Part shown: positions 1 to 64,000 of the stretch, piece by piece
Position numbering within the stretch: the stretch's first letter is position 1
Layout of the letters: each line of letters begins with the position of its first letter
NCBI GenBank assembly: GCA_015055655.1
Contig: SVHW01000004.1
Span: 43,420-107,419, forward strand
Direction: 5' to 3'
From: Clostridiales bacterium
GTDB lineage: Bacteria > Bacillota > Clostridia > Christensenellales > Borkfalkiaceae
DNA: 64,000 nucleotides
Program-made: the position numbers and the translations under genes
Notes under the pieces: model-generated
Seen by the model: only the letters and a program-made list of their open reading frames with translations
The model's database searches: none
What the model was told of the DNA's origin: nothing

Positions 1-38
1 CCAATAAATCCTGCCCCACCCGTAACAATTATCGTCAT
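1..38 (-). CDS. rfbB: dTDP-glucose 4,6-dehydratase, N-terminal fragment (runs off the left edge)
   Basis: Minus strand reads GGAGG..ATG ACG ATA ATT GTT ACG GGT GGG GCA GGA TTT ATT GG = MTIIVTGGAGFIG, a Rossmann start, immediately downstream of rfbA and rfbC. Confidence 0.7.
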   Translation of the reverse strand, partial: MTIIVTGGAGFI

Positions 39-48
39 GTTATCCTCC

Positions 49-609
49 TTAAAAAGCCATTTTTATTTCTTGCAGTTTCGGGAGTTTCTTATCTTTTTCA
101 CTTAAAATAATCTCCCCATCGCCCAATTGCGCCATCCAATCAATATTTAAAGACGGGTCGTCGTACGCTATCCCCCCCTCGTCTTCGGGATGATATCTAT
201 CGTCACATTTATAAGCGAATTCCGCATAATCGCTCACTACTAAAAAGCCATGCGCAAACCCGCGCGGAATCATAAATTGACGTTTGTTTTCTTCCGAAAG
301 GAGTACGCCTTGCCATTGTCCGTACGTTTTACTGTTTTTTCGTAAATCCACCGCCACGTCGTACACTTCGCCTTTCAACACTCTTACAAGCTTTGCTTGC
401 GGATATGTCTTTTGAAAATGTAAACCACGCAATACACCTCTTCTAGAACTTGATTGGTTGTCTTGTAAAAATTCGTATTGTAAACCCGCAGCGAGAAACT
501 CGTCTTTATTGTACGTTTCCATAAAATAGCCGCGATTATCGCCAAATACAGTGGGTTCTATTATGTATACATCTTTTATTTTCGTTTCTATAAATTTAAA
601 TTTACTCAT
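49..609 (-). CDS. rfbC: dTDP-4-dehydrorhamnose 3,5-epimerase
   Basis: FGDNRGYFMETYN, NQSSSRRGVLRGLHFQ and IPRGFAHGFLV motifs; start trimmed to MSKFKF. Confidence 0.95.
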   Translation of the reverse strand: MSKFKFIETKIKDVYIIEPTVFGDNRGYFMETYNKDEFLAAGLQYEFLQDNQSSSRRGVLRGLHFQKTYPQAKLVRVLKGEVYDVAVDLRKNSKTYGQWQGVLLSEENKRQFMIPRGFAHGFLVVSDYAEFAYKCDDRYHPEDEGGIAYDDPSLNIDWMAQLGDGEIILSEKDKKLPKLQEIKMAF

Positions 610-616
610 AATAACC

Positions 617-1504
617 TCAATACTGTATCTTACCCGTCGCAACGTTTTTCAAATGTTCGCCATACGGGGACTTACCATATTTTTGCGCCGCTTGCAACAG
701 CTCTTCTTTCGTTATCCAGCCATATTTATATGCAATTTCTTCCGGCGCGGAAATTTCAATTCCCTGTCTTGACTGCACCATCTTTACAAAATTGGTCGCT
801 TCCGCCAAGCTATCCATCGTTCCTGTGTCTAACCAAGCAAAACCTCTTCCTAAAAGCTGTACGTCTAATGCACTTTCTTGCAAATACATTTCGTTTAACG
901 TAGTGATTTCCAATTCCCCACGGGCAGACGGTTTCACGGCATTTGCCTTCTCGCTAACCTTTTTAGGATAAAAATATAAACCTGTTACCGCGTAATTACT
1001 CTTGGGCGTTTTGGGCTTTTCTTCAATGGAAATCACCTTTCCATTATCGTCGAATTCTACCACGCCAAAACGTTCGGGGTCGGTTACGTAATAGCCAAAT
1101 ACGGTTGCCCGATTATTTTCTTCCGCGTTTTGTACAGCTGTTTTTAACGTTTTTGAAAAACCGTTTCCATAAAAAATATTATCCCCAAGCACCATAGCGC
1201 ACGCGTCATCACCGATAAATTCTTCACCCAAAATAAACGCTTGCGCTAAACCGTCGGGCGAAGGCTGTACTTTATAGGAGAAATGTACACCATACGCCGA
1301 GCCATCACCGAGCAATCTTTCAAAATTAGGCAAATCCGTAGGCGTAGAAATAATTAAAATATCCTTTATCCCAGCAAGCATCAACGTCGATAATGGATAA
1401 TATATCATAGGCTTATTGTATATAGGCAATAACTGTTTTGAAGTAACCATCGTCAACGGATACAATCTTGTGCCTGCGCCACCAGCAAGTATAATTCCTT
1501 TCAT
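617..1504 (-). CDS. rfbA: glucose-1-phosphate thymidylyltransferase
   Basis: [36 protein letters not shown], full-length 295 aa. Confidence 0.97.
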
Positions 1505-1555
1505 TTTTCTTTCTTCCTGTAATTTTATTTTATTTATAGCCGCTATAATTTTATA

Positions 1556-2512
1556 TTAATAATACCCAACGTCATAAACGAAACGCTGTTTATATTTTCC
1601 ACCATTTAGCGCGTTTGCCACGGACGACCCATTAGTTCTTCCACCAACGAAGCACGCACATTTCGATAATAATATTATTTTTAATAAATAAGTCATATTG
1701 ATTTCATCAATGCTACCTTTTCTTTCGGCCGCTTCCAATATCATCTCGCCGGATTTATAATCAGTTACAAACTCGTTTTCATCTAAAATAAATATCTTTT
1801 CCCCGTAACGTTCTTTTGCTTTTTGATACATATTGATATCTTCCGTCACCAAGAAAATCCTCTCCAATCCTTCTCGTTCCAAAAACTCTTCTATTTTATC
1901 TACTAAATCTTCAAACGTGGGTTGAATCGGATGGCCACCCGGTTTTAAAGCAAAATAATCCGTTCCTCTCATATATAATCCAAGACATTTTTCAGGAAGA
2001 ATCTTTTGGCTTACTTCTTCTAGTTTCTCTAAAACTACGTCCGAAAATGCCACGTATTTTTCAAACAACGCATACTTTTGCTCATTGAACTCCGTGTTAA
2101 TCCAATTGCACCAACCGGGATACACAGGTTTTTCCCCATTACCGGACAGCAATACGTTCTTGCTTTGATAAACTTCTTCGCGCGTCAAATCCGTCTTTAA
2201 GGTAAAATAACGGGCAAATCTCGAAGGCACCCCTTCTTGTTCTAAATCCACAAAAGGTATCATACCGTTTCTATCCGCATAATCAATACGTCCCATAACG
2301 TATACGAAAATGGAAAGCAATCCTTCACCGATTGAATAAGGTTTTCGGATTAAATAAATCGTCTTATCTGGATTTAAATCGCCAAAACATTCAAAGTGTT
2401 CAAACCTCTCAGGATTCTTTCTTCTAGCACGCTTGTTAATTATCTTATTCCAACGTTTTTCGCCAAAAAATGCGTAACCCGCCTTCTTTAATTTTTCAAC
2501 AAATTTTCCCAT
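1556..2512 (-). CDS. Fucosyltransferase-like / O-FucT-fold glycosyltransferase (putative)
   Basis: LGLYMRGTDY motif like the H/xRGTD motif of GT11/GT23/NodZ-type enzymes; polysaccharide operon context. Confidence 0.5.
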   Translation of the reverse strand: MGKFVEKLKKAGYAFFGEKRWNKIINKRARRKNPERFEHFECFGDLNPDKTIYLIRKPYSIGEGLLSIFVYVMGRIDYADRNGMIPFVDLEQEGVPSRFARYFTLKTDLTREEVYQSKNVLLSGNGEKPVYPGWCNWINTEFNEQKYALFEKYVAFSDVVLEKLEEVSQKILPEKCLGLYMRGTDYFALKPGGHPIQPTFEDLVDKIEEFLEREGLERIFLVTEDINMYQKAKERYGEKIFILDENEFVTDYKSGEMILEAAERKGSIDEINMTYLLKIILLSKCACFVGGRTNGSSVANALNGGKYKQRFVYDVGYY

Positions 2513-2541
2513 TTATCTTCTTTCTCCTTCTCGTTTTCTCT

Positions 2542-3732
2542 TTAATATTTTCTCCAAACCATCTTATCAACGACGCCCGTATAGCTTTGAATAAGTTTCA
2601 CCACTTTCGTCGACACGTTCTCCTCTACGTAATCTGGCACGGGGATACCGTGATTACCGTCCACCGTCAATTGCACGGCAGTATCCACCGCTTGCAAAAG
2701 ATGCTTTTCGTCAATACCTGCCAGCACGAAACACGCCTTATCCAGCGCTTCGGGACGCTCCGTCGAGGTACGGATACAAACGGCAGGGAAGGGTTTGCCA
2801 ATCGACGTAAAGAAACTGCTCTCTTCCGGCAAAGTACCGCTATCAGACACCACCGCAAACGCGTTCATTTGCAATTTGTTATAATCGTGAAATCCCAAAG
2901 GCTGTTGACACATAACTCTCTTATCCAAAACGAAACCGCTTGCTTCCAAACGCTTTTTGCTTCTGGGATGGCAGGAATACAGTATGGGCATATCGTATTT
3001 TTCCGCCATTTTATTGATAGCCGTGAAAAGGGAAAGGAAATTCTTTTCCGTATCGATATTCTCTTCTCTGTGCGCAGATAAAAGAATATATTTTTTCGCC
3101 TGCAACCCAAGCCTATCCAAAACGTCACTCTTCTCAATATCGGTAAGATTGTTATGCAACACTTCCGCCATAGGCGAACCCGTCACGTACGTGCGTTCTT
3201 TGGGAAGTCCGCAATCCGCAAGATATCGACGTGCGTGTTCGGAATACGCCAAGTTCACGTCGGAAATAATATCTACGATACGGCGGTTCGTTTCTTCAGG
3301 CAAACACTCGTCCTTGCAACGATTGCCTGCTTCCATATGGAAAATAGGAATATGCAACCGCTTTGCAGCAATCGCGGAAAGGCAGCTGTTCGTATCCCCC
3401 AAAATAAGAAGCGCGTCCGGCTTGCACGCCACCATCAGTTTATACGAGCAGTTGATAATATTCCCCACCGTCGCGCCCAAATCGTCGCCCACCGCGTCCA
3501 TATACACTTCGGGGTCGGCAAGTTTCAAATCCTTAAAGAATACGCCGTTGAGGTTATAATCGTAATTTTGTCCCGTATGCGCCAAAATACAATCAAAATA
3601 TTGACGCGCCTTGTTGATAACCGCCGCCAAGCGAATGATTTCCGGGCGAGTACCCACGACAATCAATAACTTTAATTTCCCGTTGTCTTGGAATTTTACG
3701 TCCGAATAATCCAATCTAATTTTCGTTTCCAT
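2542..3732 (-). CDS. capG: Non-hydrolysing UDP-N-acetylglucosamine 2-epimerase family (UDP-L-FucNAc synthase, CapG/FnlC/WbjD type)
   Basis: VVGTRPEIIRLAAV, HTGQNYDYNLN, LGDTNS, HMEAGNRC, SAHREENID motifs; near capE and capF; start trimmed to METKIRLDY. Confidence 0.88.
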   Translation of the reverse strand: METKIRLDYSDVKFQDNGKLKLLIVVGTRPEIIRLAAVINKARQYFDCILAHTGQNYDYNLNGVFFKDLKLADPEVYMDAVGDDLGATVGNIINCSYKLMVACKPDALLILGDTNSCLSAIAAKRLHIPIFHMEAGNRCKDECLPEETNRRIVDIISDVNLAYSEHARRYLADCGLPKERTYVTGSPMAEVLHNNLTDIEKSDVLDRLGLQAKKYILLSAHREENIDTEKNFLSLFTAINKMAEKYDMPILYSCHPRSKKRLEASGFVLDKRVMCQQPLGFHDYNKLQMNAFAVVSDSGTLPEESSFFTSIGKPFPAVCIRTSTERPEALDKACFVLAGIDEKHLLQAVDTAVQLTVDGNHGIPVPDYVEENVSTKVVKLIQSYTGVVDKMVWRKY

Positions 3733-4972
3733 TTTTTTGTTTCTCCTCGCCTTGCGGCTCAAATATTTTCAGTTGTTCATAAATTTGTTTGCGCTTTTTC
3801 GCTTCGGGCAACGTCTTTGATAAAGGCGCTCGTTTCCCTATGCACATTAAAAATAGATTTTTAATCACTTTCCAAACGAAGATAAACGGATAAATTATCC
3901 ACACCTTTTTCACGATAGGATACCGCCAAACGATAGATACGTGTAACGAGTGCATCAGCGTAGCAAAAGGTCCTCTTCGTTTTCCGTCTTTATTTTCTAT
4001 CAGTTGCGCGCTTTTCGAATACGCTTTGTCTTTCTTTCCAAAATTCCCGGCGGTAAACATATCGATAAGCAACCGTTCGCAAAGCTTCAACGGCGCTTCC
4101 TGCGCCCAATCGGGGCAACCGATGCCTAAATACACGGCGCACATCTTCGTCAACGCACACGCATAACGGTATACGCCGATTTCCTTGAATAAGGGAAGCA
4201 GAGCTTCCTGCCAATACCCTTCCTTTTGCGTTTTTTGCACGTACGCCGCCCAATCGCATAAATGCCGAAGCCCTACGCCGTATCCCGTTTGATGACTTAA
4301 CGCGTGCAACAAAATAATTACGCCGTGATATAAATCGTTGGGTGTCTTTGCCGTAAAAAGCTCGTTTTCACGCACGACGCACGTTTCAAAAATCGGTTCA
4401 CAAAAAGCGCGCGTTCGTTGCCCCAACGTCCCGTCGGGCATACCTGGTAAATCGAAATGCATTTCGACAGTCACGTTATCCTTTTTAAAATTAACGTGAT
4501 AAACGTGCGATTCCCTTTGATTGACGTATCCGTTTTCTTCCAACAGCTTTTCTATTTCTGCGCATTTGTCTTTTTCTATATAGAAATCAATATCGCCTAA
4601 AATCCGTAAATTGGGGTTGGGATAATATTCCGCCGCCGACGTTCCTTTTAAAATCACGTAGGCATATTTATATTCTTTTAATAGAGCGCATAACTCAGCT
4701 TGCACTTGCGATAAACGCAACGCTGTTTGCATTTGCGCAATCGCCGTATTTTTCCACTTGGCGTATATGGCTTGCGGGACATAGTTTTTATAAACGGCAA
4801 CGCTATCAAAGCATAACAGCGACACCGTTTGGTCCACGCTTTCTTGGTATACAGCCTCCCAATCGAGGCTCTTTAACTCCTCTTCTTCATAAACGGGCGT
4901 GGCTGAATAAGCGGACAATCCCCGTTCCGCCAAATGCAATACCATTTGTTGTTCTTTCGTCCACGCCGCCAT
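3716..4972 (-). CDS. Nucleotidyltransferase family protein (PF14907-like)
   Basis: VILKGTSAAEYYPNPNLRILGDIDFYIEK motif typical of uncharacterised nucleotidyltransferases in polysaccharide clusters. Confidence 0.75.
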   Translation of the reverse strand: MAAWTKEQQMVLHLAERGLSAYSATPVYEEEELKSLDWEAVYQESVDQTVSLLCFDSVAVYKNYVPQAIYAKWKNTAIAQMQTALRLSQVQAELCALLKEYKYAYVILKGTSAAEYYPNPNLRILGDIDFYIEKDKCAEIEKLLEENGYVNQRESHVYHVNFKKDNVTVEMHFDLPGMPDGTLGQRTRAFCEPIFETCVVRENELFTAKTPNDLYHGVIILLHALSHQTGYGVGLRHLCDWAAYVQKTQKEGYWQEALLPLFKEIGVYRYACALTKMCAVYLGIGCPDWAQEAPLKLCERLLIDMFTAGNFGKKDKAYSKSAQLIENKDGKRRGPFATLMHSLHVSIVWRYPIVKKVWIIYPFIFVWKVIKNLFLMCIGKRAPLSKTLPEAKKRKQIYEQLKIFEPQGEEKQKNGNEN

Positions 4973-4977
4973 ATTTT

Positions 4978-6180
4978 TTATTCCACCACTTCAAAAAACG
5001 TATCAGGACGTTCGTTATCAAATTGCTCGTTCGCCCACATCACCGTCACCAAATTTTCCGTATTGGAAAGATTGATAATATTGTGGGTGTACCCGGGCAA
5101 CATATGCACCGCTTGAATTCTTTCTCCGCTCACCTCAAAATTGAACACCTCGTCCGTGCCAATTTTTCTTTGTTGAATTAAGCCTTTCCCGGATACGACG
5201 ATGAAAAACTCCCATTTCGTATGGTGCCAATGCTGCCCTTTCGTAATCCCGGGCTTGGAGATGTTAATAGACACTTGTCCACACTTTTCCGTCTTTAAAA
5301 GCTCGGTAAAGCTGCCCCTACTATCTTCGTTCGTATGTAAATCAAACGCCACTTTTTCTTTGGGCAAATAGCTTAAATACGTCGAATAAAGTTTCTTTGC
5401 GAAACTCCCGTTAGGAATTTCGGGAATCACCAACGTTTCGCTTTGCGCGCGGAAGGTATGCAATAAATCCACGATTTCGCCAAGCGTAACTTTATGCGTC
5501 GTAGGCACGTAATAATACCTGCCCGTCTGGCTTTCCACGGGCGTTAATCCCTCGTAATCGCAACGATGCCCTTTCCCCTCTAATAAATCGAGCATTTCTT
5601 GCACCAAATCGTCGATATATAACAATTCAAGCTCTACCGCCCTGTCGCTTACCGTGATAGGCAAATCGTTAGCGATGTTATTGCAAAAGGTAGCCACGGC
5701 GCTGTTGTAATTGGGGCGACACCATTTCCCAAAGAGATTAGGGAAACGGTAAACGCATACCTGCCCACCGCTTTCTTGGGCGTACGCAAAGAAAAGTTCT
5801 TCCCCCGCCTTTTTGCTCTTGCCGTATTCCCCTTCGGCATAACGCCCAATAAGCGTCGCTTGGATAGAGGAAGAAAGCATTACACTTGCTTTATTTCCGT
5901 ATTTTTTAAGCGTATTCAAAAGCGTAGAAGCAAAGCCGAAATTGCCTTGCATAAACTCTTCTTGGGTTTTTGGACGGTTTACGCCCGCAAGGTTGAACAC
6001 GAAATCCGCGTCTTGACAATACGCGTCCAAATCAGCAGGATTGCTGTCGATATCGTATTCGTAAACGGCGTCAATCTTCAACGTCGGACGCGTCCTATCC
6101 TTCCCGTCTTTTAAGTTGTATAAAGCCGCGCAAAGATTTTTCCCTACGAATCCTTTTGCGCCCGTTACAAGAATTTTCAT
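4978..6180 (-). CDS. capF: Bifunctional UDP-2-acetamido-2,6-dideoxy-hexos-4-ulose epimerase/reductase, SDR plus C-terminal cupin (CapF/FnlB/WbjC)
   Basis: MKILVTGAKGFVGKNL N-terminus; C-terminal cupin GQHWHHTKWEFFIVVSGKGLIQQR. Confidence 0.93.
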   Translation of the reverse strand: MKILVTGAKGFVGKNLCAALYNLKDGKDRTRPTLKIDAVYEYDIDSNPADLDAYCQDADFVFNLAGVNRPKTQEEFMQGNFGFASTLLNTLKKYGNKASVMLSSSIQATLIGRYAEGEYGKSKKAGEELFFAYAQESGGQVCVYRFPNLFGKWCRPNYNSAVATFCNNIANDLPITVSDRAVELELLYIDDLVQEMLDLLEGKGHRCDYEGLTPVESQTGRYYYVPTTHKVTLGEIVDLLHTFRAQSETLVIPEIPNGSFAKKLYSTYLSYLPKEKVAFDLHTNEDSRGSFTELLKTEKCGQVSINISKPGITKGQHWHHTKWEFFIVVSGKGLIQQRKIGTDEVFNFEVSGERIQAVHMLPGYTHNIINLSNTENLVTVMWANEQFDNERPDTFFEVVE

Positions 6181-6189
6181 GGCTTGTCC

Positions 6190-7227
6190 TTATTTTTTCA
6201 GTTCTTCTTGAATATATTGCAAAGAGGCAATTTTCGCCTTCGTTTCTTCCACGCTTAAAAGTTGCGTGTTGTTGGAATTGAATTCCGTCAAAGGATTGCG
6301 CTCTTTATCGCCTTGCTTGAAATATTTATCGTAGTTAAGCCCACGTTTATCGCAAGGTACTCGATAGAAATTGCCTAAATCAATAGCGTTTGCGCACTCC
6401 TCGTTGGTAAGCAACGTTTCGTACATTTTTTCGCCGTGACGGATACCAATCACTTTGATATTGTTCTTATCGCCGCCAAAGAGCTCGCACACTGCTTCCG
6501 CTTGCGTTTGTATGGTACAAGCAGGCGCTTTTTGTACGAGGATATCGCCGCTTTCTCCGTTTTCGAAAGCAAAAAGCACGAGGTCTACGGCTTCTTCCAA
6601 GGACATAATGAAACGAGTCATATTAGGGTCGGTCAGCGTAATAGGCTTACCTGCGCGGATTTGGTCAATCCAAAGGGGAATAACGCTGCCGCGGCTGCAC
6701 ATAACGTTGCCGTAACGGGTGCAGCAAATCTTCGTCTTGTCGGGGGAAACGGTACGTGATTTTGCCACGATAACCTTTTCCATCATCGCCTTGCTCGTTC
6801 CCATTGCGTTTACGGGATACGCTGCCTTGTCGGTCGAAAGACAAACGATATTTTTCACCCCTGCTTCGATTGCCGCCGTCAATACGTTTTCCGTACCGAT
6901 AACGTTAGTTTTCACCGCTTCGATGGGGAAGAATTCGCAAGAAGGCACTTGTTTTAACGCTGCTGCGTGGAATATGTAATCTACGCCGTGCATTGCGTTT
7001 TTAACGCTAGCGATATCGCGCACGTCGCCGATATAAAATTTAATTTTTTCTGCCGCTTCGGGCATTTTTGCCTGAAACTCGTGACGCATATCGTCTTGTT
7101 TTTTCTCGTCGCGCGAGAAGATACGAATTTCCCCAATATCCGTTTTCAAAAAACGGTTAAGCACGGCGTTACCAAAGCTCCCCGTGCCGCCCGTAATTAA
7201 TAACGTTTTTCCTGTAAATACTCCCAT
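6190..7227 (-). CDS. capE: UDP-GlcNAc 4,6-dehydratase (inverting) CapE/FnlA/WbjB type
   Basis: LLITGGTGSFGNAVLNRFL, RIFSRDEKKQDDMRHEF, HAAALKQVPSCEFFPIEAVKTNVIGTENV, CTRYGNVMCSRGSVIPL. Confidence 0.95.
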   Translation of the reverse strand: MGVFTGKTLLITGGTGSFGNAVLNRFLKTDIGEIRIFSRDEKKQDDMRHEFQAKMPEAAEKIKFYIGDVRDIASVKNAMHGVDYIFHAAALKQVPSCEFFPIEAVKTNVIGTENVLTAAIEAGVKNIVCLSTDKAAYPVNAMGTSKAMMEKVIVAKSRTVSPDKTKICCTRYGNVMCSRGSVIPLWIDQIRAGKPITLTDPNMTRFIMSLEEAVDLVLFAFENGESGDILVQKAPACTIQTQAEAVCELFGGDKNNIKVIGIRHGEKMYETLLTNEECANAIDLGNFYRVPCDKRGLNYDKYFKQGDKERNPLTEFNSNNTQLLSVEETKAKIASLQYIQEELKK

Positions 7228-7228
7228 T

Positions 7229-8269
7229 TTATTTTTCTCCTTTTAATATATTTTTTATTTCTGTTATCGTATAATTTGCCCCTTTTCCGTCCGTTACGCT
7301 ACGCATTTTCTCACGCAACGTTTGACGTAATAGGGAATTTTTCCTTAATTCATTTATCGAAAGCATAATTTCTTTCACAAAATCGGGTTTTTCTCGAATA
7401 TCCCCTATTGAAATCATTATGCCCTGTTCCGCAAACGCTTTTGCCGCGCGTACCTGGTTATCAGCCAATACGTACGTTACAGTCGGCACGCCGCAGGCGC
7501 ATAACTCGTATAAAGTACTTCCACTTGCCGAAACAGCCAAATCACAAGCACGCATCAGCTCACTCATCTTCGTTACGTTTCGATGTAGAACGACGTTCTC
7601 GCATTGTTTTGCCAGCGCTTCTATTTGCGGCAAATCCTTATTCAATGCGCCTATGACAAAATGGAATTCTATATCTCTTTCATTTTCCGTCGCAACATAC
7701 TGCATAATTTGTAACGCAACGTGCTCGGTGTCCGCGCCACCCGTCGATATCAGCACTTTTTCCACAACCTGTGAAAAAGGTTGTTCGCAAGATTGAAACT
7801 CTTCTCTTAATGGCGCAAAGCGCGGTCCTAAAACATAGCGTACTTGCTCTTCGCTTCCGTTATATACCACCCGATATTCTTTCTCATTAGCATAGATATT
7901 ATAATTGATTAATATATCCACGGGATATGCAAAAGCCAATATATCGTCTATATACGCCACCGTAACGAGTTTTCTTATCTGCTCGAAATAATTTTTCGTA
8001 ACGAAATACCCATCCACAATCAATATCTTAGGCGATAAGTCTTTGATAATTTTTTCCAACTGTGGAATCTCGTCATCCATCGCGTTATACGGAGTTTGTA
8101 ACTGATAGCAATCAAATCCCTTATCTAAAACCAATCTCTTCTCCGTTTCCCGCGCAACGCAAAAAGTACAGTCTATCCCCTGCCTTTTTGCCTCTTGCGC
8201 CAAAGATAGACATCGCATCAAATGTCCCATCCCTATATTTTGGTTTGCATCCGTTCTAAATACTATCAT
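7229..8269 (-). CDS. pseG: UDP-2,4-diacetamido-2,4,6-trideoxy-beta-L-altropyranose hydrolase
   Basis: FRTDANQNIGMGHLMRCLSLA, IVDGYFV, LISTGGAD, SASGSTLYELCACGVPT; between pseH and capE. Confidence 0.9.
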   Translation of the reverse strand: MIVFRTDANQNIGMGHLMRCLSLAQEAKRQGIDCTFCVARETEKRLVLDKGFDCYQLQTPYNAMDDEIPQLEKIIKDLSPKILIVDGYFVTKNYFEQIRKLVTVAYIDDILAFAYPVDILINYNIYANEKEYRVVYNGSEEQVRYVLGPRFAPLREEFQSCEQPFSQVVEKVLISTGGADTEHVALQIMQYVATENERDIEFHFVIGALNKDLPQIEALAKQCENVVLHRNVTKMSELMRACDLAVSASGSTLYELCACGVPTVTYVLADNQVRAAKAFAEQGIMISIGDIREKPDFVKEIMLSINELRKNSLLRQTLREKMRSVTDGKGANYTITEIKNILKGEK

Positions 8270-8739
8270 ATCCGCTTCTTATAGGTGATAAAATGTCCTT
8301 GTTTGTTTTTTCTTTGAAACCCCATTTTCTCTACCAAGCGCACCGACGGCAAATTCCCCTCGTGGATTTCGGCAATCGCCGTATGTACACCCCATTTTCT
8401 CGCGGCTTCTTCCATCAACCACGAAACAGCCTCTTTTGCGTAACCTTTTCCCTGCGCAACGGGTTTTAACAAATAATTCACTTCCGCGCTTTCGCCATCC
8501 ACTTTTTTAATCCCAAACACGCCAATGGGTTCTTCGGTGTTTTGCAAACACGCGATATAATCCACACGCGTATCGTCTTGTAAATACCTTTCGTTATACC
8601 ATTTCAAATGTTCTTCTAAAGTAATTTTATGTGCGAAGACAAAATACTGATATACGTTTGGGTCAGAACGCCAAGCCACGATATTTTCCGCGTCTTTTTC
8701 CGTAATTTCCGTAAAACGCAGTCGTTCGCTGTTATTCAT
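8266..8739 (-). CDS. pseH: GNAT N-acetyltransferase, PseH-like
   Basis: RL RFTEITEKDAENIVAWRSDPNV, GKGYAKEAVSWL acetyl-CoA loop; position in pse cluster. Confidence 0.8.
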   Translation of the reverse strand: MNNSERLRFTEITEKDAENIVAWRSDPNVYQYFVFAHKITLEEHLKWYNERYLQDDTRVDYIACLQNTEEPIGVFGIKKVDGESAEVNYLLKPVAQGKGYAKEAVSWLMEEAARKWGVHTAIAEIHEGNLPSVRLVEKMGFQRKNKQGHFITYKKRI

Positions 8740-9778
8740 ATTTTTCCTCAATCATTTCTTTCGTCAACGGTTCCCCATAGGCAATATCTCTCGTTGCCGT
8801 TTTGCCCAACACTTGCGCGTAATATTTGGGCGCCAAGCCGTTAGAAGGACGAATACTGCGTACGTTTTCAGGAGAGAATTTTTCCCCTTTTTTCATTTCT
8901 TTTACCACGAATAGACTTCTTCTAAATTTTAAATTCCCTTTTTCTCCCAAGTTCGGGCCGTAATGCACGTTCCCTTTTGCCGCAACGGTGTTTTTCACGT
9001 CCTGTACCATCTGCGCAAATTCCTCGATTTCCATACTGAAATCGCTGTCGGGATTTTTAATACTTCTGGAAATGCAAATATGTTTCTCAACAACGCACGC
9101 CCCTAAGGCCACACCGACGATAGCGCCTAAACTTCCCATACTGTGGTCGGACAAACCAATGGGAACGGAAAATTTCTTTTGCATATCGGGAATATTCTTC
9201 AAATGCATATCTTCCCAAACGGTTGGATACTCGCTGCAACATTTCAATAAAACGATTTGCGAATTCCCCACCCGCAAACAAGCGTCGATGGCGTCTTGGA
9301 TTTCCTGTTCACTTCCCATACCGCAGGATATAATCATAGGCTTGCCTTTTGATGCGGTATATTCAATCAGCGGAATATCCACCAATTCAAAGCTTGCAAT
9401 TTTATACGCCTCACAGCCCAAGCTTTCCAAAAAATCCACCGCCGAATTATCAAACGGCGTAGATAAAAAATCGACACCGCATTTTTCGCACTCTTCTTTT
9501 ATCCGCGCTTGCCACTCCCACGGCGTACCGGCGTCCGTATATAAATCGTGTAATTTATAACCGTCCCAAAGCCCTCCGCGAATTTTAAAATACTCTTTAT
9601 CGCAATCGATTGTAATGGTATCGGCTGTGTAGGTTTGTATTTTTACGCAATCAGCGCCTGCTTTTGCCGCTTGACGCACGATTTCCAAAGCGTTCTCCAA
9701 TTTCCCCGCGTGGTTCGCGCTCATTTCAGCAATGATATATACGTCGCCTTTTTGAATTTTTTCAAACATCTTAAACAT
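8732..9778 (-). CDS. pseI: Pseudaminic acid synthase (NeuB family)
   Basis: YIIAEMSANHAG, KIQTYTADTITID, GGLWDGYKLHDLYTDAGTPWEW, KIASFELVDIPLI, C-terminal SAF-like region. Confidence 0.93.
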   Translation of the reverse strand: MFKMFEKIQKGDVYIIAEMSANHAGKLENALEIVRQAAKAGADCVKIQTYTADTITIDCDKEYFKIRGGLWDGYKLHDLYTDAGTPWEWQARIKEECEKCGVDFLSTPFDNSAVDFLESLGCEAYKIASFELVDIPLIEYTASKGKPMIISCGMGSEQEIQDAIDACLRVGNSQIVLLKCCSEYPTVWEDMHLKNIPDMQKKFSVPIGLSDHSMGSLGAIVGVALGACVVEKHICISRSIKNPDSDFSMEIEEFAQMVQDVKNTVAAKGNVHYGPNLGEKGNLKFRRSLFVVKEMKKGEKFSPENVRSIRPSNGLAPKYYAQVLGKTATRDIAYGEPLTKEMIEEKYE

Positions 9779-10478
9779 GTTCGCCCTCTTTCCCTATGAT
9801 AAACGTTTTATATTTCACTTCCGCCAACACCCAATCGGTCATCGTGTCGATATCCTGCACTTCCTCTTCAGGCACGATATACGCAATCGCTTGCGACGAA
9901 ATCACCGAACGGTTTTTCTTAAACGCCTCCACCTTGCAAACATAAAATTGCCCGCAATCGTGATAAACAGGCTCTAAATCCTGGCTTCTCGCCTTTGCGA
10001 ATTCAGGATATTGAAACTGTAAATTCCCTTCGCGTATTACCAACGCTCTTTGCGGCGGAAACCCGTATTTCACCACGGGCGTCAACGATTCCGCTGGCGA
10101 TTGTATCAACGTTTTGGTCGCTTCTTTTAATTTTTCCCCCGTCACGAACGGCGCCGTCGGGTAAATACAACAAAATACGTCGAAAGTTTTCCCCACTTTT
10201 TCATAGCCGTCCAATACTTCTTCAATCACATCCGCCGTAGTGGCATAATCGTTGCTTGTTTTTTCGCTACGCAAAAAGGGAACTCGCGCTCCATACTTTT
10301 TTGCAATTGCCGCAATTTCTTCGCTGTCCGTCGACACCATCACTTCGTCGAAAACACCACTTTGTAACGCCGCCTCTATGCTATACGCAATAATCGGCTT
10401 GCCACAAAATTCTTTGATGTTTTTCTTCGGTATTCTTTTAGAGCCGCCTCGGGCTGTAATAATCGCAATCGTTTTCAT
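9771..10478 (-). CDS. pseF: Pseudaminic acid cytidylyltransferase
   Basis: IAIITARGGSKRIPKKNIKEFCGKPIIAYSI, YPTAPFVTGEKL. Confidence 0.92.
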   Translation of the reverse strand: MKTIAIITARGGSKRIPKKNIKEFCGKPIIAYSIEAALQSGVFDEVMVSTDSEEIAAIAKKYGARVPFLRSEKTSNDYATTADVIEEVLDGYEKVGKTFDVFCCIYPTAPFVTGEKLKEATKTLIQSPAESLTPVVKYGFPPQRALVIREGNLQFQYPEFAKARSQDLEPVYHDCGQFYVCKVEAFKKNRSVISSQAIAYIVPEEEVQDIDTMTDWVLAEVKYKTFIIGKEGEHV

Positions 10479-10486
10479 ATAGGCAC

Positions 10487-11695
10487 TTACTTTTTATAAT
10501 TTTCCACCACTTTTTTAACTGCGTGAATCACGTCCGCCACGTCTTGGTCGTTCATTTTAGGATAAAGCGGAATACTTACAATCCCCTTGTAAATTTGTTC
10601 CGCAACAGGGCATAAGCCTTTGTTATACCCCAGCTTTCTATAATAAGGGAACCAATATACGGGGATATAGTGAATTTGGCATTGTACGTTTTCAGCGCTC
10701 ATCGCGTCAAAAAACTCTCTACGGGTACAGGTGAGTTTATCCAAATCCAACTGCACGATATACAAATGTCTGCAAGTATCCGATTCAGGGATTTCTTTTT
10801 GCACGATAATTTCGGGCACGTCCTTAAACGCTTCGTCGTACTTTTTCACAATTTCTTTACGACGCGCCGCAAAGGAATCCAATTTCTTCATCTGGTTCAC
10901 AATCAAAGCCGCTTGGAAATCCGTAATTCTGTAATTATACCCCAAGGCGATTTCCTCGTAATACCAAGGTCCTTCGTGCGGAGCGTCTTCCATCAACGCC
11001 GCGTCGTGCGTAATCCCGTGCGTATGCGCCAAAACCACCCTCTTATGATATTCGTCGTTATTCGTCAATACCGCGCCACCTTCGCCGCCGGTTATCGTCT
11101 TTACGGGATGAAAACTGAAACAAGTCATATCTGCCAAGCTTCCCACTTGTTTTCCATTGTATTTTGTCGCAATCGAGTGCGCCGCATCCTCAATAAAAAT
11201 CAAGTTAAACTCGTCGCAAATTTCGCGGATTTCTTTATTTTTAACGGCTTGTCCCGTAAAATCCACCGCGATAATCGCCTTCGTTTTCGGTGTAATTTTC
11301 TCACGAATACTGTTAGGGTCAATATTATACGTATCTGCTTCTACGTCGGCAAAAACAGGCGTACCGCCGCAATACAATACGCAGTTTGCGCTTGCCGCAA
11401 ATGTCAAAGGCGTCGTAATAACCTCATCCCCAGGCCCAATCCCCGCAGCCAAACAAGCGCAGTGCAAGGCCGCCGTACCGTTGCTTACTGCAACGGCGTG
11501 TTTTGCGCCCGTGTATTTTTCCAAAGTGCGCTCCAACTCTTCTACTTTAGGACCACAAGTAATATAATCCCCTCTTAAAACGTTTGCAACTGCTTCCACG
11601 TCACTTTCGTCAATCCATTGACGACCGTAATAAATTTTTCCACTGCGAACGGGATAGCCACCTTTGATTGCCAATTTTTCCATTTCTTTATCCAT
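10487..11695 (-). CDS. pseC: UDP-4-amino-4,6-dideoxy-N-acetyl-beta-L-altrosamine transaminase (DegT/DnrJ/EryC1)
   Basis: YYGRQWIDESDVEAVANVLRGDYITCGP, SFHPVKTITGGEGGAV (PLP lysine), HTHGI. Confidence 0.92.
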   Translation of the reverse strand: MDKEMEKLAIKGGYPVRSGKIYYGRQWIDESDVEAVANVLRGDYITCGPKVEELERTLEKYTGAKHAVAVSNGTAALHCACLAAGIGPGDEVITTPLTFAASANCVLYCGGTPVFADVEADTYNIDPNSIREKITPKTKAIIAVDFTGQAVKNKEIREICDEFNLIFIEDAAHSIATKYNGKQVGSLADMTCFSFHPVKTITGGEGGAVLTNNDEYHKRVVLAHTHGITHDAALMEDAPHEGPWYYEEIALGYNYRITDFQAALIVNQMKKLDSFAARRKEIVKKYDEAFKDVPEIIVQKEIPESDTCRHLYIVQLDLDKLTCTRREFFDAMSAENVQCQIHYIPVYWFPYYRKLGYNKGLCPVAEQIYKGIVSIPLYPKMNDQDVADVIHAVKKVVENYKK

Positions 11696-11710
11696 CCTTT
11701 CTTTTTTTCC

Positions 11711-13129
11711 TTACATATTATTTTTTGTTTTATCCGTCAAATACTGCACGTATTGTTCGTATTCTTTCTCGTCCAGTAATTTCTTCGTGAAATCTTGCAA
11801 ATCCTGTTCATTCAACACTTCCCATACGTCAAACTCGTAAATATCCTTCGCCAATACGCCGTTATATCGAAAAGATATGGTTGGCGCGCCGAATTCCGCC
11901 GCCTCGTATAGGCTTGTAGAAGAAACCGTCAACTGCACGAAACTGCGCAGCAACAACTCGTATAATTGTGACGTGTTATCATATATTTCTACGCCGTCCA
12001 ACTCTTTTCGGTACAGCTCTATCGCGCCGTTGTCTTCCCGTGGATGTAGCTTTATCGCCAATCGATATCTCTTCCAACGCTCGTCCGCCGCCATAATCTC
12101 TTGCACTTTTTTCAGGCGCTTAATCATTAACGAGTAATAATTTTGTCCAACGCCGTCTTGTTCGTACGGTTGCGAGGCGAACAATATCAAATCACGTTCT
12201 TCTGCTTTCACCCCAAACACTTTTTTATACGTTTGCGTTCGAGGATTCCCTATCACCTCTACGTTTTCCGCGTCAAAGATTGATTGCTCGCATAAAATCC
12301 GTTTCGTCTTATCTCCATATACGAGTATTTTTCTTTTGAAAAACGCCAAATCAATATTTTTCACAAATGCAGGATAAACGTACCCGACGTGATGATTGGT
12401 AATAATCCCATGTTGCAATTCAATCGACTGCGGATTATTTCTTAACACAGGGATAATATTCTCCCTCGCGCCGCCCCAAAAATCAATCGCGTATTGTACG
12501 TTTTTATATCGCTTGAAAAACTTACCAAACAGCTTTTGATAAATGACCGTCGTGGCGTAAGCGTCCGGAAAATGCTCCAATAGATAAGCAACTGCCTTTT
12601 GCTCGTTTTCCGTTTCCGTAGGCGTTTTTGCAAATTGCGGCACTATCGTTTGACGACACTCCTCACACAACCTTGCATATTCCTTTTTATGGAATATTGA
12701 GTACAGTTTCAATCGCACGGAAAAATAATCAAGCGGACAATACTTATCCTTATTCACGTCGGTAAAATACCCGTTATCATACGCCGCATTTCGGCTAGGC
12801 CACTCGAAAACAACCCCGTCAGGATAATGGTCCAATAAATACTCTGCCGCCAAGTTTCGTCCGTTATCCCTGCGATAAACGGTGGACGTAAAAATCAGCG
12901 TTTGCTTCTTCCTAAATTTTCTCTTTTTGAAAAAACCGTTGATAACACGCTTTATTGATACGCCGTCTTTCCTCTGTGCTTGCACGGAAGACACCGCCTT
13001 TTGTCCATCCTGCAACAGCTGCATAACGCCGTCGCGAAAACTTGTATAAATTGGCACGCCCCCAACGAGAATATCGTATAAAAACGGATATTTATTTTCA
13101 AAAGCAAATAATTCGCTTTTTTGTTTCAC
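11711..13129 (-). CDS. GT-B-like glycosyltransferase; candidate pseudaminic acid transferase
   Basis: IELQHGIITNHHVGYVYP, EQDG, IKLHPRED and TVSSTSLYEAAEFGAPTISF resemble GT-B/sialyltransferase-like HP and S/T motifs; adjacent to pseC. Confidence 0.45.
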   Translation of the reverse strand: MKQKSELFAFENKYPFLYDILVGGVPIYTSFRDGVMQLLQDGQKAVSSVQAQRKDGVSIKRVINGFFKKRKFRKKQTLIFTSTVYRRDNGRNLAAEYLLDHYPDGVVFEWPSRNAAYDNGYFTDVNKDKYCPLDYFSVRLKLYSIFHKKEYARLCEECRQTIVPQFAKTPTETENEQKAVAYLLEHFPDAYATTVIYQKLFGKFFKRYKNVQYAIDFWGGARENIIPVLRNNPQSIELQHGIITNHHVGYVYPAFVKNIDLAFFKRKILVYGDKTKRILCEQSIFDAENVEVIGNPRTQTYKKVFGVKAEERDLILFASQPYEQDGVGQNYYSLMIKRLKKVQEIMAADERWKRYRLAIKLHPREDNGAIELYRKELDGVEIYDNTSQLYELLLRSFVQLTVSSTSLYEAAEFGAPTISFRYNGVLAKDIYEFDVWEVLNEQDLQDFTKKLLDEKEYEQYVQYLTDKTKNNM

Positions 13130-13139
13130 GTTTTACTCC

Positions 13140-14201
13140 TTATTTTTTTCCGTATTTTTTCAAGCAATCTTCGAAGTATGTTTCGTATTCTTTAATTAAC
13201 ACTGACCAACGATATTTTTGTATAGTATTAAACGCATTGCTCGACATCTTTTGGTATTCCTCGGGATTGTCTAAAAGATATTGCAATTTATCTTGCATCT
13301 CTTGTAAATTCGCCACCCCGTAGCCGTTTACGCCGTCTTGGATAAAATCTACCGTGTAATTTTCATTGATATAAATGCTTGGCAAGGAATTTAATGCCGC
13401 TTCTTGAATTACCTTGGGTAAGCCTTCAAATTCCGAAGTCATTAACAGGACGTCACACGTTTGCATATGTTCATATACTTGTTCGTTGGGTATACGCCCC
13501 GTCAATATCAAATTCGTCAATTCGTATTCTTGAATCGCTCCCTCCACCTGCTTTTGCATATCCCCGTCGCCAATCATAATAAATTGTAATTGAGGAAAGC
13601 GTTTTGCACACTCAACCAATAACATCGGTCTTTTGTTTTCTTTAACGTTACCAACCCAGACTACTTTATGAATCTTTGTTTTGCCTTCTTTTTTTCCTTC
13701 GCCTCTTTCAAGCACCCCAAGCGGCAACACGGGAAGAGGCTCACCGTAAAATTTCTTTACGCTTTCCGCTATACAATTACTGATAGCGAAAGATTCATCC
13801 ATGATGTTCAAGAAATAATCTTTTAACGCAGGCGTATTATTCGTAGTTTCCGTTATCACCCCTTCCACGGAAGAAAGGAAGACTTTGCCTTTGCCTTTAT
13901 GTTTTTTTGCAAAAGTTATATCCATTTCTTCTATCTTCGGCAAATAGTAAATATCACATTTTGCGCGACGCATCGCCCAAAGCTTGCTCCATTTCCAAAC
14001 GATTCTACGATGCCAAAGCCTGTGCAGTTTTATTCCTGCCTCTTTATATTTTTTCTTATCAATAGGCATCATCGTCGTGTACATGGTATGCACTTCAAAC
14101 TTATCCTTATCCAAATATTTGGCAATATTATCGCAATTGATATTTTGCGCGTTGGCAAAATTGACGTACGCGCCCAAGAATATCTTTATCTTTTTATTCA
14201 T
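13140..14201 (-). CDS. Glycosyltransferase family 4
   Basis: VVWVGNVKENKRPMLLVECAKRFPQLQFIMIGDG...LTGRIPNEQVYEHM...SEFEGLPKVIQEAA. Confidence 0.85.
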   Translation of the reverse strand: MNKKIKIFLGAYVNFANAQNINCDNIAKYLDKDKFEVHTMYTTMMPIDKKKYKEAGIKLHRLWHRRIVWKWSKLWAMRRAKCDIYYLPKIEEMDITFAKKHKGKGKVFLSSVEGVITETTNNTPALKDYFLNIMDESFAISNCIAESVKKFYGEPLPVLPLGVLERGEGKKEGKTKIHKVVWVGNVKENKRPMLLVECAKRFPQLQFIMIGDGDMQKQVEGAIQEYELTNLILTGRIPNEQVYEHMQTCDVLLMTSEFEGLPKVIQEAALNSLPSIYINENYTVDFIQDGVNGYGVANLQEMQDKLQYLLDNPEEYQKMSSNAFNTIQKYRWSVLIKEYETYFEDCLKKYGKK

Positions 14202-14217
14202 AAAGCCCTCTCGCTTT

Positions 14218-14607
14218 TTATTTCTTCAATTCCTTTTTAATCTGCGTCGTGGAAATTTCAGGTGTTCTCGGTAAATACACTACGTCGCAATACTCTTTAA
14301 GAAAATCAAATTTACCTTCCCAGTCATCCCCCATAACGAACGTATCAATATGGTATTCCTTTACGTCCGTCACCTTTTGTTCCCAGTTTTCTTCGGGGAT
14401 TACGAGGTCTACGTAACGAATCGCTTCCAACAACTTTTTTCTCTGTTCGTACGAAAAGAAACACTTCTTTTGCTTTTGATTCCAGTTAAATTCGTCCGTA
14501 GAAAGCACGACCACCAAATAATCTCCAAGCGCCTTTGCGCGACGCAATAAGTTGATATGTCCGTAATGCAATAAATCGAACGTTCCGTAAGTGATAACCC
14601 TCTTCAT
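14218..14607 (-). CDS. tagD: Glycerol-3-phosphate cytidylyltransferase
   Basis: MKRVITYGTFDLLHYGHINLLRRAKALGDYLVVVLSTDEFN...RTPEISTTQIK. Confidence 0.96.
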   Translation of the reverse strand: MKRVITYGTFDLLHYGHINLLRRAKALGDYLVVVLSTDEFNWNQKQKKCFFSYEQRKKLLEAIRYVDLVIPEENWEQKVTDVKEYHIDTFVMGDDWEGKFDFLKEYCDVVYLPRTPEISTTQIKKELKK

Positions 14608-14620
14608 CCTTTTTCTCCTT

Positions 14621-16189
14621 TTATAAATCCGTCGGCCAATTTTCCACGTCGTAACGTACCGCCGTCGGCAATTTTTTATCTTTTGCGTAAATATGCCCTA
14701 TGCGCAAATCTCCCCAAATCCGTCTGCGCTCTCTCGCCCCAAACGCGCGCAGCCGCGCAAGCGCATTTTTGTTTCCAAAACACTTATACAGGGCGCGCAA
14801 CCGTCTTTCCTTTCGTCTTTCCTTGGGAGAAAGTCGGTTATACACGTTCAGCGACGTATACTCTATCTCCGTCCAACGTTGTACGTTCCCCGAATATTTC
14901 CCAAGCACGAACACAAACCGATACTTTTGCCCTTCTAACTTTTCCCTCATGGTAAAGAGTTCTTCTTCCGTAACGGGGAAATCGATAATATATAGGTCGG
15001 TAGGCTCTATCTCCTTTTGCGGTTTCTCTCCCAACATCTTCTCAACCGCCTGTTTTGCCGCAGCCGCGTTATCGTATTTGCAAAATCTCTCCACGAACTC
15101 GGGATATTCCTTTTTCGTATCGTCTTTTACGAAACGCAATAACTCCTCGTAAGTGTAGGCAATATCAAACGGCAAATTCTCTTCGGCTTCCTTATATACG
15201 CCCCTATCCTTAAAATACTCGTCTTTGTCGTATTGATAGAGCACGATTTTCTTGCCCGTATTCGCAAAATCGAAAAACACGCTCGAATAATCGGTGATAA
15301 GCACGTCCACCGCGTTCAAAAATTCGTACACTTCTATATCGGCAGGCATCGGCAAGCAGTATTGAAACGCCGTGTTCGCATTTTGCATAGCCGGGTGGAA
15401 TTTTACGTATACGCGATATCCCTCGCCCAGTTCTTTTGCCAGCCGTTCTATCTCGCTGATTTGGTCTACTTTTTCTATCCCACACGCCGTACCTCGCCAA
15501 GTGGGCATATAAAAAACAGACTTCACGTTATCCAAGCTATATTTCTTCTTGACTTCTTTTCCGTATTCTTCCTCAAAAAATACGCTATTGCGTGGGTACC
15601 CGCCAAGGAACAACTCCCCTTGCATAATTCCTTGTACCATATACTCGTCTTCATATACTCGTTTGGTCAAGTCATTTGGCGCTAAAAGATAATTACTCAT
15701 CAAATAATTTCTTTGCCCGTTTATACAAGCAAACGGGTCGCCTGCAACACTACGTCCCAACGTTTTTAACGGCGTGCCGTGCCAAGTATTCAAATAGACT
15801 TGGCCCTCTTTTTTGATAAAATCCATCGGGAAGGATATGTTATTCACAAGATACTTTGCGTGCGTCACCGCCTCGCGATATTCTCTCGTCCCCGTTTGCA
15901 CGATTTTCACACGCTCGTCTATCAAACCACGCGTCGTTAATTCTTTACGTAAGGCTTCGGGATTTTTATGCGCTATCACGATTTGGAAACGCGCGTATTT
16001 CTCTTTTAATAATTCCTTATAAATATAATAAGGATTGCCTTGGAAATTATTTCCCCCAAACGATTCCAAGAAAAACGTATCTTCCCATACGACGCCGTCG
16101 TTAAAAAACTCAGTATACTCCCAGTATCTACTTTTCTTGGTATTTCGCGCGCTATCTATTCTTGCTTTTATGCTCTTAAAAGGATTCAT
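14621..16189 (-). CDS. CDP-glycerol:polyglycerophosphate glycerophosphotransferase family (TagB/TagF-like)
   Basis: YLNTWHGTPLKTLGRSV, FYMPTWRGT, VYVKFHPAM, VLITDYSSVFFDFAN. Confidence 0.93.
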   Translation of the reverse strand: MNPFKSIKARIDSARNTKKSRYWEYTEFFNDGVVWEDTFFLESFGGNNFQGNPYYIYKELLKEKYARFQIVIAHKNPEALRKELTTRGLIDERVKIVQTGTREYREAVTHAKYLVNNISFPMDFIKKEGQVYLNTWHGTPLKTLGRSVAGDPFACINGQRNYLMSNYLLAPNDLTKRVYEDEYMVQGIMQGELFLGGYPRNSVFFEEEYGKEVKKKYSLDNVKSVFYMPTWRGTACGIEKVDQISEIERLAKELGEGYRVYVKFHPAMQNANTAFQYCLPMPADIEVYEFLNAVDVLITDYSSVFFDFANTGKKIVLYQYDKDEYFKDRGVYKEAEENLPFDIAYTYEELLRFVKDDTKKEYPEFVERFCKYDNAAAAKQAVEKMLGEKPQKEIEPTDLYIIDFPVTEEELFTMREKLEGQKYRFVFVLGKYSGNVQRWTEIEYTSLNVYNRLSPKERRKERRLRALYKCFGNKNALARLRAFGARERRRIWGDLRIGHIYAKDKKLPTAVRYDVENWPTDL

Positions 16190-16191
16190 TT

Positions 16192-17016
16192 TTACTCCTT
16201 GCGCAAATCGCTGTCATACAGGAAATCGCTAAAAATACCCGTAATCCCCCGTTCCTTCCAGTATCTATAAGTTTTTACGGTATTCACCGTATAAGCAAAC
16301 GTGCAAATATTGTTTTTTTCAAATATTTCCCAGCCAAAACGCTCTTGCAAGGCTTTCGTCGAAATCGATACCGCGCCGATATGATACTTAATACACGTTT
16401 GCAGCGTTTGTACGTAATCGGTTGCCAACATGCACACGTGTAACGTCTTAAAATCGTATACCGAGCGCACCTGCAAAACATTTTCTTCGTTAAACACCTG
16501 TATCACCACACGGTCTAACGCCGTTTCATCTACGACGTATTCTTTTATCAGCCTTGCAAAATCCGTTAGATTTGAAAACTTGCAATCGAAAATCACGGTA
16601 ATATCGGGATAGGTTTTTAAATTATCCAAACATTTTTCGATAGACATCGGCGAAAAACGTCCGTCCAAATCCATTGTTTCGCCGTTTTCCACGTGCGCCA
16701 ATACAAACGCGCCGTTTTTTTCGTCCACGTCGTATTCGAATACGCGGTTGCCTTTTTCGTAATAATACGGAAACGCCTCTTCACAATTGAGATAGGCAAG
16801 CCCTTGCAAACCGCCACCGGCGTGCGTAATCACGCCTATCCTCGCAAAAAACGCATCGCGCGCGTTGGCGTTAGGAAACGCTTGCCCCCAGTCCGCTTCC
16901 GCCTTTTCTTTGGCTTTTTCTTTTTGGGCAATCTTGCATTGTATTCTATTGTCCAATTTTACAAACGGACGGCACAACAGCCGTATACCGCGATAAACCA
17001 CCGACGAAAAGCCCAT
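16192..17016 (-). CDS. Glycerophosphodiester phosphodiesterase-domain protein
   Basis: ITHAGGG..(variant of HRG), FEYDVDEKNGAFVLAHV, ITVIFDCKF, YTVNTVKTYRYWKERGITGIFSDF. Confidence 0.78.
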   Translation of the reverse strand: MGFSSVVYRGIRLLCRPFVKLDNRIQCKIAQKEKAKEKAEADWGQAFPNANARDAFFARIGVITHAGGGLQGLAYLNCEEAFPYYYEKGNRVFEYDVDEKNGAFVLAHVENGETMDLDGRFSPMSIEKCLDNLKTYPDITVIFDCKFSNLTDFARLIKEYVVDETALDRVVIQVFNEENVLQVRSVYDFKTLHVCMLATDYVQTLQTCIKYHIGAVSISTKALQERFGWEIFEKNNICTFAYTVNTVKTYRYWKERGITGIFSDFLYDSDLRKE

Positions 17017-17018
17017 AA

Positions 17019-18701
17019 TTATTCCAGTCCCTCTATGTTTTCTTTCTCGTCGACAATTGTTTCGACACACTCGGCTTTGGTATTATCCCCCGCCGTGTCT
17101 TCCGCAAAAATCGACGTATCTTCCGCCTTTTCCCCGTCGCTATTCGTCTCCAATACGGGCGAAACGTTCTTCCTTCTTACTTTATTGAGAAATCCTCCCA
17201 TAAAGCCCGTTACCAAGCCTCTTTCTTCTTTATTCATACCAAGGCAGAACGCATACACGGCAAACAATACGGAATAAATACCAATTTTCAAGAATAGCCA
17301 CAACCAAGAAACGTTAGGGAGCAAGAAATTAATCCCTATCCCCACCGCAACAAGTGGCGCTAATTTTAACAAAAGTATAGAAATATTCGCCCAAAATCTG
17401 CCAATGCCCAAGCCAATCTTCTTTTTATAATACCAATTGATAATGATGCCTTTCGTTACAAGCGTGGTTAGCCCTGTGCAAATTGCGCACCCAAGCGGGC
17501 CAAAATAGATAGCCGCAGGAATACTTGTCGCCACGTTCAAAACGGCACAAATTACGTATAAAATCGATTTAAATTGATGTTTATTGACGGCTTGTAATAC
17601 CTGTACGGGAATCGCTTGTATATTGGGGATAACTGCAGGAAGAGCCAACGCTAAAGCAATCCAATAGGCAATCGCGTATTCCTCACCTACCCATAAATAT
17701 ATAAACTCTTGTCCAAATAACGCAAATCCGCTACACAATAAAAACGCTAAAAAGAACTGTATGCGACCCACGCGTATGGAAAGGTTGGTCATATCCTCCA
17801 TCGTCGCGCCATTTGTAATTTGCGAAGTTACCCGTGGAAAAAACACGCTAGAAACAATCCCTGGGATTTGTTGAATATACCCATACAATTGATATCCAAC
17901 CGAACAAATAGCAACGGCTATTTCTCCGCTTACTATGCCCAAGATAATGTTATCCGTTCCATCGTTTAGCTGTCCTACTATCATCCCCAAAAAGATAAAG
18001 AAGGAATACCCTAATATCTCTTTGAAGATACTAAAATCCATATCTTTCTTTTTAAAAGATATTTTTACGTGTAATTTCCCGTGTACGTATAAAACGTGTA
18101 TCAAATTAAGCATTTGCTGTAAAACCAACGCCACGAGAGAAAGAGCTATGGCTTTGTATCCCCAAATTAAGAGGGGAATCATAACGAGTGGCTTTAATAC
18201 GGTATAGATAAAATCTGCAATTTTAATAAACGTAAAACGCTCGTATGATTGTACAATCGCGTGATAGGGTTGCGTGGCAAACGTCAACGCCAAATTCACC
18301 ACCATAATCAAGATAATCATACGCAGCTCAAAATACCCTCTTGCGCCCGTTTCCACCTTGAAAATATAGCTCGACAAAATACATATCACTGCGCCGACGA
18401 CTAAAATAATCATTGCCAAGAAAGCATACAGCCGCATAAACATACCGTATAAACCAGCGGTTTTATTTTCATTTCCTTCCGCGCGGTATTTAGAAGCGTA
18501 ACGTACAACGGCTGAACCAAAACCAAACTCCGCCAACCCCAAAAAGCTAACGGCGGATTGCCCCATGTTGTACAAACCGTATTGTTGTTGTCCCAACGAA
18601 TCTAATAAGAACGGAGTATACGTTAAAGAAACGATAATGCCAGCCACCATCGTTATATAGGAAAAAATAACCCCTAATTTTAGATTCTTCGTGCTTTCCA
18701 T
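17019..18701 (-). CDS. Oligosaccharide flippase, Wzx/MATE-like
   Basis: Many TM segments; YTPFLLDSLGQQQYGLYNMGQSAVSFLGLAEFGFGSAVVRYASKYRA is typical of polysaccharide flippases. Confidence 0.92.
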   Translation of the reverse strand: MESTKNLKLGVIFSYITMVAGIIVSLTYTPFLLDSLGQQQYGLYNMGQSAVSFLGLAEFGFGSAVVRYASKYRAEGNENKTAGLYGMFMRLYAFLAMIILVVGAVICILSSYIFKVETGARGYFELRMIILIMVVNLALTFATQPYHAIVQSYERFTFIKIADFIYTVLKPLVMIPLLIWGYKAIALSLVALVLQQMLNLIHVLYVHGKLHVKISFKKKDMDFSIFKEILGYSFFIFLGMIVGQLNDGTDNIILGIVSGEIAVAICSVGYQLYGYIQQIPGIVSSVFFPRVTSQITNGATMEDMTNLSIRVGRIQFFLAFLLCSGFALFGQEFIYLWVGEEYAIAYWIALALALPAVIPNIQAIPVQVLQAVNKHQFKSILYVICAVLNVATSIPAAIYFGPLGCAICTGLTTLVTKGIIINWYYKKKIGLGIGRFWANISILLLKLAPLVAVGIGINFLLPNVSWLWLFLKIGIYSVLFAVYAFCLGMNKEERGLVTGFMGGFLNKVRRKNVSPVLETNSDGEKAEDTSIFAEDTAGDNTKAECVETIVDEKENIEGLE

Positions 18702-18712
18702 ACTCTCACCTT

Positions 18713-19783
18713 TTATTTTTCTACGGCGTTTTCTTCCGCTTGTTCTTCTATCTCGTTTTGCTTTTTCTTGTTTCGTATTTTTTGTCCTATCCGTTCGATA
18801 AAGGCCACTTCTTTCGTATTTACAATCGTCACCAATTTATCTATACTTACGCAAAGCGCAAATATAGCCAAGTTTACCGCCAAATAGTACCCGACAAACC
18901 ACCAAGCCTCGCAAAAGGCTTCTACGTGTAACCACTTCGTATATAAAATGGATACCAATGCCGGATTCGCCGTAATCAAATATACGGCCAAAATATTGCC
19001 TGCGATAGAAGAAATCCATTTTCCACGAATATGTATTTTAGCAAAGAACATAAACAATGCAATCGCTGAACAAAGCAAAAATACGTAGCGAAGCCCTTCG
19101 TCTAAGAGCGAATGTTCTATCCCTAATTTTCTCGCCAAAAATCTTTCAGCGACGTACGCCGCCATAGCAACCCCATACGCCAAAAGTATCCATATCTTTT
19201 TGCAATTTTCGTACGGTTTAAATTTCTTTAAATAATACCCAATAACGTAGGCAAGCAATCCTTCCATCAAGGTATAACTCGCGTACATAATACAAGTGTT
19301 ATTGATAAGCAACGCCGCTATTATCAATAAAAATTGCGGTTTTGATAAGCTGTCCAATCCGGGAATAAGTAAGAAAGATAACACGTATAACACAAGATAT
19401 ACGGATACAAACCAGTATCTATTGAAAATTACAGGGAAAAATGATTTAATCGTATATCCAATCCCCACGTCAGGATTTACCCCGACGATAAATATAATCA
19501 ACGTAATAAAAAAGGAATAAAACCACGTTTTCCGTTGAATAAACAGCGCTTTCCCCATTTTCGGTTTTTTTGCAAAAAAACCTGCCAGCAAGAAAAATAA
19601 CGTATTGCCAATTTGACAAAAGAAATAAATCGGCATAATGATAAAATAATTAACGTTATTTGCCGTCAATTTATTTACTGCGCCGCCCCAACCCAAGAAA
19701 TGCGCCGACATAATCATAAAAATTGCAATAATTCGCAATAAATCCAACGACGCGTTTCTTTCTTCTTTTACAGGTAACTCCAT
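18713..19783 (-). CDS. Acyltransferase family 3 (OafA-like) membrane protein
   Basis: RNASLDLLRIIAIFMIMSAHFLGWGG plus about 10 TM segments. Confidence 0.88.
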   Translation of the reverse strand: MELPVKEERNASLDLLRIIAIFMIMSAHFLGWGGAVNKLTANNVNYFIIMPIYFFCQIGNTLFFLLAGFFAKKPKMGKALFIQRKTWFYSFFITLIIFIVGVNPDVGIGYTIKSFFPVIFNRYWFVSVYLVLYVLSFLLIPGLDSLSKPQFLLIIAALLINNTCIMYASYTLMEGLLAYVIGYYLKKFKPYENCKKIWILLAYGVAMAAYVAERFLARKLGIEHSLLDEGLRYVFLLCSAIALFMFFAKIHIRGKWISSIAGNILAVYLITANPALVSILYTKWLHVEAFCEAWWFVGYYLAVNLAIFALCVSIDKLVTIVNTKEVAFIERIGQKIRNKKKQNEIEEQAEENAVEK

Positions 19784-19795
19784 AATCTCTCCTTA

Positions 19796-20647
19796 TTAGA
19801 ACAACGAGCGGAATCGGTTAAAGCATTTTTTAATAATTTGCCAAAACGTATATTGTTTCATAATTGTCTTCATAGTTTTGGCTTCCCATTCTTCCATGGT
19901 TATCGTACCACGAATATTGTAGTCTACTTCAATATTGTTAGATTGGAAAAGATCTGTCAACAGCGGATGCAACATCCACTTTCCATTTACCACACAATAA
20001 CAGCCTTTCTCCCATAAATAGTTGAATATCGAAGGAGAATACACACGATAAACCTTTTCTTTATACTTCCAACGCTTTGCGCGCTTCGCTCCGCAGCTTT
20101 CAAAAGCCCAAATCGTTTCGTGCGGTCTTAACCATTGTTTAAGAACAGACTTTCGCCATATAACAGGCACAAAACAAACCTTTGCTTTATCGTCCCCGAT
20201 TTGCTGTAAATCCATAACGTCGGTGATTGTATTTTTTCTTTCATTATCACAGTTCATTCTTGTTCCGTAAAATTGCACTTGAGACATCAACGGATCTTGG
20301 TCCATTTGATCAAGAATAGTTTCAATGAGTTCCGTTTGCACCCTTTCACGCAAGAAGAAATCCTCAATTAAAATAAACACGTATTCTTCTTCAATGCGAT
20401 CAAGAACATCCAACATCCGTCTACTCCAAGTCGTTTTATTAGGATTTCTTTTCTCTTTTAAATTCAAGGTTTGCACCGAAAAATTAGCATAGGACTTATC
20501 GTATTTAACACTTTCCGTATTCAAATATACCGAATACGGAATATCCTCCCAATACTTATCCATCAATTGAAAAAACGGATCCCAAACATCTTGATACGTG
20601 TCACAACTAGAGATTATCACTGCGCAACGTTTCTTCTTGTTCAACAT
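19796..20647 (-). CDS. Hypothetical glycosyltransferase-like protein
   Basis: RCAVIISSCDTYQDVWDPFFQLMDKYW...YVFILIEDFFL; cluster context. Confidence 0.5.
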   Translation of the reverse strand: MLNKKKRCAVIISSCDTYQDVWDPFFQLMDKYWEDIPYSVYLNTESVKYDKSYANFSVQTLNLKEKRNPNKTTWSRRMLDVLDRIEEEYVFILIEDFFLRERVQTELIETILDQMDQDPLMSQVQFYGTRMNCDNERKNTITDVMDLQQIGDDKAKVCFVPVIWRKSVLKQWLRPHETIWAFESCGAKRAKRWKYKEKVYRVYSPSIFNYLWEKGCYCVVNGKWMLHPLLTDLFQSNNIEVDYNIRGTITMEEWEAKTMKTIMKQYTFWQIIKKCFNRFRSLF

Positions 20648-21851
20648 ACAACGCCTCCTCTTTTGCAGCCTTAGCCGCCTTCTTTTTATAAGCTATTATC
20701 CAGGCAATCAACACCCAAAACAAACACGCCTCCGTACTGCCTACGGCGAACATAAACGATTCACTCCACGCCGCAAGCATAAGTTCTAATGCCATAATCA
20801 CGGCAATTTGTATAATCGACATTTGCCCTTTCACCATATTCGTTTTCCAAGCGCCCTTGAACACAAAAAACACGCCTATCAAAAGCAACGCACTTCCCCA
20901 AATACCCACTTCCGCAAGTATCGTGATATAACTGTTATGGAAATCGTAATTTTCCATCCCTTTCATATCGTTATAGCTTGCAGAAACGGAATACCCGCAA
21001 CCAAAAACAGGGAAACGCTTCCATACGTCAATACCTAACTCCCAAATCTCACCGCGCGAAGTATCACCTTCCAATAATCTTTCTAGTGATTTTAAGCCAA
21101 ACGTACCCAATCTGCCCGTTAGTAACAACACGGCAAACGTCGTCATAAACACCGCAAAAGCAAGGCGATAAATCGGTTTTTTTATTTTGATAAAAGCAAC
21201 GATAACGCCGTTAAACGCCAAAGCAACCAATGCCGTTCTCGAACCGGACATAATCGCCGTCACCGCCGAAGCGATAATGATAAAAAAGAAGCCCCATTTC
21301 CCTCTTTTCGTCTTCGCTTTCGGCAACAAATATGCCGCCGCCAATACGGATATATTCGAATATATGCCTAAGGTATTCGGGTTCGTCGTCACGCCCGTCG
21401 CTCTATCGCCATTCCCCAAACCCAACAACAAGCAACCCACGCTTTGCAACTCAAATAAAATAGCAATCCACAAAATTGTTTTTGCGGCAATTTCCAAGTC
21501 TTCAAGACTTTCTAAAGAGTTAAAATAGATATACGTGCCCCATAACACGATAACGAGGGAAAGAATTTTAATCAGCGATTCCATCTTATCGTTGCTGTAA
21601 AAAACAGACGGTAAAACGGCCAGTAAAAATAAAATCAACAATTTAGGCGGTTCACCGATTTTTACGCCGTCGATAAGCAAAGCGCAACCAATCAGCGCCC
21701 CCAAAAACAGCCAACGTAAGATATACGGAACGGGTATGCGTAAATATCTCGAATTCAACGAGAAAAACACCCACATCATAATAAAGAAGAGGGTTTTTTC
21801 TATTTTCTTTACGCTTATCCTATCGTTTTGTAGCGTTCTACTCCGTTGCAT
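20607..21851 (-). CDS. O-antigen ligase/polymerase (Wzy/WaaL-like)
   Basis: Polytopic; GDRATGVTTNPNTLGIYSNISVLAAAYLL and FGCGYSVSASYNDMKGMENYDFHNSYITILAEVGIWG. Confidence 0.85.
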   Translation of the reverse strand: MQRSRTLQNDRISVKKIEKTLFFIMMWVFFSLNSRYLRIPVPYILRWLFLGALIGCALLIDGVKIGEPPKLLILFLLAVLPSVFYSNDKMESLIKILSLVIVLWGTYIYFNSLESLEDLEIAAKTILWIAILFELQSVGCLLLGLGNGDRATGVTTNPNTLGIYSNISVLAAAYLLPKAKTKRGKWGFFFIIIASAVTAIMSGSRTALVALAFNGVIVAFIKIKKPIYRLAFAVFMTTFAVLLLTGRLGTFGLKSLERLLEGDTSRGEIWELGIDVWKRFPVFGCGYSVSASYNDMKGMENYDFHNSYITILAEVGIWGSALLLIGVFFVFKGAWKTNMVKGQMSIIQIAVIMALELMLAAWSESFMFAVGSTEACLFWVLIAWIIAYKKKAAKAAKEEALYVEQEETLRSDNL

Positions 21852-22959
21852 CCTTTATCGCCCCTAAAAAGCTTTGTAAATAGTATTCAAAATTCCATTT
21901 TTGCATCATCGCCGTAGACTGTTCTCCCAGCGCAGATACGTCTTTTTGTAAGATGTCTTTCATTACGGCAGTCAATTCTTCTACATTCCCGTCCTCAAAG
22001 ACAAACCCGTTCTTCCCTTCTACCACTAGGTCCTTACGGCATCCCACTTTCGACGATGCGATAACGGGCAATCCCATTATCATCGCCTCGTTCACCACAA
22101 GCCCCCAAGGCTCGTGCAAAGACGGCAACACAAACACGTCTGCCATCTTGTAATATTCCACGTTTTGCGGAAACCCAACGTATCCTGCAAAAAGCACGTT
22201 CTCGCATCCCAAACTCGCGGCTTGTCTTTCCAACGTTTCTTTCAAATTCCCGTCGCCAACAAGACAAAGCGCCATTTCTTTTTCCTGTTTTTGCAGCGTA
22301 GCAAACGCATCAATCAGCAACGCCACGTTTTTCACTTCGGTCAATCTACCGACAAACAAAAACACCTTCTTGCCCTGCAACGCGTATTTTTCCTTCAACG
22401 CTTCCTTTTCGGGCAATGCTTCCGCCGCCTTCAATAAACGCGCCTCGCTGATAGACATCGGCATTATATAACATTTGTTTTCAGGCACGCCGTAGTATAA
22501 GAAATTCTCTTTTTGCAGCGTACCGCCTGGGAAAGCGTAACAGTATTTCGAAGAGAGCAATCTTTTCAAATACCATTTTTTCAAATACGCCTTTATTTTT
22601 GAAGAAGGGATATGCAACGGCGTATCCGATTCAATCGCGAACGGTATTTTTTTCTTTTTGCAGTATTTTATCGCCGCCACCTGTTCTACGCCAACGTACC
22701 CGTTGATAACGGCAAAATCCGGTTGAAAGCGAGCCAATTCCTCACAAATTTGTCTTTCTCTTTCTTTTTTATCCCCGTGAAAAATCACAGAATTGTTCGG
22801 CAATTCCAAATTGTCCTTGCCCGTAACGGACGCATAGCAATACGCGTATCGATACTCGTAATCGGTTTTTTCATACACTTCGCGTATCAAGTCAAACCCG
22901 TAATGCATCGGCTCTACGAACAGCACGAATATTTTTTTGCCACCAGCGTTATTTTGCAT
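21838..22959 (-). CDS. Glycosyltransferase family 4
   Basis: FLFVGRLTEVKNVALLIDAF, CLVGDGNLKETLE, LPSLHEPWGLVVNEAMIMGLPVIAS. Confidence 0.92.
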   Translation of the reverse strand: MQNNAGGKKIFVLFVEPMHYGFDLIREVYEKTDYEYRYAYCYASVTGKDNLELPNNSVIFHGDKKERERQICEELARFQPDFAVINGYVGVEQVAAIKYCKKKKIPFAIESDTPLHIPSSKIKAYLKKWYLKRLLSSKYCYAFPGGTLQKENFLYYGVPENKCYIMPMSISEARLLKAAEALPEKEALKEKYALQGKKVFLFVGRLTEVKNVALLIDAFATLQKQEKEMALCLVGDGNLKETLERQAASLGCENVLFAGYVGFPQNVEYYKMADVFVLPSLHEPWGLVVNEAMIMGLPVIASSKVGCRKDLVVEGKNGFVFEDGNVEELTAVMKDILQKDVSALGEQSTAMMQKWNFEYYLQSFLGAIKDATE

Positions 22960-24007
22960 GTTTTTTATAAAACCTCTTCAAAAATTTACTGCCGTACACA
23001 ATTTTTTTCAAGCGTGGCCGCCATTTCAGCGCCACCTTTTTCTTCCACCGCGCAAATCTACGACGGTATACGCACACGGTATAATTGGAATCCAAAGAGC
23101 ACTCCCACCGCGCCTTAAAATCATAATCGCCGCGCATAAAATCCACTTTATCGTATCCGTTGGCAAACGCGTCTTTAATCACCTGATAAAACAGCATTTG
23201 CCCGGGGAAGGCGTCCTTATATTCCATCTTAAACGCCACCAGCCAAATATACACGCTGTTACGATATTTCATAGCGACTAAAAAACCTACGGGCTTTCCG
23301 TTATCGCGCGCGATATAAACGTCTAAAAGATTTTGCGCGTTCATTTCCCTGATTACCGTAATCGCCCAAGAAATATCGTGGCTGCCGCCTCGCACCTCTT
23401 GCCTGTTGTCAAAAATCTCTTGAATTTCTTCGCAAACCTTCTCGTTCACTTCTTCCGCTTGCATCGTCAGCCCTTTTTTCAACCCGACCTTAATCGTCTT
23501 GTTTCGCATACTTTGACTGAGCAAGGCAAAATACTCTTCAAACGAGCCGTATTTCTCTCTTTGCACCCACATCGTCCTCGTCGTTTGGTAGCAAAGATAT
23601 TTTTTCTTTTCGCAAAGCACCTTTTGTACGATATGTAGCTGGGTATCCCCCGCCGCCATCTCTTGTAAACGCAGCGCGTATTTTTTCTCCAATAACAGCT
23701 GTAAAACGCCCTCGATAACAGGTACTTCCTTTTGGTATACGACAAACCTACCGTAATCCATGTCCCTGCCGCCGATAAACTCAATCCAGCCGTCTTTCAA
23801 GACGAACGGCGCATAGCCGAACACCTTCTTTCCCTCAAAGGCTTTGATTACGTATAACGAATCGACGGGCTCGTTATTCTTCCACCAAATATAATTCCAC
23901 TCCCACGTTTGAAAGGGACTGGCGTTTGGCATTTTGGCGCAAATCTCCGTCCAAGTATCCTTTTCCGCAATCAACGCGTCTTCGTCTGTGATAATTTTAT
24001 AATCCAT
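22949..24007 (-). CDS. GNAT/CelD-like (Acetyltransf_6) acyltransferase
   Basis: FQTWEWNYIWWKNN, KYRNSVYIWLVAFKMEYKDAFPGQMLFYQVIKDAFANGYDKVDFMRGDYDFKARW. Confidence 0.8.
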   Translation of the reverse strand: MDYKIITDEDALIAEKDTWTEICAKMPNASPFQTWEWNYIWWKNNEPVDSLYVIKAFEGKKVFGYAPFVLKDGWIEFIGGRDMDYGRFVVYQKEVPVIEGVLQLLLEKKYALRLQEMAAGDTQLHIVQKVLCEKKKYLCYQTTRTMWVQREKYGSFEEYFALLSQSMRNKTIKVGLKKGLTMQAEEVNEKVCEEIQEIFDNRQEVRGGSHDISWAITVIREMNAQNLLDVYIARDNGKPVGFLVAMKYRNSVYIWLVAFKMEYKDAFPGQMLFYQVIKDAFANGYDKVDFMRGDYDFKARWECSLDSNYTVCVYRRRFARWKKKVALKWRPRLKKIVYGSKFLKRFYKKHAK

Positions 24008-25159
24008 TTATTTCCTCTTACAAACGTTTTCGTACGTGTTTTTAACCGCCCGCGCAGAATGTATCCATTGATACGTATCCACAATCGTCTTTCTTGCCGT
24101 TTTTCCCATCTCCACACGTTTTTCTTCGTCTTGCAACGAAATGATACAATCCACAATTTGCTCAACGTTATGATTGTCCACCAAATATCCGTTTTCGCCC
24201 TCAACGATAATTTCGTCAATACCGTTTTTACGGCACCCAACGGCTGGAACGCCACACGCCATAGCTTCCAAGTATACGCAGCCAATCGCCTCGTAATAGG
24301 ACGGCAGGATAAACGCGTCGGAATTTTGCATCAGCGTCACAATCTCGCTATAGGGAACGTACCCAAGGAATTCTACGTAGTCTTGCAATCCCAAATCCGC
24401 CGCCAGTTCTTTTAATTCTTCTTCTAAGTACCCACGTCCAGCAATTACGCATTTAAGGTTGTGGTATCCCTTTTCTATCGCAATTTGCAAGGCTTGTAAC
24501 AAGTATTTATGCCCTTTTAGCGGAATCAAATTCCCCACGGAACTTATCGTAAATACGTCCTTTTTCTCCCTTTCTATCGGGCAGAACTTATCCGTATCCA
24601 CACCGTTATACGCCACGTATCCTTTCGTGGATACGTCCACACGTTTTTGTATCATATCCAGCACTTTTTGGCTGACGCCGATAACGGCGTCGGCGTTTTC
24701 ATAAACGAGTTGACAGGTTTGCGCTATCTTATCGCAATTTTTCTCCCCTGCGTAACTCTCGTCGAAAAACACGTCCAAACCGTGTCCGTGCACCACGAAC
24801 GGAACGCCGTATTTTTTCGAAGCTTTCATCACGGCAGTCCCCGTAGGCAACGGCGAATCGGCGTGATACACGTCAAAACTCTTCAAATCGAGTTTTTTAT
24901 CCAAACGGCGGAAAAGAGAGTTCCCCATTTTATGAAAATCTCTCGTTCCGGGCAGCTTGAAAAATTTGATATACCGAATTTTTACGCCCTCGTATTCCCA
25001 CTCTTTCACTTTCACTTCTCTGTCGTAAAAGACGATAGGAACGACGACCGTCACGTCCACGCCGGCCTTTTGTAACGCCTTAACCTGTTCGTGACAAAAA
25101 ATCCCTTTTTGCGGATAGGCAGGCGTAGGATACATCCCCGTTAAATACAATACTCTCAT
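24008..25159 (-). CDS. Glycosyltransferase family 4
   Basis: MRVLYLTGMYPTPAYPQKGIFCHEQVKAL, SVGNLIPLKGHKYLLQAL, LPSYYEAIGCVYLEAMACGVPAVG. Confidence 0.93.
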   Translation of the reverse strand: MRVLYLTGMYPTPAYPQKGIFCHEQVKALQKAGVDVTVVVPIVFYDREVKVKEWEYEGVKIRYIKFFKLPGTRDFHKMGNSLFRRLDKKLDLKSFDVYHADSPLPTGTAVMKASKKYGVPFVVHGHGLDVFFDESYAGEKNCDKIAQTCQLVYENADAVIGVSQKVLDMIQKRVDVSTKGYVAYNGVDTDKFCPIEREKKDVFTISSVGNLIPLKGHKYLLQALQIAIEKGYHNLKCVIAGRGYLEEELKELAADLGLQDYVEFLGYVPYSEIVTLMQNSDAFILPSYYEAIGCVYLEAMACGVPAVGCRKNGIDEIIVEGENGYLVDNHNVEQIVDCIISLQDEEKRVEMGKTARKTIVDTYQWIHSARAVKNTYENVCKRK

Positions 25160-25172
25160 CGCATTCCTCTTA

Positions 25173-25916
25173 TCAATACTCGTATTTGGTTACGCGTTGT
25201 TTACGGATAGACGCAAGCCATAACCGCAAACGCTGCAATTTCCCTTTCCAGTTTAATTTCCCCTTCAACTTCTTTTCGAACACTTCCATCGAATCGGTGT
25301 TAGAAACCCCAATCCTCGGGAGTAGCCCTCCCTTTTGCAATTTCCGTTTTCTCACCATACCGTAGAAAGAGCCCAAAACGTACTTGTATTTCCCCGACCT
25401 TTTCAAAAGCCTCAGCGATTTTCTATCGTACGTACCAAACGGCAAACAAATCGCGTTTGGCAAATACCCCAATTCTGCGGCGAATTTTTCTTGCGATTTT
25501 TGTATCTCTTCCGTCATGTCTTCTTTAGAAAGCGTACGGATATCCACGTGATTATGGGTATGCGCTTGCATCTCAAAATCCTTATTTGTCTGCAACGCTT
25601 TCACCATATCCCACGTCATAAATTTCTCGTCGTTTCCAATATACGCCGTAGGTAAATACACGTTTCCTTTCACGCCGTACTTTCGCATAATCGGCGCGGC
25701 TTTTTCATATACGGAGAGGAACCCGTCGTCAAAGGAAATGATTATAGGTTTTTCAGGCAACGGCTTATCCAGCTGAGAGAAAAATAACGTCGTATAGCCG
25801 TTTTCTTGCAAATAGCGCATTTGCTCTTCAAACTTTTCTTCTTCAATCTTTTGATAGGCTGCGCCTTCTCCCTTTTTCACAACCTCGTGATAATAAAGAA
25901 TCAGCAATTTTTTCAT
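25173..25916 (-). CDS. Polysaccharide deacetylase family protein
   Basis: LYYHEV, IISFDDGFLSVYEKAAPIMRKYGVKGNVYLPTAYIG, QAHTHNHVDIR, CLPFGTYD. Confidence 0.93.
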   Translation of the reverse strand: MKKLLILYYHEVVKKGEGAAYQKIEEEKFEEQMRYLQENGYTTLFFSQLDKPLPEKPIIISFDDGFLSVYEKAAPIMRKYGVKGNVYLPTAYIGNDEKFMTWDMVKALQTNKDFEMQAHTHNHVDIRTLSKEDMTEEIQKSQEKFAAELGYLPNAICLPFGTYDRKSLRLLKRSGKYKYVLGSFYGMVRKRKLQKGGLLPRIGVSNTDSMEVFEKKLKGKLNWKGKLQRLRLWLASIRKQRVTKYEY

Positions 25917-25920
25917 AACC

Positions 25921-27024
25921 TTATTTCTCCGTTTTGCTGCCTTCGAAAATACACTCGATAACCGTTTTCTTTTTCGTTTCTTTTTCTTGCTCGTTCGGTT
26001 CGTAATAGGGCAATTCGCCTTGAATCACTTGTTTCATAAGGCTTGCCAATTTCTCCGCGTCGTGAATCCCGTAAAAATACGCGTTTTCATATCCTTCCAA
26101 GCTCTCACGGCAAAACGGCATATCGGACGCCAATACGACGGCTTTCATCTTTCGCGCCTCCAACGGCGGCAAACCGAACGTTTCCAAATAGGACGGGAAT
26201 AACACCACCGATTTGCTGTAATAATCAAACACTTCGTCCTTGGAAATAATCCCCGTAAATTCTATCGGCAGTTCTTTTTCCTTTGCCTCTTTTGCCACGC
26301 CTGCGGAAAACGATGAAACGCCGTCCATCGTAAACACCACTTTATATCCGTTTGCAATCCCCTCGTTTTTTAATATTTCGCACGCGTCGAGGATAATCTT
26401 ATGATTTTTATGCACGCCGTCGCCGGCAGGATAGAAAAATATAGGCTCTTGTAAGCGATACGGTTTTTGCAATAATCTCTCGTCAATCGACACTTTGGGG
26501 TTGACTACGCTGATTTTATTCTCATCAAAAGGAATCCATTTCGCCGACGCTTCCTTAAACCATTTCGTTTGTACGATAATACGGTCTGCCTTTTTCAAAT
26601 GCCGCTTATAAATACGGCAAATAAACTTTTGTCGTATCGCGTACATACGTTGCGCCTTGTCAAACAACGAAAACTTCACGGGCGAAAATTGTAAAGACTG
26701 ATGAAAATACACCACTTGCTCCACCTTGGCCCTTTTCACAGGCTCGTTCTGCATAGAATATATCAAATCAATCTTCTTTTCTTTTACAACCTTTTGCACG
26801 CAAAACGTATCGAAATACCAACGGTGCAACCACGATTTTTTAATCCACGGCTCGCGGATAATCGTCACGTTTTCACTATCCTGCAGCTTGTCCGTCGACA
26901 CGAGAAAATACCAATGAATACTCTTGTCGGGATAATCGAGCACTTCCCGATAAAAATTTTCCAGTATGGTCATCGCGCCGGCGTATTCCGCCGCCAAGTT
27001 GTACACCAAAACGTTCATAAGCAA
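25921..27024 (-). CDS. Glycosyltransferase family 4
   Basis: PIFFYPAGDGVHKNHKIILDACEIL, FPSYLETFGLPPLEARKMKAVVLASDMPFCRE. Confidence 0.88.
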   Translation of the reverse strand: MLMNVLVYNLAAEYAGAMTILENFYREVLDYPDKSIHWYFLVSTDKLQDSENVTIIREPWIKKSWLHRWYFDTFCVQKVVKEKKIDLIYSMQNEPVKRAKVEQVVYFHQSLQFSPVKFSLFDKAQRMYAIRQKFICRIYKRHLKKADRIIVQTKWFKEASAKWIPFDENKISVVNPKVSIDERLLQKPYRLQEPIFFYPAGDGVHKNHKIILDACEILKNEGIANGYKVVFTMDGVSSFSAGVAKEAKEKELPIEFTGIISKDEVFDYYSKSVVLFPSYLETFGLPPLEARKMKAVVLASDMPFCRESLEGYENAYFYGIHDAEKLASLMKQVIQGELPYYEPNEQEKETKKKTVIECIFEGSKTEK

Positions 27025-27897
27025 TTACTTCTCTTCTTTTTGTTCTTCCGTCGCCGTTTCCAGCGCCTTCATTTCTTTTTTCTTTTCGTAAATTTTCGCG
27101 TCCACCAAGAAACGATACCAGTACGCTTGTAAAAAGGCGAAAATCTTTCCCTCTTTTCCATCTAAAAATCCCAATTTCAAATAGTAGCGATACCAATAAT
27201 ACAACTTGGCTCTAAATCCCATTGGAAGTTTATAATAAATCTTAAATTTCACGAACCGCTTGAACTTCGCGCTGCCGTGCAAAGCCGTTCCCTCTTGCGA
27301 TTGTTCACGGTTAAAATAATCGATAACCTCGCGGTTAGAATATTTATTATGTCTTTCCACCCACGCGTATAAACTCTTAAAATCTTGATGCAGACAATCG
27401 TTTTTCATATCGATGGAACGTCCTTCGTTGATAACGATGTGTTCGTCCATATTTCGCGCTTCCATGTGCGCGTATCCCTTTTTGAAGATACGCAACACCT
27501 TGATAGGATAAATGCCGCCGTGGCGCAGCGGTTTGCCCATAAAACTCACCTCAAACCGCACGACTATGCCGTTTACGTCGTCTTCCGCGTGTTCCACCGT
27601 CAACGCTTCCAATTCCGCCGCCGATTTTTCGGTAAAACGCTCGTCCGCGTCAATACGCAAAATCCATTTCGTATCGATATCAAGCGTATCGATGGCATAG
27701 ATAAATTGTTGCGCCTGATTGACAAATTCGTGCGCGATAACTTCCGCCCCCATTTCTTTGGCTATTTCCACCGTCTTATCGGTGCTGAAACTATCCACCA
27801 CGACAATGCGTTTGGCGATAGATTGAATCGATGCAATACACTCCCGTATATTCTTTTCCTCGTTAAGCGTCAATATAATCGCCGTTAAATCCGCCAT
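27025..27897 (-). CDS. Glycosyltransferase family 2
   Basis: ADLTAIILTLNEEKNIRECIASIQSIAKRIVVVDSFSTDKTVEIAKEMGA, ILRIDADERF. Confidence 0.93.
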   Translation of the reverse strand: MADLTAIILTLNEEKNIRECIASIQSIAKRIVVVDSFSTDKTVEIAKEMGAEVIAHEFVNQAQQFIYAIDTLDIDTKWILRIDADERFTEKSAAELEALTVEHAEDDVNGIVVRFEVSFMGKPLRHGGIYPIKVLRIFKKGYAHMEARNMDEHIVINEGRSIDMKNDCLHQDFKSLYAWVERHNKYSNREVIDYFNREQSQEGTALHGSAKFKRFVKFKIYYKLPMGFRAKLYYWYRYYLKLGFLDGKEGKIFAFLQAYWYRFLVDAKIYEKKKEMKALETATEEQKEEK

Positions 27898-27900
27898 CGT

Positions 27901-29124
27901 TTATCTCCTCAAATACGTATCCATTTCGTCCATCAGCGTCGTCTTGTCAAAATATTTATCGCTGTACGCCTTTGCATTTTCACCCAACACCGCAATATCG
28001 CTACGTTGCATCAACTCGCAAATCGCGTCCGCCAACGCCTGTTCGTTGCCAATCTCGCAGCACACGCCGCAATTCGCCTCACGGATAATCTTCTCCGTTT
28101 CCCCCGACGCCGAAGCAAGTATCGGCATACCGCACGCCATATACGATTGCATCTTTGCGGGAATCGTATTCGCCCACAAGGGATTGTCCATATAGGACAC
28201 GAACGCCATATCGCACGCGCATAAATATGCGGGAATTTCCTCTGCAGGTTGACGGGGAATTAAGGTGAAATAATCTTCCACGCCCCTTTCCGCAATTTCG
28301 TTAAGCAACTGTTCCTTTTCTCTGCCGTCGCCAACGATAACGAAATTCACTTTCGTTTTTCTTTCTTTCAACACCGCCGCCGTCTTGGGTAAAATATCCA
28401 AACCTTGCGCCTTGCCAATATTCCCCGTGAAAATAATTTTAAAGACGTCGCAAGGCAACTCGTCCGCCTTGGTATTTTCCGTAGGCTGATAAAAGCTTTC
28501 CGCGTACTGCGGCCAATATTTCACTTTCTCTTTATTCTCGTACACTCGTTTTTGAATTTCACCAACGAAGCTTTCGCTCGTCCCAAAAATCAAATCGCAA
28601 CGGCGGTAAATTTTATCCACCATTTTCCCGATACGCTTTAAGATGAATTTGTTGTTAATCCCCGTCACCGTTTGCACGTTTTCCGGCCATAAATCCTGCA
28701 CGTACAAATAGTGCGGAATCTTGCGTCTTTTCGAGTACCACATAGGCACGAGCGCCTGCGTCATCGGCGAGACTTCAAACGTGAATACGGCGTCCGCTTT
28801 CAAACGGGTAAACAACTTCCAAAACCACCCCGATATCACGAAGGAATAATAATTCAACACCAATCGAATTTTCCCTTTCCCCCTTGAAATAATGGGGATA
28901 CGGATAATATCGATGCCGTTCCAAGTTTCCTTCCGTTTTTTGCACCAGCCGTACCCTTTGTAGAATTTCCCTTCAGGATAATTGGGAATCCCCGTCAAAA
29001 CGGTCACTTTATATCCACGCTTTACCCACTCTTGACACATATCGTTGATACGGAAAGGCTCGGGATAAAAATATTGACTGACGACGAGGATATGTTTTTT
29101 CTTTTCCGTCGTAGTTTCCGTCAT
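27901..29124 (-). CDS. Glycosyltransferase family 4, WbuB/WbjE-like (candidate L-FucNAc transferase)
   Basis: VVSQYFYPEPFRINDMCQEWVKRGYKVTVLTGIPNYPEGKFYKGYG; PHYLYVQDLWPENVQTVTGI. Confidence 0.85.
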   Translation of the reverse strand: MTETTTEKKKHILVVSQYFYPEPFRINDMCQEWVKRGYKVTVLTGIPNYPEGKFYKGYGWCKKRKETWNGIDIIRIPIISRGKGKIRLVLNYYSFVISGWFWKLFTRLKADAVFTFEVSPMTQALVPMWYSKRRKIPHYLYVQDLWPENVQTVTGINNKFILKRIGKMVDKIYRRCDLIFGTSESFVGEIQKRVYENKEKVKYWPQYAESFYQPTENTKADELPCDVFKIIFTGNIGKAQGLDILPKTAAVLKERKTKVNFVIVGDGREKEQLLNEIAERGVEDYFTLIPRQPAEEIPAYLCACDMAFVSYMDNPLWANTIPAKMQSYMACGMPILASASGETEKIIREANCGVCCEIGNEQALADAICELMQRSDIAVLGENAKAYSDKYFDKTTLMDEMDTYLRR

Positions 29125-29993
29125 TGTTCCGTCGCCTCAATCGATTCGTCCAGCGTTTTTAATCGGTAATCTTGTTTATATTCGCTCATCGCCAAATCGT
29201 AAGTAAAACTGCCAAACGCCTTATTGATAAGCCCGGTAAACAAGCTCATAAACTTCACCGCCCAGCCAAAGCCTTTCACAAGCCGCACTTTTCTCCCGTG
29301 CGCCGCGCCGATTTTCTTGACGATTTCCGACGTATTGCCGTACTCGGCGTTTTGCGGAAAGAACGTGCCGCTTTCTTCGTTGACAATCATAAGCCGCACG
29401 AATTCGAGCAGGTTTTCAATGTACAACATCGAACGCTGATTTTTTACGTACGGGAAGAAAGGCAATTTTTTCCCAAACTTGGAAAGCGTGGGATAATTCC
29501 CCTTGCTCCCTTTGCCGTAAATCATCGGGGGGCGCAGAATAACCAACTTGAAATTTTCGTCCTCCAATTCCCGCAACCCAATTTCCGCTTGCACCTTGCT
29601 ATCCGAATAACAATTTTCAGGAGCAACGGGGGTATCAGCGGTAATCATCTTCGTCTTTCCTATCTTCGCGCTTTTTCCGTAAACGATGGCGCTGCTCATA
29701 AAGATAAACTGTTTCACGCCGTCTGCTTTCGCCTTCTTCGCCGTTTCAATCGTCAAATCGGTGTTGACGGCGTAATAAAGTTTTTTCTTCTCTTCGCTTA
29801 TCTTGCCGTTATCCGAATGCGCAATGCCTGCCACGTGATATACGCAATCGTACGCGGAAAAATCTTTTTCGCGCCAAGCGCCGTCAATCATATCAACGGT
29901 TTCCACGCAAACCTCGTCCGCAAAATTTTGCATATACGTTGCAAAGGAAACGCCGATATAACTATTCGCCCCCGTAATCAAAACTCTTTTCAT
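29121..29993 (-). CDS. NAD-dependent epimerase/dehydratase (WbpV/WbjF-like SDR)
   Basis: MKRVLITGANSYIGVSFATYM, YHVAGIAHSD, NCYSDSKVQAEIGLRELEDENFKLVILRPPMIYGKGSKGNY. Confidence 0.85.
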   Translation of the reverse strand: MKRVLITGANSYIGVSFATYMQNFADEVCVETVDMIDGAWREKDFSAYDCVYHVAGIAHSDNGKISEEKKKLYYAVNTDLTIETAKKAKADGVKQFIFMSSAIVYGKSAKIGKTKMITADTPVAPENCYSDSKVQAEIGLRELEDENFKLVILRPPMIYGKGSKGNYPTLSKFGKKLPFFPYVKNQRSMLYIENLLEFVRLMIVNEESGTFFPQNAEYGNTSEIVKKIGAAHGRKVRLVKGFGWAVKFMSLFTGLINKAFGSFTYDLAMSEYKQDYRLKTLDESIEATEQ

Positions 29994-29994
29994 A

Positions 29995-30702
29995 TCACTT
30001 TATCTCCGTCGTATCTTCCGCCGCGTCGGCAACCGCCGCCTCCGCCACGACGGGCGTTTCTTCTTCCGCCGCCGTTTGCGCTTGCATAGCCGCCTCTTCT
30101 TGTTTATGTATTTCTCCCGTGCCGCCCTCTACGACGCCGTCGCTTTTCAACACGGAAAAGAACGTCCCAAAGAAACACTTGCAATCGAAGAAGAATCCCA
30201 TCTTCTCTACGTACTCTCCGTCGAGTTTCGCCTTCACGGGAATCTCCAATTCGTCCCTGCCGTTAATTTGCGCCCAGCCCGTCAGCCCGGGGCGAACGTC
30301 GTTTGCGCCGTATTTATCTCTTTCCGCGATTAAATCGTCCTGATTCCAAAGCGCAGGTCTGGGCCCGATAATCGACATATGCCCAACAAAGATGTTGAAA
30401 ATCTGGGGCAATTCGTCCAAGGAAGTCTTCCGTAAAAAGCCACCCACTTTGGTAATCCATTTTTTCGGGTCGGCAAGTTCGTGCGTAGGCGCGTCTTTCG
30501 GCGTATCTACACGCATCGTGCGGAATTTCAAAATAGTAAACTGTTTTTTATGGATACCGATTCTCTTTTGCTTAAAAAAAGCAGGCCCTTTGCTGTCGCA
30601 TTTGATAGCAAGAATAATAATCAGCATCGGGAGCAATAAAATGCAAATCCCGATAAAGGACAGAAAAATATCAATAACCCTCTTGAAAAAATGCTTATAC
30701 AT
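29995..30702 (-). CDS. Initiating sugar transferase (monotopic phosphoglycosyltransferase, WbpL/PglC/WcaJ-domain class) with Ala/Glu-rich C-terminal tail
   Basis: KRVIDIFLSFIGICILLLPM, FTILKFRTMRVDTPKD, FLRKTSLDELPQIFNIFVGHMSIIGPRPAL, DVRPGLTGWAQINGRD. Confidence 0.95.
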   Translation of the reverse strand: MYKHFFKRVIDIFLSFIGICILLLPMLIIILAIKCDSKGPAFFKQKRIGIHKKQFTILKFRTMRVDTPKDAPTHELADPKKWITKVGGFLRKTSLDELPQIFNIFVGHMSIIGPRPALWNQDDLIAERDKYGANDVRPGLTGWAQINGRDELEIPVKAKLDGEYVEKMGFFFDCKCFFGTFFSVLKSDGVVEGGTGEIHKQEEAAMQAQTAAEEETPVVAEAAVADAAEDTTEIK

Positions 30703-30764
30703 ACAAAGTCCCTTCTACGTTTTCTTATGCGTGTAACGCGCGCGTAAAAAATGCGCACATAAAA

Positions 30765-30793
30765 ATTATATCATAAGATATAATTGTTGTCAA
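30765..30793 (-). promoter_or_regulatory. Sigma-A-type promoter of the polysaccharide operon
   Basis: Minus strand TTGACA (30793..30788), 17-nt spacer, TATAAT (30770..30765), about 63 nt upstream of the first gene. Confidence 0.85.
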
Positions 30794-30802
30794 TACACAA
30801 AG

Positions 30803-30836
30803 AAAAAAAACACCCTTTGAAACGGATGTTTTTTTA
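30803..30836 (-). terminator. Rho-independent terminator downstream of the tfoX-N gene
   Basis: Minus strand AACATCCGTTTCAAAGGGTGTTTTTTTT, imperfect hairpin plus U-run. Confidence 0.6.
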
Positions 30837-30916
30837 CGTTTTTTTACAAAATAAATAGGCATATCCCTACAAAACGGGCAATTTTGTGCAAAGGCTAAAC
30901 ATTACACAACACAGTT

Positions 30917-30994
30917 CGCGCAATTCTCGTGCAAGGTATGGCTTGCCTTGCGCACGGTCACGTTCACGCCTATCGGCGTTCACTTATCTCGTCC
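30917..30994. repeat. Intergenic structured repeat, copy A
   Basis: gcgcaattctcgtgcaaggtatggcttgccttgcgcacggtcacgttcacgcctatcggcgttcacttatctcgtcc; closely matches 31656..31738. Confidence 0.85.
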
Positions 30995-31038
30995 GTATAA
31001 GGGTTTGCACCCATTCCGTTCGATAAATTGGAATTTGT

Positions 31039-31338
31039 TTATTTCTTCGGTTCGGGAAGCTTCTCGTGCATAGCTTCAAACAGTTTTTTCAAAAGCTCTC
31101 TATCCTCGATATCTTCTACAAGAAGCATCTCCTTTGCACCTTCGTATGGCAGTTCTCTCGGTGCGTTTGGCAGCAAAGCAACTGCCGATTTCGTAGGCTT
31201 TACAAGTAAGCGGTTATCGTAAACGCCGCCAACGACCTTGCCGCCATAGTACAGCACATATTCGCCCATCATAGCACGAGCAGACAAGCCGCTACATTGC
31301 TCCAATACGAAATCTAAATATTCTTTACTACTTGCCAT
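31039..31338 (-). CDS. TfoX N-terminal domain protein
   Basis: SARAMMGEYVLYYGGKVVGGVYDNRLLVKPT typical of TfoX_N. Confidence 0.93.
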   Translation of the reverse strand: MASSKEYLDFVLEQCSGLSARAMMGEYVLYYGGKVVGGVYDNRLLVKPTKSAVALLPNAPRELPYEGAKEMLLVEDIEDRELLKKLFEAMHEKLPEPKK

Positions 31339-31524
31339 AGTTCCCTCTCGTCAAATTCTTATTTATCGGTGAGTTTATTATAGCACATAAATCAACAATA
31401 ATCAAGAAATTTCCAATAAATCAATCATTAAACGATACCCGATAAAATTAAACGAAAAGGCGATAAAGCGAACGATTAATATTTTTTGCCACATAACCTA
31501 TTAAAAAACCCTGTTTCAGCAATA

Positions 31525-31571
31525 AAAAAAACCACCTACCCTCTCTGGGTGGTGGTTTTTTTGGTCGAGGC
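31525..31571. repeat. 47-bp direct repeat, copy 1 (terminator plus last nucleotides of tRNA-Pro)
   Basis: AAAAAAACCACCTACCCTCTCTGGGTGGTGGTTTTTTTGGTCGAGGC identical to 31821..31867. Confidence 0.95.
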
Positions 31572-31655
31572 TCTTTCGGGTTTCTGCCTTTTAGGCAGAG
31601 CTTCGCCTATGACGTATCCTTTCGCTCTGCTCTGCTTTATTCAGCTTCATAGGCT

Positions 31656-31738
31656 CGCGCGATTCTCGTGCAAGGTATGGTTTGCCTTGCACTCGGTCAC
31701 GTTCACGCCTACCTATCGGCGTTCACTTATCTCGTCCC
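31656..31738. repeat. Intergenic structured repeat, copy B
   Basis: gcgcgattctcgtgcaaggtatggtttgccttgcactcggtcacgttcacgcctacctatcggcgttcacttatctcgtcc. Confidence 0.85.
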
Positions 31739-31820
31739 TACAAGACGTTATCAACGCCTTGTTTAACGGGCAACTCGTCCCACGATAACACGTTTTTTCT
31801 TCCTACCCGTCGCCAAGGTC

Positions 31821-31867
31821 AAAAAAACCACCTACCCTCTCTGGGTGGTGGTTTTTTTGGTCGAGGC
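31821..31867. repeat. 47-bp direct repeat, copy 2 (native tRNA-Pro terminator and 3' end)
   Basis: Identical to 31525..31571. Confidence 0.95.
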
Positions 31868-31933
31868 GACGGGATTCGAACCCACGACCTTTGCGTCCCG
31901 AACGCAACGCGCTACCAACTGCGCTACGCCTCG
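31858..31933 (-). tRNA. tRNA-Pro (anticodon CGG), CCA encoded
   Basis: CGAGGCGTAGCGCAGTTGGTAGCGCGTTGCGTTCGGGACGCAAAGGTCGTGGGTTCGAATCCCGTCGCCTCGACCA; anticodon loop TTCGGGA. Confidence 0.97.
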
Positions 31934-32129
31934 ATATAAAAATGCGTTCCCTGTGACGAGAAACGCATACATTATAGCAAATATATTTTCAATTGTCAAT
32001 TCTTTTTCAGGGCTAAAAAGAGGGTATTTTCAAAAATTTCATTTCGCCGAATCAATCCACCCTTTTCAATAAAAAAGCAGAGTTTCGTTGCGTACCTACC
32101 CCCTACCTTTTTCTACTATCCATACCTGC

Positions 32130-32981
32130 CTACTTGTTTTTCGCCAAAAAAGCAACCGCCGCGTGCGCCGCCACGTTGCCTTCGCCCACCGCTTTTGCGT
32201 ATTGATACGGCCTACCCGTACAATCACCTGCCGCAAAACAGCCGTCTAAATTCGTCTTGCACTCTCTATCCACGCATACGTGCCCGTTTTCCGTTTGCAC
32301 CCCCGGCACAAGGGCAGAAGGAGAAATCGCGCTCTTTAAGAAGAACACGCCGTCCACGGCAATCTCCTCGTCCTTTAAACGTATCGCCGTCACCTTCTTG
32401 TCGCCGATAATTTCCGTAATCACACCACGCACGGTTTCCACTTTCTCTCCAAACGCCGCCGCCGTTTTATACGTAGGCACAAAATACGCTTTTGCCGCTA
32501 TCCCTGCAAGATACGCCGCCTCGTGTTCGTATTCCTTCGACGCACAAACGATAGCAATCGTTTTATCTTTATATAAAAAACCGTCGCAAGTAGCGCAATA
32601 GCTAACGCCTCGTCCCAAAAATTCCAATTCCCCTTTGGTCGGCTTCAGCGTTTCCACACCCGTCGCCAAAATCACCGTTTTCGCTTCAAAAATCTCCTTA
32701 TCGCAAGCAACGGCGTAATGGCTGCCAAGCGCGTACACGCCCGTCACCACCTTTTCCGTCATCTCTATCCCCATCTCCGCAACGTGCGAAGATAACGCCT
32801 TTGCCAAATCGCCCCCCGTCACAAAAGGCAGCCCAGGATAATTACGGACAAGTTCCGCCTTACGGATTTTTTCCGACAGTTCCTTTTTCCCAAACCAAAT
32901 AAACGTTTTATTCAACGCCTGTAACGTCACCGCCGCAGACACCCCTGCCGCGCCGCCGCCTATAATCGCCACGTCGTACAT
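32130..32981 (-). CDS. FAD-dependent thioredoxin reductase-like oxidoreductase with atypical NAD(P)-binding region
   Basis: VAIIGGGAAGVSAAV, YCATCDG redox CxxC, GCFAAGDCTGRPYQYAKAVGEGNVAA; no GGGxSA or HRRxxxR motif. Confidence 0.85.
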   Translation of the reverse strand: MYDVAIIGGGAAGVSAAVTLQALNKTFIWFGKKELSEKIRKAELVRNYPGLPFVTGGDLAKALSSHVAEMGIEMTEKVVTGVYALGSHYAVACDKEIFEAKTVILATGVETLKPTKGELEFLGRGVSYCATCDGFLYKDKTIAIVCASKEYEHEAAYLAGIAAKAYFVPTYKTAAAFGEKVETVRGVITEIIGDKKVTAIRLKDEEIAVDGVFFLKSAISPSALVPGVQTENGHVCVDRECKTNLDGCFAAGDCTGRPYQYAKAVGEGNVAAHAAVAFLAKNK

Positions 32982-32999
32982 TTCCTTCCCCTTTTTGTC

Positions 33000-33629
33000 T
33001 TATAAATAGCTTTCTACAATTTGATAACGGATAGTATCCAATCCCTCGCCAGCCACGGAAAGGCAATACGTTTCCCCTTGTATTTCTATCCATTTCGTTG
33101 CCGTATGATACATCTTCGTATCTATTTGCTTAGGCAAAAACGCGCCTTGTCCATACTCTTTAAAAATACTCTCTTTTTGCGTCCACCTTTCCAATAAAAA
33201 CGGCAATCGTTGTTCTTCTCGCAGCAACGCAAACGCTTTCTTCTCATCGTCCGTCAAATATTTTTCACGGGCGCGTAACAACTTATCCCGCTTCCTTTCC
33301 ACGTCCACGCCAACCGTCTTCGAAGACACGGCCACCGCCACTACGTTTCCGCCGTGCGATAAGGAAAAACAACATCCTTCCGCCGTCCATTTTCCACCAT
33401 CCCGTTTTTCGAACGTTTTCGGTGCGTTCTCTTTTCCAAACGTATCACGTAAAGCGTATTCCAATAATTTCCAAACGCAATACTTCTCTCGTCGCGTCTT
33501 CTCGCTTTTGCACGCCGCAATCTCGTCATTGCGCGCAGCGCATTGCACGGGAAACGTCTCCACCGCCGTAGGGATAACGCCCACGTACACGTCGATAAAC
33601 GGCAATTGCGTAAATAACGTTTTTTCCAT
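33000..33629 (-). CDS. 4'-phosphopantetheinyl transferase (Sfp-like)
   Basis: FSLSHGGNVVAVAVSSKTVGVDVERKRD, RWTQKESIFKEYGQG. Confidence 0.9.
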   Translation of the reverse strand: MEKTLFTQLPFIDVYVGVIPTAVETFPVQCAARNDEIAACKSEKTRREKYCVWKLLEYALRDTFGKENAPKTFEKRDGGKWTAEGCCFSLSHGGNVVAVAVSSKTVGVDVERKRDKLLRAREKYLTDDEKKAFALLREEQRLPFLLERWTQKESIFKEYGQGAFLPKQIDTKMYHTATKWIEIQGETYCLSVAGEGLDTIRYQIVESYL

Positions 33630-33704
33630 TGTAAACGCCCCCCTAAACGATGTTTCTTTACCGACTTATTATAACATATCCTCTATGTGATTTCAAGCCT
33701 TTTA

Positions 33705-33745
33705 TCAAAAAAACACCGCAGCTGCCGTTTGGCAACCGCGGTGTA
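33705..33745 (-). terminator. Terminator of glyA
   Basis: Minus strand ACACCGCGGTTGCCAAACGGCAGCTGCGGTGTTTTTTT. Confidence 0.85.
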
Positions 33746-33757
33746 ATCGCGCCGTAG

Positions 33758-35008
33758 TTATTGAATATCGTTTGCGTATACGGGGAACTTTTCGCAAAGC
33801 GCTTTCACTTCCGCCGTTACTTCTTCAAAGCAAGCTTCCTTTTCTTTGATGACACGCGCAACGAGTTGCGCAACCTTACGGCACTCCGCTTCCTTAAATC
33901 CGCGGGAGGTAACCGCAGGCGTACCGATACGAAGACCGCTGGTAATAAACGGCGACGTCGTTTCGAAAGGAATCGTGTTCTTGTTTGCCGTGATATGCAC
34001 TTCGTCGAGCATCTTTTCAAGTTCCTTACCCGTAACGCCCGTTTCACGAAGGTCTAAAAGCATCAAATGGTTATCCGTGCCGCCCGACACCAAACGTACG
34101 CCGTTCTTTTGGAACTCGTCCGCCATAGCCGCTGCGTTTTTCACGATTTGCGCTTGGTATGCCTTAAATTCCTCCGAAAGAGCTTCTTTGAAAGCCACCG
34201 CCTTTGCCGCGATAACGTGCATCAAAGGCCCGCCTTGGTTTCCGGGGAATACCGATTTGTCAATTTGTTTTGCATACGCTTCTTTGCACATAATAACACC
34301 GCCGCGAGGCCCACGAAGCGTTTTGTGCGTCGTCGTAGTAACGAAATCCGCGTAAGGCACGGGGGAAGGATGTTGTCCTGCCACGACAAGCCCTGCAATA
34401 TGCGCGATGTCCACCATCATGTACGCGCCCACTTTATCACAAATTTCTCTAATACGCTTAAAATCAAGTACGCGAGGATACGCGCTTGCGCCGGACACGA
34501 TAAGCTTGGGTTGGCACTCGATAGCAATTTTTTCCATTTCGTCGTAATCAATCGTTTCCGTTTCAGGAGAAACGCCGTACGCAACGAAATTGAAATAGCT
34601 GCCCGACATATTCACAGGCGAACCGTGCGTCAAATGTCCACCGTGAGAAAGGTTCATACCCATAACGGTATCGCCGGGTTTAAGCATAGCGAAATACACC
34701 GCCATATTTGCTTGCGCGCCGCTGTGCGGTTGTACGTTGCAATGGTCGCAACCAAACAATTCCTTCAAACGTTCTCTTGCGAGGTTTTCCACAACGTCTA
34801 CGTATTGGCAACCGCCGTAATAACGTTTCCCAGGCAAACCTTCCGCATATTTGTTGGTAAGATGCGAACCCATCGCCGCCATAACGGCAGGCGAAACCAT
34901 ATTTTCGCTGGCAATCAGCTCGATATTATCGCGTTGACGGCAAAGTTCGTCGTTCATCGCCGCATACACTTCGGGGTCAGCACTTTGAATCAAAGACATA
35001 TCAATCAT
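33758..35008 (-). CDS. glyA: Serine hydroxymethyltransferase
   Basis: [54 protein letters not shown]. Confidence 0.98.
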
Positions 35009-35053
35009 AATCGTTCCTCTTCTTAAAAGTAAGATTTTATTTATTGTAAAAAT

Positions 35054-35083
35054 ATTATATCACATTATATTGTATACTGTCAA
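35054..35083 (-). promoter_or_regulatory. Sigma-A-type promoter of glyA
   Basis: TTGACA (35083..35078), 18-nt spacer, TATAAT (35059..35054). Confidence 0.75.
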
Positions 35084-35149
35084 ACGAATAACGGAAATTT
35101 ATCTTCATAATACGGCATTTTTCATAAAAAGCGCGTTTTTTCTTGCAAA

Positions 35150-36424
35150 TTACTGCCCTTCCTCACCCGTCAACATCTGTTGTTGCCAAATCGGTTTTTT
35201 ATCGCGCAAGCGGCGCAAGGTAAAGAACACGACAATCGCCGCCAACGGGAATATCGCCCCCACGAGCAACCCTGCGCGCATCCCCAATTGTTCCGCCGTC
35301 ATCCCCCATTGCATAGCCAAATCAATAAAATAGCCGCTTTGCGCCACCGAATCGGTAACCACGCCGACAAGTTGCGGTGCAATCGACGCGCCCAAATCCC
35401 CACCGGCCGCCATCAACGCATACACGAGTACGCCACCGTTTGGAAATCTGTCGGAAGCGATAACAAGGCTTCCGGGCCACATCATCGACACGAAAAAGCC
35501 CGTTGCGCCGCAGGCAACCAACCCGATGACAGGCACGGGTACGAAAATGGCAACGAAGTAACACAAACACGCGCCCACCGCGCCCCACGACAAAATCTTG
35601 CCGATATTTTTGCCAAACTTCGCGTATAAAGTACGTCCTATTGCCAGCGCCAATCCAAATAACGCAACGCCGCAAATATCCCCCCAAACCTTAGGGATAT
35701 TCAACGCCTTTTCCAAATAACTGGAACTCCATTGCGACATCACCACTTCGCTTGCGCCGCCAAGGAAAATCGCCAACACACACAGCCACAGCCCACCGTT
35801 TTTAAAGAAAGCGATTGCCCCCGACGTTTTTTCAGGAGTTTGCATTTTCGGCACGTCCGCGCCGACGAACGCCACCGATGCCACGACGGGAATCACAGCA
35901 AACAAAACGGCAAGCCATTGCCAATTCTCGTTTCCAAACACCCGTAAAAAGAGGGTGGATACAATCACGACGCCCACCGTGCCCCACGCATAAACCGCGT
36001 GCAGCTTACTCATTTCCCTATCGGGATTTTCCGACGGAATCGCCGCGATAACGGGGCTAATCAACACTTCGGCAAGCCCGCTGGACGCTGAAAAAATCAC
36101 CGTACCGATAACCAACCCCAAATACACGGCGTTAGGGAACATCACAGGCGCAAGCGCGAAAACGACCAACCCCACCGCCGCAATCATCGGCGTAGCCTTA
36201 ACCGTCAACGGAATATTAAACTTGTGCGAGAAAAAGGAAAACACCAAATCCACGCCCAACTGCGTACAAAAATTGATAAGCACCAGCGTGCCGAGCAAGG
36301 AATAAGAAATCCCGTATAAAGAACGAAAGGTTAAAAACAGCAACGGCGAAAGCATCGCCACCACCGACATTGTCGTATTCGTCATATAGCAGGAAAACTT
36401 CACTCTGCGATACGTTTTATCCAT
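35150..36424 (-). CDS. MFS transporter
   Basis: 12-TM-like hydrophobic profile; SLLGTLVLINFCTQLGVDLVFSFFSHKF; ...GASEVVMSQWSSSYLE. Confidence 0.85.
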   Translation of the reverse strand: MDKTYRRVKFSCYMTNTTMSVVAMLSPLLFLTFRSLYGISYSLLGTLVLINFCTQLGVDLVFSFFSHKFNIPLTVKATPMIAAVGLVVFALAPVMFPNAVYLGLVIGTVIFSASSGLAEVLISPVIAAIPSENPDREMSKLHAVYAWGTVGVVIVSTLFLRVFGNENWQWLAVLFAVIPVVASVAFVGADVPKMQTPEKTSGAIAFFKNGGLWLCVLAIFLGGASEVVMSQWSSSYLEKALNIPKVWGDICGVALFGLALAIGRTLYAKFGKNIGKILSWGAVGACLCYFVAIFVPVPVIGLVACGATGFFVSMMWPGSLVIASDRFPNGGVLVYALMAAGGDLGASIAPQLVGVVTDSVAQSGYFIDLAMQWGMTAEQLGMRAGLLVGAIFPLAAIVVFFTLRRLRDKKPIWQQQMLTGEEGQ

Positions 36425-36540
36425 ACCGTCACCTCAATGGAAAACCCAAAACGAATTTCACGTACATTATAGCAAAGCCCCACGGAAAAAGCAACGTTTT
36501 ACCACGCGTTTTTCGAAGAAAAAACGTAAAAAAAATCATT

Positions 36541-36570
36541 AAAAAAACGCCCCGTAAAAGAGCGTTTTTC
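36541..36570 (-). terminator. Terminator downstream of glgB
   Basis: AAAAAAACGCcccgtaaaagaGCGTTTTT stem-loop between glgB and the MFS gene. Confidence 0.6.
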
Positions 36571-36592
36571 CTTACTTTATCAAGCGCTTTTT

Positions 36593-38590
36593 TTATTGTT
36601 TTTTCAATACGATAGCGCAGCGGTTGGGAAGATAACATTGGAAACCAATCCACTTGTCGGGCGTTTCCTTCGCCTCGTACACCGCCGCGTTATCCACGCG
36701 CGAATATCCCCCGAATTCCCCGTCGTCGGAGGAGAGAACGACGCGATATTTCCCCACCTTGCCCACAGGCACGAAATACCCGTCAAACGATTTCGTCGGG
36801 TGGAAATTGAAGATAAACACCGTATCCCCTTTCGTATAAATAATAATTTTATCCGCCTCGTGCATCCACCGATTTTCCGCTTTCAAAGAAAGAATATCCT
36901 CTTCCTTTAATAGCTTTATCATTGCTTTATCAAAATCATTGAGCTCTCTGTATCGCAAACAATCGTTATCCACCAAACTCCATTGTCTACGGCAATAATG
37001 GTGACTCCAACCGTTGCCTTCTCGGGGGAAATCAATCCACTCGGGATGTCCAAACTCATTCCCCATAAAATTAAGATAACCTTCGCCCGCCAAAGACGCG
37101 GTGATAAGACGTATCATCTTATGCAGAGCAATGCCCCTGTCCACGACGAGATTGCCGCCAAACTTATTCATCCCCGTATACATTTCCGCGTCGCAAAGAC
37201 GGAACATAATCGTCTTGTCGCCAACCAACGCTTGGTCGTGCGATTCGCTGTACCCGATATTTTTCTCTTGCACGCGGCGGGCGGTAAGCTCGTACCACAG
37301 TTTTGCCATATCCCAAGTATCGTCGCTGTATTCTTTAATATATTTAATCCACAAATCAGGCACGCCCATAGACAAGCGGTAATCGAACCCAATCCCCCCG
37401 TCTTTAATGGGAATACACATCCCGGGCATCCCCGACATATCCTCCGCTATCGTAATCGCGTTGGGATTGATTTCGTGAATCAATTCGTTGGCGAGTTGCA
37501 AATACGTCACCGCTTCCGTATCCGTATTCAAGGAGAAATACATACCGTAATTCGTAAACGCGCTCCCCAACCCGTGGTCGTGATAGAGCATACTCGTCAC
37601 GCCGTCGAAACGGAACCCGTCAAAATGGAATACTTCCATCCAATATTTAAGATTGGATAGCAAGAAATGTAACACTTCGTTTTTGCCGTAGTTAAACAGT
37701 TTCGTACCCCAAGCGCTGTGTTCGCCCTTGCCCCCCTCGTGGAAGAATTGATACGTCGTGCCGTCAAACTCGTTCAGCCCCTCGTTCGTATTCTTAACCG
37801 CGTGCGAATGCACGACGTCAAGCAATACGGCAATCCCCAATTCGTGCGCGGTGTTGATAAGCTCTTTCAAATCGTAACTCGTCCCAAAGCGGGAAGACGG
37901 CGCAAAAAAGTTGGACACCTGATATCCAAACGAGCCGTAGTACGGGTGTTCCATAATCGCCATAATTTGTATCGTGTTATAACCGAGTTCTTTAATTCTC
38001 GGCAGAATATTTTGGGTAAATTCTTTATACGAGCCAATGTCGCACTTTTCCTGCGCCATACCGATATGACACTCGTAAATAAACGGGGTTTTTTCAGGCG
38101 CAAAAAGTTGGTCCGTCCAAGGGAACGGAGCGAACGTATCTTCCACTTCAGCGCACCATAAATACGTTTGCTTATCCTGCACCACACGCGTCGCATAGGT
38201 AGGGATACGGCGGAGCATTTTTCCGTCTTTCCAAACGATAGCCTGCACCTTTTGTCCCGTTTTCAGCGCGTCCCTGCCCTGTATAAACGTTTCAAAAACG
38301 CCGTTTTCCAGCTTAGTCATCGGGCAGTTTTGCGTATCCCAGCCGTTAAAATCGCCCGTAAAAAACATTGCGTCAGCGGCAGGCGCCCACTCTCTATACA
38401 CCCAGCCGTTTCCTTCGCGGCGAATTCCAAAATAGTTATGCCCGTTGGCAAAATTCTTTATTTTTCTGCCGTTGCCAAGCAATTCTTTTTTCTTTGCACG
38501 AAAGAGCTCCGCGCGCAAATTCAAATCGTTTGCGTACGGAGATAACGTAGGGTCGATTTCTAAAATTTTATTTTTTATACGTTTGCCCAT
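36593..38590 (-). CDS. glgB: 1,4-alpha-glucan branching enzyme (GH13)
   Basis: YREWAPAADAMFFTGDFNGWD, VLLDVVHSHAVKNTNEGLN, FRFDGVTSMLYHDHG, IAEDMSGMPG, GNEFGHPEWIDFPREGN. Confidence 0.95.
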   Translation of the reverse strand: MGKRIKNKILEIDPTLSPYANDLNLRAELFRAKKKELLGNGRKIKNFANGHNYFGIRREGNGWVYREWAPAADAMFFTGDFNGWDTQNCPMTKLENGVFETFIQGRDALKTGQKVQAIVWKDGKMLRRIPTYATRVVQDKQTYLWCAEVEDTFAPFPWTDQLFAPEKTPFIYECHIGMAQEKCDIGSYKEFTQNILPRIKELGYNTIQIMAIMEHPYYGSFGYQVSNFFAPSSRFGTSYDLKELINTAHELGIAVLLDVVHSHAVKNTNEGLNEFDGTTYQFFHEGGKGEHSAWGTKLFNYGKNEVLHFLLSNLKYWMEVFHFDGFRFDGVTSMLYHDHGLGSAFTNYGMYFSLNTDTEAVTYLQLANELIHEINPNAITIAEDMSGMPGMCIPIKDGGIGFDYRLSMGVPDLWIKYIKEYSDDTWDMAKLWYELTARRVQEKNIGYSESHDQALVGDKTIMFRLCDAEMYTGMNKFGGNLVVDRGIALHKMIRLITASLAGEGYLNFMGNEFGHPEWIDFPREGNGWSHHYCRRQWSLVDNDCLRYRELNDFDKAMIKLLKEEDILSLKAENRWMHEADKIIIYTKGDTVFIFNFHPTKSFDGYFVPVGKVGKYRVVLSSDDGEFGGYSRVDNAAVYEAKETPDKWIGFQCYLPNRCAIVLKKQ

Positions 38591-38613
38591 AATCCGCCTC
38601 CGTTTCTATCGAC

Positions 38614-38643
38614 ATTATAACACATACCGGCAAATAATGTCAA
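38614..38643 (-). promoter_or_regulatory. Sigma-A-type promoter of glgB
   Basis: TTGACA (38643..38638), 18-nt spacer, TATAAT (38619..38614). Confidence 0.75.
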
Positions 38644-38742
38644 TAGCGCTTTGAAATTTCTTCTTCGAAGAATTAAAAAACGTACGAAAATAGTTTGGTC
38701 GTTTATCGAATATTCTAAACGGACGGTGCATATAATAGTTTT

Positions 38743-39204
38743 ATGAAAAAAGCAAAATCTTACATCTTTTCTATTTTACTTGCCGTCACCGTCGGTGGCT
38801 TATCAGCGTTATCCATCGCCAATACGATGAATATCTTTGATACGATTACCCCTCCGCCCCTGTCGCCACCCGGCTGGCTGTTCCCCGTTGTCTGGGCGGT
38901 ATTATTTATCTTAATGGGCATTAGCGCGGCAATCGTTTTTACAAGCAATTCCACAAAAAAAGACGACGCGCTTTTTATCTACGCCGTCAGCCTCGTCCTC
39001 AATTTTTCGTGGAGCATATTTTTCTTTAATATGCAATCTTTTATCGTATCCTTTATTATTCTCGTTGCGCTTTGGCTGTCAATTATCGCCACCATTATCT
39101 ATTATTATAAAATCCATAAACTAGCCGCGTGGTTGCAAATCCCTTACCTGCTTTGGGTAACGTTTGCAGGGTATTTAAATCTTGCCATTGCGCTATTAAA
39201 TTAA
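38743..39204 (+). CDS. TspO/MBR family protein
   Basis: PPPLSPPGWLFPVVWAVLFILMGISAAIV, LVLNFSWSIFFFNMQSF. Confidence 0.95.
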   Translation: MKKAKSYIFSILLAVTVGGLSALSIANTMNIFDTITPPPLSPPGWLFPVVWAVLFILMGISAAIVFTSNSTKKDDALFIYAVSLVLNFSWSIFFFNMQSFIVSFIILVALWLSIIATIIYYYKIHKLAAWLQIPYLLWVTFAGYLNLAIALLN

Positions 39205-39307
39205 CCCCGTAATGCAATATGCGTTAACGGTAGTCCACCCGTCGTCAGGCGTATATACCATTATAGAATGCCCTACGCCACTTCCCTACGTACGAATTTT
39301 TAATTTT

Positions 39308-39340
39308 AAAAAAGCTGTATCGCAATGATACAGCTTTTTT
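39308..39340. terminator. Bidirectional terminator between convergent tspO and alpha-galactosidase genes
   Basis: AAAAAAGCTGTATC gcaat GATACAGCTTTTTT perfect 14-bp inverted repeat. Confidence 0.9.
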
Positions 39341-39408
39341 ATCCGCGTAAAACAATTTTGCTTTTTATGGAAACTTACCCCTCGCGCAATAAGACGTCCA
39401 AATATTGA

Positions 39409-41487
39409 TTATCGCGTCGATTTGCTTTTCAGCTCGAAAAACGCAGCGCTATCTACACACGCAAAGTCCACAATCAGTTTTCCGTCCTCTATTTTGTATG
39501 CAATATCTGCTCCGCTTGAATAGGTCAATGCAATACGCTCAATTTCCCTATCTAAAGCCACAGCCACCCGCTTATTCTCCCGCAAACACCACACGGCAAG
39601 ATAAATATTTTCTCCCGATATAAATCCCGACGCAACGTTCTCCACGCCAAAACGCGTGAACCCGTTGGGGAAATAGGGCAAAGCGTTCTTCTTTGCGTTT
39701 ACGAGACTGTTATAATAGCGTACTCCTTCTTTCACAAGCGCAAACTGCTCTTCGTTTAAAAGTTCTAAATGGCTCGCAAGATGCATACGTCCCAAAAAAC
39801 TGTTAATCATATTCAAAGCTATGCGCTCTTTCGAAATATTCTCTGCCACCCAACCTTCATCATAAGGCAACGGCAAACCGGGTTCGCCTGCATCGATAGG
39901 ATAACTCCATACGGCAGCCTGCTCGGGCAAAACCGCCGACAAAATATTCCCCACGATATATGGATACTTGTGATGGCTCACTTGGTCGGACGTGGATACG
40001 ATGGAGAAATGAGAAAGCGTTTGATAATCCATACGCATCCCGCCCGAAGAACAGGCCTCAAATAAGACGTTTGGAAAGCGACTTCTCATGGCGTCCACCC
40101 AAGCCAAATATGCCTTCGCCGCTTGTTCTAACCCTTCCCCCGGCGCATCCGCGAGGTAATCCGTGCCCACGCCACAGTCTTGGTTATAATCCAATTTAAT
40201 ATATTCCGCGCCGTATTCTTTTACCATTCTGCGAATGGTTTCACTCATATACGCAACCACTTTTTTCGCGCGAAAATCCAAGAAATATCTGCCGTTTACG
40301 CAAATCTTTTTCCCGTGCCGCTGTAAAAAGCAATCCTCGTCGTAATAAGCGAGCATTTCCAGACAATTCTTGCCGATGATTTCAGGTTCTATCCAAAGCC
40401 CTGCTTTCATCCCCAGCGAACGTATATAATCGGTGGTAGCCTTCACGCCGTTGGGAAAGCGCTTATTACTTTCATACCATTTCCCAACGAACGGATAAAT
40501 GATATCGCCGTCCTCTTCGTCATGCCACCCACAGTCGATAACGTAATACTCCACGCCTGTTTTGGCAACGATAGGCGCAATTTTTCTCGTTTGCGCCTCG
40601 GAAGGAGAATCCCAAGAAAGATACATATATTCGTTAAAGATACTTGGCAAGTGTGCGTCCACCGCGCATTTACCGGCAATATGACGGCGATATTTCGTCA
40701 TTTCCCCAACGGCTTCGTTTACCGTTTTACCAAACGATAAAACCACGTTTGGAGTACGATATCGTTCCCCTTGTTCAAGTTTTTTACACCAACCGCCAAA
40801 GGAAGAATTCGCGCCGCCTAAATAGAGATAATACTCCCCCATGCTATCGGCAATTTCATAATACCAAGCTTGGTTGCTTTCTATTTGAAACATCGTTATC
40901 TCGCCACGCGCTTTATCTTCAATAAGCCCTTGCGGCAATTCTTCTTTTGTCGACCAGCTGCCAACGTTGGCAAAAGCAATTCGTTTTTGGCTCTCCACGT
41001 TTGCGCGATATAACCCTAACGAAGGGAAAGAATACGTCTGCGGTTGACATTCGACGTGGTGGCTTTGGATAAAGCGCGTAAAATACAAGTCGCCCGCGCT
41101 ATCAATCCCCTTTTCTCCAATACCTCCACACATAAAAGAAGAAATCTCTTCCAAGACAATCGCCTCTCGGGAAATATTTTCCGCCTCGGTATATACGCGG
41201 ATAGCATTGCTATTTTCATAGCAAGTAAACACCGTCGTCGTTTCTATCAAATGGGAGCGTTGTTTTAGAATAAGTGTATCTTCCGTTTGCGTGTGCGAAT
41301 AATATCTCAAACGGTAAGCTTCCGAGGAGTTTGCCATTTTTACCCCCATATGCGAAGATTTATCTTCTCCCGCAACTTGCGCTTCAACGCATATCCTTCC
41401 TTTATCCGTGTATAAATTCCCACACTTTTTTATTAAAGCTCTACCGTCAACAACGTCTATTACAATCCCTTTAAATTCAATCACCAT
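39409..41487 (-). CDS. Alpha-galactosidase (GH36)
   Basis: YYVIDCGWHDE, GLWIEPEIIG, YIKLDYNQDC (nucleophile), FEACSSGGMRMD; start trimmed to MVIEFKG with GGGAG RBS. Confidence 0.92.
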   Translation of the reverse strand: MVIEFKGIVIDVVDGRALIKKCGNLYTDKGRICVEAQVAGEDKSSHMGVKMANSSEAYRLRYYSHTQTEDTLILKQRSHLIETTTVFTCYENSNAIRVYTEAENISREAIVLEEISSFMCGGIGEKGIDSAGDLYFTRFIQSHHVECQPQTYSFPSLGLYRANVESQKRIAFANVGSWSTKEELPQGLIEDKARGEITMFQIESNQAWYYEIADSMGEYYLYLGGANSSFGGWCKKLEQGERYRTPNVVLSFGKTVNEAVGEMTKYRRHIAGKCAVDAHLPSIFNEYMYLSWDSPSEAQTRKIAPIVAKTGVEYYVIDCGWHDEEDGDIIYPFVGKWYESNKRFPNGVKATTDYIRSLGMKAGLWIEPEIIGKNCLEMLAYYDEDCFLQRHGKKICVNGRYFLDFRAKKVVAYMSETIRRMVKEYGAEYIKLDYNQDCGVGTDYLADAPGEGLEQAAKAYLAWVDAMRSRFPNVLFEACSSGGMRMDYQTLSHFSIVSTSDQVSHHKYPYIVGNILSAVLPEQAAVWSYPIDAGEPGLPLPYDEGWVAENISKERIALNMINSFLGRMHLASHLELLNEEQFALVKEGVRYYNSLVNAKKNALPYFPNGFTRFGVENVASGFISGENIYLAVWCLRENKRVAVALDREIERIALTYSSGADIAYKIEDGKLIVDFACVDSAAFFELKSKSTR

Positions 41488-41508
41488 AGTCTTCACTCCC
41501 ATACGTAT

Positions 41509-41537
41509 ATTGTAACACAGGTGTTATGAAATTGCAA
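41509..41537 (-). promoter_or_regulatory. Promoter of alpha-galactosidase with palindromic operator in the spacer
   Basis: TTGCAA (41537..41532), 17 nt, TACAAT (41514..41509); TAACACAGGTGTTA inverted repeat at 41513..41526. Confidence 0.65.
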
Positions 41538-41677
41538 CCCCATTATTTCTTTTTTCAATGTTTAATCCAGCTTTTAATGGCAAACAAACTCTTATATAAC
41601 GCAGTTATTTATGTTGGAAACGAAGGCATTTTAGCTACGCCAAAGCCTCCTCGCTCGTCGCGCGCTCCCACACCAAT

Positions 41678-41752
41678 TCCCTCCCTCAAACCCCTTCGTG
41701 GGTTCGGCACATACCAAAGAAACGGACACCCAACAGGGTGTCCGTTTCTTTG
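41678..41752. repeat. 75-bp direct repeat, left copy (island boundary)
   Basis: tccctccctcaaaccccttcgtgggttcggcacataccaaagaaacggacacccaacagggtgtccgtttctttg; 2 mismatches versus 45854..45928. Confidence 0.92.
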
Positions 41753-41864
41753 TCTGTTACGAACGATTCTGCTGTAAAATAGGTTTTAGTACTGACTTGA
41801 ACCCGGCGGGAATATCGTCAACAACAAGGCATCAAAATATTTTATCCCTTCTCCTCTTTACATA

Positions 41865-43775
41865 TCACCAAACCCCTTGTATCCCTGGAGGGACGTCATC
41901 CTTTGATATTCTCCCCATTTCATATAGTTCACAAATATGAGCAATTTGTAGTTTTCTATTCAGACAATAATCAAATAAAAAGTCGTTATCAATTTGCCCG
42001 CGCCAATCATTTATTTTGATTCTTTCATCGATAATTTCACAACTCCCTATTTGATAGGGAACCTTGAAAATTTCAATCAAGTTATTATATTCAAAAAAAT
42101 GCACCGGATAACGATAATATCCTATTATTTTTGACGCCGTTACGGATCCTGATAAAAACTCTTTGATTTTTGGAAATTTTTCACTTAAATATTCCGTCAT
42201 CTGATCTCGTCCAAAAGGAATGAAAAACTTTGAAATATCCATTAATATTACACTATCTTTCTCGATAATTTCATGTACAAACTGAGAATAAATTACAAAT
42301 TTTATGATTTTTTTGTATTTAATGTTTTTGTATCCTGCTTTCTTAAAAGCCGTTTGAACAAAACTTGGATGCGCCTCATAAAAAGTTGAAATCCGATTTA
42401 TTTGATAAATATCATCATCCATATCATTTACAAAAAATTCATTCGATTTATTTATGTTACGATTCTTACACTCGCAAAGACATAATGTATCGTCAATCAA
42501 AAACGCTACATCACACTCAAACTCTTCACCGTTAAATTTATTATGTAACTTTACCACCGGAAGTCTAAAATATTTTAAAACATCTAATACATGTCTTTCA
42601 AATGTAGCCCCTTTAAAATCAATGCCTCTTTTGTTGCTAAATTTAGACAATAGGACTTTTCCGACATCCATATCTTTTATCATCCAAGGAATAATGAAAT
42701 ACCCCGCTTCACATGGAATAAATGGATTATCATATAGGTCAACCGATTTTTTATCTAAAATCAAAGATATAAACAACTTTTCAGCGTATATAGGTTCAAC
42801 CCCATATTTTACCATTATAGCAATCCACTGGGCACTATTTTGTATCCATATTTTCTTCTTTTTTGAATCCTTTACAAACAGTTTTAATGCAATATACGCC
42901 TTCATCCACTCTATTGCAGGTATGCTGTTTATTTTAATAGAATCTATGTCGCATAAATACTTTTTTTCTAAAAGGAATCGACTATGATCAAATAGATGTT
43001 TTTGACTATTTAAATCTCGCAATACGTCTATTCCTTGAAGCATCCCATAATAAAAATCATATAAGTAATTAATTATAATCTCTTTTAAATTCGTTTGATA
43101 AAAGAACAAAAGCGAATCATCCGATATGGATGAAACTATCCTTTCCCCTTGCATTAAAAATGTTCTATATCCAGCCTTCCATTCTTCGTATTCTTCTTCA
43201 AAAGCACAAGTTATAAATGAATCTTCAATATACTGTTCTGCAATTTTCATTTCGTCATTAAAAAACAACGAAAAATAATTACATTTTTTAAAAAGAAATT
43301 TCCCTCCGTTAAAAATTTGATTATCATAAACTAAACTTTTTAAGGTATTATTTATTAACTCCATTGCTTTATCATAATAGATTACAGCTCTACGCCTCGC
43401 GATTTTTTGTCTTTTTTGTATTGTAGTCAATATAGCATACAATCTATTACGCGGAGAAATTGAGTTAATGTTTTTTTGTAGCTTATAAGATTCCGCAAAA
43501 AGCTTATTTATTATTTTTACTTCTAACAGATATTTCTTGAAATAGTTCGGTAAGTGCTCAAATTTTAATAATTGCTCGACCAAATCAATATCAATATTTG
43601 TTCCGCGGCGGTCAATAAAAAGTTCCGACTTTTTTAGCAGTTTCACTTTTTGCTCATCATTAAACTCTATCAATATTACATCTAAATTGCCAATCAATTC
43701 ACTTATAGATTGCCTATTTTTCTTAAGATTGTTTTCTATTTCTTTAAGAATCTTTTTCTCATCTTTAGTTAACAT
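41865..43775 (-). CDS. Uncharacterised 636-aa protein with PD-(D/E)XK nuclease-like core
   Basis: GATFERHVLDVLKYFRLPVV...EEFECDVAFLIDDTLCLCECKNRNI fits E...D-x(n)-ExK; long helical N-terminal region. Confidence 0.6.
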   Translation of the reverse strand: MLTKDEKKILKEIENNLKKNRQSISELIGNLDVILIEFNDEQKVKLLKKSELFIDRRGTNIDIDLVEQLLKFEHLPNYFKKYLLEVKIINKLFAESYKLQKNINSISPRNRLYAILTTIQKRQKIARRRAVIYYDKAMELINNTLKSLVYDNQIFNGGKFLFKKCNYFSLFFNDEMKIAEQYIEDSFITCAFEEEYEEWKAGYRTFLMQGERIVSSISDDSLLFFYQTNLKEIIINYLYDFYYGMLQGIDVLRDLNSQKHLFDHSRFLLEKKYLCDIDSIKINSIPAIEWMKAYIALKLFVKDSKKKKIWIQNSAQWIAIMVKYGVEPIYAEKLFISLILDKKSVDLYDNPFIPCEAGYFIIPWMIKDMDVGKVLLSKFSNKRGIDFKGATFERHVLDVLKYFRLPVVKLHNKFNGEEFECDVAFLIDDTLCLCECKNRNINKSNEFFVNDMDDDIYQINRISTFYEAHPSFVQTAFKKAGYKNIKYKKIIKFVIYSQFVHEIIEKDSVILMDISKFFIPFGRDQMTEYLSEKFPKIKEFLSGSVTASKIIGYYRYPVHFFEYNNLIEIFKVPYQIGSCEIIDERIKINDWRGQIDNDFLFDYCLNRKLQIAHICELYEMGRISKDDVPPGIQGVW

Positions 43776-43796
43776 ATATTATATTCCTATTAAAAT

Positions 43797-43825
43797 AAAA
43801 TCGGCAAAGTTGACTCGCCGATTTT
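43797..43825 (-). terminator. Hairpin terminator after the secB-like gene
   Basis: AAAATCGGC...GCCGATTTT 9-bp inverted repeat; minus strand continues ATTTTAA. Confidence 0.65.
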
Positions 43826-43873
43826 GAATGTTGTGATTTATATAAATGTTTTAATTAAAAAATGCAAAGTCCT

Positions 43874-44302
43874 TTAATTTTCAGATTTTTCCCATAACTT
43901 TACTACATTAATCGGCTGTAAAAGAATAGGCATAAGCCCTGGTTGAGTAGTTACTACCGATACTTGAGATCTGATAAATGGAAACATAATAGCAACTGCA
44001 TTATACTTAAATATAGTTATCTTTTCTTCTTCGGACAATGTTGTATTATTCAATTCAAAAATGCCATTCGCAACCACTTTCACAGCAATTTTTTCTTTAT
44101 TTTCATTAATTACAACTGCAATAATAATTTCTCGGGTATTAGGCTCATCATTAAAACCTTTAATTTCTATTTGATAATTAACTGATAAGTCCATCTTTCC
44201 AAGATCGTAAATATTTTTCTTTTGAATACACTCTAAATGTGAAAAATAGATATCTTTCATTTTTAAATCACTTTGTGATTCTTCTGCAATGATTTTTCTC
44301 AT
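43874..44302 (-). CDS. SecB-like chaperone (TAC chaperone candidate)
   Basis: NGIFELNN...YNAVAIMFPFIRSQVSVVTTQPGLMPILLQPINVVKLW follows the SecB C-terminal pattern (G.F / LFPY.R..ISS / G..P..L.PINF); RBS AAGGAG before ATGAGAAAAATC. Confidence 0.72.
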   Translation of the reverse strand: MRKIIAEESQSDLKMKDIYFSHLECIQKKNIYDLGKMDLSVNYQIEIKGFNDEPNTREIIIAVVINENKEKIAVKVVANGIFELNNTTLSEEEKITIFKYNAVAIMFPFIRSQVSVVTTQPGLMPILLQPINVVKLWEKSEN

Positions 44303-44312
44303 CATAATCTCC

Positions 44313-44906
44313 TTATATCGCAAACGCAGGCTCTTTTCGAGAAGAGAATTCTCCTTCGGTAAGTCCATAAGAATCATTATAACATGTTGACATATTTGTC
44401 GTTGCTAAAATATTCGAATTAACATTAAACCCTACTGCTATAATTTTTACTACTGCTTTCATCGCCTTCTTAAACGCAGACGCTGTAATTCGTGATTGAT
44501 TTTCTTCCAAGCAATTTTTAAACTCTATTGGATTGTTTAACAACTTTTTTAACACTCTAGAATAACTCGCATTAGCAATCGTTCCACTATAATACCTTTT
44601 TATCGTCGCAACACCACATCCAACTAAAACAGCCAGCGCCTCCAAACTAATTTTATATTTCCCCAAAATTTGACCAATTTCTTCTTGTGTAATTAATCCT
44701 TTTTGAATGCAATATCCTTGTCTAATTCTTTTAAGATTTTCATCTTCTACTTTTGCTACATAAACTCTTCCACCGCAACATTTACATTGCGCAAACTGCT
44801 CTTTATACTTAATAGCCACATCTCTAAACACAAACTCTAAATCTTCTTCATTAAGTATATAGTCAACATAATCGCCACAATTGAGACATATTTCTTTTCT
44901 TTTCAT
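44313..44906 (-). CDS. MqsA-like antitoxin: N-terminal Zn-binding CxxC...CxxC, central HTH, long C-terminal extension
   Basis: CLNCGDYVDYIL...CKCCGGRVYV; ITQEEIGQILGKYKISLEALAVLVGCGVATIKRYYSG HTH; about 80-aa extension past the HTH. Confidence 0.75.
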   Translation of the reverse strand: MKRKEICLNCGDYVDYILNEEDLEFVFRDVAIKYKEQFAQCKCCGGRVYVAKVEDENLKRIRQGYCIQKGLITQEEIGQILGKYKISLEALAVLVGCGVATIKRYYSGTIANASYSRVLKKLLNNPIEFKNCLEENQSRITASAFKKAMKAVVKIIAVGFNVNSNILATTNMSTCYNDSYGLTEGEFSSRKEPAFAI

Positions 44907-44930
44907 TTCCTTTACCTCTCTCTATTTATC

Positions 44931-45380
44931 TTATGCCAACTTATTATAATTCCTATACATGGGATCATTTGGCTCATGTAGAGAAATCAATAAAACCACC
45001 TTTTTATTCCCTTTGATTTGCAATAATTCCATTTTTACATACACATCAACTTTCTCAAATTTAATTCCGTCTTTTGATAAATTTGGAGATATTAAATATA
45101 TGTACATATTCTGTCCATTTCGCAACCGTTCTGGTCTTTCGTCTAATTGTATATCCGCAATATCTTTACTCGTCAAATTCTCCAATAATAATTTTTTTAC
45201 ACCTTCCCACTCCTCAATACCATACTCTAGCCGAAATTTTTTATTTTTTTCTCTTTCAGCACCATCGTCTAATTCTTCTAAAAAAGGAGGTTTTTGTCCG
45301 GATTTCAAAATATTTAAAATTTTTCTAGTTGTATCGTCTATATCTTTTTTAGTAAATTGTTTTAAGATACTTTCAGACAT
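44931..45380 (-). CDS. MqsR-like toxin
   Basis: YGIEEWEGVKKLLLENLTSKDIADIQLDERPE...VDVYVKMELLQIKGNKKVVLLISLHEPN resembles the MqsR order (LGLDFDG..VIIGLSESDF..VYLKITVI..LIVSFKEK); sits upstream of the MqsA-like gene. Confidence 0.68.
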   Translation of the reverse strand: MSESILKQFTKKDIDDTTRKILNILKSGQKPPFLEELDDGAEREKNKKFRLEYGIEEWEGVKKLLLENLTSKDIADIQLDERPERLRNGQNMYIYLISPNLSKDGIKFEKVDVYVKMELLQIKGNKKVVLLISLHEPNDPMYRNYNKLA

Positions 45381-45420
45381 TATCCATTTAACTACCTCCT
45401 TATATAATATACCCAAAATC

Positions 45421-45454
45421 GTATCAAATGATACGCTTTTATATTATAGTATCA
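45421..45454 (-). promoter_or_regulatory. Promoter/operator region of the TAC-like operon
   Basis: TATAAT at 45448..45443 (minus), perfect palindrome GTATCAAATGATAC at 45421..45434 and extra GTATCA half-site at 45449..45454. Confidence 0.6.
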
Positions 45455-45698
45455 AAAAAAAACAGAAAAATCAAGTCTTTTTTAAAATTTTTATGATATT
45501 TTTTTGAATTATATCACTTAATACTTTTTTGTCAAGAGGCTACTGCCAACTTTTTAATCTTTTTTAAATCTAGACTTCCTTAAAGAAACTTTGAGTACCG
45601 ATAGATATTTATCTAAATTCCATTAATGTTTACTAATTTTGTTATATAATAGAATCCCAATAGTATCTATTGGAATAATTATCTAAGGAGTCTTCATT

Positions 45699-45780
45699 AT
45701 GCAACCAAAGTACACAAATGAACAAATCAAAAAATGCTGTTTAGCTTATCGTCGCGGCGCGCCCCGCTCGACAATTATCA
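45699..45780 (+). pseudogene. Truncated transposase-like N-terminus (HTH remnant)
   Basis: AAGGAG RBS then MQPKYTNEQIKKCCLAYRRGAPRSTI, then similarity lost. Confidence 0.4.
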
Positions 45781-45853
45781 ATTGTCGCCTTTGCCTTCAA
45801 ATACTTTGTAATACATACTTACTTTGGCAAAGCGTTTTGCTCTCGCAAAACGG

Positions 45854-45928
45854 CTCCCTCCCTCAAATCCCTTCGTGGGTTCGGTACATACCAAAGAAAC
45901 GGACACCCAACAGGGTGTCCGTTTCTTT
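45854..45928. repeat. 75-bp direct repeat, right copy (island boundary, includes tRNA-Leu terminator)
   Basis: 73/75 identical to 41678..41752. Confidence 0.92.
45892..45927. terminator. Terminator following tRNA-Leu
   Basis: AAAGAAACGGACACCC AACA GGGTGTCCGTTTCTTT, perfect 16-bp stem; second copy at 41716..41751. Confidence 0.9.
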
Positions 45929-46011
45929 GGTGCGGACGAAGGGATTTGAACCCACACGGTGTTACCCACAGGAACCTGAAACCTGCGCGTCTGCCAATTT
46001 CGCCACGTCCG
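45927..46011 (-). tRNA. tRNA-Leu (anticodon CAG), CCA encoded
   Basis: GCGGACGTGGCGAAATTGGCAGACGCGCAGGTTTCAGGTTCCTGTGGGTAACACCGTGTGGGTTCAAATCCCTTCGTCCGCACCA. Confidence 0.93.
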
Positions 46012-46029
46012 CGTATTTCGGGAAATCGC

Positions 46030-46728
46030 TTATATCTCCGCGATTTCCTCTTTTTCTATCTTGCCGTCCTTTACGGTTAACCTCCACGCTTTGCCACCGC
46101 TGGATATACTCCCGACGATTTCGCCGTTTTCTATCACGATTGCCGCGTTGTCTTCTATCCCTAAAGCACTTTCGTAATTATAGCACACAATTTTATCGAA
46201 GTCAAGCGTTCTTGCGTTATAATGGGGAGAAATTACGCCTTTTTTCCAACCTAAACCTTGGAACATCGCATACTTTTCATCACCGTTAACCAAAGCCGAA
46301 TCGGTGTAGATGTCCGAAAACCAACAAATTGCCCCCGCCGACAGCCCTGCAAGGATAACTCCTCTTTCATACGCTTCTTTTATCAGCGGCAACAAGCCCG
46401 TTTCTTCCCAACTACGCATCATAAACACGGTGTCCCCACCGCCTACGTATATCACGTCTGCTTTTTCAAATTTCGCTTTCAACCGTTCTAAATCAGGCTC
46501 TTTAAACACGGTTAACGCCACGTCCGTCTTGATGTCGAAAACACCCGTATAGACCTTATGAAACGTGTTATAATAAGGCATAAAATCGTGGCTTGCCGTC
46601 GGGATAAACAGCGCGTTTGCCCGTTTTTCGCCTGCGCGCGCCTTGGCAAGCCCCGCGATATATTCGTCAATTTTCAGCGTGGTTCTCTCTTTCAGTTCCC
46701 CACCGCCGATGGCTATAATTCGTTGCAT
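46030..46728 (-). CDS. Peptidase E-like protein (S51 family)
   Basis: IAIGGGEL, IYVGGGDTVFMMRSWEETGL, GVILAGLSAGAICWF (nucleophile Ser). Confidence 0.92.
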   Translation of the reverse strand: MQRIIAIGGGELKERTTLKIDEYIAGLAKARAGEKRANALFIPTASHDFMPYYNTFHKVYTGVFDIKTDVALTVFKEPDLERLKAKFEKADVIYVGGGDTVFMMRSWEETGLLPLIKEAYERGVILAGLSAGAICWFSDIYTDSALVNGDEKYAMFQGLGWKKGVISPHYNARTLDFDKIVCYNYESALGIEDNAAIVIENGEIVGSISSGGKAWRLTVKDGKIEKEEIAEI

Positions 46729-46756
46729 ATACCCCTACCCGTACGCGTTTTATGCC

Positions 46757-47209
46757 TTATTTGCAATACTTTTCTTCCAACGCCTTAATTTTCGCAACTC
46801 GACGTTCGTGCCGTTCTCCACCTTCAAATTCCGTATTTAAGAAAGTGTAAACCAATTCTTGCATCATCCCTTCGCCAATCACCTTTTCGCCAAAGGCAAT
46901 CATGTTGGCGTCGTTGTGCAAACGCGTATATTTCGCGCAGTACAAATCGTGACAATGCGCACAGCGCACCCCAGGCACTTTGTTGGCAACGATGGATACG
47001 CCGATACCCGAAGAACATACTACGATGCCTCTATCGCACTCGCCGTTTGCCACCGCTTCCGCAGCAGCCGCCGCAAAATCGGGATAATCGCACGAATCTT
47101 TGGTGTACGTACCAAAATCCACCGTTTCGTGTCCAAGTTTTTCTACGTACGCCTTCATTGCGTTTTTAAGATTTAAACCACCGTGGTCACAAGCAATTGC
47201 TATTTTCAT
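46757..47209 (-). CDS. rpiB: Ribose 5-phosphate isomerase B
   Basis: MKIAIACDHGGLNLKNAMKAYVEKLGHE, GIVVCSSGIGVSIVANKVPGVRCA, RLHNDANMIAFG. Confidence 0.96.
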   Translation of the reverse strand: MKIAIACDHGGLNLKNAMKAYVEKLGHETVDFGTYTKDSCDYPDFAAAAAEAVANGECDRGIVVCSSGIGVSIVANKVPGVRCAHCHDLYCAKYTRLHNDANMIAFGEKVIGEGMMQELVYTFLNTEFEGGERHERRVAKIKALEEKYCK

Positions 47210-47838
47210 TTTTTCTCTCCTTTTTTGTTGGTATTTTTATTGGTTATATTTTTCGCAACCCCTTTATTTTTCTGGGTTTGCGGCTTTTTTTGCGCCGTTT
47301 TTTTCGTCGTGTTCGTCTTGGGCGTTTCACGCAATTTTTTGCGGATTGGCTCGGGCAATAATTTATCCGCCAACGCAGACATACCCCCTTCAATCAACTC
47401 GTAAACGTATTGATAGCACGATATATCCTTGCCGTACGGGTCCATCACTTGATAACCCGTTATCTCCGAAAAGGAATACACGTTGTTTTCTATCTCCTCT
47501 TCGCCTGCCGCGCGCAAAACCTGCCAACGCATTTCCATCAGCATATCCCTTTGCGCATCCGTCATGCAAACAATGGCAAGCGACTGTTTCAGCACCCTTT
47601 CATCGACGGGTTTCGCCTGAAACGTAACCGTGTCAAACCCTTTATTTCTAAGGATTTCCGCCGATTTTTCGTTGATTTTATCTCCTTTCTTTGCGTGCGT
47701 GCCTGCGGACGCCACTTTCAGCTTTACCAAGCCCATTTCTTCCGCTTTTTTACGGAAAATATACTCCGCCATAGGGGAACGGCAGGTATTGCCCGTACAT
47801 ACGAACACAATCAGTTTTTTCAACGTCTTTCTTTTCAA
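47206..47838 (-). CDS. Low-molecular-weight protein phosphatase (LMW-PTP/arginine phosphatase family) with Lys/Thr/Asn-rich C-terminal tail
   Basis: LIVFVCTGNTCRSPMAE P-loop; YSFSEITGYQVMDPYGKD DP motif; ATGA overlap with rpiB. Confidence 0.92.
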   Translation of the reverse strand: MKRKTLKKLIVFVCTGNTCRSPMAEYIFRKKAEEMGLVKLKVASAGTHAKKGDKINEKSAEILRNKGFDTVTFQAKPVDERVLKQSLAIVCMTDAQRDMLMEMRWQVLRAAGEEEIENNVYSFSEITGYQVMDPYGKDISCYQYVYELIEGGMSALADKLLPEPIRKKLRETPKTNTTKKTAQKKPQTQKNKGVAKNITNKNTNKKGEKK

Positions 47839-47869
47839 CGCGTACCTACCTCCCTTTTTCTTTCGTCCC

Positions 47870-48898
47870 TTAATGATTGCCGTGCGGAATATCTTCCGAC
47901 GCGCACGCCTTTTGCAAACGGTTCATAACCCCCGTCATCACGCCGCCTTTTTCCGTCGGCTCTATCACGATTAGCGTATCGCAAAGCCCTTCCGCCTCGC
48001 GAAGCAAACCGTACAGCCGCGTAGCCATTTCCGTCTGATTTTTCCCAAGGTTTAGGCATTTAGCGCCGATTTTTTCAAAAATGCAAATCCACTTTTCTTC
48101 ACACAGAACCGCTACGCCTTTATTTTCCTGCGTTTCCTGCCTATATCGCAAAACTGCGTTTTCTACGTTTTCCGCAGGAAAAAGCAACGTTTTACAGCGC
48201 GGTGAGTAGTGCTTGTACAACACCCCGGGGCTTTTCACTTTTTCCCCTTGCCCGATTTTAGGAACGTATTCTTCACAGCGTCCAACAACCGACGCAATCA
48301 TTTCTTTCGTGATAAGCCCGGGACGGAGAATTACGGGATATTCCCCCGTGCAATCGCACACCGTACTTTCAATGCCGCCCGTACAATTACCCCCGTCTAA
48401 AATCAACGGGATTTTTCCGTCAAAATCGTCGAAAACGTGTTTTGCGGAAGTGGGACTGACGTGTCTTGACAAATTGGCACTGGGCGCAACGATAGGCACG
48501 CCTACTTCGCGCAAAAATGCCTGCGCGCCCTCGTGCGAAGGTACGCGCACGGCAAGCGTGTCCAATCCGCAAGAAACGTACGGGCTGACCTTCCCCTTCG
48601 ACGGATATACCATCGTCAAAGGACCGGGCAAAAATGCCGCGCGCAATTTTTCCGCATACGGCGGAATACTGTCGACAATTGTTGACAAATCGTAATCGAT
48701 ATGTACGTGCGCTATCAACGGATTGTCGTTGGGACGACCTTTAACCTCGAATATCTTTTTCACCGCGCCATCGTCAAAGGCGTTGCCGCCTAAACCGTAC
48801 ACCGTTTCCGTCGGGATTGCTACCACACCGCCGTTAAATATGATATTTTTCGCCTCTTGTAAACTTTCGGGCGTAATCTCTTTTATCTTCGTTTGCAT
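47870..48898 (-). CDS. Threonylcarbamoyl-AMP synthase (Sua5/YwlC)
   Basis: NGGVVAIPTETVYGLGGNAFDDGAVKKIFEVKGRPNDNPL; C-terminal Sua5 domain SPGVLYKHYSPRC. Confidence 0.97.
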   Translation of the reverse strand: MQTKIKEITPESLQEAKNIIFNGGVVAIPTETVYGLGGNAFDDGAVKKIFEVKGRPNDNPLIAHVHIDYDLSTIVDSIPPYAEKLRAAFLPGPLTMVYPSKGKVSPYVSCGLDTLAVRVPSHEGAQAFLREVGVPIVAPSANLSRHVSPTSAKHVFDDFDGKIPLILDGGNCTGGIESTVCDCTGEYPVILRPGLITKEMIASVVGRCEEYVPKIGQGEKVKSPGVLYKHYSPRCKTLLFPAENVENAVLRYRQETQENKGVAVLCEEKWICIFEKIGAKCLNLGKNQTEMATRLYGLLREAEGLCDTLIVIEPTEKGGVMTGVMNRLQKACASEDIPHGNH

Positions 48899-48902
48899 AC
48901 CG

Positions 48903-50408
48903 TTAATAGGGCAATTCTTCGTCTTCTATGCCTTGCAAATCCCCTTTACGCATAGGCGGTTCGGGGGGAATATAATCGTCTTCGGGCGCAACGTATTCTT
49001 GGTCCTCTTCCTCGTATTCTTGCGGGGCGTGGGAATACGCGGGCGGTTCTTCTTCCCGATTTTGTTCGTCCACGTCCACGAATTTCGTGCATTCGCCGAT
49101 GAATTTCAAAGATACTCTGCCTTGCGCGCCGTTTCTATGCTTTGCCAAAATCAATTCCGCCGCGCCTCTTACCACTTTGCCCGTTTCAATCTCTTCGCTG
49201 GTTGCCGTCGCCTCGGGACGATTGATGAACATTACGATATCCGCGTCTTGTTCGATAGCGCCCGATTCACGAAGGTCGGAAAGCGTAGGTTCTTTCGACT
49301 GAATACGACGAAGCTGGGAAAGCGCCACGACGGGCACGCTTAATTCCTTTGCCATAATCTTTAAATCACGCGTGATGGACGCGACTTCTTGTTGTCTGTT
49401 TTCTGCGCCTGCCGTACGGGAATCTCCGCTGGACATAAGCTGGATATAGTCTATCATTACCAAATCTAAACTGCCCACCGTCGATTTTAAACGACGGCAT
49501 TTCGAAATGATTTCCCCAGGCGTTACGCGCGAAGAATCGTCAATAAAAATATTGCTCTTCTTCAATTTATCTGCGGCTACCATCAATTTTTTCCACTCTT
49601 TCGCGCTCAATTTACCAGCCAACGCGTTTGCCATGCTCACGTTTGCATACGAGCATATCAATCTTTGCACGATTTCCCTTCTCGGCATTTCCAGCGAGAA
49701 CACGGCGCACGTTTTACCAGCGCGCAAAGCCGCGTGTTCGACGAGGTTCATCGCGAGCGACGTTTTACCCATACCGGGACGGGCGGCAAGGACGATTAAC
49801 GCGCCTGCCTGCAAACCGTTGGTCATTCTATCCAAATGCTTAAAGCCCGTAGGTACGCCTTTGAACGAATCGGGGTCCGTTTGCAACATCTCGAATTTAT
49901 GCAAAACTTCCCCGATGATATCCCCTTCTTCCATCCCTACCAGCGCAGAGGATTCCGTTTCACGGGAAATATCGTAAACCATTTTTTCCGCATACGAAAG
50001 CGCCGTCTTTTCGTCGGTGGACGACGTGGACGTTTCGATGATTTTTCTCGCCGCGCGAATCAGCTTTCTATTGACGCTGTCACGAATAACGATGTCGTAA
50101 TACGATTTATAGTTTGCCGCGCTGGGCGTGATTTGAGAAAGTTCGGTAAGATACGCGATACCGCCCGCTTTATCCAAGTTTCCTTCGCTATCCAAAAAAT
50201 CGGATACCGTAACGAGGTCCACTGGTTTTCGCGCCGCGAATACTTTGCGCATTGCGCGTATAATAAACTTGTGCGATTCTTGATAAAAATCCTCTTCCGT
50301 CACCTTTTCAACGAGTTCGGCGGTGATATCGTTATCCATAAGGAAACAGCCCAAAAGCGCCATCTCCGCATCGCGGTTATAAGGCATTGTGGTTACGTTG
50401 GTTGCCAT
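48903..50408 (-). CDS. dnaB: Replicative DNA helicase DnaB
   Basis: PYNRDAEMALLGCFLMD, LIVLAARPGMGKTSLAMNL, VMIDYIQLM, LSDLRESGAIEQDADIVMFI. Confidence 0.97.
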   Translation of the reverse strand: MATNVTTMPYNRDAEMALLGCFLMDNDITAELVEKVTEEDFYQESHKFIIRAMRKVFAARKPVDLVTVSDFLDSEGNLDKAGGIAYLTELSQITPSAANYKSYYDIVIRDSVNRKLIRAARKIIETSTSSTDEKTALSYAEKMVYDISRETESSALVGMEEGDIIGEVLHKFEMLQTDPDSFKGVPTGFKHLDRMTNGLQAGALIVLAARPGMGKTSLAMNLVEHAALRAGKTCAVFSLEMPRREIVQRLICSYANVSMANALAGKLSAKEWKKLMVAADKLKKSNIFIDDSSRVTPGEIISKCRRLKSTVGSLDLVMIDYIQLMSSGDSRTAGAENRQQEVASITRDLKIMAKELSVPVVALSQLRRIQSKEPTLSDLRESGAIEQDADIVMFINRPEATATSEEIETGKVVRGAAELILAKHRNGAQGRVSLKFIGECTKFVDVDEQNREEEPPAYSHAPQEYEEEDQEYVAPEDDYIPPEPPMRKGDLQGIEDEELPY

Positions 50409-50444
50409 AATCTTTTCTTCCTTGTTCGTAATATTCTTTACTGC

Positions 50445-52226
50445 TTATAATAATTTCTTAAATTCTTCCAGCGTATCGGCGAATTCTTGCATTGCCGCTT
50501 TAAACGGCGTTTCCGTCGTTAAATCTACGCCCGCTTTTTGCAAAATGGAGATAGGGTCTGCGCTGCCACCGGCAGAAAGGAAATCGAAATAATCTTTTAC
50601 CGCGCTTTCCCCTTCCGTTAAAATACGCTTGACTATGGAGATTGCCGAAATAATACCCGTCGCGTATTTATACACGTAAAACGCATTATAAAAATGGGGA
50701 ATTCTTGCCCACTCGTAGGCGATTTTATCGTCGTGCACGACGCCGTCGCCATAGTATTGCTTATTCAACCCGTAATACAACTGACAAAGGCTGTCTTTCG
50801 TCAACGGTTCGCCTTTCTCCACCGCCTCGTGCGCCTTTTGTTCGAATTCCGCAAACTGCGTTTGTCTAAACAGCGTGGCGCGGATGGTGTCCATATAATA
50901 ATTGAGCAGGTATTTTTTTAAGTTCTTATCCTTGCTTTCTTTATACAAATATTTGAGAAGCAAAACTTCGTTTACCGTGCTGGCTATCTCCGCCAAGAAG
51001 ATGGTGTAACTTGCCTTGGCGTGCGGCTGCGCGCTCGTTGATTTATACGTATGCAACGCGTGCCCCATTTCGTGCGCTATCGTAAAGATATCGTTAGTGG
51101 TCGGCTGATAATTCAAAAGCACGTACGGGTGCGGCGCATCGTACGCGCCAGCGCTATACGCGCCGTTGCGTTTCCCTTCGTTTTCGTAAACGTCTATCCA
51201 GCCTTCCTTTCTTGCCTTTTCCAACAACGATTGATATTCCTTCCCCAAAACGCCCAAGCCTTTCACGACCAAATCGTACGCCTCGTCGAAAGGTAACTCC
51301 ATATCCGCGTCTGCCACAAGCGGCACGTACAAATCGTAAATGTGTTGCTCTTTCTCCGCCAATACGCGTTGGCGCGTAGAGATATAGTCGTGCATCGTAG
51401 GCAAAGCCGCGTGCGTCGATTGAATAAGATTGTCGTATACGATAGGCGTTACGTCTTCGTCAAACAACGCCATTTCCAAACAACTGTTATAGCCTCGCAC
51501 CGTTTTATACAAGACGTTTTTCTTTACGTTGTTATAGTACGTTTGCGTAATTGCATCCATAAGTTTGATATACGAATCGTAATATTTACCAAACCACTCC
51601 TTACGCTCTTCCGCCGTTCCCGTATGCAAAACCACGCCGTACATACCGTGGCTCATCTGTACTTCTTCTCCCTTAAACGTCGCCGTGGGCAAATTGAGAT
51701 TGGCGTTATCCAGCATCATAAACACGTCTTGAAAGCCACCGAATACGTCGCTGCTTAACGCCAGCAGTTTTTCTTCCTTTTCGCTTAATACGTGCGCTTT
51801 GCTTGCCGCAACTTTTTTCAACTTATAATCGTACGCGGAAAAATCCTTATCGTCGATAAACGATTGCAACGTTGCATCCTCCAACGCGGTAAGCTGTGGG
51901 TCGATAAACGCAAACTGCGAAAACACCTTGGAGAACAGGGACGTAATGCGGGCAAGCGCCGCCGTCGTATCCCCGTCGCGAACGTCTTCGTCGTGGCGAA
52001 GATGCGCGTATATATACAGTTTCTCCATACGGCGTTCTACTTCGTCGCAAAGCGACAAACAACGAAGGAGTGTGTTTTTATCCGCAAGTTTACCGTCAAA
52101 CGCAGAAACGTCGATTGCGCCGTACTCCTTTTCTACCGCTTGGTATTCCTTTTCCCACGCCGCGTCGTTTTCAAATAACGCGCCCGTGTTCCATTTTTTA
52201 TTTTCCGCTATTTCTTTTCTTTCCAT
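50445..52226 (-). CDS. pepF: Oligoendopeptidase F
   Basis: FTIAHEMGHALHTY (HExxH), M3 family, 593 aa. Confidence 0.96.
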   Translation of the reverse strand: MERKEIAENKKWNTGALFENDAAWEKEYQAVEKEYGAIDVSAFDGKLADKNTLLRCLSLCDEVERRMEKLYIYAHLRHDEDVRDGDTTAALARITSLFSKVFSQFAFIDPQLTALEDATLQSFIDDKDFSAYDYKLKKVAASKAHVLSEKEEKLLALSSDVFGGFQDVFMMLDNANLNLPTATFKGEEVQMSHGMYGVVLHTGTAEERKEWFGKYYDSYIKLMDAITQTYYNNVKKNVLYKTVRGYNSCLEMALFDEDVTPIVYDNLIQSTHAALPTMHDYISTRQRVLAEKEQHIYDLYVPLVADADMELPFDEAYDLVVKGLGVLGKEYQSLLEKARKEGWIDVYENEGKRNGAYSAGAYDAPHPYVLLNYQPTTNDIFTIAHEMGHALHTYKSTSAQPHAKASYTIFLAEIASTVNEVLLLKYLYKESKDKNLKKYLLNYYMDTIRATLFRQTQFAEFEQKAHEAVEKGEPLTKDSLCQLYYGLNKQYYGDGVVHDDKIAYEWARIPHFYNAFYVYKYATGIISAISIVKRILTEGESAVKDYFDFLSAGGSADPISILQKAGVDLTTETPFKAAMQEFADTLEEFKKLL

Positions 52227-52237
52227 AATTCTCTCTC

Positions 52238-53593
52238 TTAATTTTTAAAGCTGTGAATCGGCGCAGGGATATTGCCGCCGCGCAAAATCAATTTGGACGA
52301 ATCACAACCGTGTACGGGCATAATCGGGGCTCTACCCAAAAGGCCGCCGTAATTGACGGTGTCGCCTACCCCTTTCCCTACGGCAGGGATAATACGTACA
52401 GCCGTCGTTTTATTGTTTATCATACCGATTGCCGCCTCGTCTGCTATCATTGCCGATATCGTCGTTGCCGGCGTATCACCAGGGATAGCTATCATATCCA
52501 ACCCTACGCTGCATACGCACGTCATCGCCTCCAATTTATCCAAGGTAATCGCGCCTTTTTCCGCCGCGCGTATCATACCGATATCCTCCGAAACGGGAAT
52601 AAACGCGCCAGAGAGCCCACCCACGCGCGAACTTGCCATAACGCCGCCTTTTTTTACCGCGTCGTTCAACAGCGCAAGCGCCGCCGTCGTGCCGTGGCCA
52701 CCTACCGTTTCAATGCCCATTTCTTCTAATATTTGCGCCACTGAATCGCCTACCGCCGGCGTGGGCGCAAGCGATAAATCTACGATACCAAACTGCGCGT
52801 TTAAGCGTTTTGCCGCTTCTTTGGCAACGAGCTGGCCAGCGCGCGTTATCTTGAACGCCGTGCGTTTGATTTGTTCCGCCACTTCCGTTAAATCGGCGTT
52901 AGGGATTTGTTCGAGCGCGTGTTTGACTACGCCAGGGCCGGATACCCCTACGTTGACCACCGTATCCGCTTCGCCGACGCCGTGGAAAGCGCCTGCCATA
53001 AACGGATTATCTTCTACAGCGTTACAAAACGCCACCAATTTCGCCGCACCAATGCCGTCTTTGTCTTTGGTGAGTTCCGCGGCTTTTTTGAAGGTTTCCC
53101 CAAGCAATTTCACCGCTTCCATATTGATACCCGATTTCGTAGAACCAACGTTGACGGATGCGCAAAGACGTTCCGTCGTCGCCAAGACTTCGGGAATCGT
53201 TTGAATAAAAATCCTTTCGTAATCCGCCGTCGATTTATGCACGAGCGCAGAATAGCCGCCAAGGAAATCTATGCCTAACGTCTTCGCCGCTTTATCTAAC
53301 GCGTTGCCAACGACGGGAGATTTCTCGGGAAACGCCGCCGTGATAAGACTGACGGGCGTTACCGATACGCGTTTATTGACGATGGGTATACCGTATTCCC
53401 CCGATAAATCCTTCGCCGTTTGAACGATTTTTTCCGCCTTTTTACAAACCAAATCGTAGACCTTTCTCGCCGTTTCTTCCGCGCTGTCTCGAATACAGGA
53501 AAAGAGCGATATCCCCATCGTTATCGTGCGAATATCTAAATGCTCTTTCTCCACCATCGCTATCGTTTCCAATACGTCGTTATTACTGAACAT
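52238..53593 (-). CDS. PFL family / UPF0210 (DUF711) protein
   Basis: 451 aa, [15 protein letters not shown]..., [39 protein letters not shown]. Confidence 0.93.
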
Positions 53594-53614
53594 ATCTTCT
53601 CTCCTTACGCCGCA

Positions 53615-53884
53615 TTAAACGTTGTGCATCGCGTTGAATATGTCTTCGTGCTGCATATATATGGACATACCGATTTGTTTACCCATAGCGGCGCACTCGC
53701 TCGCCAATACAGCCAACTCTTCCTTCGCGTTGGATACGTCCACAATCATAATCATCGCAAAATATTCGCCTAAAATCGTCTGCGAAATATCTTCGATGTT
53801 TGCGCCTTTTTCCCAAAGAAAGTTACTTACTTTGGCGATAATGCCCGTGCTATCTTTGCCCGTTACCGTTACAACTGCCCTCAT
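53615..53884 (-). CDS. ACT domain protein (UPF0237)
   Basis: MRAVVTVTGKDSTGIIAKVSNFLWEKGANIEDISQTILGEYFAMIMIVD. Confidence 0.95.
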   Translation of the reverse strand: MRAVVTVTGKDSTGIIAKVSNFLWEKGANIEDISQTILGEYFAMIMIVDVSNAKEELAVLASECAAMGKQIGMSIYMQHEDIFNAMHNV

Positions 53885-54486
53885 TGTTCTTCTCCTTCTT
53901 CCGTTTCTACCGCACTTTCTACTTCGTCTTCTTCGTCGTCTTCTTCGTATTCGCTGAATTCGTAAGCGTGCTTTTCTATGATTTCATACTGCACCAAAAA
54001 ATTGCCCTGCGATACGTATCGCACGTAATCGCCGTTGCCAAAATCGGGACGCGGTTTCTCTACGTCGAAATATACTTCACGCTCTAACCACTCTTGACGT
54101 TTTTTACTCCACGTTTCAAACACGCAACCGATAACGTCGATATTGTCCTTTTGCAGTTCCTTTTCGCGAAACGAATAAAAATAATTATTCTCTTCCATTT
54201 TTATCCCTTCGCTGACGTAAAAGAGCATTTTGCAGTATTTTCTACTACGCGCATATTTGATGGACATATACGGGAATATACCGATAAAATACAAACCCGT
54301 CGTCACGTACGCTACCGCTTTGGGCACAACGTCTTCCTTCGCTGCGTACGGCAAAGAAATATGATAAATAAGCATCGCTATGCACGTCGCCAAATATATC
54401 GCCGTCATCACGATGAAACCCGTGAAAATACGTCGTTTTTGTTTGTACGCCGCCAAATAATCGGCGTCGGTGTAAACGGAAATCAT
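53881..54486 (-). CDS. Hypothetical membrane protein
   Basis: Two predicted TM segments, acidic C-terminus; ATGA overlap with the ACT gene. Confidence 0.7.
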   Translation of the reverse strand: MISVYTDADYLAAYKQKRRIFTGFIVMTAIYLATCIAMLIYHISLPYAAKEDVVPKAVAYVTTGLYFIGIFPYMSIKYARSRKYCKMLFYVSEGIKMEENNYFYSFREKELQKDNIDVIGCVFETWSKKRQEWLEREVYFDVEKPRPDFGNGDYVRYVSQGNFLVQYEIIEKHAYEFSEYEEDDEEDEVESAVETEEGEEQ

Positions 54487-54509
54487 TTTTCGTCCTCTTG
54501 CTTTTAACC

Positions 54510-55355
54510 TTATTTATTGTAAATGAACAATACGCCTAACGTGCCTTTACCACAATGGCTGGTGATGATAGACCCCGCAACCGTTTCTATGATTTCGTCG
54601 AAATGGAAAAGTTCCGCCACCTTCGCTTTCGCCATATCTACTACTTCTTTATCCGCGCTGGAGTGCGTAACGAAACAACGCGTCGTATCGTACGAGCCGT
54701 ACGTCGCCGCTAATTCTTCGATATATTTGGAAATGCAACGTTCTATGCTGCCTTTATACGTGCCGCCTTGTTGCAATTTGCCGTCAACCATCACGATTTT
54801 CGGGTGAATTTTTAAAATGTTCGCCGCGAGCATTTTCATACTGGAACATCTGCCGCCTTTATGCAAATAATCAAGCGTGTCAGGCACGAAGGACGTGTTT
54901 ACTCTATCTCTTAATACGCAAATTTCTTTCTCAATTTCTTCGCCGCTCTTGCCCGCGTCGCGCATATCCGCCGCCTTTAATACGAGCAATCCTTGCCCAG
55001 AAGAGAGCGCCTTCGAATCGATAACACGAACTTTGCCACCAAACGAGTTCGCCGCTTCTTTGGCGAAATTGTGCGAGCCAGACGCTTGCGCGGAAATGTT
55101 GAAATGGATAAGTTCGTCGTATCCGTTTAACTCTTTTTCAAAAAATTCTTCGTATTCGCCAATGCTGGGCGCGGCGGTTTTGGGAAGAATTTTCGTTTCG
55201 CTTACAAAATTAAAAATGTCCTGCGGCGTGATATCTACGCCGTCACGATACGCATTGTCGCCCAAATTGACTTGGAAAGGCAATATGCCAATGTCACGCG
55301 TGGTGACGAGTTCGTTTAAATCGCAAGTGCTGTCCGAGGTAATTCTAATTTTCAT
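54510..55355 (-). CDS. DegV family protein
   Basis: IRITSDSTCDLNEL, HFNISAQASGSHNFAKEAA, DTLDYLHKGGRCSS. Confidence 0.95.
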   Translation of the reverse strand: MKIRITSDSTCDLNELVTTRDIGILPFQVNLGDNAYRDGVDITPQDIFNFVSETKILPKTAAPSIGEYEEFFEKELNGYDELIHFNISAQASGSHNFAKEAANSFGGKVRVIDSKALSSGQGLLVLKAADMRDAGKSGEEIEKEICVLRDRVNTSFVPDTLDYLHKGGRCSSMKMLAANILKIHPKIVMVDGKLQQGGTYKGSIERCISKYIEELAATYGSYDTTRCFVTHSSADKEVVDMAKAKVAELFHFDEIIETVAGSIITSHCGKGTLGVLFIYNK

Positions 55356-55381
55356 AATATACTCCTTTATTTGTTTCTTTT

Positions 55382-56047
55382 TTATTTGCTACATTTATGG
55401 AATAAGAAAAGACTTAATATTCCATCGTGTTTTATCGCCCAATCGGGCACGACGCCATAGACGTCTTCCGCTTTGTATAATCTATCCGCCAATTGCGAAT
55501 GATTCGTCTTATAACGGCTATCTTTACTGTTTTGGCGATTGTCACCAAGAAAAAAAATTTCGCCTTCCTGAACTTCGTACATTTCAAAACTGTAATTTTC
55601 CGCGCCCCTCATATAGTAGGCGTACGGTTCGCTTATCGCTACGTAATCGCCAACGCCGCCGTATTGTACGTACACCTGACCGTTTTCACAGTAGACTTTG
55701 TCGCCGCCTTTGGCAATCAGGCGTTTGATGATGTAATCGGGAGAGCCTACTTCTTGAAATTCGGGATAGTTCCCTACGTACACCACGATAACGTCGCCGT
55801 AATCCGCCTGATGTTTTTCGTCCACGGGACGCATCAGTAACCGCTGGCCGTCGTGCAACGTTTGATTCATCGACGCACCGTCGATAACTACCCCCCCAAA
55901 CGCCTTGGTGAAATAAATGCGCACGCCTAAAATTAACAACAAGAACAACGCCAAAAACACGGCGAGATAACGGAAAATGGGTTTCCGTTCTTTTTCGTTG
56001 AAATTCTGTTCTTCTAAATCGCCGTTCTCGAGCATTCTTGGAGACAT
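55382..56047 (-). CDS. lepB: Signal peptidase I
   Basis: GASMNQTLHDGQRLLM (Ser), DYIIKRLIAKGGDKV (Lys), FFLGDNRQNSKDSR. Confidence 0.95.
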   Translation of the reverse strand: MSPRMLENGDLEEQNFNEKERKPIFRYLAVFLALFLLLILGVRIYFTKAFGGVVIDGASMNQTLHDGQRLLMRPVDEKHQADYGDVIVVYVGNYPEFQEVGSPDYIIKRLIAKGGDKVYCENGQVYVQYGGVGDYVAISEPYAYYMRGAENYSFEMYEVQEGEIFFLGDNRQNSKDSRYKTNHSQLADRLYKAEDVYGVVPDWAIKHDGILSLFLFHKCSK

Positions 56048-56050
56048 TGT

Positions 56051-56242
56051 CTATTCCTTTTCCTGATTCATTTTTTTCATCTCTTTAACGCGTTTTTTGA
56101 TTTCGTCACGCGTTAGATTGACGAATTTTCCACAAGTGGTACAACGCAGTTTGACGTCTACACCAAGACGTACCACTTCCCAATCTCTTCCGCCGCAAGG
56201 ATGCGGTTTCTTCATTGTTAAAATATCGTTTACGCCGTACAT
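56051..56242 (-). CDS. DUF951 domain protein
   Basis: DILTMKKPHPCGGRDWEVVRLGVDVKLRCTTCGKFVNLTRDEIKKRVK. Confidence 0.93.
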   Translation of the reverse strand: MYGVNDILTMKKPHPCGGRDWEVVRLGVDVKLRCTTCGKFVNLTRDEIKKRVKEMKKMNQEKE

Positions 56243-56252
56243 CCTTTTCCCT

Positions 56253-57953
56253 TTATAGCCAAAGTATATTCGTGATTGCGAATTCTACGCCTTCCGCATC
56301 GCAACCGAACGCAAGCGATTTTCCGTCTAAAAAGTTCTTTAACGGCATACTGCTAAATTCCCCTTTGAAATCGCCTGCCTTTAAAATAATACGTTTCCAT
56401 TTGCCGCCGCCTTTTACTTCGCAAGAGCATACGTAACGTTCGAAATCCTTGCCTACTTCGCCAACGTCCACGGAAACTTTTAAATGCTCCGTTTGCTGAA
56501 AATACGCGTCGAACGCCAGCAATGCGTTCTCGTCCGGAGCGTACGTGGGAGAGCTGATTTTGAACGTCTTAACCCCGCCGACGGAATACGCGCCCTTTAC
56601 CTTGGCGTAACCGCTGACTTGTTTGGGCAAGAAATCTTTTTCTAAAAATATTTCACCGATTGCGTATTCTCTATACGACGCCACGGAAAACGTGTCCATT
56701 TCGCTGCCGGAAAACAGCATCCTGCCCTTTACCGCCACAGGGTTGGGATGGGATAATCGTTTCGACGTGATTTTCGAACATACGCGGAAACCGTTGATGT
56801 ATTTCGCGTAGGCAAATACGAATACCGCCGTCGCCCCCTCGAAAGGTTTTACCGAATAACGCACCTTTCCGTCTTTGACGATTTTTCCACTCGTTACAAA
56901 TTTCTTTTGCCAATCACGATAACCGCATTTGGTATTTACGTCCGCTTCGGCATAATAAATACCCGTTTCTTCCAAAATGCCTTCTTTATCACAATCTACT
57001 TCGATATCAATCCCCTCTTCCGTTTCCGTAATCGCTACGTTTAACGTTTCGGGAATATAAATTTCTCTTCCCTTTAAGTTCTTCTCCAAGAACAAATCCA
57101 TATCGATAAGCGCGTGCGCCCCGATACAAGCACCGCTGGTGGAAGAATAAACGAGCGCGTTATCCCCTTTATAACCGATACGGGAATACGTGTCGTACGC
57201 CCTATCACAATCGTAAACGTAATCGCGTAAGGCGCAAAGCATTAACACGGGACATTTTACGTACGGCGCATACGATTGCGCCTCTACCGCCGCAATATAG
57301 CTGTGCTGTTCGTCACTTAAATGTTTTGCGCGCCCGTCGCCGAATTTGGCAATATCCGAAAAAGATTTCCAGCCTACCGCGTTGATGGGCACACCGCATT
57401 TTAAATCGGGCGAGAGCATCGTTTGCCAAGCGATATCGCCCCCCACGCGTACCCCTACGACACCGATATTGCCGATATTGTTAAGCGATTTTAAATACTC
57501 GATGGAATACAAAGCCACGTAAGTCCACTCGAACCAACAAGTCTTCTCCACCGACAAGCCTTCCATATTTTTGTACCCTTGTCGATTTTCGTAATTACCG
57601 TGCGAAAGCGAGGGCGGATATACGGTACGCAATACCCCCTCTTTATCCCCTTGCATCTTTCCGGAATAATCGGGCATCAGCACGGCGTATCCCTTCTCTA
57701 CGAAATACGTCGCCAACTCTACGTCCACGGGTTTGCCTACGTCCCCCAGCAAAAGTATCGCAGGGTGTTTCCCCTCCTTTTGAGGACACATAAAACGCGC
57801 GTAAATACGTACGCTTTCTTCCCCTTCTTGATGCCCAAAAAACGCCACGTGACTGCAACGGATTCCGTTGTTTTCTTCCACGTGCCATTCCGTAGGTTTT
57901 AACGGCGTAGATAAATTAAATTTTTTCCATAAGGCTACTGCACTTACAATCAT
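56253..57953 (-). CDS. Alpha/beta hydrolase (acetyl xylan esterase/dienelactone hydrolase-like) with C-terminal carbohydrate-binding-like region
   Basis: KHPAILLLGDVGKPVDVELATYFVEKGYAVLMPDYSGK, IGVVGVRVGGDIAW; C-terminal beta-rich domain. Confidence 0.7.
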   Translation of the reverse strand: MIVSAVALWKKFNLSTPLKPTEWHVEENNGIRCSHVAFFGHQEGEESVRIYARFMCPQKEGKHPAILLLGDVGKPVDVELATYFVEKGYAVLMPDYSGKMQGDKEGVLRTVYPPSLSHGNYENRQGYKNMEGLSVEKTCWFEWTYVALYSIEYLKSLNNIGNIGVVGVRVGGDIAWQTMLSPDLKCGVPINAVGWKSFSDIAKFGDGRAKHLSDEQHSYIAAVEAQSYAPYVKCPVLMLCALRDYVYDCDRAYDTYSRIGYKGDNALVYSSTSGACIGAHALIDMDLFLEKNLKGREIYIPETLNVAITETEEGIDIEVDCDKEGILEETGIYYAEADVNTKCGYRDWQKKFVTSGKIVKDGKVRYSVKPFEGATAVFVFAYAKYINGFRVCSKITSKRLSHPNPVAVKGRMLFSGSEMDTFSVASYREYAIGEIFLEKDFLPKQVSGYAKVKGAYSVGGVKTFKISSPTYAPDENALLAFDAYFQQTEHLKVSVDVGEVGKDFERYVCSCEVKGGGKWKRIILKAGDFKGEFSSMPLKNFLDGKSLAFGCDAEGVEFAITNILWL

Positions 57954-57984
57954 TATCCTTGCTATCCTTTATAGATTTTCTTAA

Positions 57985-60579
57985 CTAAAACGCTTCTATT
58001 TTCAACGTTGAGCCTTTACTTTCCGTCGCCCCCGTAACCAAAATTTTATTTTCGATGCGACGTTTTAATTCTTCCACGTGGGAAATTAAGCCGACGGAAA
58101 AACTCTTACTCAATTTTCCTAACACGTCCATTACCGTTTCTACCAACTTTTCATCCAACGTACCAAACCCTTCGTCCAAGAAGAAAAATTCGATAGGGCG
58201 ACGGGATTTTTGACAGATGGATGCCGACAGGGAAAGCGCCAACGACAAGGATACCAAAAACGTTTCGCCGCCAGAAAGCGTCTTCACCGCACGAAGATTG
58301 CCCCCGTCGCGATTGTCCCCTACCTTGAATTCCTTATCGTATTGCAAGAAATACCGTCCTCCCGTTAAGGAAAGCAACGTCTTACTTGCCAATAAGCATA
58401 CTTCTTGCAAATATTCCGCCGCGATAAATTCTAAAAACTTATTTCCGCGCAGCAATTGACGGAGTTCGTCGCACGTTTGCAAAGCTTTGCGCTTCTCCGT
58501 AAGCTGTTTTTCCAGCGCTTGATACCTTTCCCGAAGAGCAAGCAAACGCTCTAATTTCGCCTCCTTGAAATTAAGCGACCTCGTTAACGCCTCGTACGTT
58601 TCTTTGGCAAGGCGCACCGCTGAGAGCGACGCGTCGAGCGCGCTTTCCGTATAGCCTTGAAATTGCGCAGTATCCGTCGTTTCGTATTGGCGGCGGCACA
58701 GGTCGTATTCCTCAAAAAACGCCGCACATTTTTTTTGACTGTTTTCGTAATCGCCAACGCTATCCGTCAAAGCCAACGCCTGCGCTTCGCTTTGGAAACC
58801 GTTTTCTTGCAACAGCGTTTGCAAAGACGTTTGCAACGACGAAATACGTTCTTCATACAGCGAAAACAATTTCTCTTGCGTTTGCATCTCGGCGTTGTGA
58901 GAATTGCCCGCTTTTTGCGCGTTTTCCAACGACGTTTGCGCGGAAGCTTGTTCCTTTTTTAAGCCGTCTATTTTCGCAACGAGTTCTTTTTCCGTCCCTA
59001 AATCTTGCAAATCGGCTATCTTCTCTATCGCAAGCTGTAAATTTTGTTTCAGGAGCGTGCCCTGCTTTTCTAACAGTTTCTTCTCCTGTTCATTTTGCAA
59101 ATACGCTTGACGGCGGTTTTCCAACGCGTCTATCTCTGCCTGCAAACGTTTGCGGCGCTGTTCCTGTTCCTTAAAAGCAAGGTTGACGGAAAGAATATCC
59201 AGACGCGTTTCCCCCGTAGACGGAAGGGTATATTTTTGCAACAACGATTGCACGTCCGTTTCAATTTCGGGATACTTTTTCGACAGCGAAAGTAAATCCA
59301 AGCGGAATTCCCCGTACGAATCGGCAAGCAACACGTTTTTGTAATTTTTCTTTAAATAATCGAGAAGCGTCGCGTCCTCGCCAAGCGCAGATAACTCTTT
59401 ATCCAACGTTTCCCGTTGCCGCGCAAAATCTTCCACGGCGCATTTATCTTTTAACGCGCGATATTGCGCCACACAAGCGGCGTATTCCTTTTGTAAACGT
59501 TCGGCGTGCGCCCTATCTTGCGCCGCGTCTTGAATCTTTTGCAGTTGTAACGACGCGCGCAATATCTTTTCGTCAAACGTATTCTCTTCCAAATACGCCT
59601 TCCAACGGCGTTCTTTTTCTATCGCCGCTTCCCTCGCCGCTTTGGCAAGTTCTGCGCGTTGCTTTGCCAATTTCTTCTGCCCGAGCGACGTATCGCGTTC
59701 TACAACCTTTTCTTTTATTGCCTGCGCCTTAGGGTATTTCTCTAACAGGGCGCGTAGCGTTTGCATTTCAGCCAAACGCGTTTGTAACAGGGAAAGGCGC
59801 GCGGAAATTTTGTCAAAAGCCAATTTCGCCTTTTGCTGTTCTGCGTAGCGTTGCGCAACGCGTTCCGCTTCGTCAAGCCTGAGCTTTGCCTGTTGCAAAA
59901 GCTCTTTTTCCGCAGCGATTTCTGCCTGCGTCGTTTGGAAAAGCTGCTCGTCGCCGCCCTCGTTTTCTTCCATTTTCGCGGTGATGAGATTGACTTCTTC
60001 TTCCGCCGCAAAATACCTTTCGTTAACCGCTTTTACCAGACGTTCGCCGTATTTTTCCAAATTGAATAATCTGGCGACGAGTTTCACCCGTTCTGCCGCC
60101 GTCGATTTGACGAGCGCCGCAAAATCGCCTTGCGGCAACGCAATACACGTCTTAAAATCGGAAAACGTTAACCCGATAATCGATTCGATACGTTCGTCCA
60201 CGTCGCGCGTGCCTTCCGCTAAGGCAAGCAGCTCTCCCGAAGAAGTACGCTCGTATAAATACGCCTTCGTCGTGCCGCTTTTTCGACGGCGTTCACGCTT
60301 GACGCGATAGGTACGCCGTACACCGTCCGTCAATATCTCAAAATCAAACGTGACGTACGCCCCGTCGCTGTGATAATTGATACAATCGTTAAAGGATTTC
60401 GGCGCGCGGTCTATTTCCCCGTATAAGGCAAAATGGATACTGTCGAGTATCGTACTCTTGCCGCTACCCGTATCCCCAAATATACCGAATACGCCGCCTT
60501 GAAGCAGTTTCGTAAAGTCTATCTGCGCTTTATCTTCGAAACTGTTTAAGCCGCAAAATTCTAAATATACGGGCTTCAT
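57985..60579 (-). CDS. sbcC: Exonuclease SbcCD subunit SbcC
   Basis: FGIFGDTGSGKSTILDSIHFALYG Walker A; VKTLSGGETFLVSLSLALSLS; FFLDEGFGTLDEKLVETVMDVL. Confidence 0.97.
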   Translation of the reverse strand: MKPVYLEFCGLNSFEDKAQIDFTKLLQGGVFGIFGDTGSGKSTILDSIHFALYGEIDRAPKSFNDCINYHSDGAYVTFDFEILTDGVRRTYRVKRERRRKSGTTKAYLYERTSSGELLALAEGTRDVDERIESIIGLTFSDFKTCIALPQGDFAALVKSTAAERVKLVARLFNLEKYGERLVKAVNERYFAAEEEVNLITAKMEENEGGDEQLFQTTQAEIAAEKELLQQAKLRLDEAERVAQRYAEQQKAKLAFDKISARLSLLQTRLAEMQTLRALLEKYPKAQAIKEKVVERDTSLGQKKLAKQRAELAKAAREAAIEKERRWKAYLEENTFDEKILRASLQLQKIQDAAQDRAHAERLQKEYAACVAQYRALKDKCAVEDFARQRETLDKELSALGEDATLLDYLKKNYKNVLLADSYGEFRLDLLSLSKKYPEIETDVQSLLQKYTLPSTGETRLDILSVNLAFKEQEQRRKRLQAEIDALENRRQAYLQNEQEKKLLEKQGTLLKQNLQLAIEKIADLQDLGTEKELVAKIDGLKKEQASAQTSLENAQKAGNSHNAEMQTQEKLFSLYEERISSLQTSLQTLLQENGFQSEAQALALTDSVGDYENSQKKCAAFFEEYDLCRRQYETTDTAQFQGYTESALDASLSAVRLAKETYEALTRSLNFKEAKLERLLALRERYQALEKQLTEKRKALQTCDELRQLLRGNKFLEFIAAEYLQEVCLLASKTLLSLTGGRYFLQYDKEFKVGDNRDGGNLRAVKTLSGGETFLVSLSLALSLSASICQKSRRPIEFFFLDEGFGTLDEKLVETVMDVLGKLSKSFSVGLISHVEELKRRIENKILVTGATESKGSTLKIEAF

Positions 60580-60616
60580 ACGCCTCCCCCCTTCTTTATT
60601 ATCCCTCTATCGTTCG

Positions 60617-61777
60617 TTACGTTTCGTTAAGCGTTGCCAGCGTTTCTAAAAACAGCGTTTTTACTTCCTTCTTCGGTTCGGCATTATACGCGCTTTTATA
60701 ATACGCGTCGAAAAGCGCTTCGTCGGAAAGACCTTTTCGCGACTCGAAAACCAAATTGCCGTCGGCGTGTATTTCCGTCAACAACGACACGAGATTCTCT
60801 CGGGCGTATAACCGCAACGAATCCGCTTTGGCAAGCGGCGCAGAAAGCGTTAACGTCAACTCGATAAGCGCGTTAGGGTATTCGTCCAACAACCGTTCCC
60901 CGTCGGCTACCGTTGCCGCTTTTAAACGGCACAGCTTTCTGCCGCTGTGAAGCGGCACATCCTTGATATCCGTTACGCCAGCCGTTGTGAGCCGGAAGAC
61001 TTTTACGCTTTTATCAGGGCGTTCGTCAAAAGAATATTGCAGGGGTGAACCGCTGTAATAACAATGCCCAGCACCCATTTTTTGTTTCTTATGTAAATGC
61101 CCTAACGCTATATAATCGCTTTTGGGAAGCGCCGATAACGGCACGGCGCGCGCACCGCCTAAATCGATTTCACGCTCCCCCTCCGATACGCTGCCGCCTG
61201 CCACGAAAACGTGCGCCATAAATATCGACGGCAATTGCTCCGTATTGCCGCTTTCTCCTTCGGCTATCCAACCTTGCATACGCTCTACGTAAGAAAGTTC
61301 GGATTTCTCTTCTTTAAAACGGGCTTCGTTGGGATAAGGCAACATCGATACGAATACCCTTTCCCCTAACTCGTTTTCAAAAACGACGTAACCTTTGCCT
61401 GATTTTGTGGGACGAGTGCGTCGGTTGGTGGGTTGTACCGCCACCGCCGTACGCGCGTTTCCTACCACGTAAACGCCTTGCTCTTCCGCAAACGGCGCAA
61501 TGGAAGACAAGCGCACCCCGTCGTCGTGGTTGCCGCTGATGATAAGCACCGCACGGTGTTTGCCCGCTATCTTTTTGATTTTTGAATAAAATAATTCTTC
61601 GGCGTCCGCGCTGGGAGTGTACGTGTCAAATACGTCGCCTGCAAGAAGAACGAGCTCTATCCCTTCCCTATCGCAAACGTCAGCAATTTCGTCTAACATT
61701 TCGGCTTGCTCCGCCAAACGTTCGCGTCCCATAAGACGCTTACCGACGTGCCAATCGGACGTGTGCAAAATTTGCAT
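60617..61777 (-). CDS. sbcD: Exonuclease SbcCD subunit SbcD
   Basis: MQILHTSDWHVGKRL, LLAGDVFDTY, LIISGNHDDGVRL, YIALGHLHKKQ. Confidence 0.97.
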   Translation of the reverse strand: MQILHTSDWHVGKRLMGRERLAEQAEMLDEIADVCDREGIELVLLAGDVFDTYTPSADAEELFYSKIKKIAGKHRAVLIISGNHDDGVRLSSIAPFAEEQGVYVVGNARTAVAVQPTNRRTRPTKSGKGYVVFENELGERVFVSMLPYPNEARFKEEKSELSYVERMQGWIAEGESGNTEQLPSIFMAHVFVAGGSVSEGEREIDLGGARAVPLSALPKSDYIALGHLHKKQKMGAGHCYYSGSPLQYSFDERPDKSVKVFRLTTAGVTDIKDVPLHSGRKLCRLKAATVADGERLLDEYPNALIELTLTLSAPLAKADSLRLYARENLVSLLTEIHADGNLVFESRKGLSDEALFDAYYKSAYNAEPKKEVKTLFLETLATLNET

Positions 61778-61840
61778 AGCGCGTTACCTCCCTCCTTTAT
61801 ATTTTTTTTCGGCTTTTATCGAATTTTGTTGCAAAACGAC

Positions 61841-61869
61841 TTGATTTTAACAAACAAAACGAGTATAAT
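61841..61869 (+). promoter_or_regulatory. Promoter reading toward the DnaD-like gene
   Basis: TTGATT (61841..61846), 17 nt, TATAAT (61864..61869). Confidence 0.65.
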
Positions 61870-61909
61870 AATTCTACTTTGCCGAAAATATAGACACCGA
61901 TTCTCGTTT

Positions 61910-61938
61910 ATTATACACTATTTATAAGAATAAATCAA
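61910..61938 (-). promoter_or_regulatory. Promoter reading toward sbcDC
   Basis: TTGATT (61938..61933), 17 nt, TATAAT (61915..61910). Confidence 0.65.
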
Positions 61939-62053
61939 GAAAAGTGCAAGCTATCGGCAAAAAATTTCTTAATTTTAACAAAGCTTTTTTCCTTTTTTCA
62001 CTACGTGAAAGGTTTTGTTTATCACTCTCTACAAAAGTTGCGGGAGGCGCAAA

Positions 62054-63784
62054 ATGGCGTTTTGTTCTTTTTCCAAAGACAACGACGGGAATTCCTTCGT
62101 TACCCTGGAAAACAAGTTCATCACTAAATATTTACCCGAAGCTGACGGGTTTGCCGTAAAGGTCTATCTTTACGGCTTGTATTTGTGTAAAAACGGCAAC
62201 GACGATTTCTCCTTAAACGCTATGGCTGAAGTGTTGAAAACTTCTCCTGATAAAATCGTGGAGGCGTTTGATTTTTGGGAAGATTACGATTTGGTGGATA
62301 TCATCTCTAAATCCCCTTTCACCGTGCAATATTTGCCCGTGAAATCTGCCTTGGGACGCCCTAAAAAAGTGCACTATGAACAGTACGCCGACTTTAATAA
62401 GGAACTGCAAAGAAAATTGCAAACGGTGGGGAAATTCGTGTCCGCCGGCGATTACCGCAAATATATGCGATTCTTGGAAGAAAATCCTATCCAGCCGCAA
62501 GCGCTCCTCCTTATCGTGGAATACTGCATCAACAAACAAGGAGAAACTATCTCCCCTTCGTATATATTCAATAAGGCTAAAAAATTGCTGAAAAACGGCT
62601 GCTCTACTTATGAACAAGTGGAAAAAGAACTCTCTTCCTTTAACGCTAACGAAGGGGCTTTGGTTGCCGTCTTCGCCGCGCTCGGCGGATACCAAAAACA
62701 ACCGGACGAGGGAGATTATTCGCTCTATCGAAAGTGGACGGAAACGCTCGGTTTTTCAAAAGACGCCGTCCTTGCCGCTGCCAAGCATTGTAAAAAAGGC
62801 AACGCAACTGCCTTGGATTTTCTCTTGGAAGATTTGTACGAAAAAGGCAAAACCGACGCTGCCGCTTTGGAAAACTATCTCGTCGAACGGGAAACTTTAT
62901 CCAATTGGACCTTCCGCATCGCAAGAAAATTGGGCGTGAAAGTCAGCAATCCAGATACTTATATCGACGAGTACGTGGAAAAATGGTTTACCTACGGTTA
63001 TGAAGACGCTTCCCTGCTGGACGTGGCGTTATATTGCTTGAAAACGGACAGGGGCAGCTTTGATTGTATGCATACCGTCGTTGAAAAATTGTTTGCCGCC
63101 GGCATTGTGGCACAGGAAGACGTAAAAGCATTTTTGAAAGAGCGAACGAACGAGTGGAAGCTGTTTGAAAAAATTAGGGAAATTTGCGGAAACGTACGCA
63201 AGAGCACTATGAACGTGTCTATGATACGGACTTGGAAAGATTGGACGTTTAACGACGAGATGATTTTGGCGGCGGCTACGCGCAGCGCCGGTAGCGCAAA
63301 CCCTATCCCTTATATGAACAAAATACTCGCCGAATGGAAAAAGGAAAATATCTTCTCCATAAAGGATATCCCCCAAAACGGGGCGAGTTTTGCCGCTGCA
63401 AATAACGAAAAAACGGCTGTATCCCCTACCGTGCAAGCAATTAACGCAAAGGCGGATAGAGAAAGACATTATGCCTTGCTTCGGGAAAAAGCCGTCGTCA
63501 ACGCTGATAAGATGATAGCGAAGGCAAATAAAAACACTCTGTTTAAAGACGTTTCCGCCAAACTTGCCTCTATGGAAATTACCCTTGCCAAAGCGGAGGT
63601 TTTTGAGCCGAGCAAGTTGCCCACGTTGCTGGAAGAAAAGAAACGATTGTGGGAAAAACGAAAAGCAATTTTAGCGGAAATGGGCATCCGTGAAGAAGAA
63701 TTGTTGCCGCAATATACTTGCAAAAAATGCAACGATACCGGCTTTTTGCCAAATGGAAAATCCTGTGATTGTTATCATAAATAA
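62054..63784 (+). CDS. DnaD-like replication protein with C-terminal Zn-knuckle
   Basis: RBS GGGAGG before ATGGCGTTT; FDFWEDYDLVDI DnaD-like N-terminal region; C-terminal CKKCNDTGFLPNGKSCDC. Confidence 0.75.
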   Translation: MAFCSFSKDNDGNSFVTLENKFITKYLPEADGFAVKVYLYGLYLCKNGNDDFSLNAMAEVLKTSPDKIVEAFDFWEDYDLVDIISKSPFTVQYLPVKSALGRPKKVHYEQYADFNKELQRKLQTVGKFVSAGDYRKYMRFLEENPIQPQALLLIVEYCINKQGETISPSYIFNKAKKLLKNGCSTYEQVEKELSSFNANEGALVAVFAALGGYQKQPDEGDYSLYRKWTETLGFSKDAVLAAAKHCKKGNATALDFLLEDLYEKGKTDAAALENYLVERETLSNWTFRIARKLGVKVSNPDTYIDEYVEKWFTYGYEDASLLDVALYCLKTDRGSFDCMHTVVEKLFAAGIVAQEDVKAFLKERTNEWKLFEKIREICGNVRKSTMNVSMIRTWKDWTFNDEMILAAATRSAGSANPIPYMNKILAEWKKENIFSIKDIPQNGASFAAANNEKTAVSPTVQAINAKADRERHYALLREKAVVNADKMIAKANKNTLFKDVSAKLASMEITLAKAEVFEPSKLPTLLEEKKRLWEKRKAILAEMGIREEELLPQYTCKKCNDTGFLPNGKSCDCYHK

Positions 63785-63790
63785 AAACGA

Positions 63791-63823
63791 GAAAGCGTTC
63801 CTAAACGGAGCGCTTCTTTTTTA
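63791..63823 (+). terminator. Terminator of the DnaD-like gene
   Basis: AAGCGTTCC taaac GGAGCGCTT ctttttt. Confidence 0.8.
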
Positions 63824-63938
63824 TGGAAAAATAAATAGAAATAAAATTATTTTAAGATTTTTTAGAAAGACTGACAAAAACGCTTGCAATTTTTTAAAAA
63901 ATACAGTAATATAAATAAGCTGTTTAAAAAAAGCGCAC

Positions 63939-64000
63939 GCAGAGATGTCTGAGTGGTTTAAGGAGCACGATTGGAAATCGTGTGTAGGTTGAAAGCTTAC
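63939..64000 (+). tRNA. tRNA-Ser (anticodon GGA), truncated at the window edge
   Basis: GCAGAGATGTCTGAGTGGTTTAAGGAGCACGATTGGAAATCGTGTGTAGG; anticodon loop TTGGAAA; long variable arm begins. Confidence 0.9.

Follow-up and report, generated by a model that had tools for sequence, protein, structure and literature searches.

A three-gene operon on the minus strand of the analysed DNA (the window, i.e. the whole 64,000-nt stretch of contig SVHW01000004.1 from a Clostridiales bacterium) is very probably a toxin-antitoxin-chaperone (TAC) module, which is the best explanation when the evidence is taken as a whole. The operon had been predicted from its sequence to be a diverged MqsR-MqsA-SecB TAC, and this reading was borne out by sequence profiles and the fold of the antitoxin, by the order of the genes and the signals of their operon, and by comparing the module with other TACs. 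The kind of system is already known; what is new is the association of a Panacea-branch MqsR/MqsA core with a SecB and a tail of the RelE/HigB-TAC type. This combination of toxin, core and SecB was seen in none of the other genomes surveyed, which comprised 297 genomes of the order for the toxin, 57 of the genus for the antitoxin and, for SecB, 399 from the phylum as well as 392 from the class.

The three small co-directional genes expected at this place are all present as ORFs on the minus strand, in the order toxin-antitoxin-chaperone. They form a single transcription unit, a toxin, an antitoxin and a SecB-like gene within one operon being what characterises a TAC. The toxin and antitoxin genes are separated by 24 nt and the antitoxin and SecB genes by 7 nt, with a Shine-Dalgarno sequence in each gap. 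A promoter matching the consensus at 12/12 positions (TTGACA-16-TATAAT, with TG before the -10; 45508..45535, minus strand) is located upstream, about 130 nt from the toxin start. The palindrome CGTATCATTTGATACG (45420..45435; 7-bp arms, 2-nt loop), a candidate operator for the antitoxin HTH, is placed between this promoter and the toxin start. The module had been delimited at 45454; positions 45381..45454 are upstream, non-coding DNA. An intrinsic terminator (43797..43825, minus strand; 12-bp stem and T tail), found 3' of the SecB gene, out-folds 200/200 shuffles of the same stretch (z -2.85). The operon was restricted to three genes, since the following gene (41865..43775, minus strand), encoding a 636-aa protein and divided from SecB by this terminator, has its own promoter-like site.

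The first gene (44931..45380, minus strand, ATG at 45380) encodes the 149-aa toxin, whose MqsR-like character came to light through a profile built on the toxins of homologous loci. Taken alone, the protein had no direct match in Pfam, NCBIfam or PADLOC, and it did not match Pfam MqsR (PF15723) at E 1, nor reach its curated cut-off. Direct look-ups in PDB, phages and plasmids found nothing, nor did scanning viral and genome contigs for patterns, and PDB profile searches using toxin alignments missed MqsR. The link between the toxin and MqsR was obtained only via the genes adjoining homologous antitoxins, relatives of the window toxin being encoded directly upstream of Panacea-type antitoxins on C. 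difficile plasmids. An HMM built from 24 toxins of homologous loci matched the window toxin (E 1.5e-14 alone, 3.7e-11 among 2,426 sequences), and matched neither 2,000 shuffles of this toxin nor any other ORF of the window. Members of a wider toxin set pass Pfam MqsR_toxin (best 2.1e-21). When the window toxin and Panacea-type toxins were compared by hhalign with canonical MqsRs including that of E. coli, a probability of 99.1 was obtained (E 1.4e-18), and an HMM of canonical MqsRs scored the window toxin at E 3e-4, the best of 3,000 shuffles reaching 0.025. These profiles support the predicted MqsR identity of 44931..45380, the protein being a putative, diverged member of the MqsR superfamily; it does not end in VYVKMELLQIKGNKKVVLLISLHE, as had been stated, 13 further residues coming after this motif. 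An AF2 model of the toxin, built from an 11-sequence alignment, had a mean pLDDT of 72, and its comparison by Foldseek with PDB and BFVD gave no match at E<=1e-3, only noise.

By analogy, we infer that the toxin may be an mRNA-cleaving RNase. Tyr114, Lys116, Ser133 and His135 are invariant across its relatives. In a low-scoring profile alignment, Tyr114 was aligned to Tyr81 of E. coli MqsR; Tyr81 and its region of the E. coli protein are conserved in the window toxin. The positions of two other E. coli residues with a catalytic role, the lysines K56 and K96, are occupied in the window toxin by Asp and by His, respectively, this His being shared by the whole Bacillota group; both changes speak against the MqsR reading. 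The Asp at the Lys56 position, several insertions and the weak direct similarity would fit a toxin that has drifted to inactivity or to another target despite its TAC operon architecture. We regard such drift as unlikely, as the residues invariant among relatives are retained, the frame is intact, the promoter is strong and an intact antitoxin has been kept.

The second gene (44313..44906, minus strand) encodes the 197-aa antitoxin. The features ascribed to it were all recovered, i.e. CxxC...CxxC (C7xxC10 and C41xxC44), then an HTH and a long C-terminal tail, and the MqsA fold was the top Foldseek match of its AF2 model (3GN5, E. coli MqsA; E 2e-5, prob 1.0). Family models matched it under their curated cut-offs (TIGR03830, MqsA family, E 1e-13 and 51.2 bits for a cut-off of 61.8; MqsA PF15731, 17.3 bits for a cut-off of 30), and when PDB chains were searched with a profile of the antitoxin and its relatives, E. 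coli MqsA was recovered at E 3e-6. According to these profiles and to the model, the antitoxin is of the MqsA type, with a predicted zinc ribbon/HTH core. Its residues 1-141 share 38-40% identity with the N-terminal part of the MqsA-Panacea antitoxins of C. difficile plasmids. The Panacea domain (PF13274), found by Pfam in the relatives, had no match in the window antitoxin. Two further Pfam matches, of TnsD to the antitoxin (E 8e-4) and of YonK to the SecB-like protein, were under cut-off and were dismissed as chance or HTH/zinc overlap.

The antitoxin ends with a disordered, ChAD-like tail (residues 162-197; 44316..44423, minus strand; ending ...KEPAFAI). AF2 pLDDT was about 34-41 in this tail and >90 in residues 10-150, the confident core reaching about residue 160. 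The tail lies past the portion common to Panacea-type antitoxins and is missing from these relatives. It was considered the part without counterpart because most good antitoxin matches of a broad survey stop at about residue 152-166. ChADs are disordered C-terminal extensions, those tested having 30-41 residues (PMC5105189), and the window tail, with 36 residues, falls within this range. The likeness of the tail to the C-termini of other TAC antitoxins is short and was noticed post hoc. The motif concerned, P-phi-phi-A-phi (phi, hydrophobic), is found in 3/4 RelE/HigB-Xre-SecB TACs of Clostridia and is missing from the antitoxin of locus L138, partner of the closest SecB; we therefore gave it little weight.

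The third gene (43874..44305, minus strand; start ATG at 44305, second in-frame ATG at 44302) encodes the 143-aa SecB-like TAC chaperone. Its identification as SecB held: Pfam SecB (PF02556) was matched at E 1.5e-12 (48 bits, over the curated cut-off of 26), and the PADLOC profile PD-T4-9_C (CmdC) at E 2.6e-15. The original prediction had relied on general SecB being typically absent from Bacillota, and this reason failed. The host genome carries a second SecB gene, which is solitary, and the solitary-type SecB set was found in 38/57 genomes of the genus (10/12 of the good ones, i.e. near-core), which rules out, for this genus, using SecB as a TAC marker on grounds of absence. Rather, the window SecB is tied to the TAC by the shared operon and by its grouping with TAC chaperones, away from solitary SecB. 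In a tree of 41 SecBs, it grouped with chaperones of RelE/HigB-type TACs (90/90), and with neither the solitary SecB nor the chaperone of an MqsR-type TAC (L008); the closest SecB, with 42% identity, belongs to a RelE-type TAC of a congener (L138/L196, same contig). The occurrence of solitary SecB genes in the genus could be taken to mean that the operon is a two-component MqsR-MqsA-like TA followed by an unrelated or export-type SecB without control of the antitoxin. This is very improbable given the common operon with its 7-nt gap and the terminator directly 3' of SecB, the position of the window copy among TAC chaperones, apart from the solitary SecB of the same genome, and the disordered antitoxin tail that Panacea-type relatives do not have. 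Near the solitary SecB (L066), we also observed a low-complexity ORF built of KETKAAKETKATKE repeat units (3125-3613) and, on the other side from this ORF, a type I restriction enzyme gene (5579-8884).

The TAC was compared with known systems. MqsRAC and the MqsRA-SecB TAC of V. cholerae RC385 have the same gene order and component families, i.e. an MqsR-like toxin, a zinc-ribbon/HTH MqsA with a C-terminal extension and a SecB-like chaperone. The window toxin is, however, longer (149 aa, where MqsR of E. coli K-12 has 98 aa) and comes from the Panacea-associated branch, its chaperone groups with RelE/HigB TAC SecBs (in a tree without MqsC) and its host belongs to Clostridia. MqsRAC of E. coli C496_10 protects from T2, and the toxicity of its MqsR is relieved only when MqsA and MqsC are both present (PMC9519451). 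Excess SecB inhibits the protection given by MqsRAC. MqsR_D2:PanA (NetFlax; B. fungorum) has a homologous toxin, a homologous zinc-ribbon/HTH antitoxin core and the same order; relatives of this MqsR:PanA pair were seen here on plasmids of C. difficile and B. cereus as well as in many gut prophages. The window antitoxin differs in having no Panacea domain, and in having the 36-residue disordered tail and a downstream SecB gene. The zinc domain of MqsA neutralises MqsR even with Panacea attached, and Panacea is favoured as a sensor (PMC10440598). By eye, MqsR:PanA pairs were recurrent in prophages among viral contigs (L068-L071, L075-L084), where they have a late-control regulator on one side and an HNH-endonuclease/terminase-like gene on the other.

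CmdTAC (PD-T4-9) shares the TAC layout, and the window SecB scores as CmdC in PADLOC, whereas the window toxin groups with MqsR-like proteins and is not an ADP-ribosyltransferase, and the antitoxins are unrelated. In CmdTAC, the chaperone is displaced by a phage capsid protein, and the antitoxin, which carries the ClpXP signal LAA at its C-terminus, is degraded by ClpP (PMC11618068). The RelE/HigB-Xre-SecB TACs of Clostridia (L138/L196, L085/L144, L141, L153) include the closest SecB, that of the congener, but their toxin is RelE-like and their antitoxin, by inspection, has no zinc ribbon. ChAD tails impose SecB dependence on antitoxins, and ChAD/SecB units are movable between TA families (PMC5105189). 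The window module seems to join two lineages, its MqsR:MqsA core coming from that of Panacea (PanA) and its ChAD/SecB unit from that of the RelE/HigB TACs.

TACs had been presented as a Gram-negative matter; dozens were found in Bacillota, their toxins being of the ADP-ribosyltransferase, RelE/HigB, GNAT and MqsR types or unclassified. Two TAC-like operons (L150 2463-3782 and L151 2467-3833), and a third noted by eye (L025 383-1815), begin with a GNAT acetyltransferase (Pfam); the next gene encodes a small antitoxin-like protein, with -AA at its end in L150 and L151, and the one after it a SecB-like chaperone. Other three-gene TAC-like operons (L155, L162, L163, L164, L165, L167 and L169; e.g. 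L165 2324-3908) encode a first protein of 139-176 aa, mostly with ...VHQEGGPQ...HISWWLYE, a second of 208-236 aa, mostly with -AA or -AV at its end, and then SecB. Pfam gave no match for both L165 proteins or for the first protein of L162, and the first proteins of these operons are a candidate unclassified family of TAC toxins. One TAC, from a genome belonging to the same class, is identical to a TAC of Pseudoflavonifractor sp. An44.

The window TAC resides in a horizontally acquired, mobile-looking islet of 4.2 kb (41.7-45.9 kb), AT-rich, with a GC of about 0.29 against 0.46 in its surroundings. The islet is flanked by 91-nt direct repeats (41662..41752 and 45839..45929) that are 90% identical, and no further full-length copies of the repeat were found in the genome. 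The right repeat adjoins the 3' end of tRNA-Leu(CAG) (45928..46012, minus strand). In congeners, the pepE-tRNA-Leu site is occupied by foreign genes, i.e. a serine recombinase (L128) or a RelE/Xre-like pair with other foreign genes (L131). No empty site was seen in congeners, whose contigs end near the tRNA or carry an insert. The pepE-tRNA-Leu(CAG) site is an apparent hotspot of integration in this genus. One congener (L195, 722-3878) has a canonical MqsR-MqsA-SecB TAC that likewise adjoins a serine recombinase, near a tRNA-Arg, and the congener TACs, i.e. this one and the RelE-type one, together with the islet setting, point to mobile TAC islets swapping parts. The 636-aa neighbour within the islet is a possible nuclease, with a weak NERD match (E 0.06) and, by eye, a D..E.K run in ECDVAFLIDDTLCLCECKN resembling a PD-(D/E)XK nuclease; its distant relatives are hypothetical plasmid proteins.

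By analogy, the function of the TAC would most likely be that of a phage- or stress-triggered RNase switch. The toxin RNase would be held by the zinc domain of the antitoxin, whose HTH would repress the operon at CGTATCATTTGATACG. Unless bound by the SecB-like protein, the ChAD tail would render the antitoxin unstable and expose it to a Clp-type protease. Phage proteins or stress would occupy the chaperone, leading to degradation of the antitoxin, and the freed toxin would halt translation and phage growth. Instead of phage defence, the module might serve to stabilise the islet (addiction) or to respond to stress: the islet is low in GC, flanked by repeats and next to tRNA-Leu, and TA modules often act as addiction elements. 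The TAC of M. tuberculosis is described as stress-responsive (PMC5105189, PMC4257090), whereas the two TACs phage-tested in E. coli, MqsRAC and CmdTAC, both gave defence (PMC9519451, PMC11618068), and the islet neighbour may, on its weak match, be a nuclease. Addiction or stress response is thus a substantial possibility, though well short of probable; from MqsRAC and CmdTAC, we infer a putative defence role.

A natural swap, in which a ChAD tail and SecB took the place of the Panacea domain (a sensor according to the NetFlax proposal) on a common MqsR / zinc-ribbon-HTH core, is proposed tentatively, its probability falling a little under even. If true, Panacea and ChAD-SecB would be trigger-sensing modules that can stand in for each other on a single toxin-antitoxin core. 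The module extends MqsR-type TACs to the Panacea-associated toxin branch, which current defence and family libraries miss, and to Gram-positive gut bacteria. Finally, MqsR:PanA and MqsR:MqsA-ChAD:SecB make up a concrete pair for probing the function of the Panacea domain, which also bears on whether TA systems exchange sensing modules in nature.
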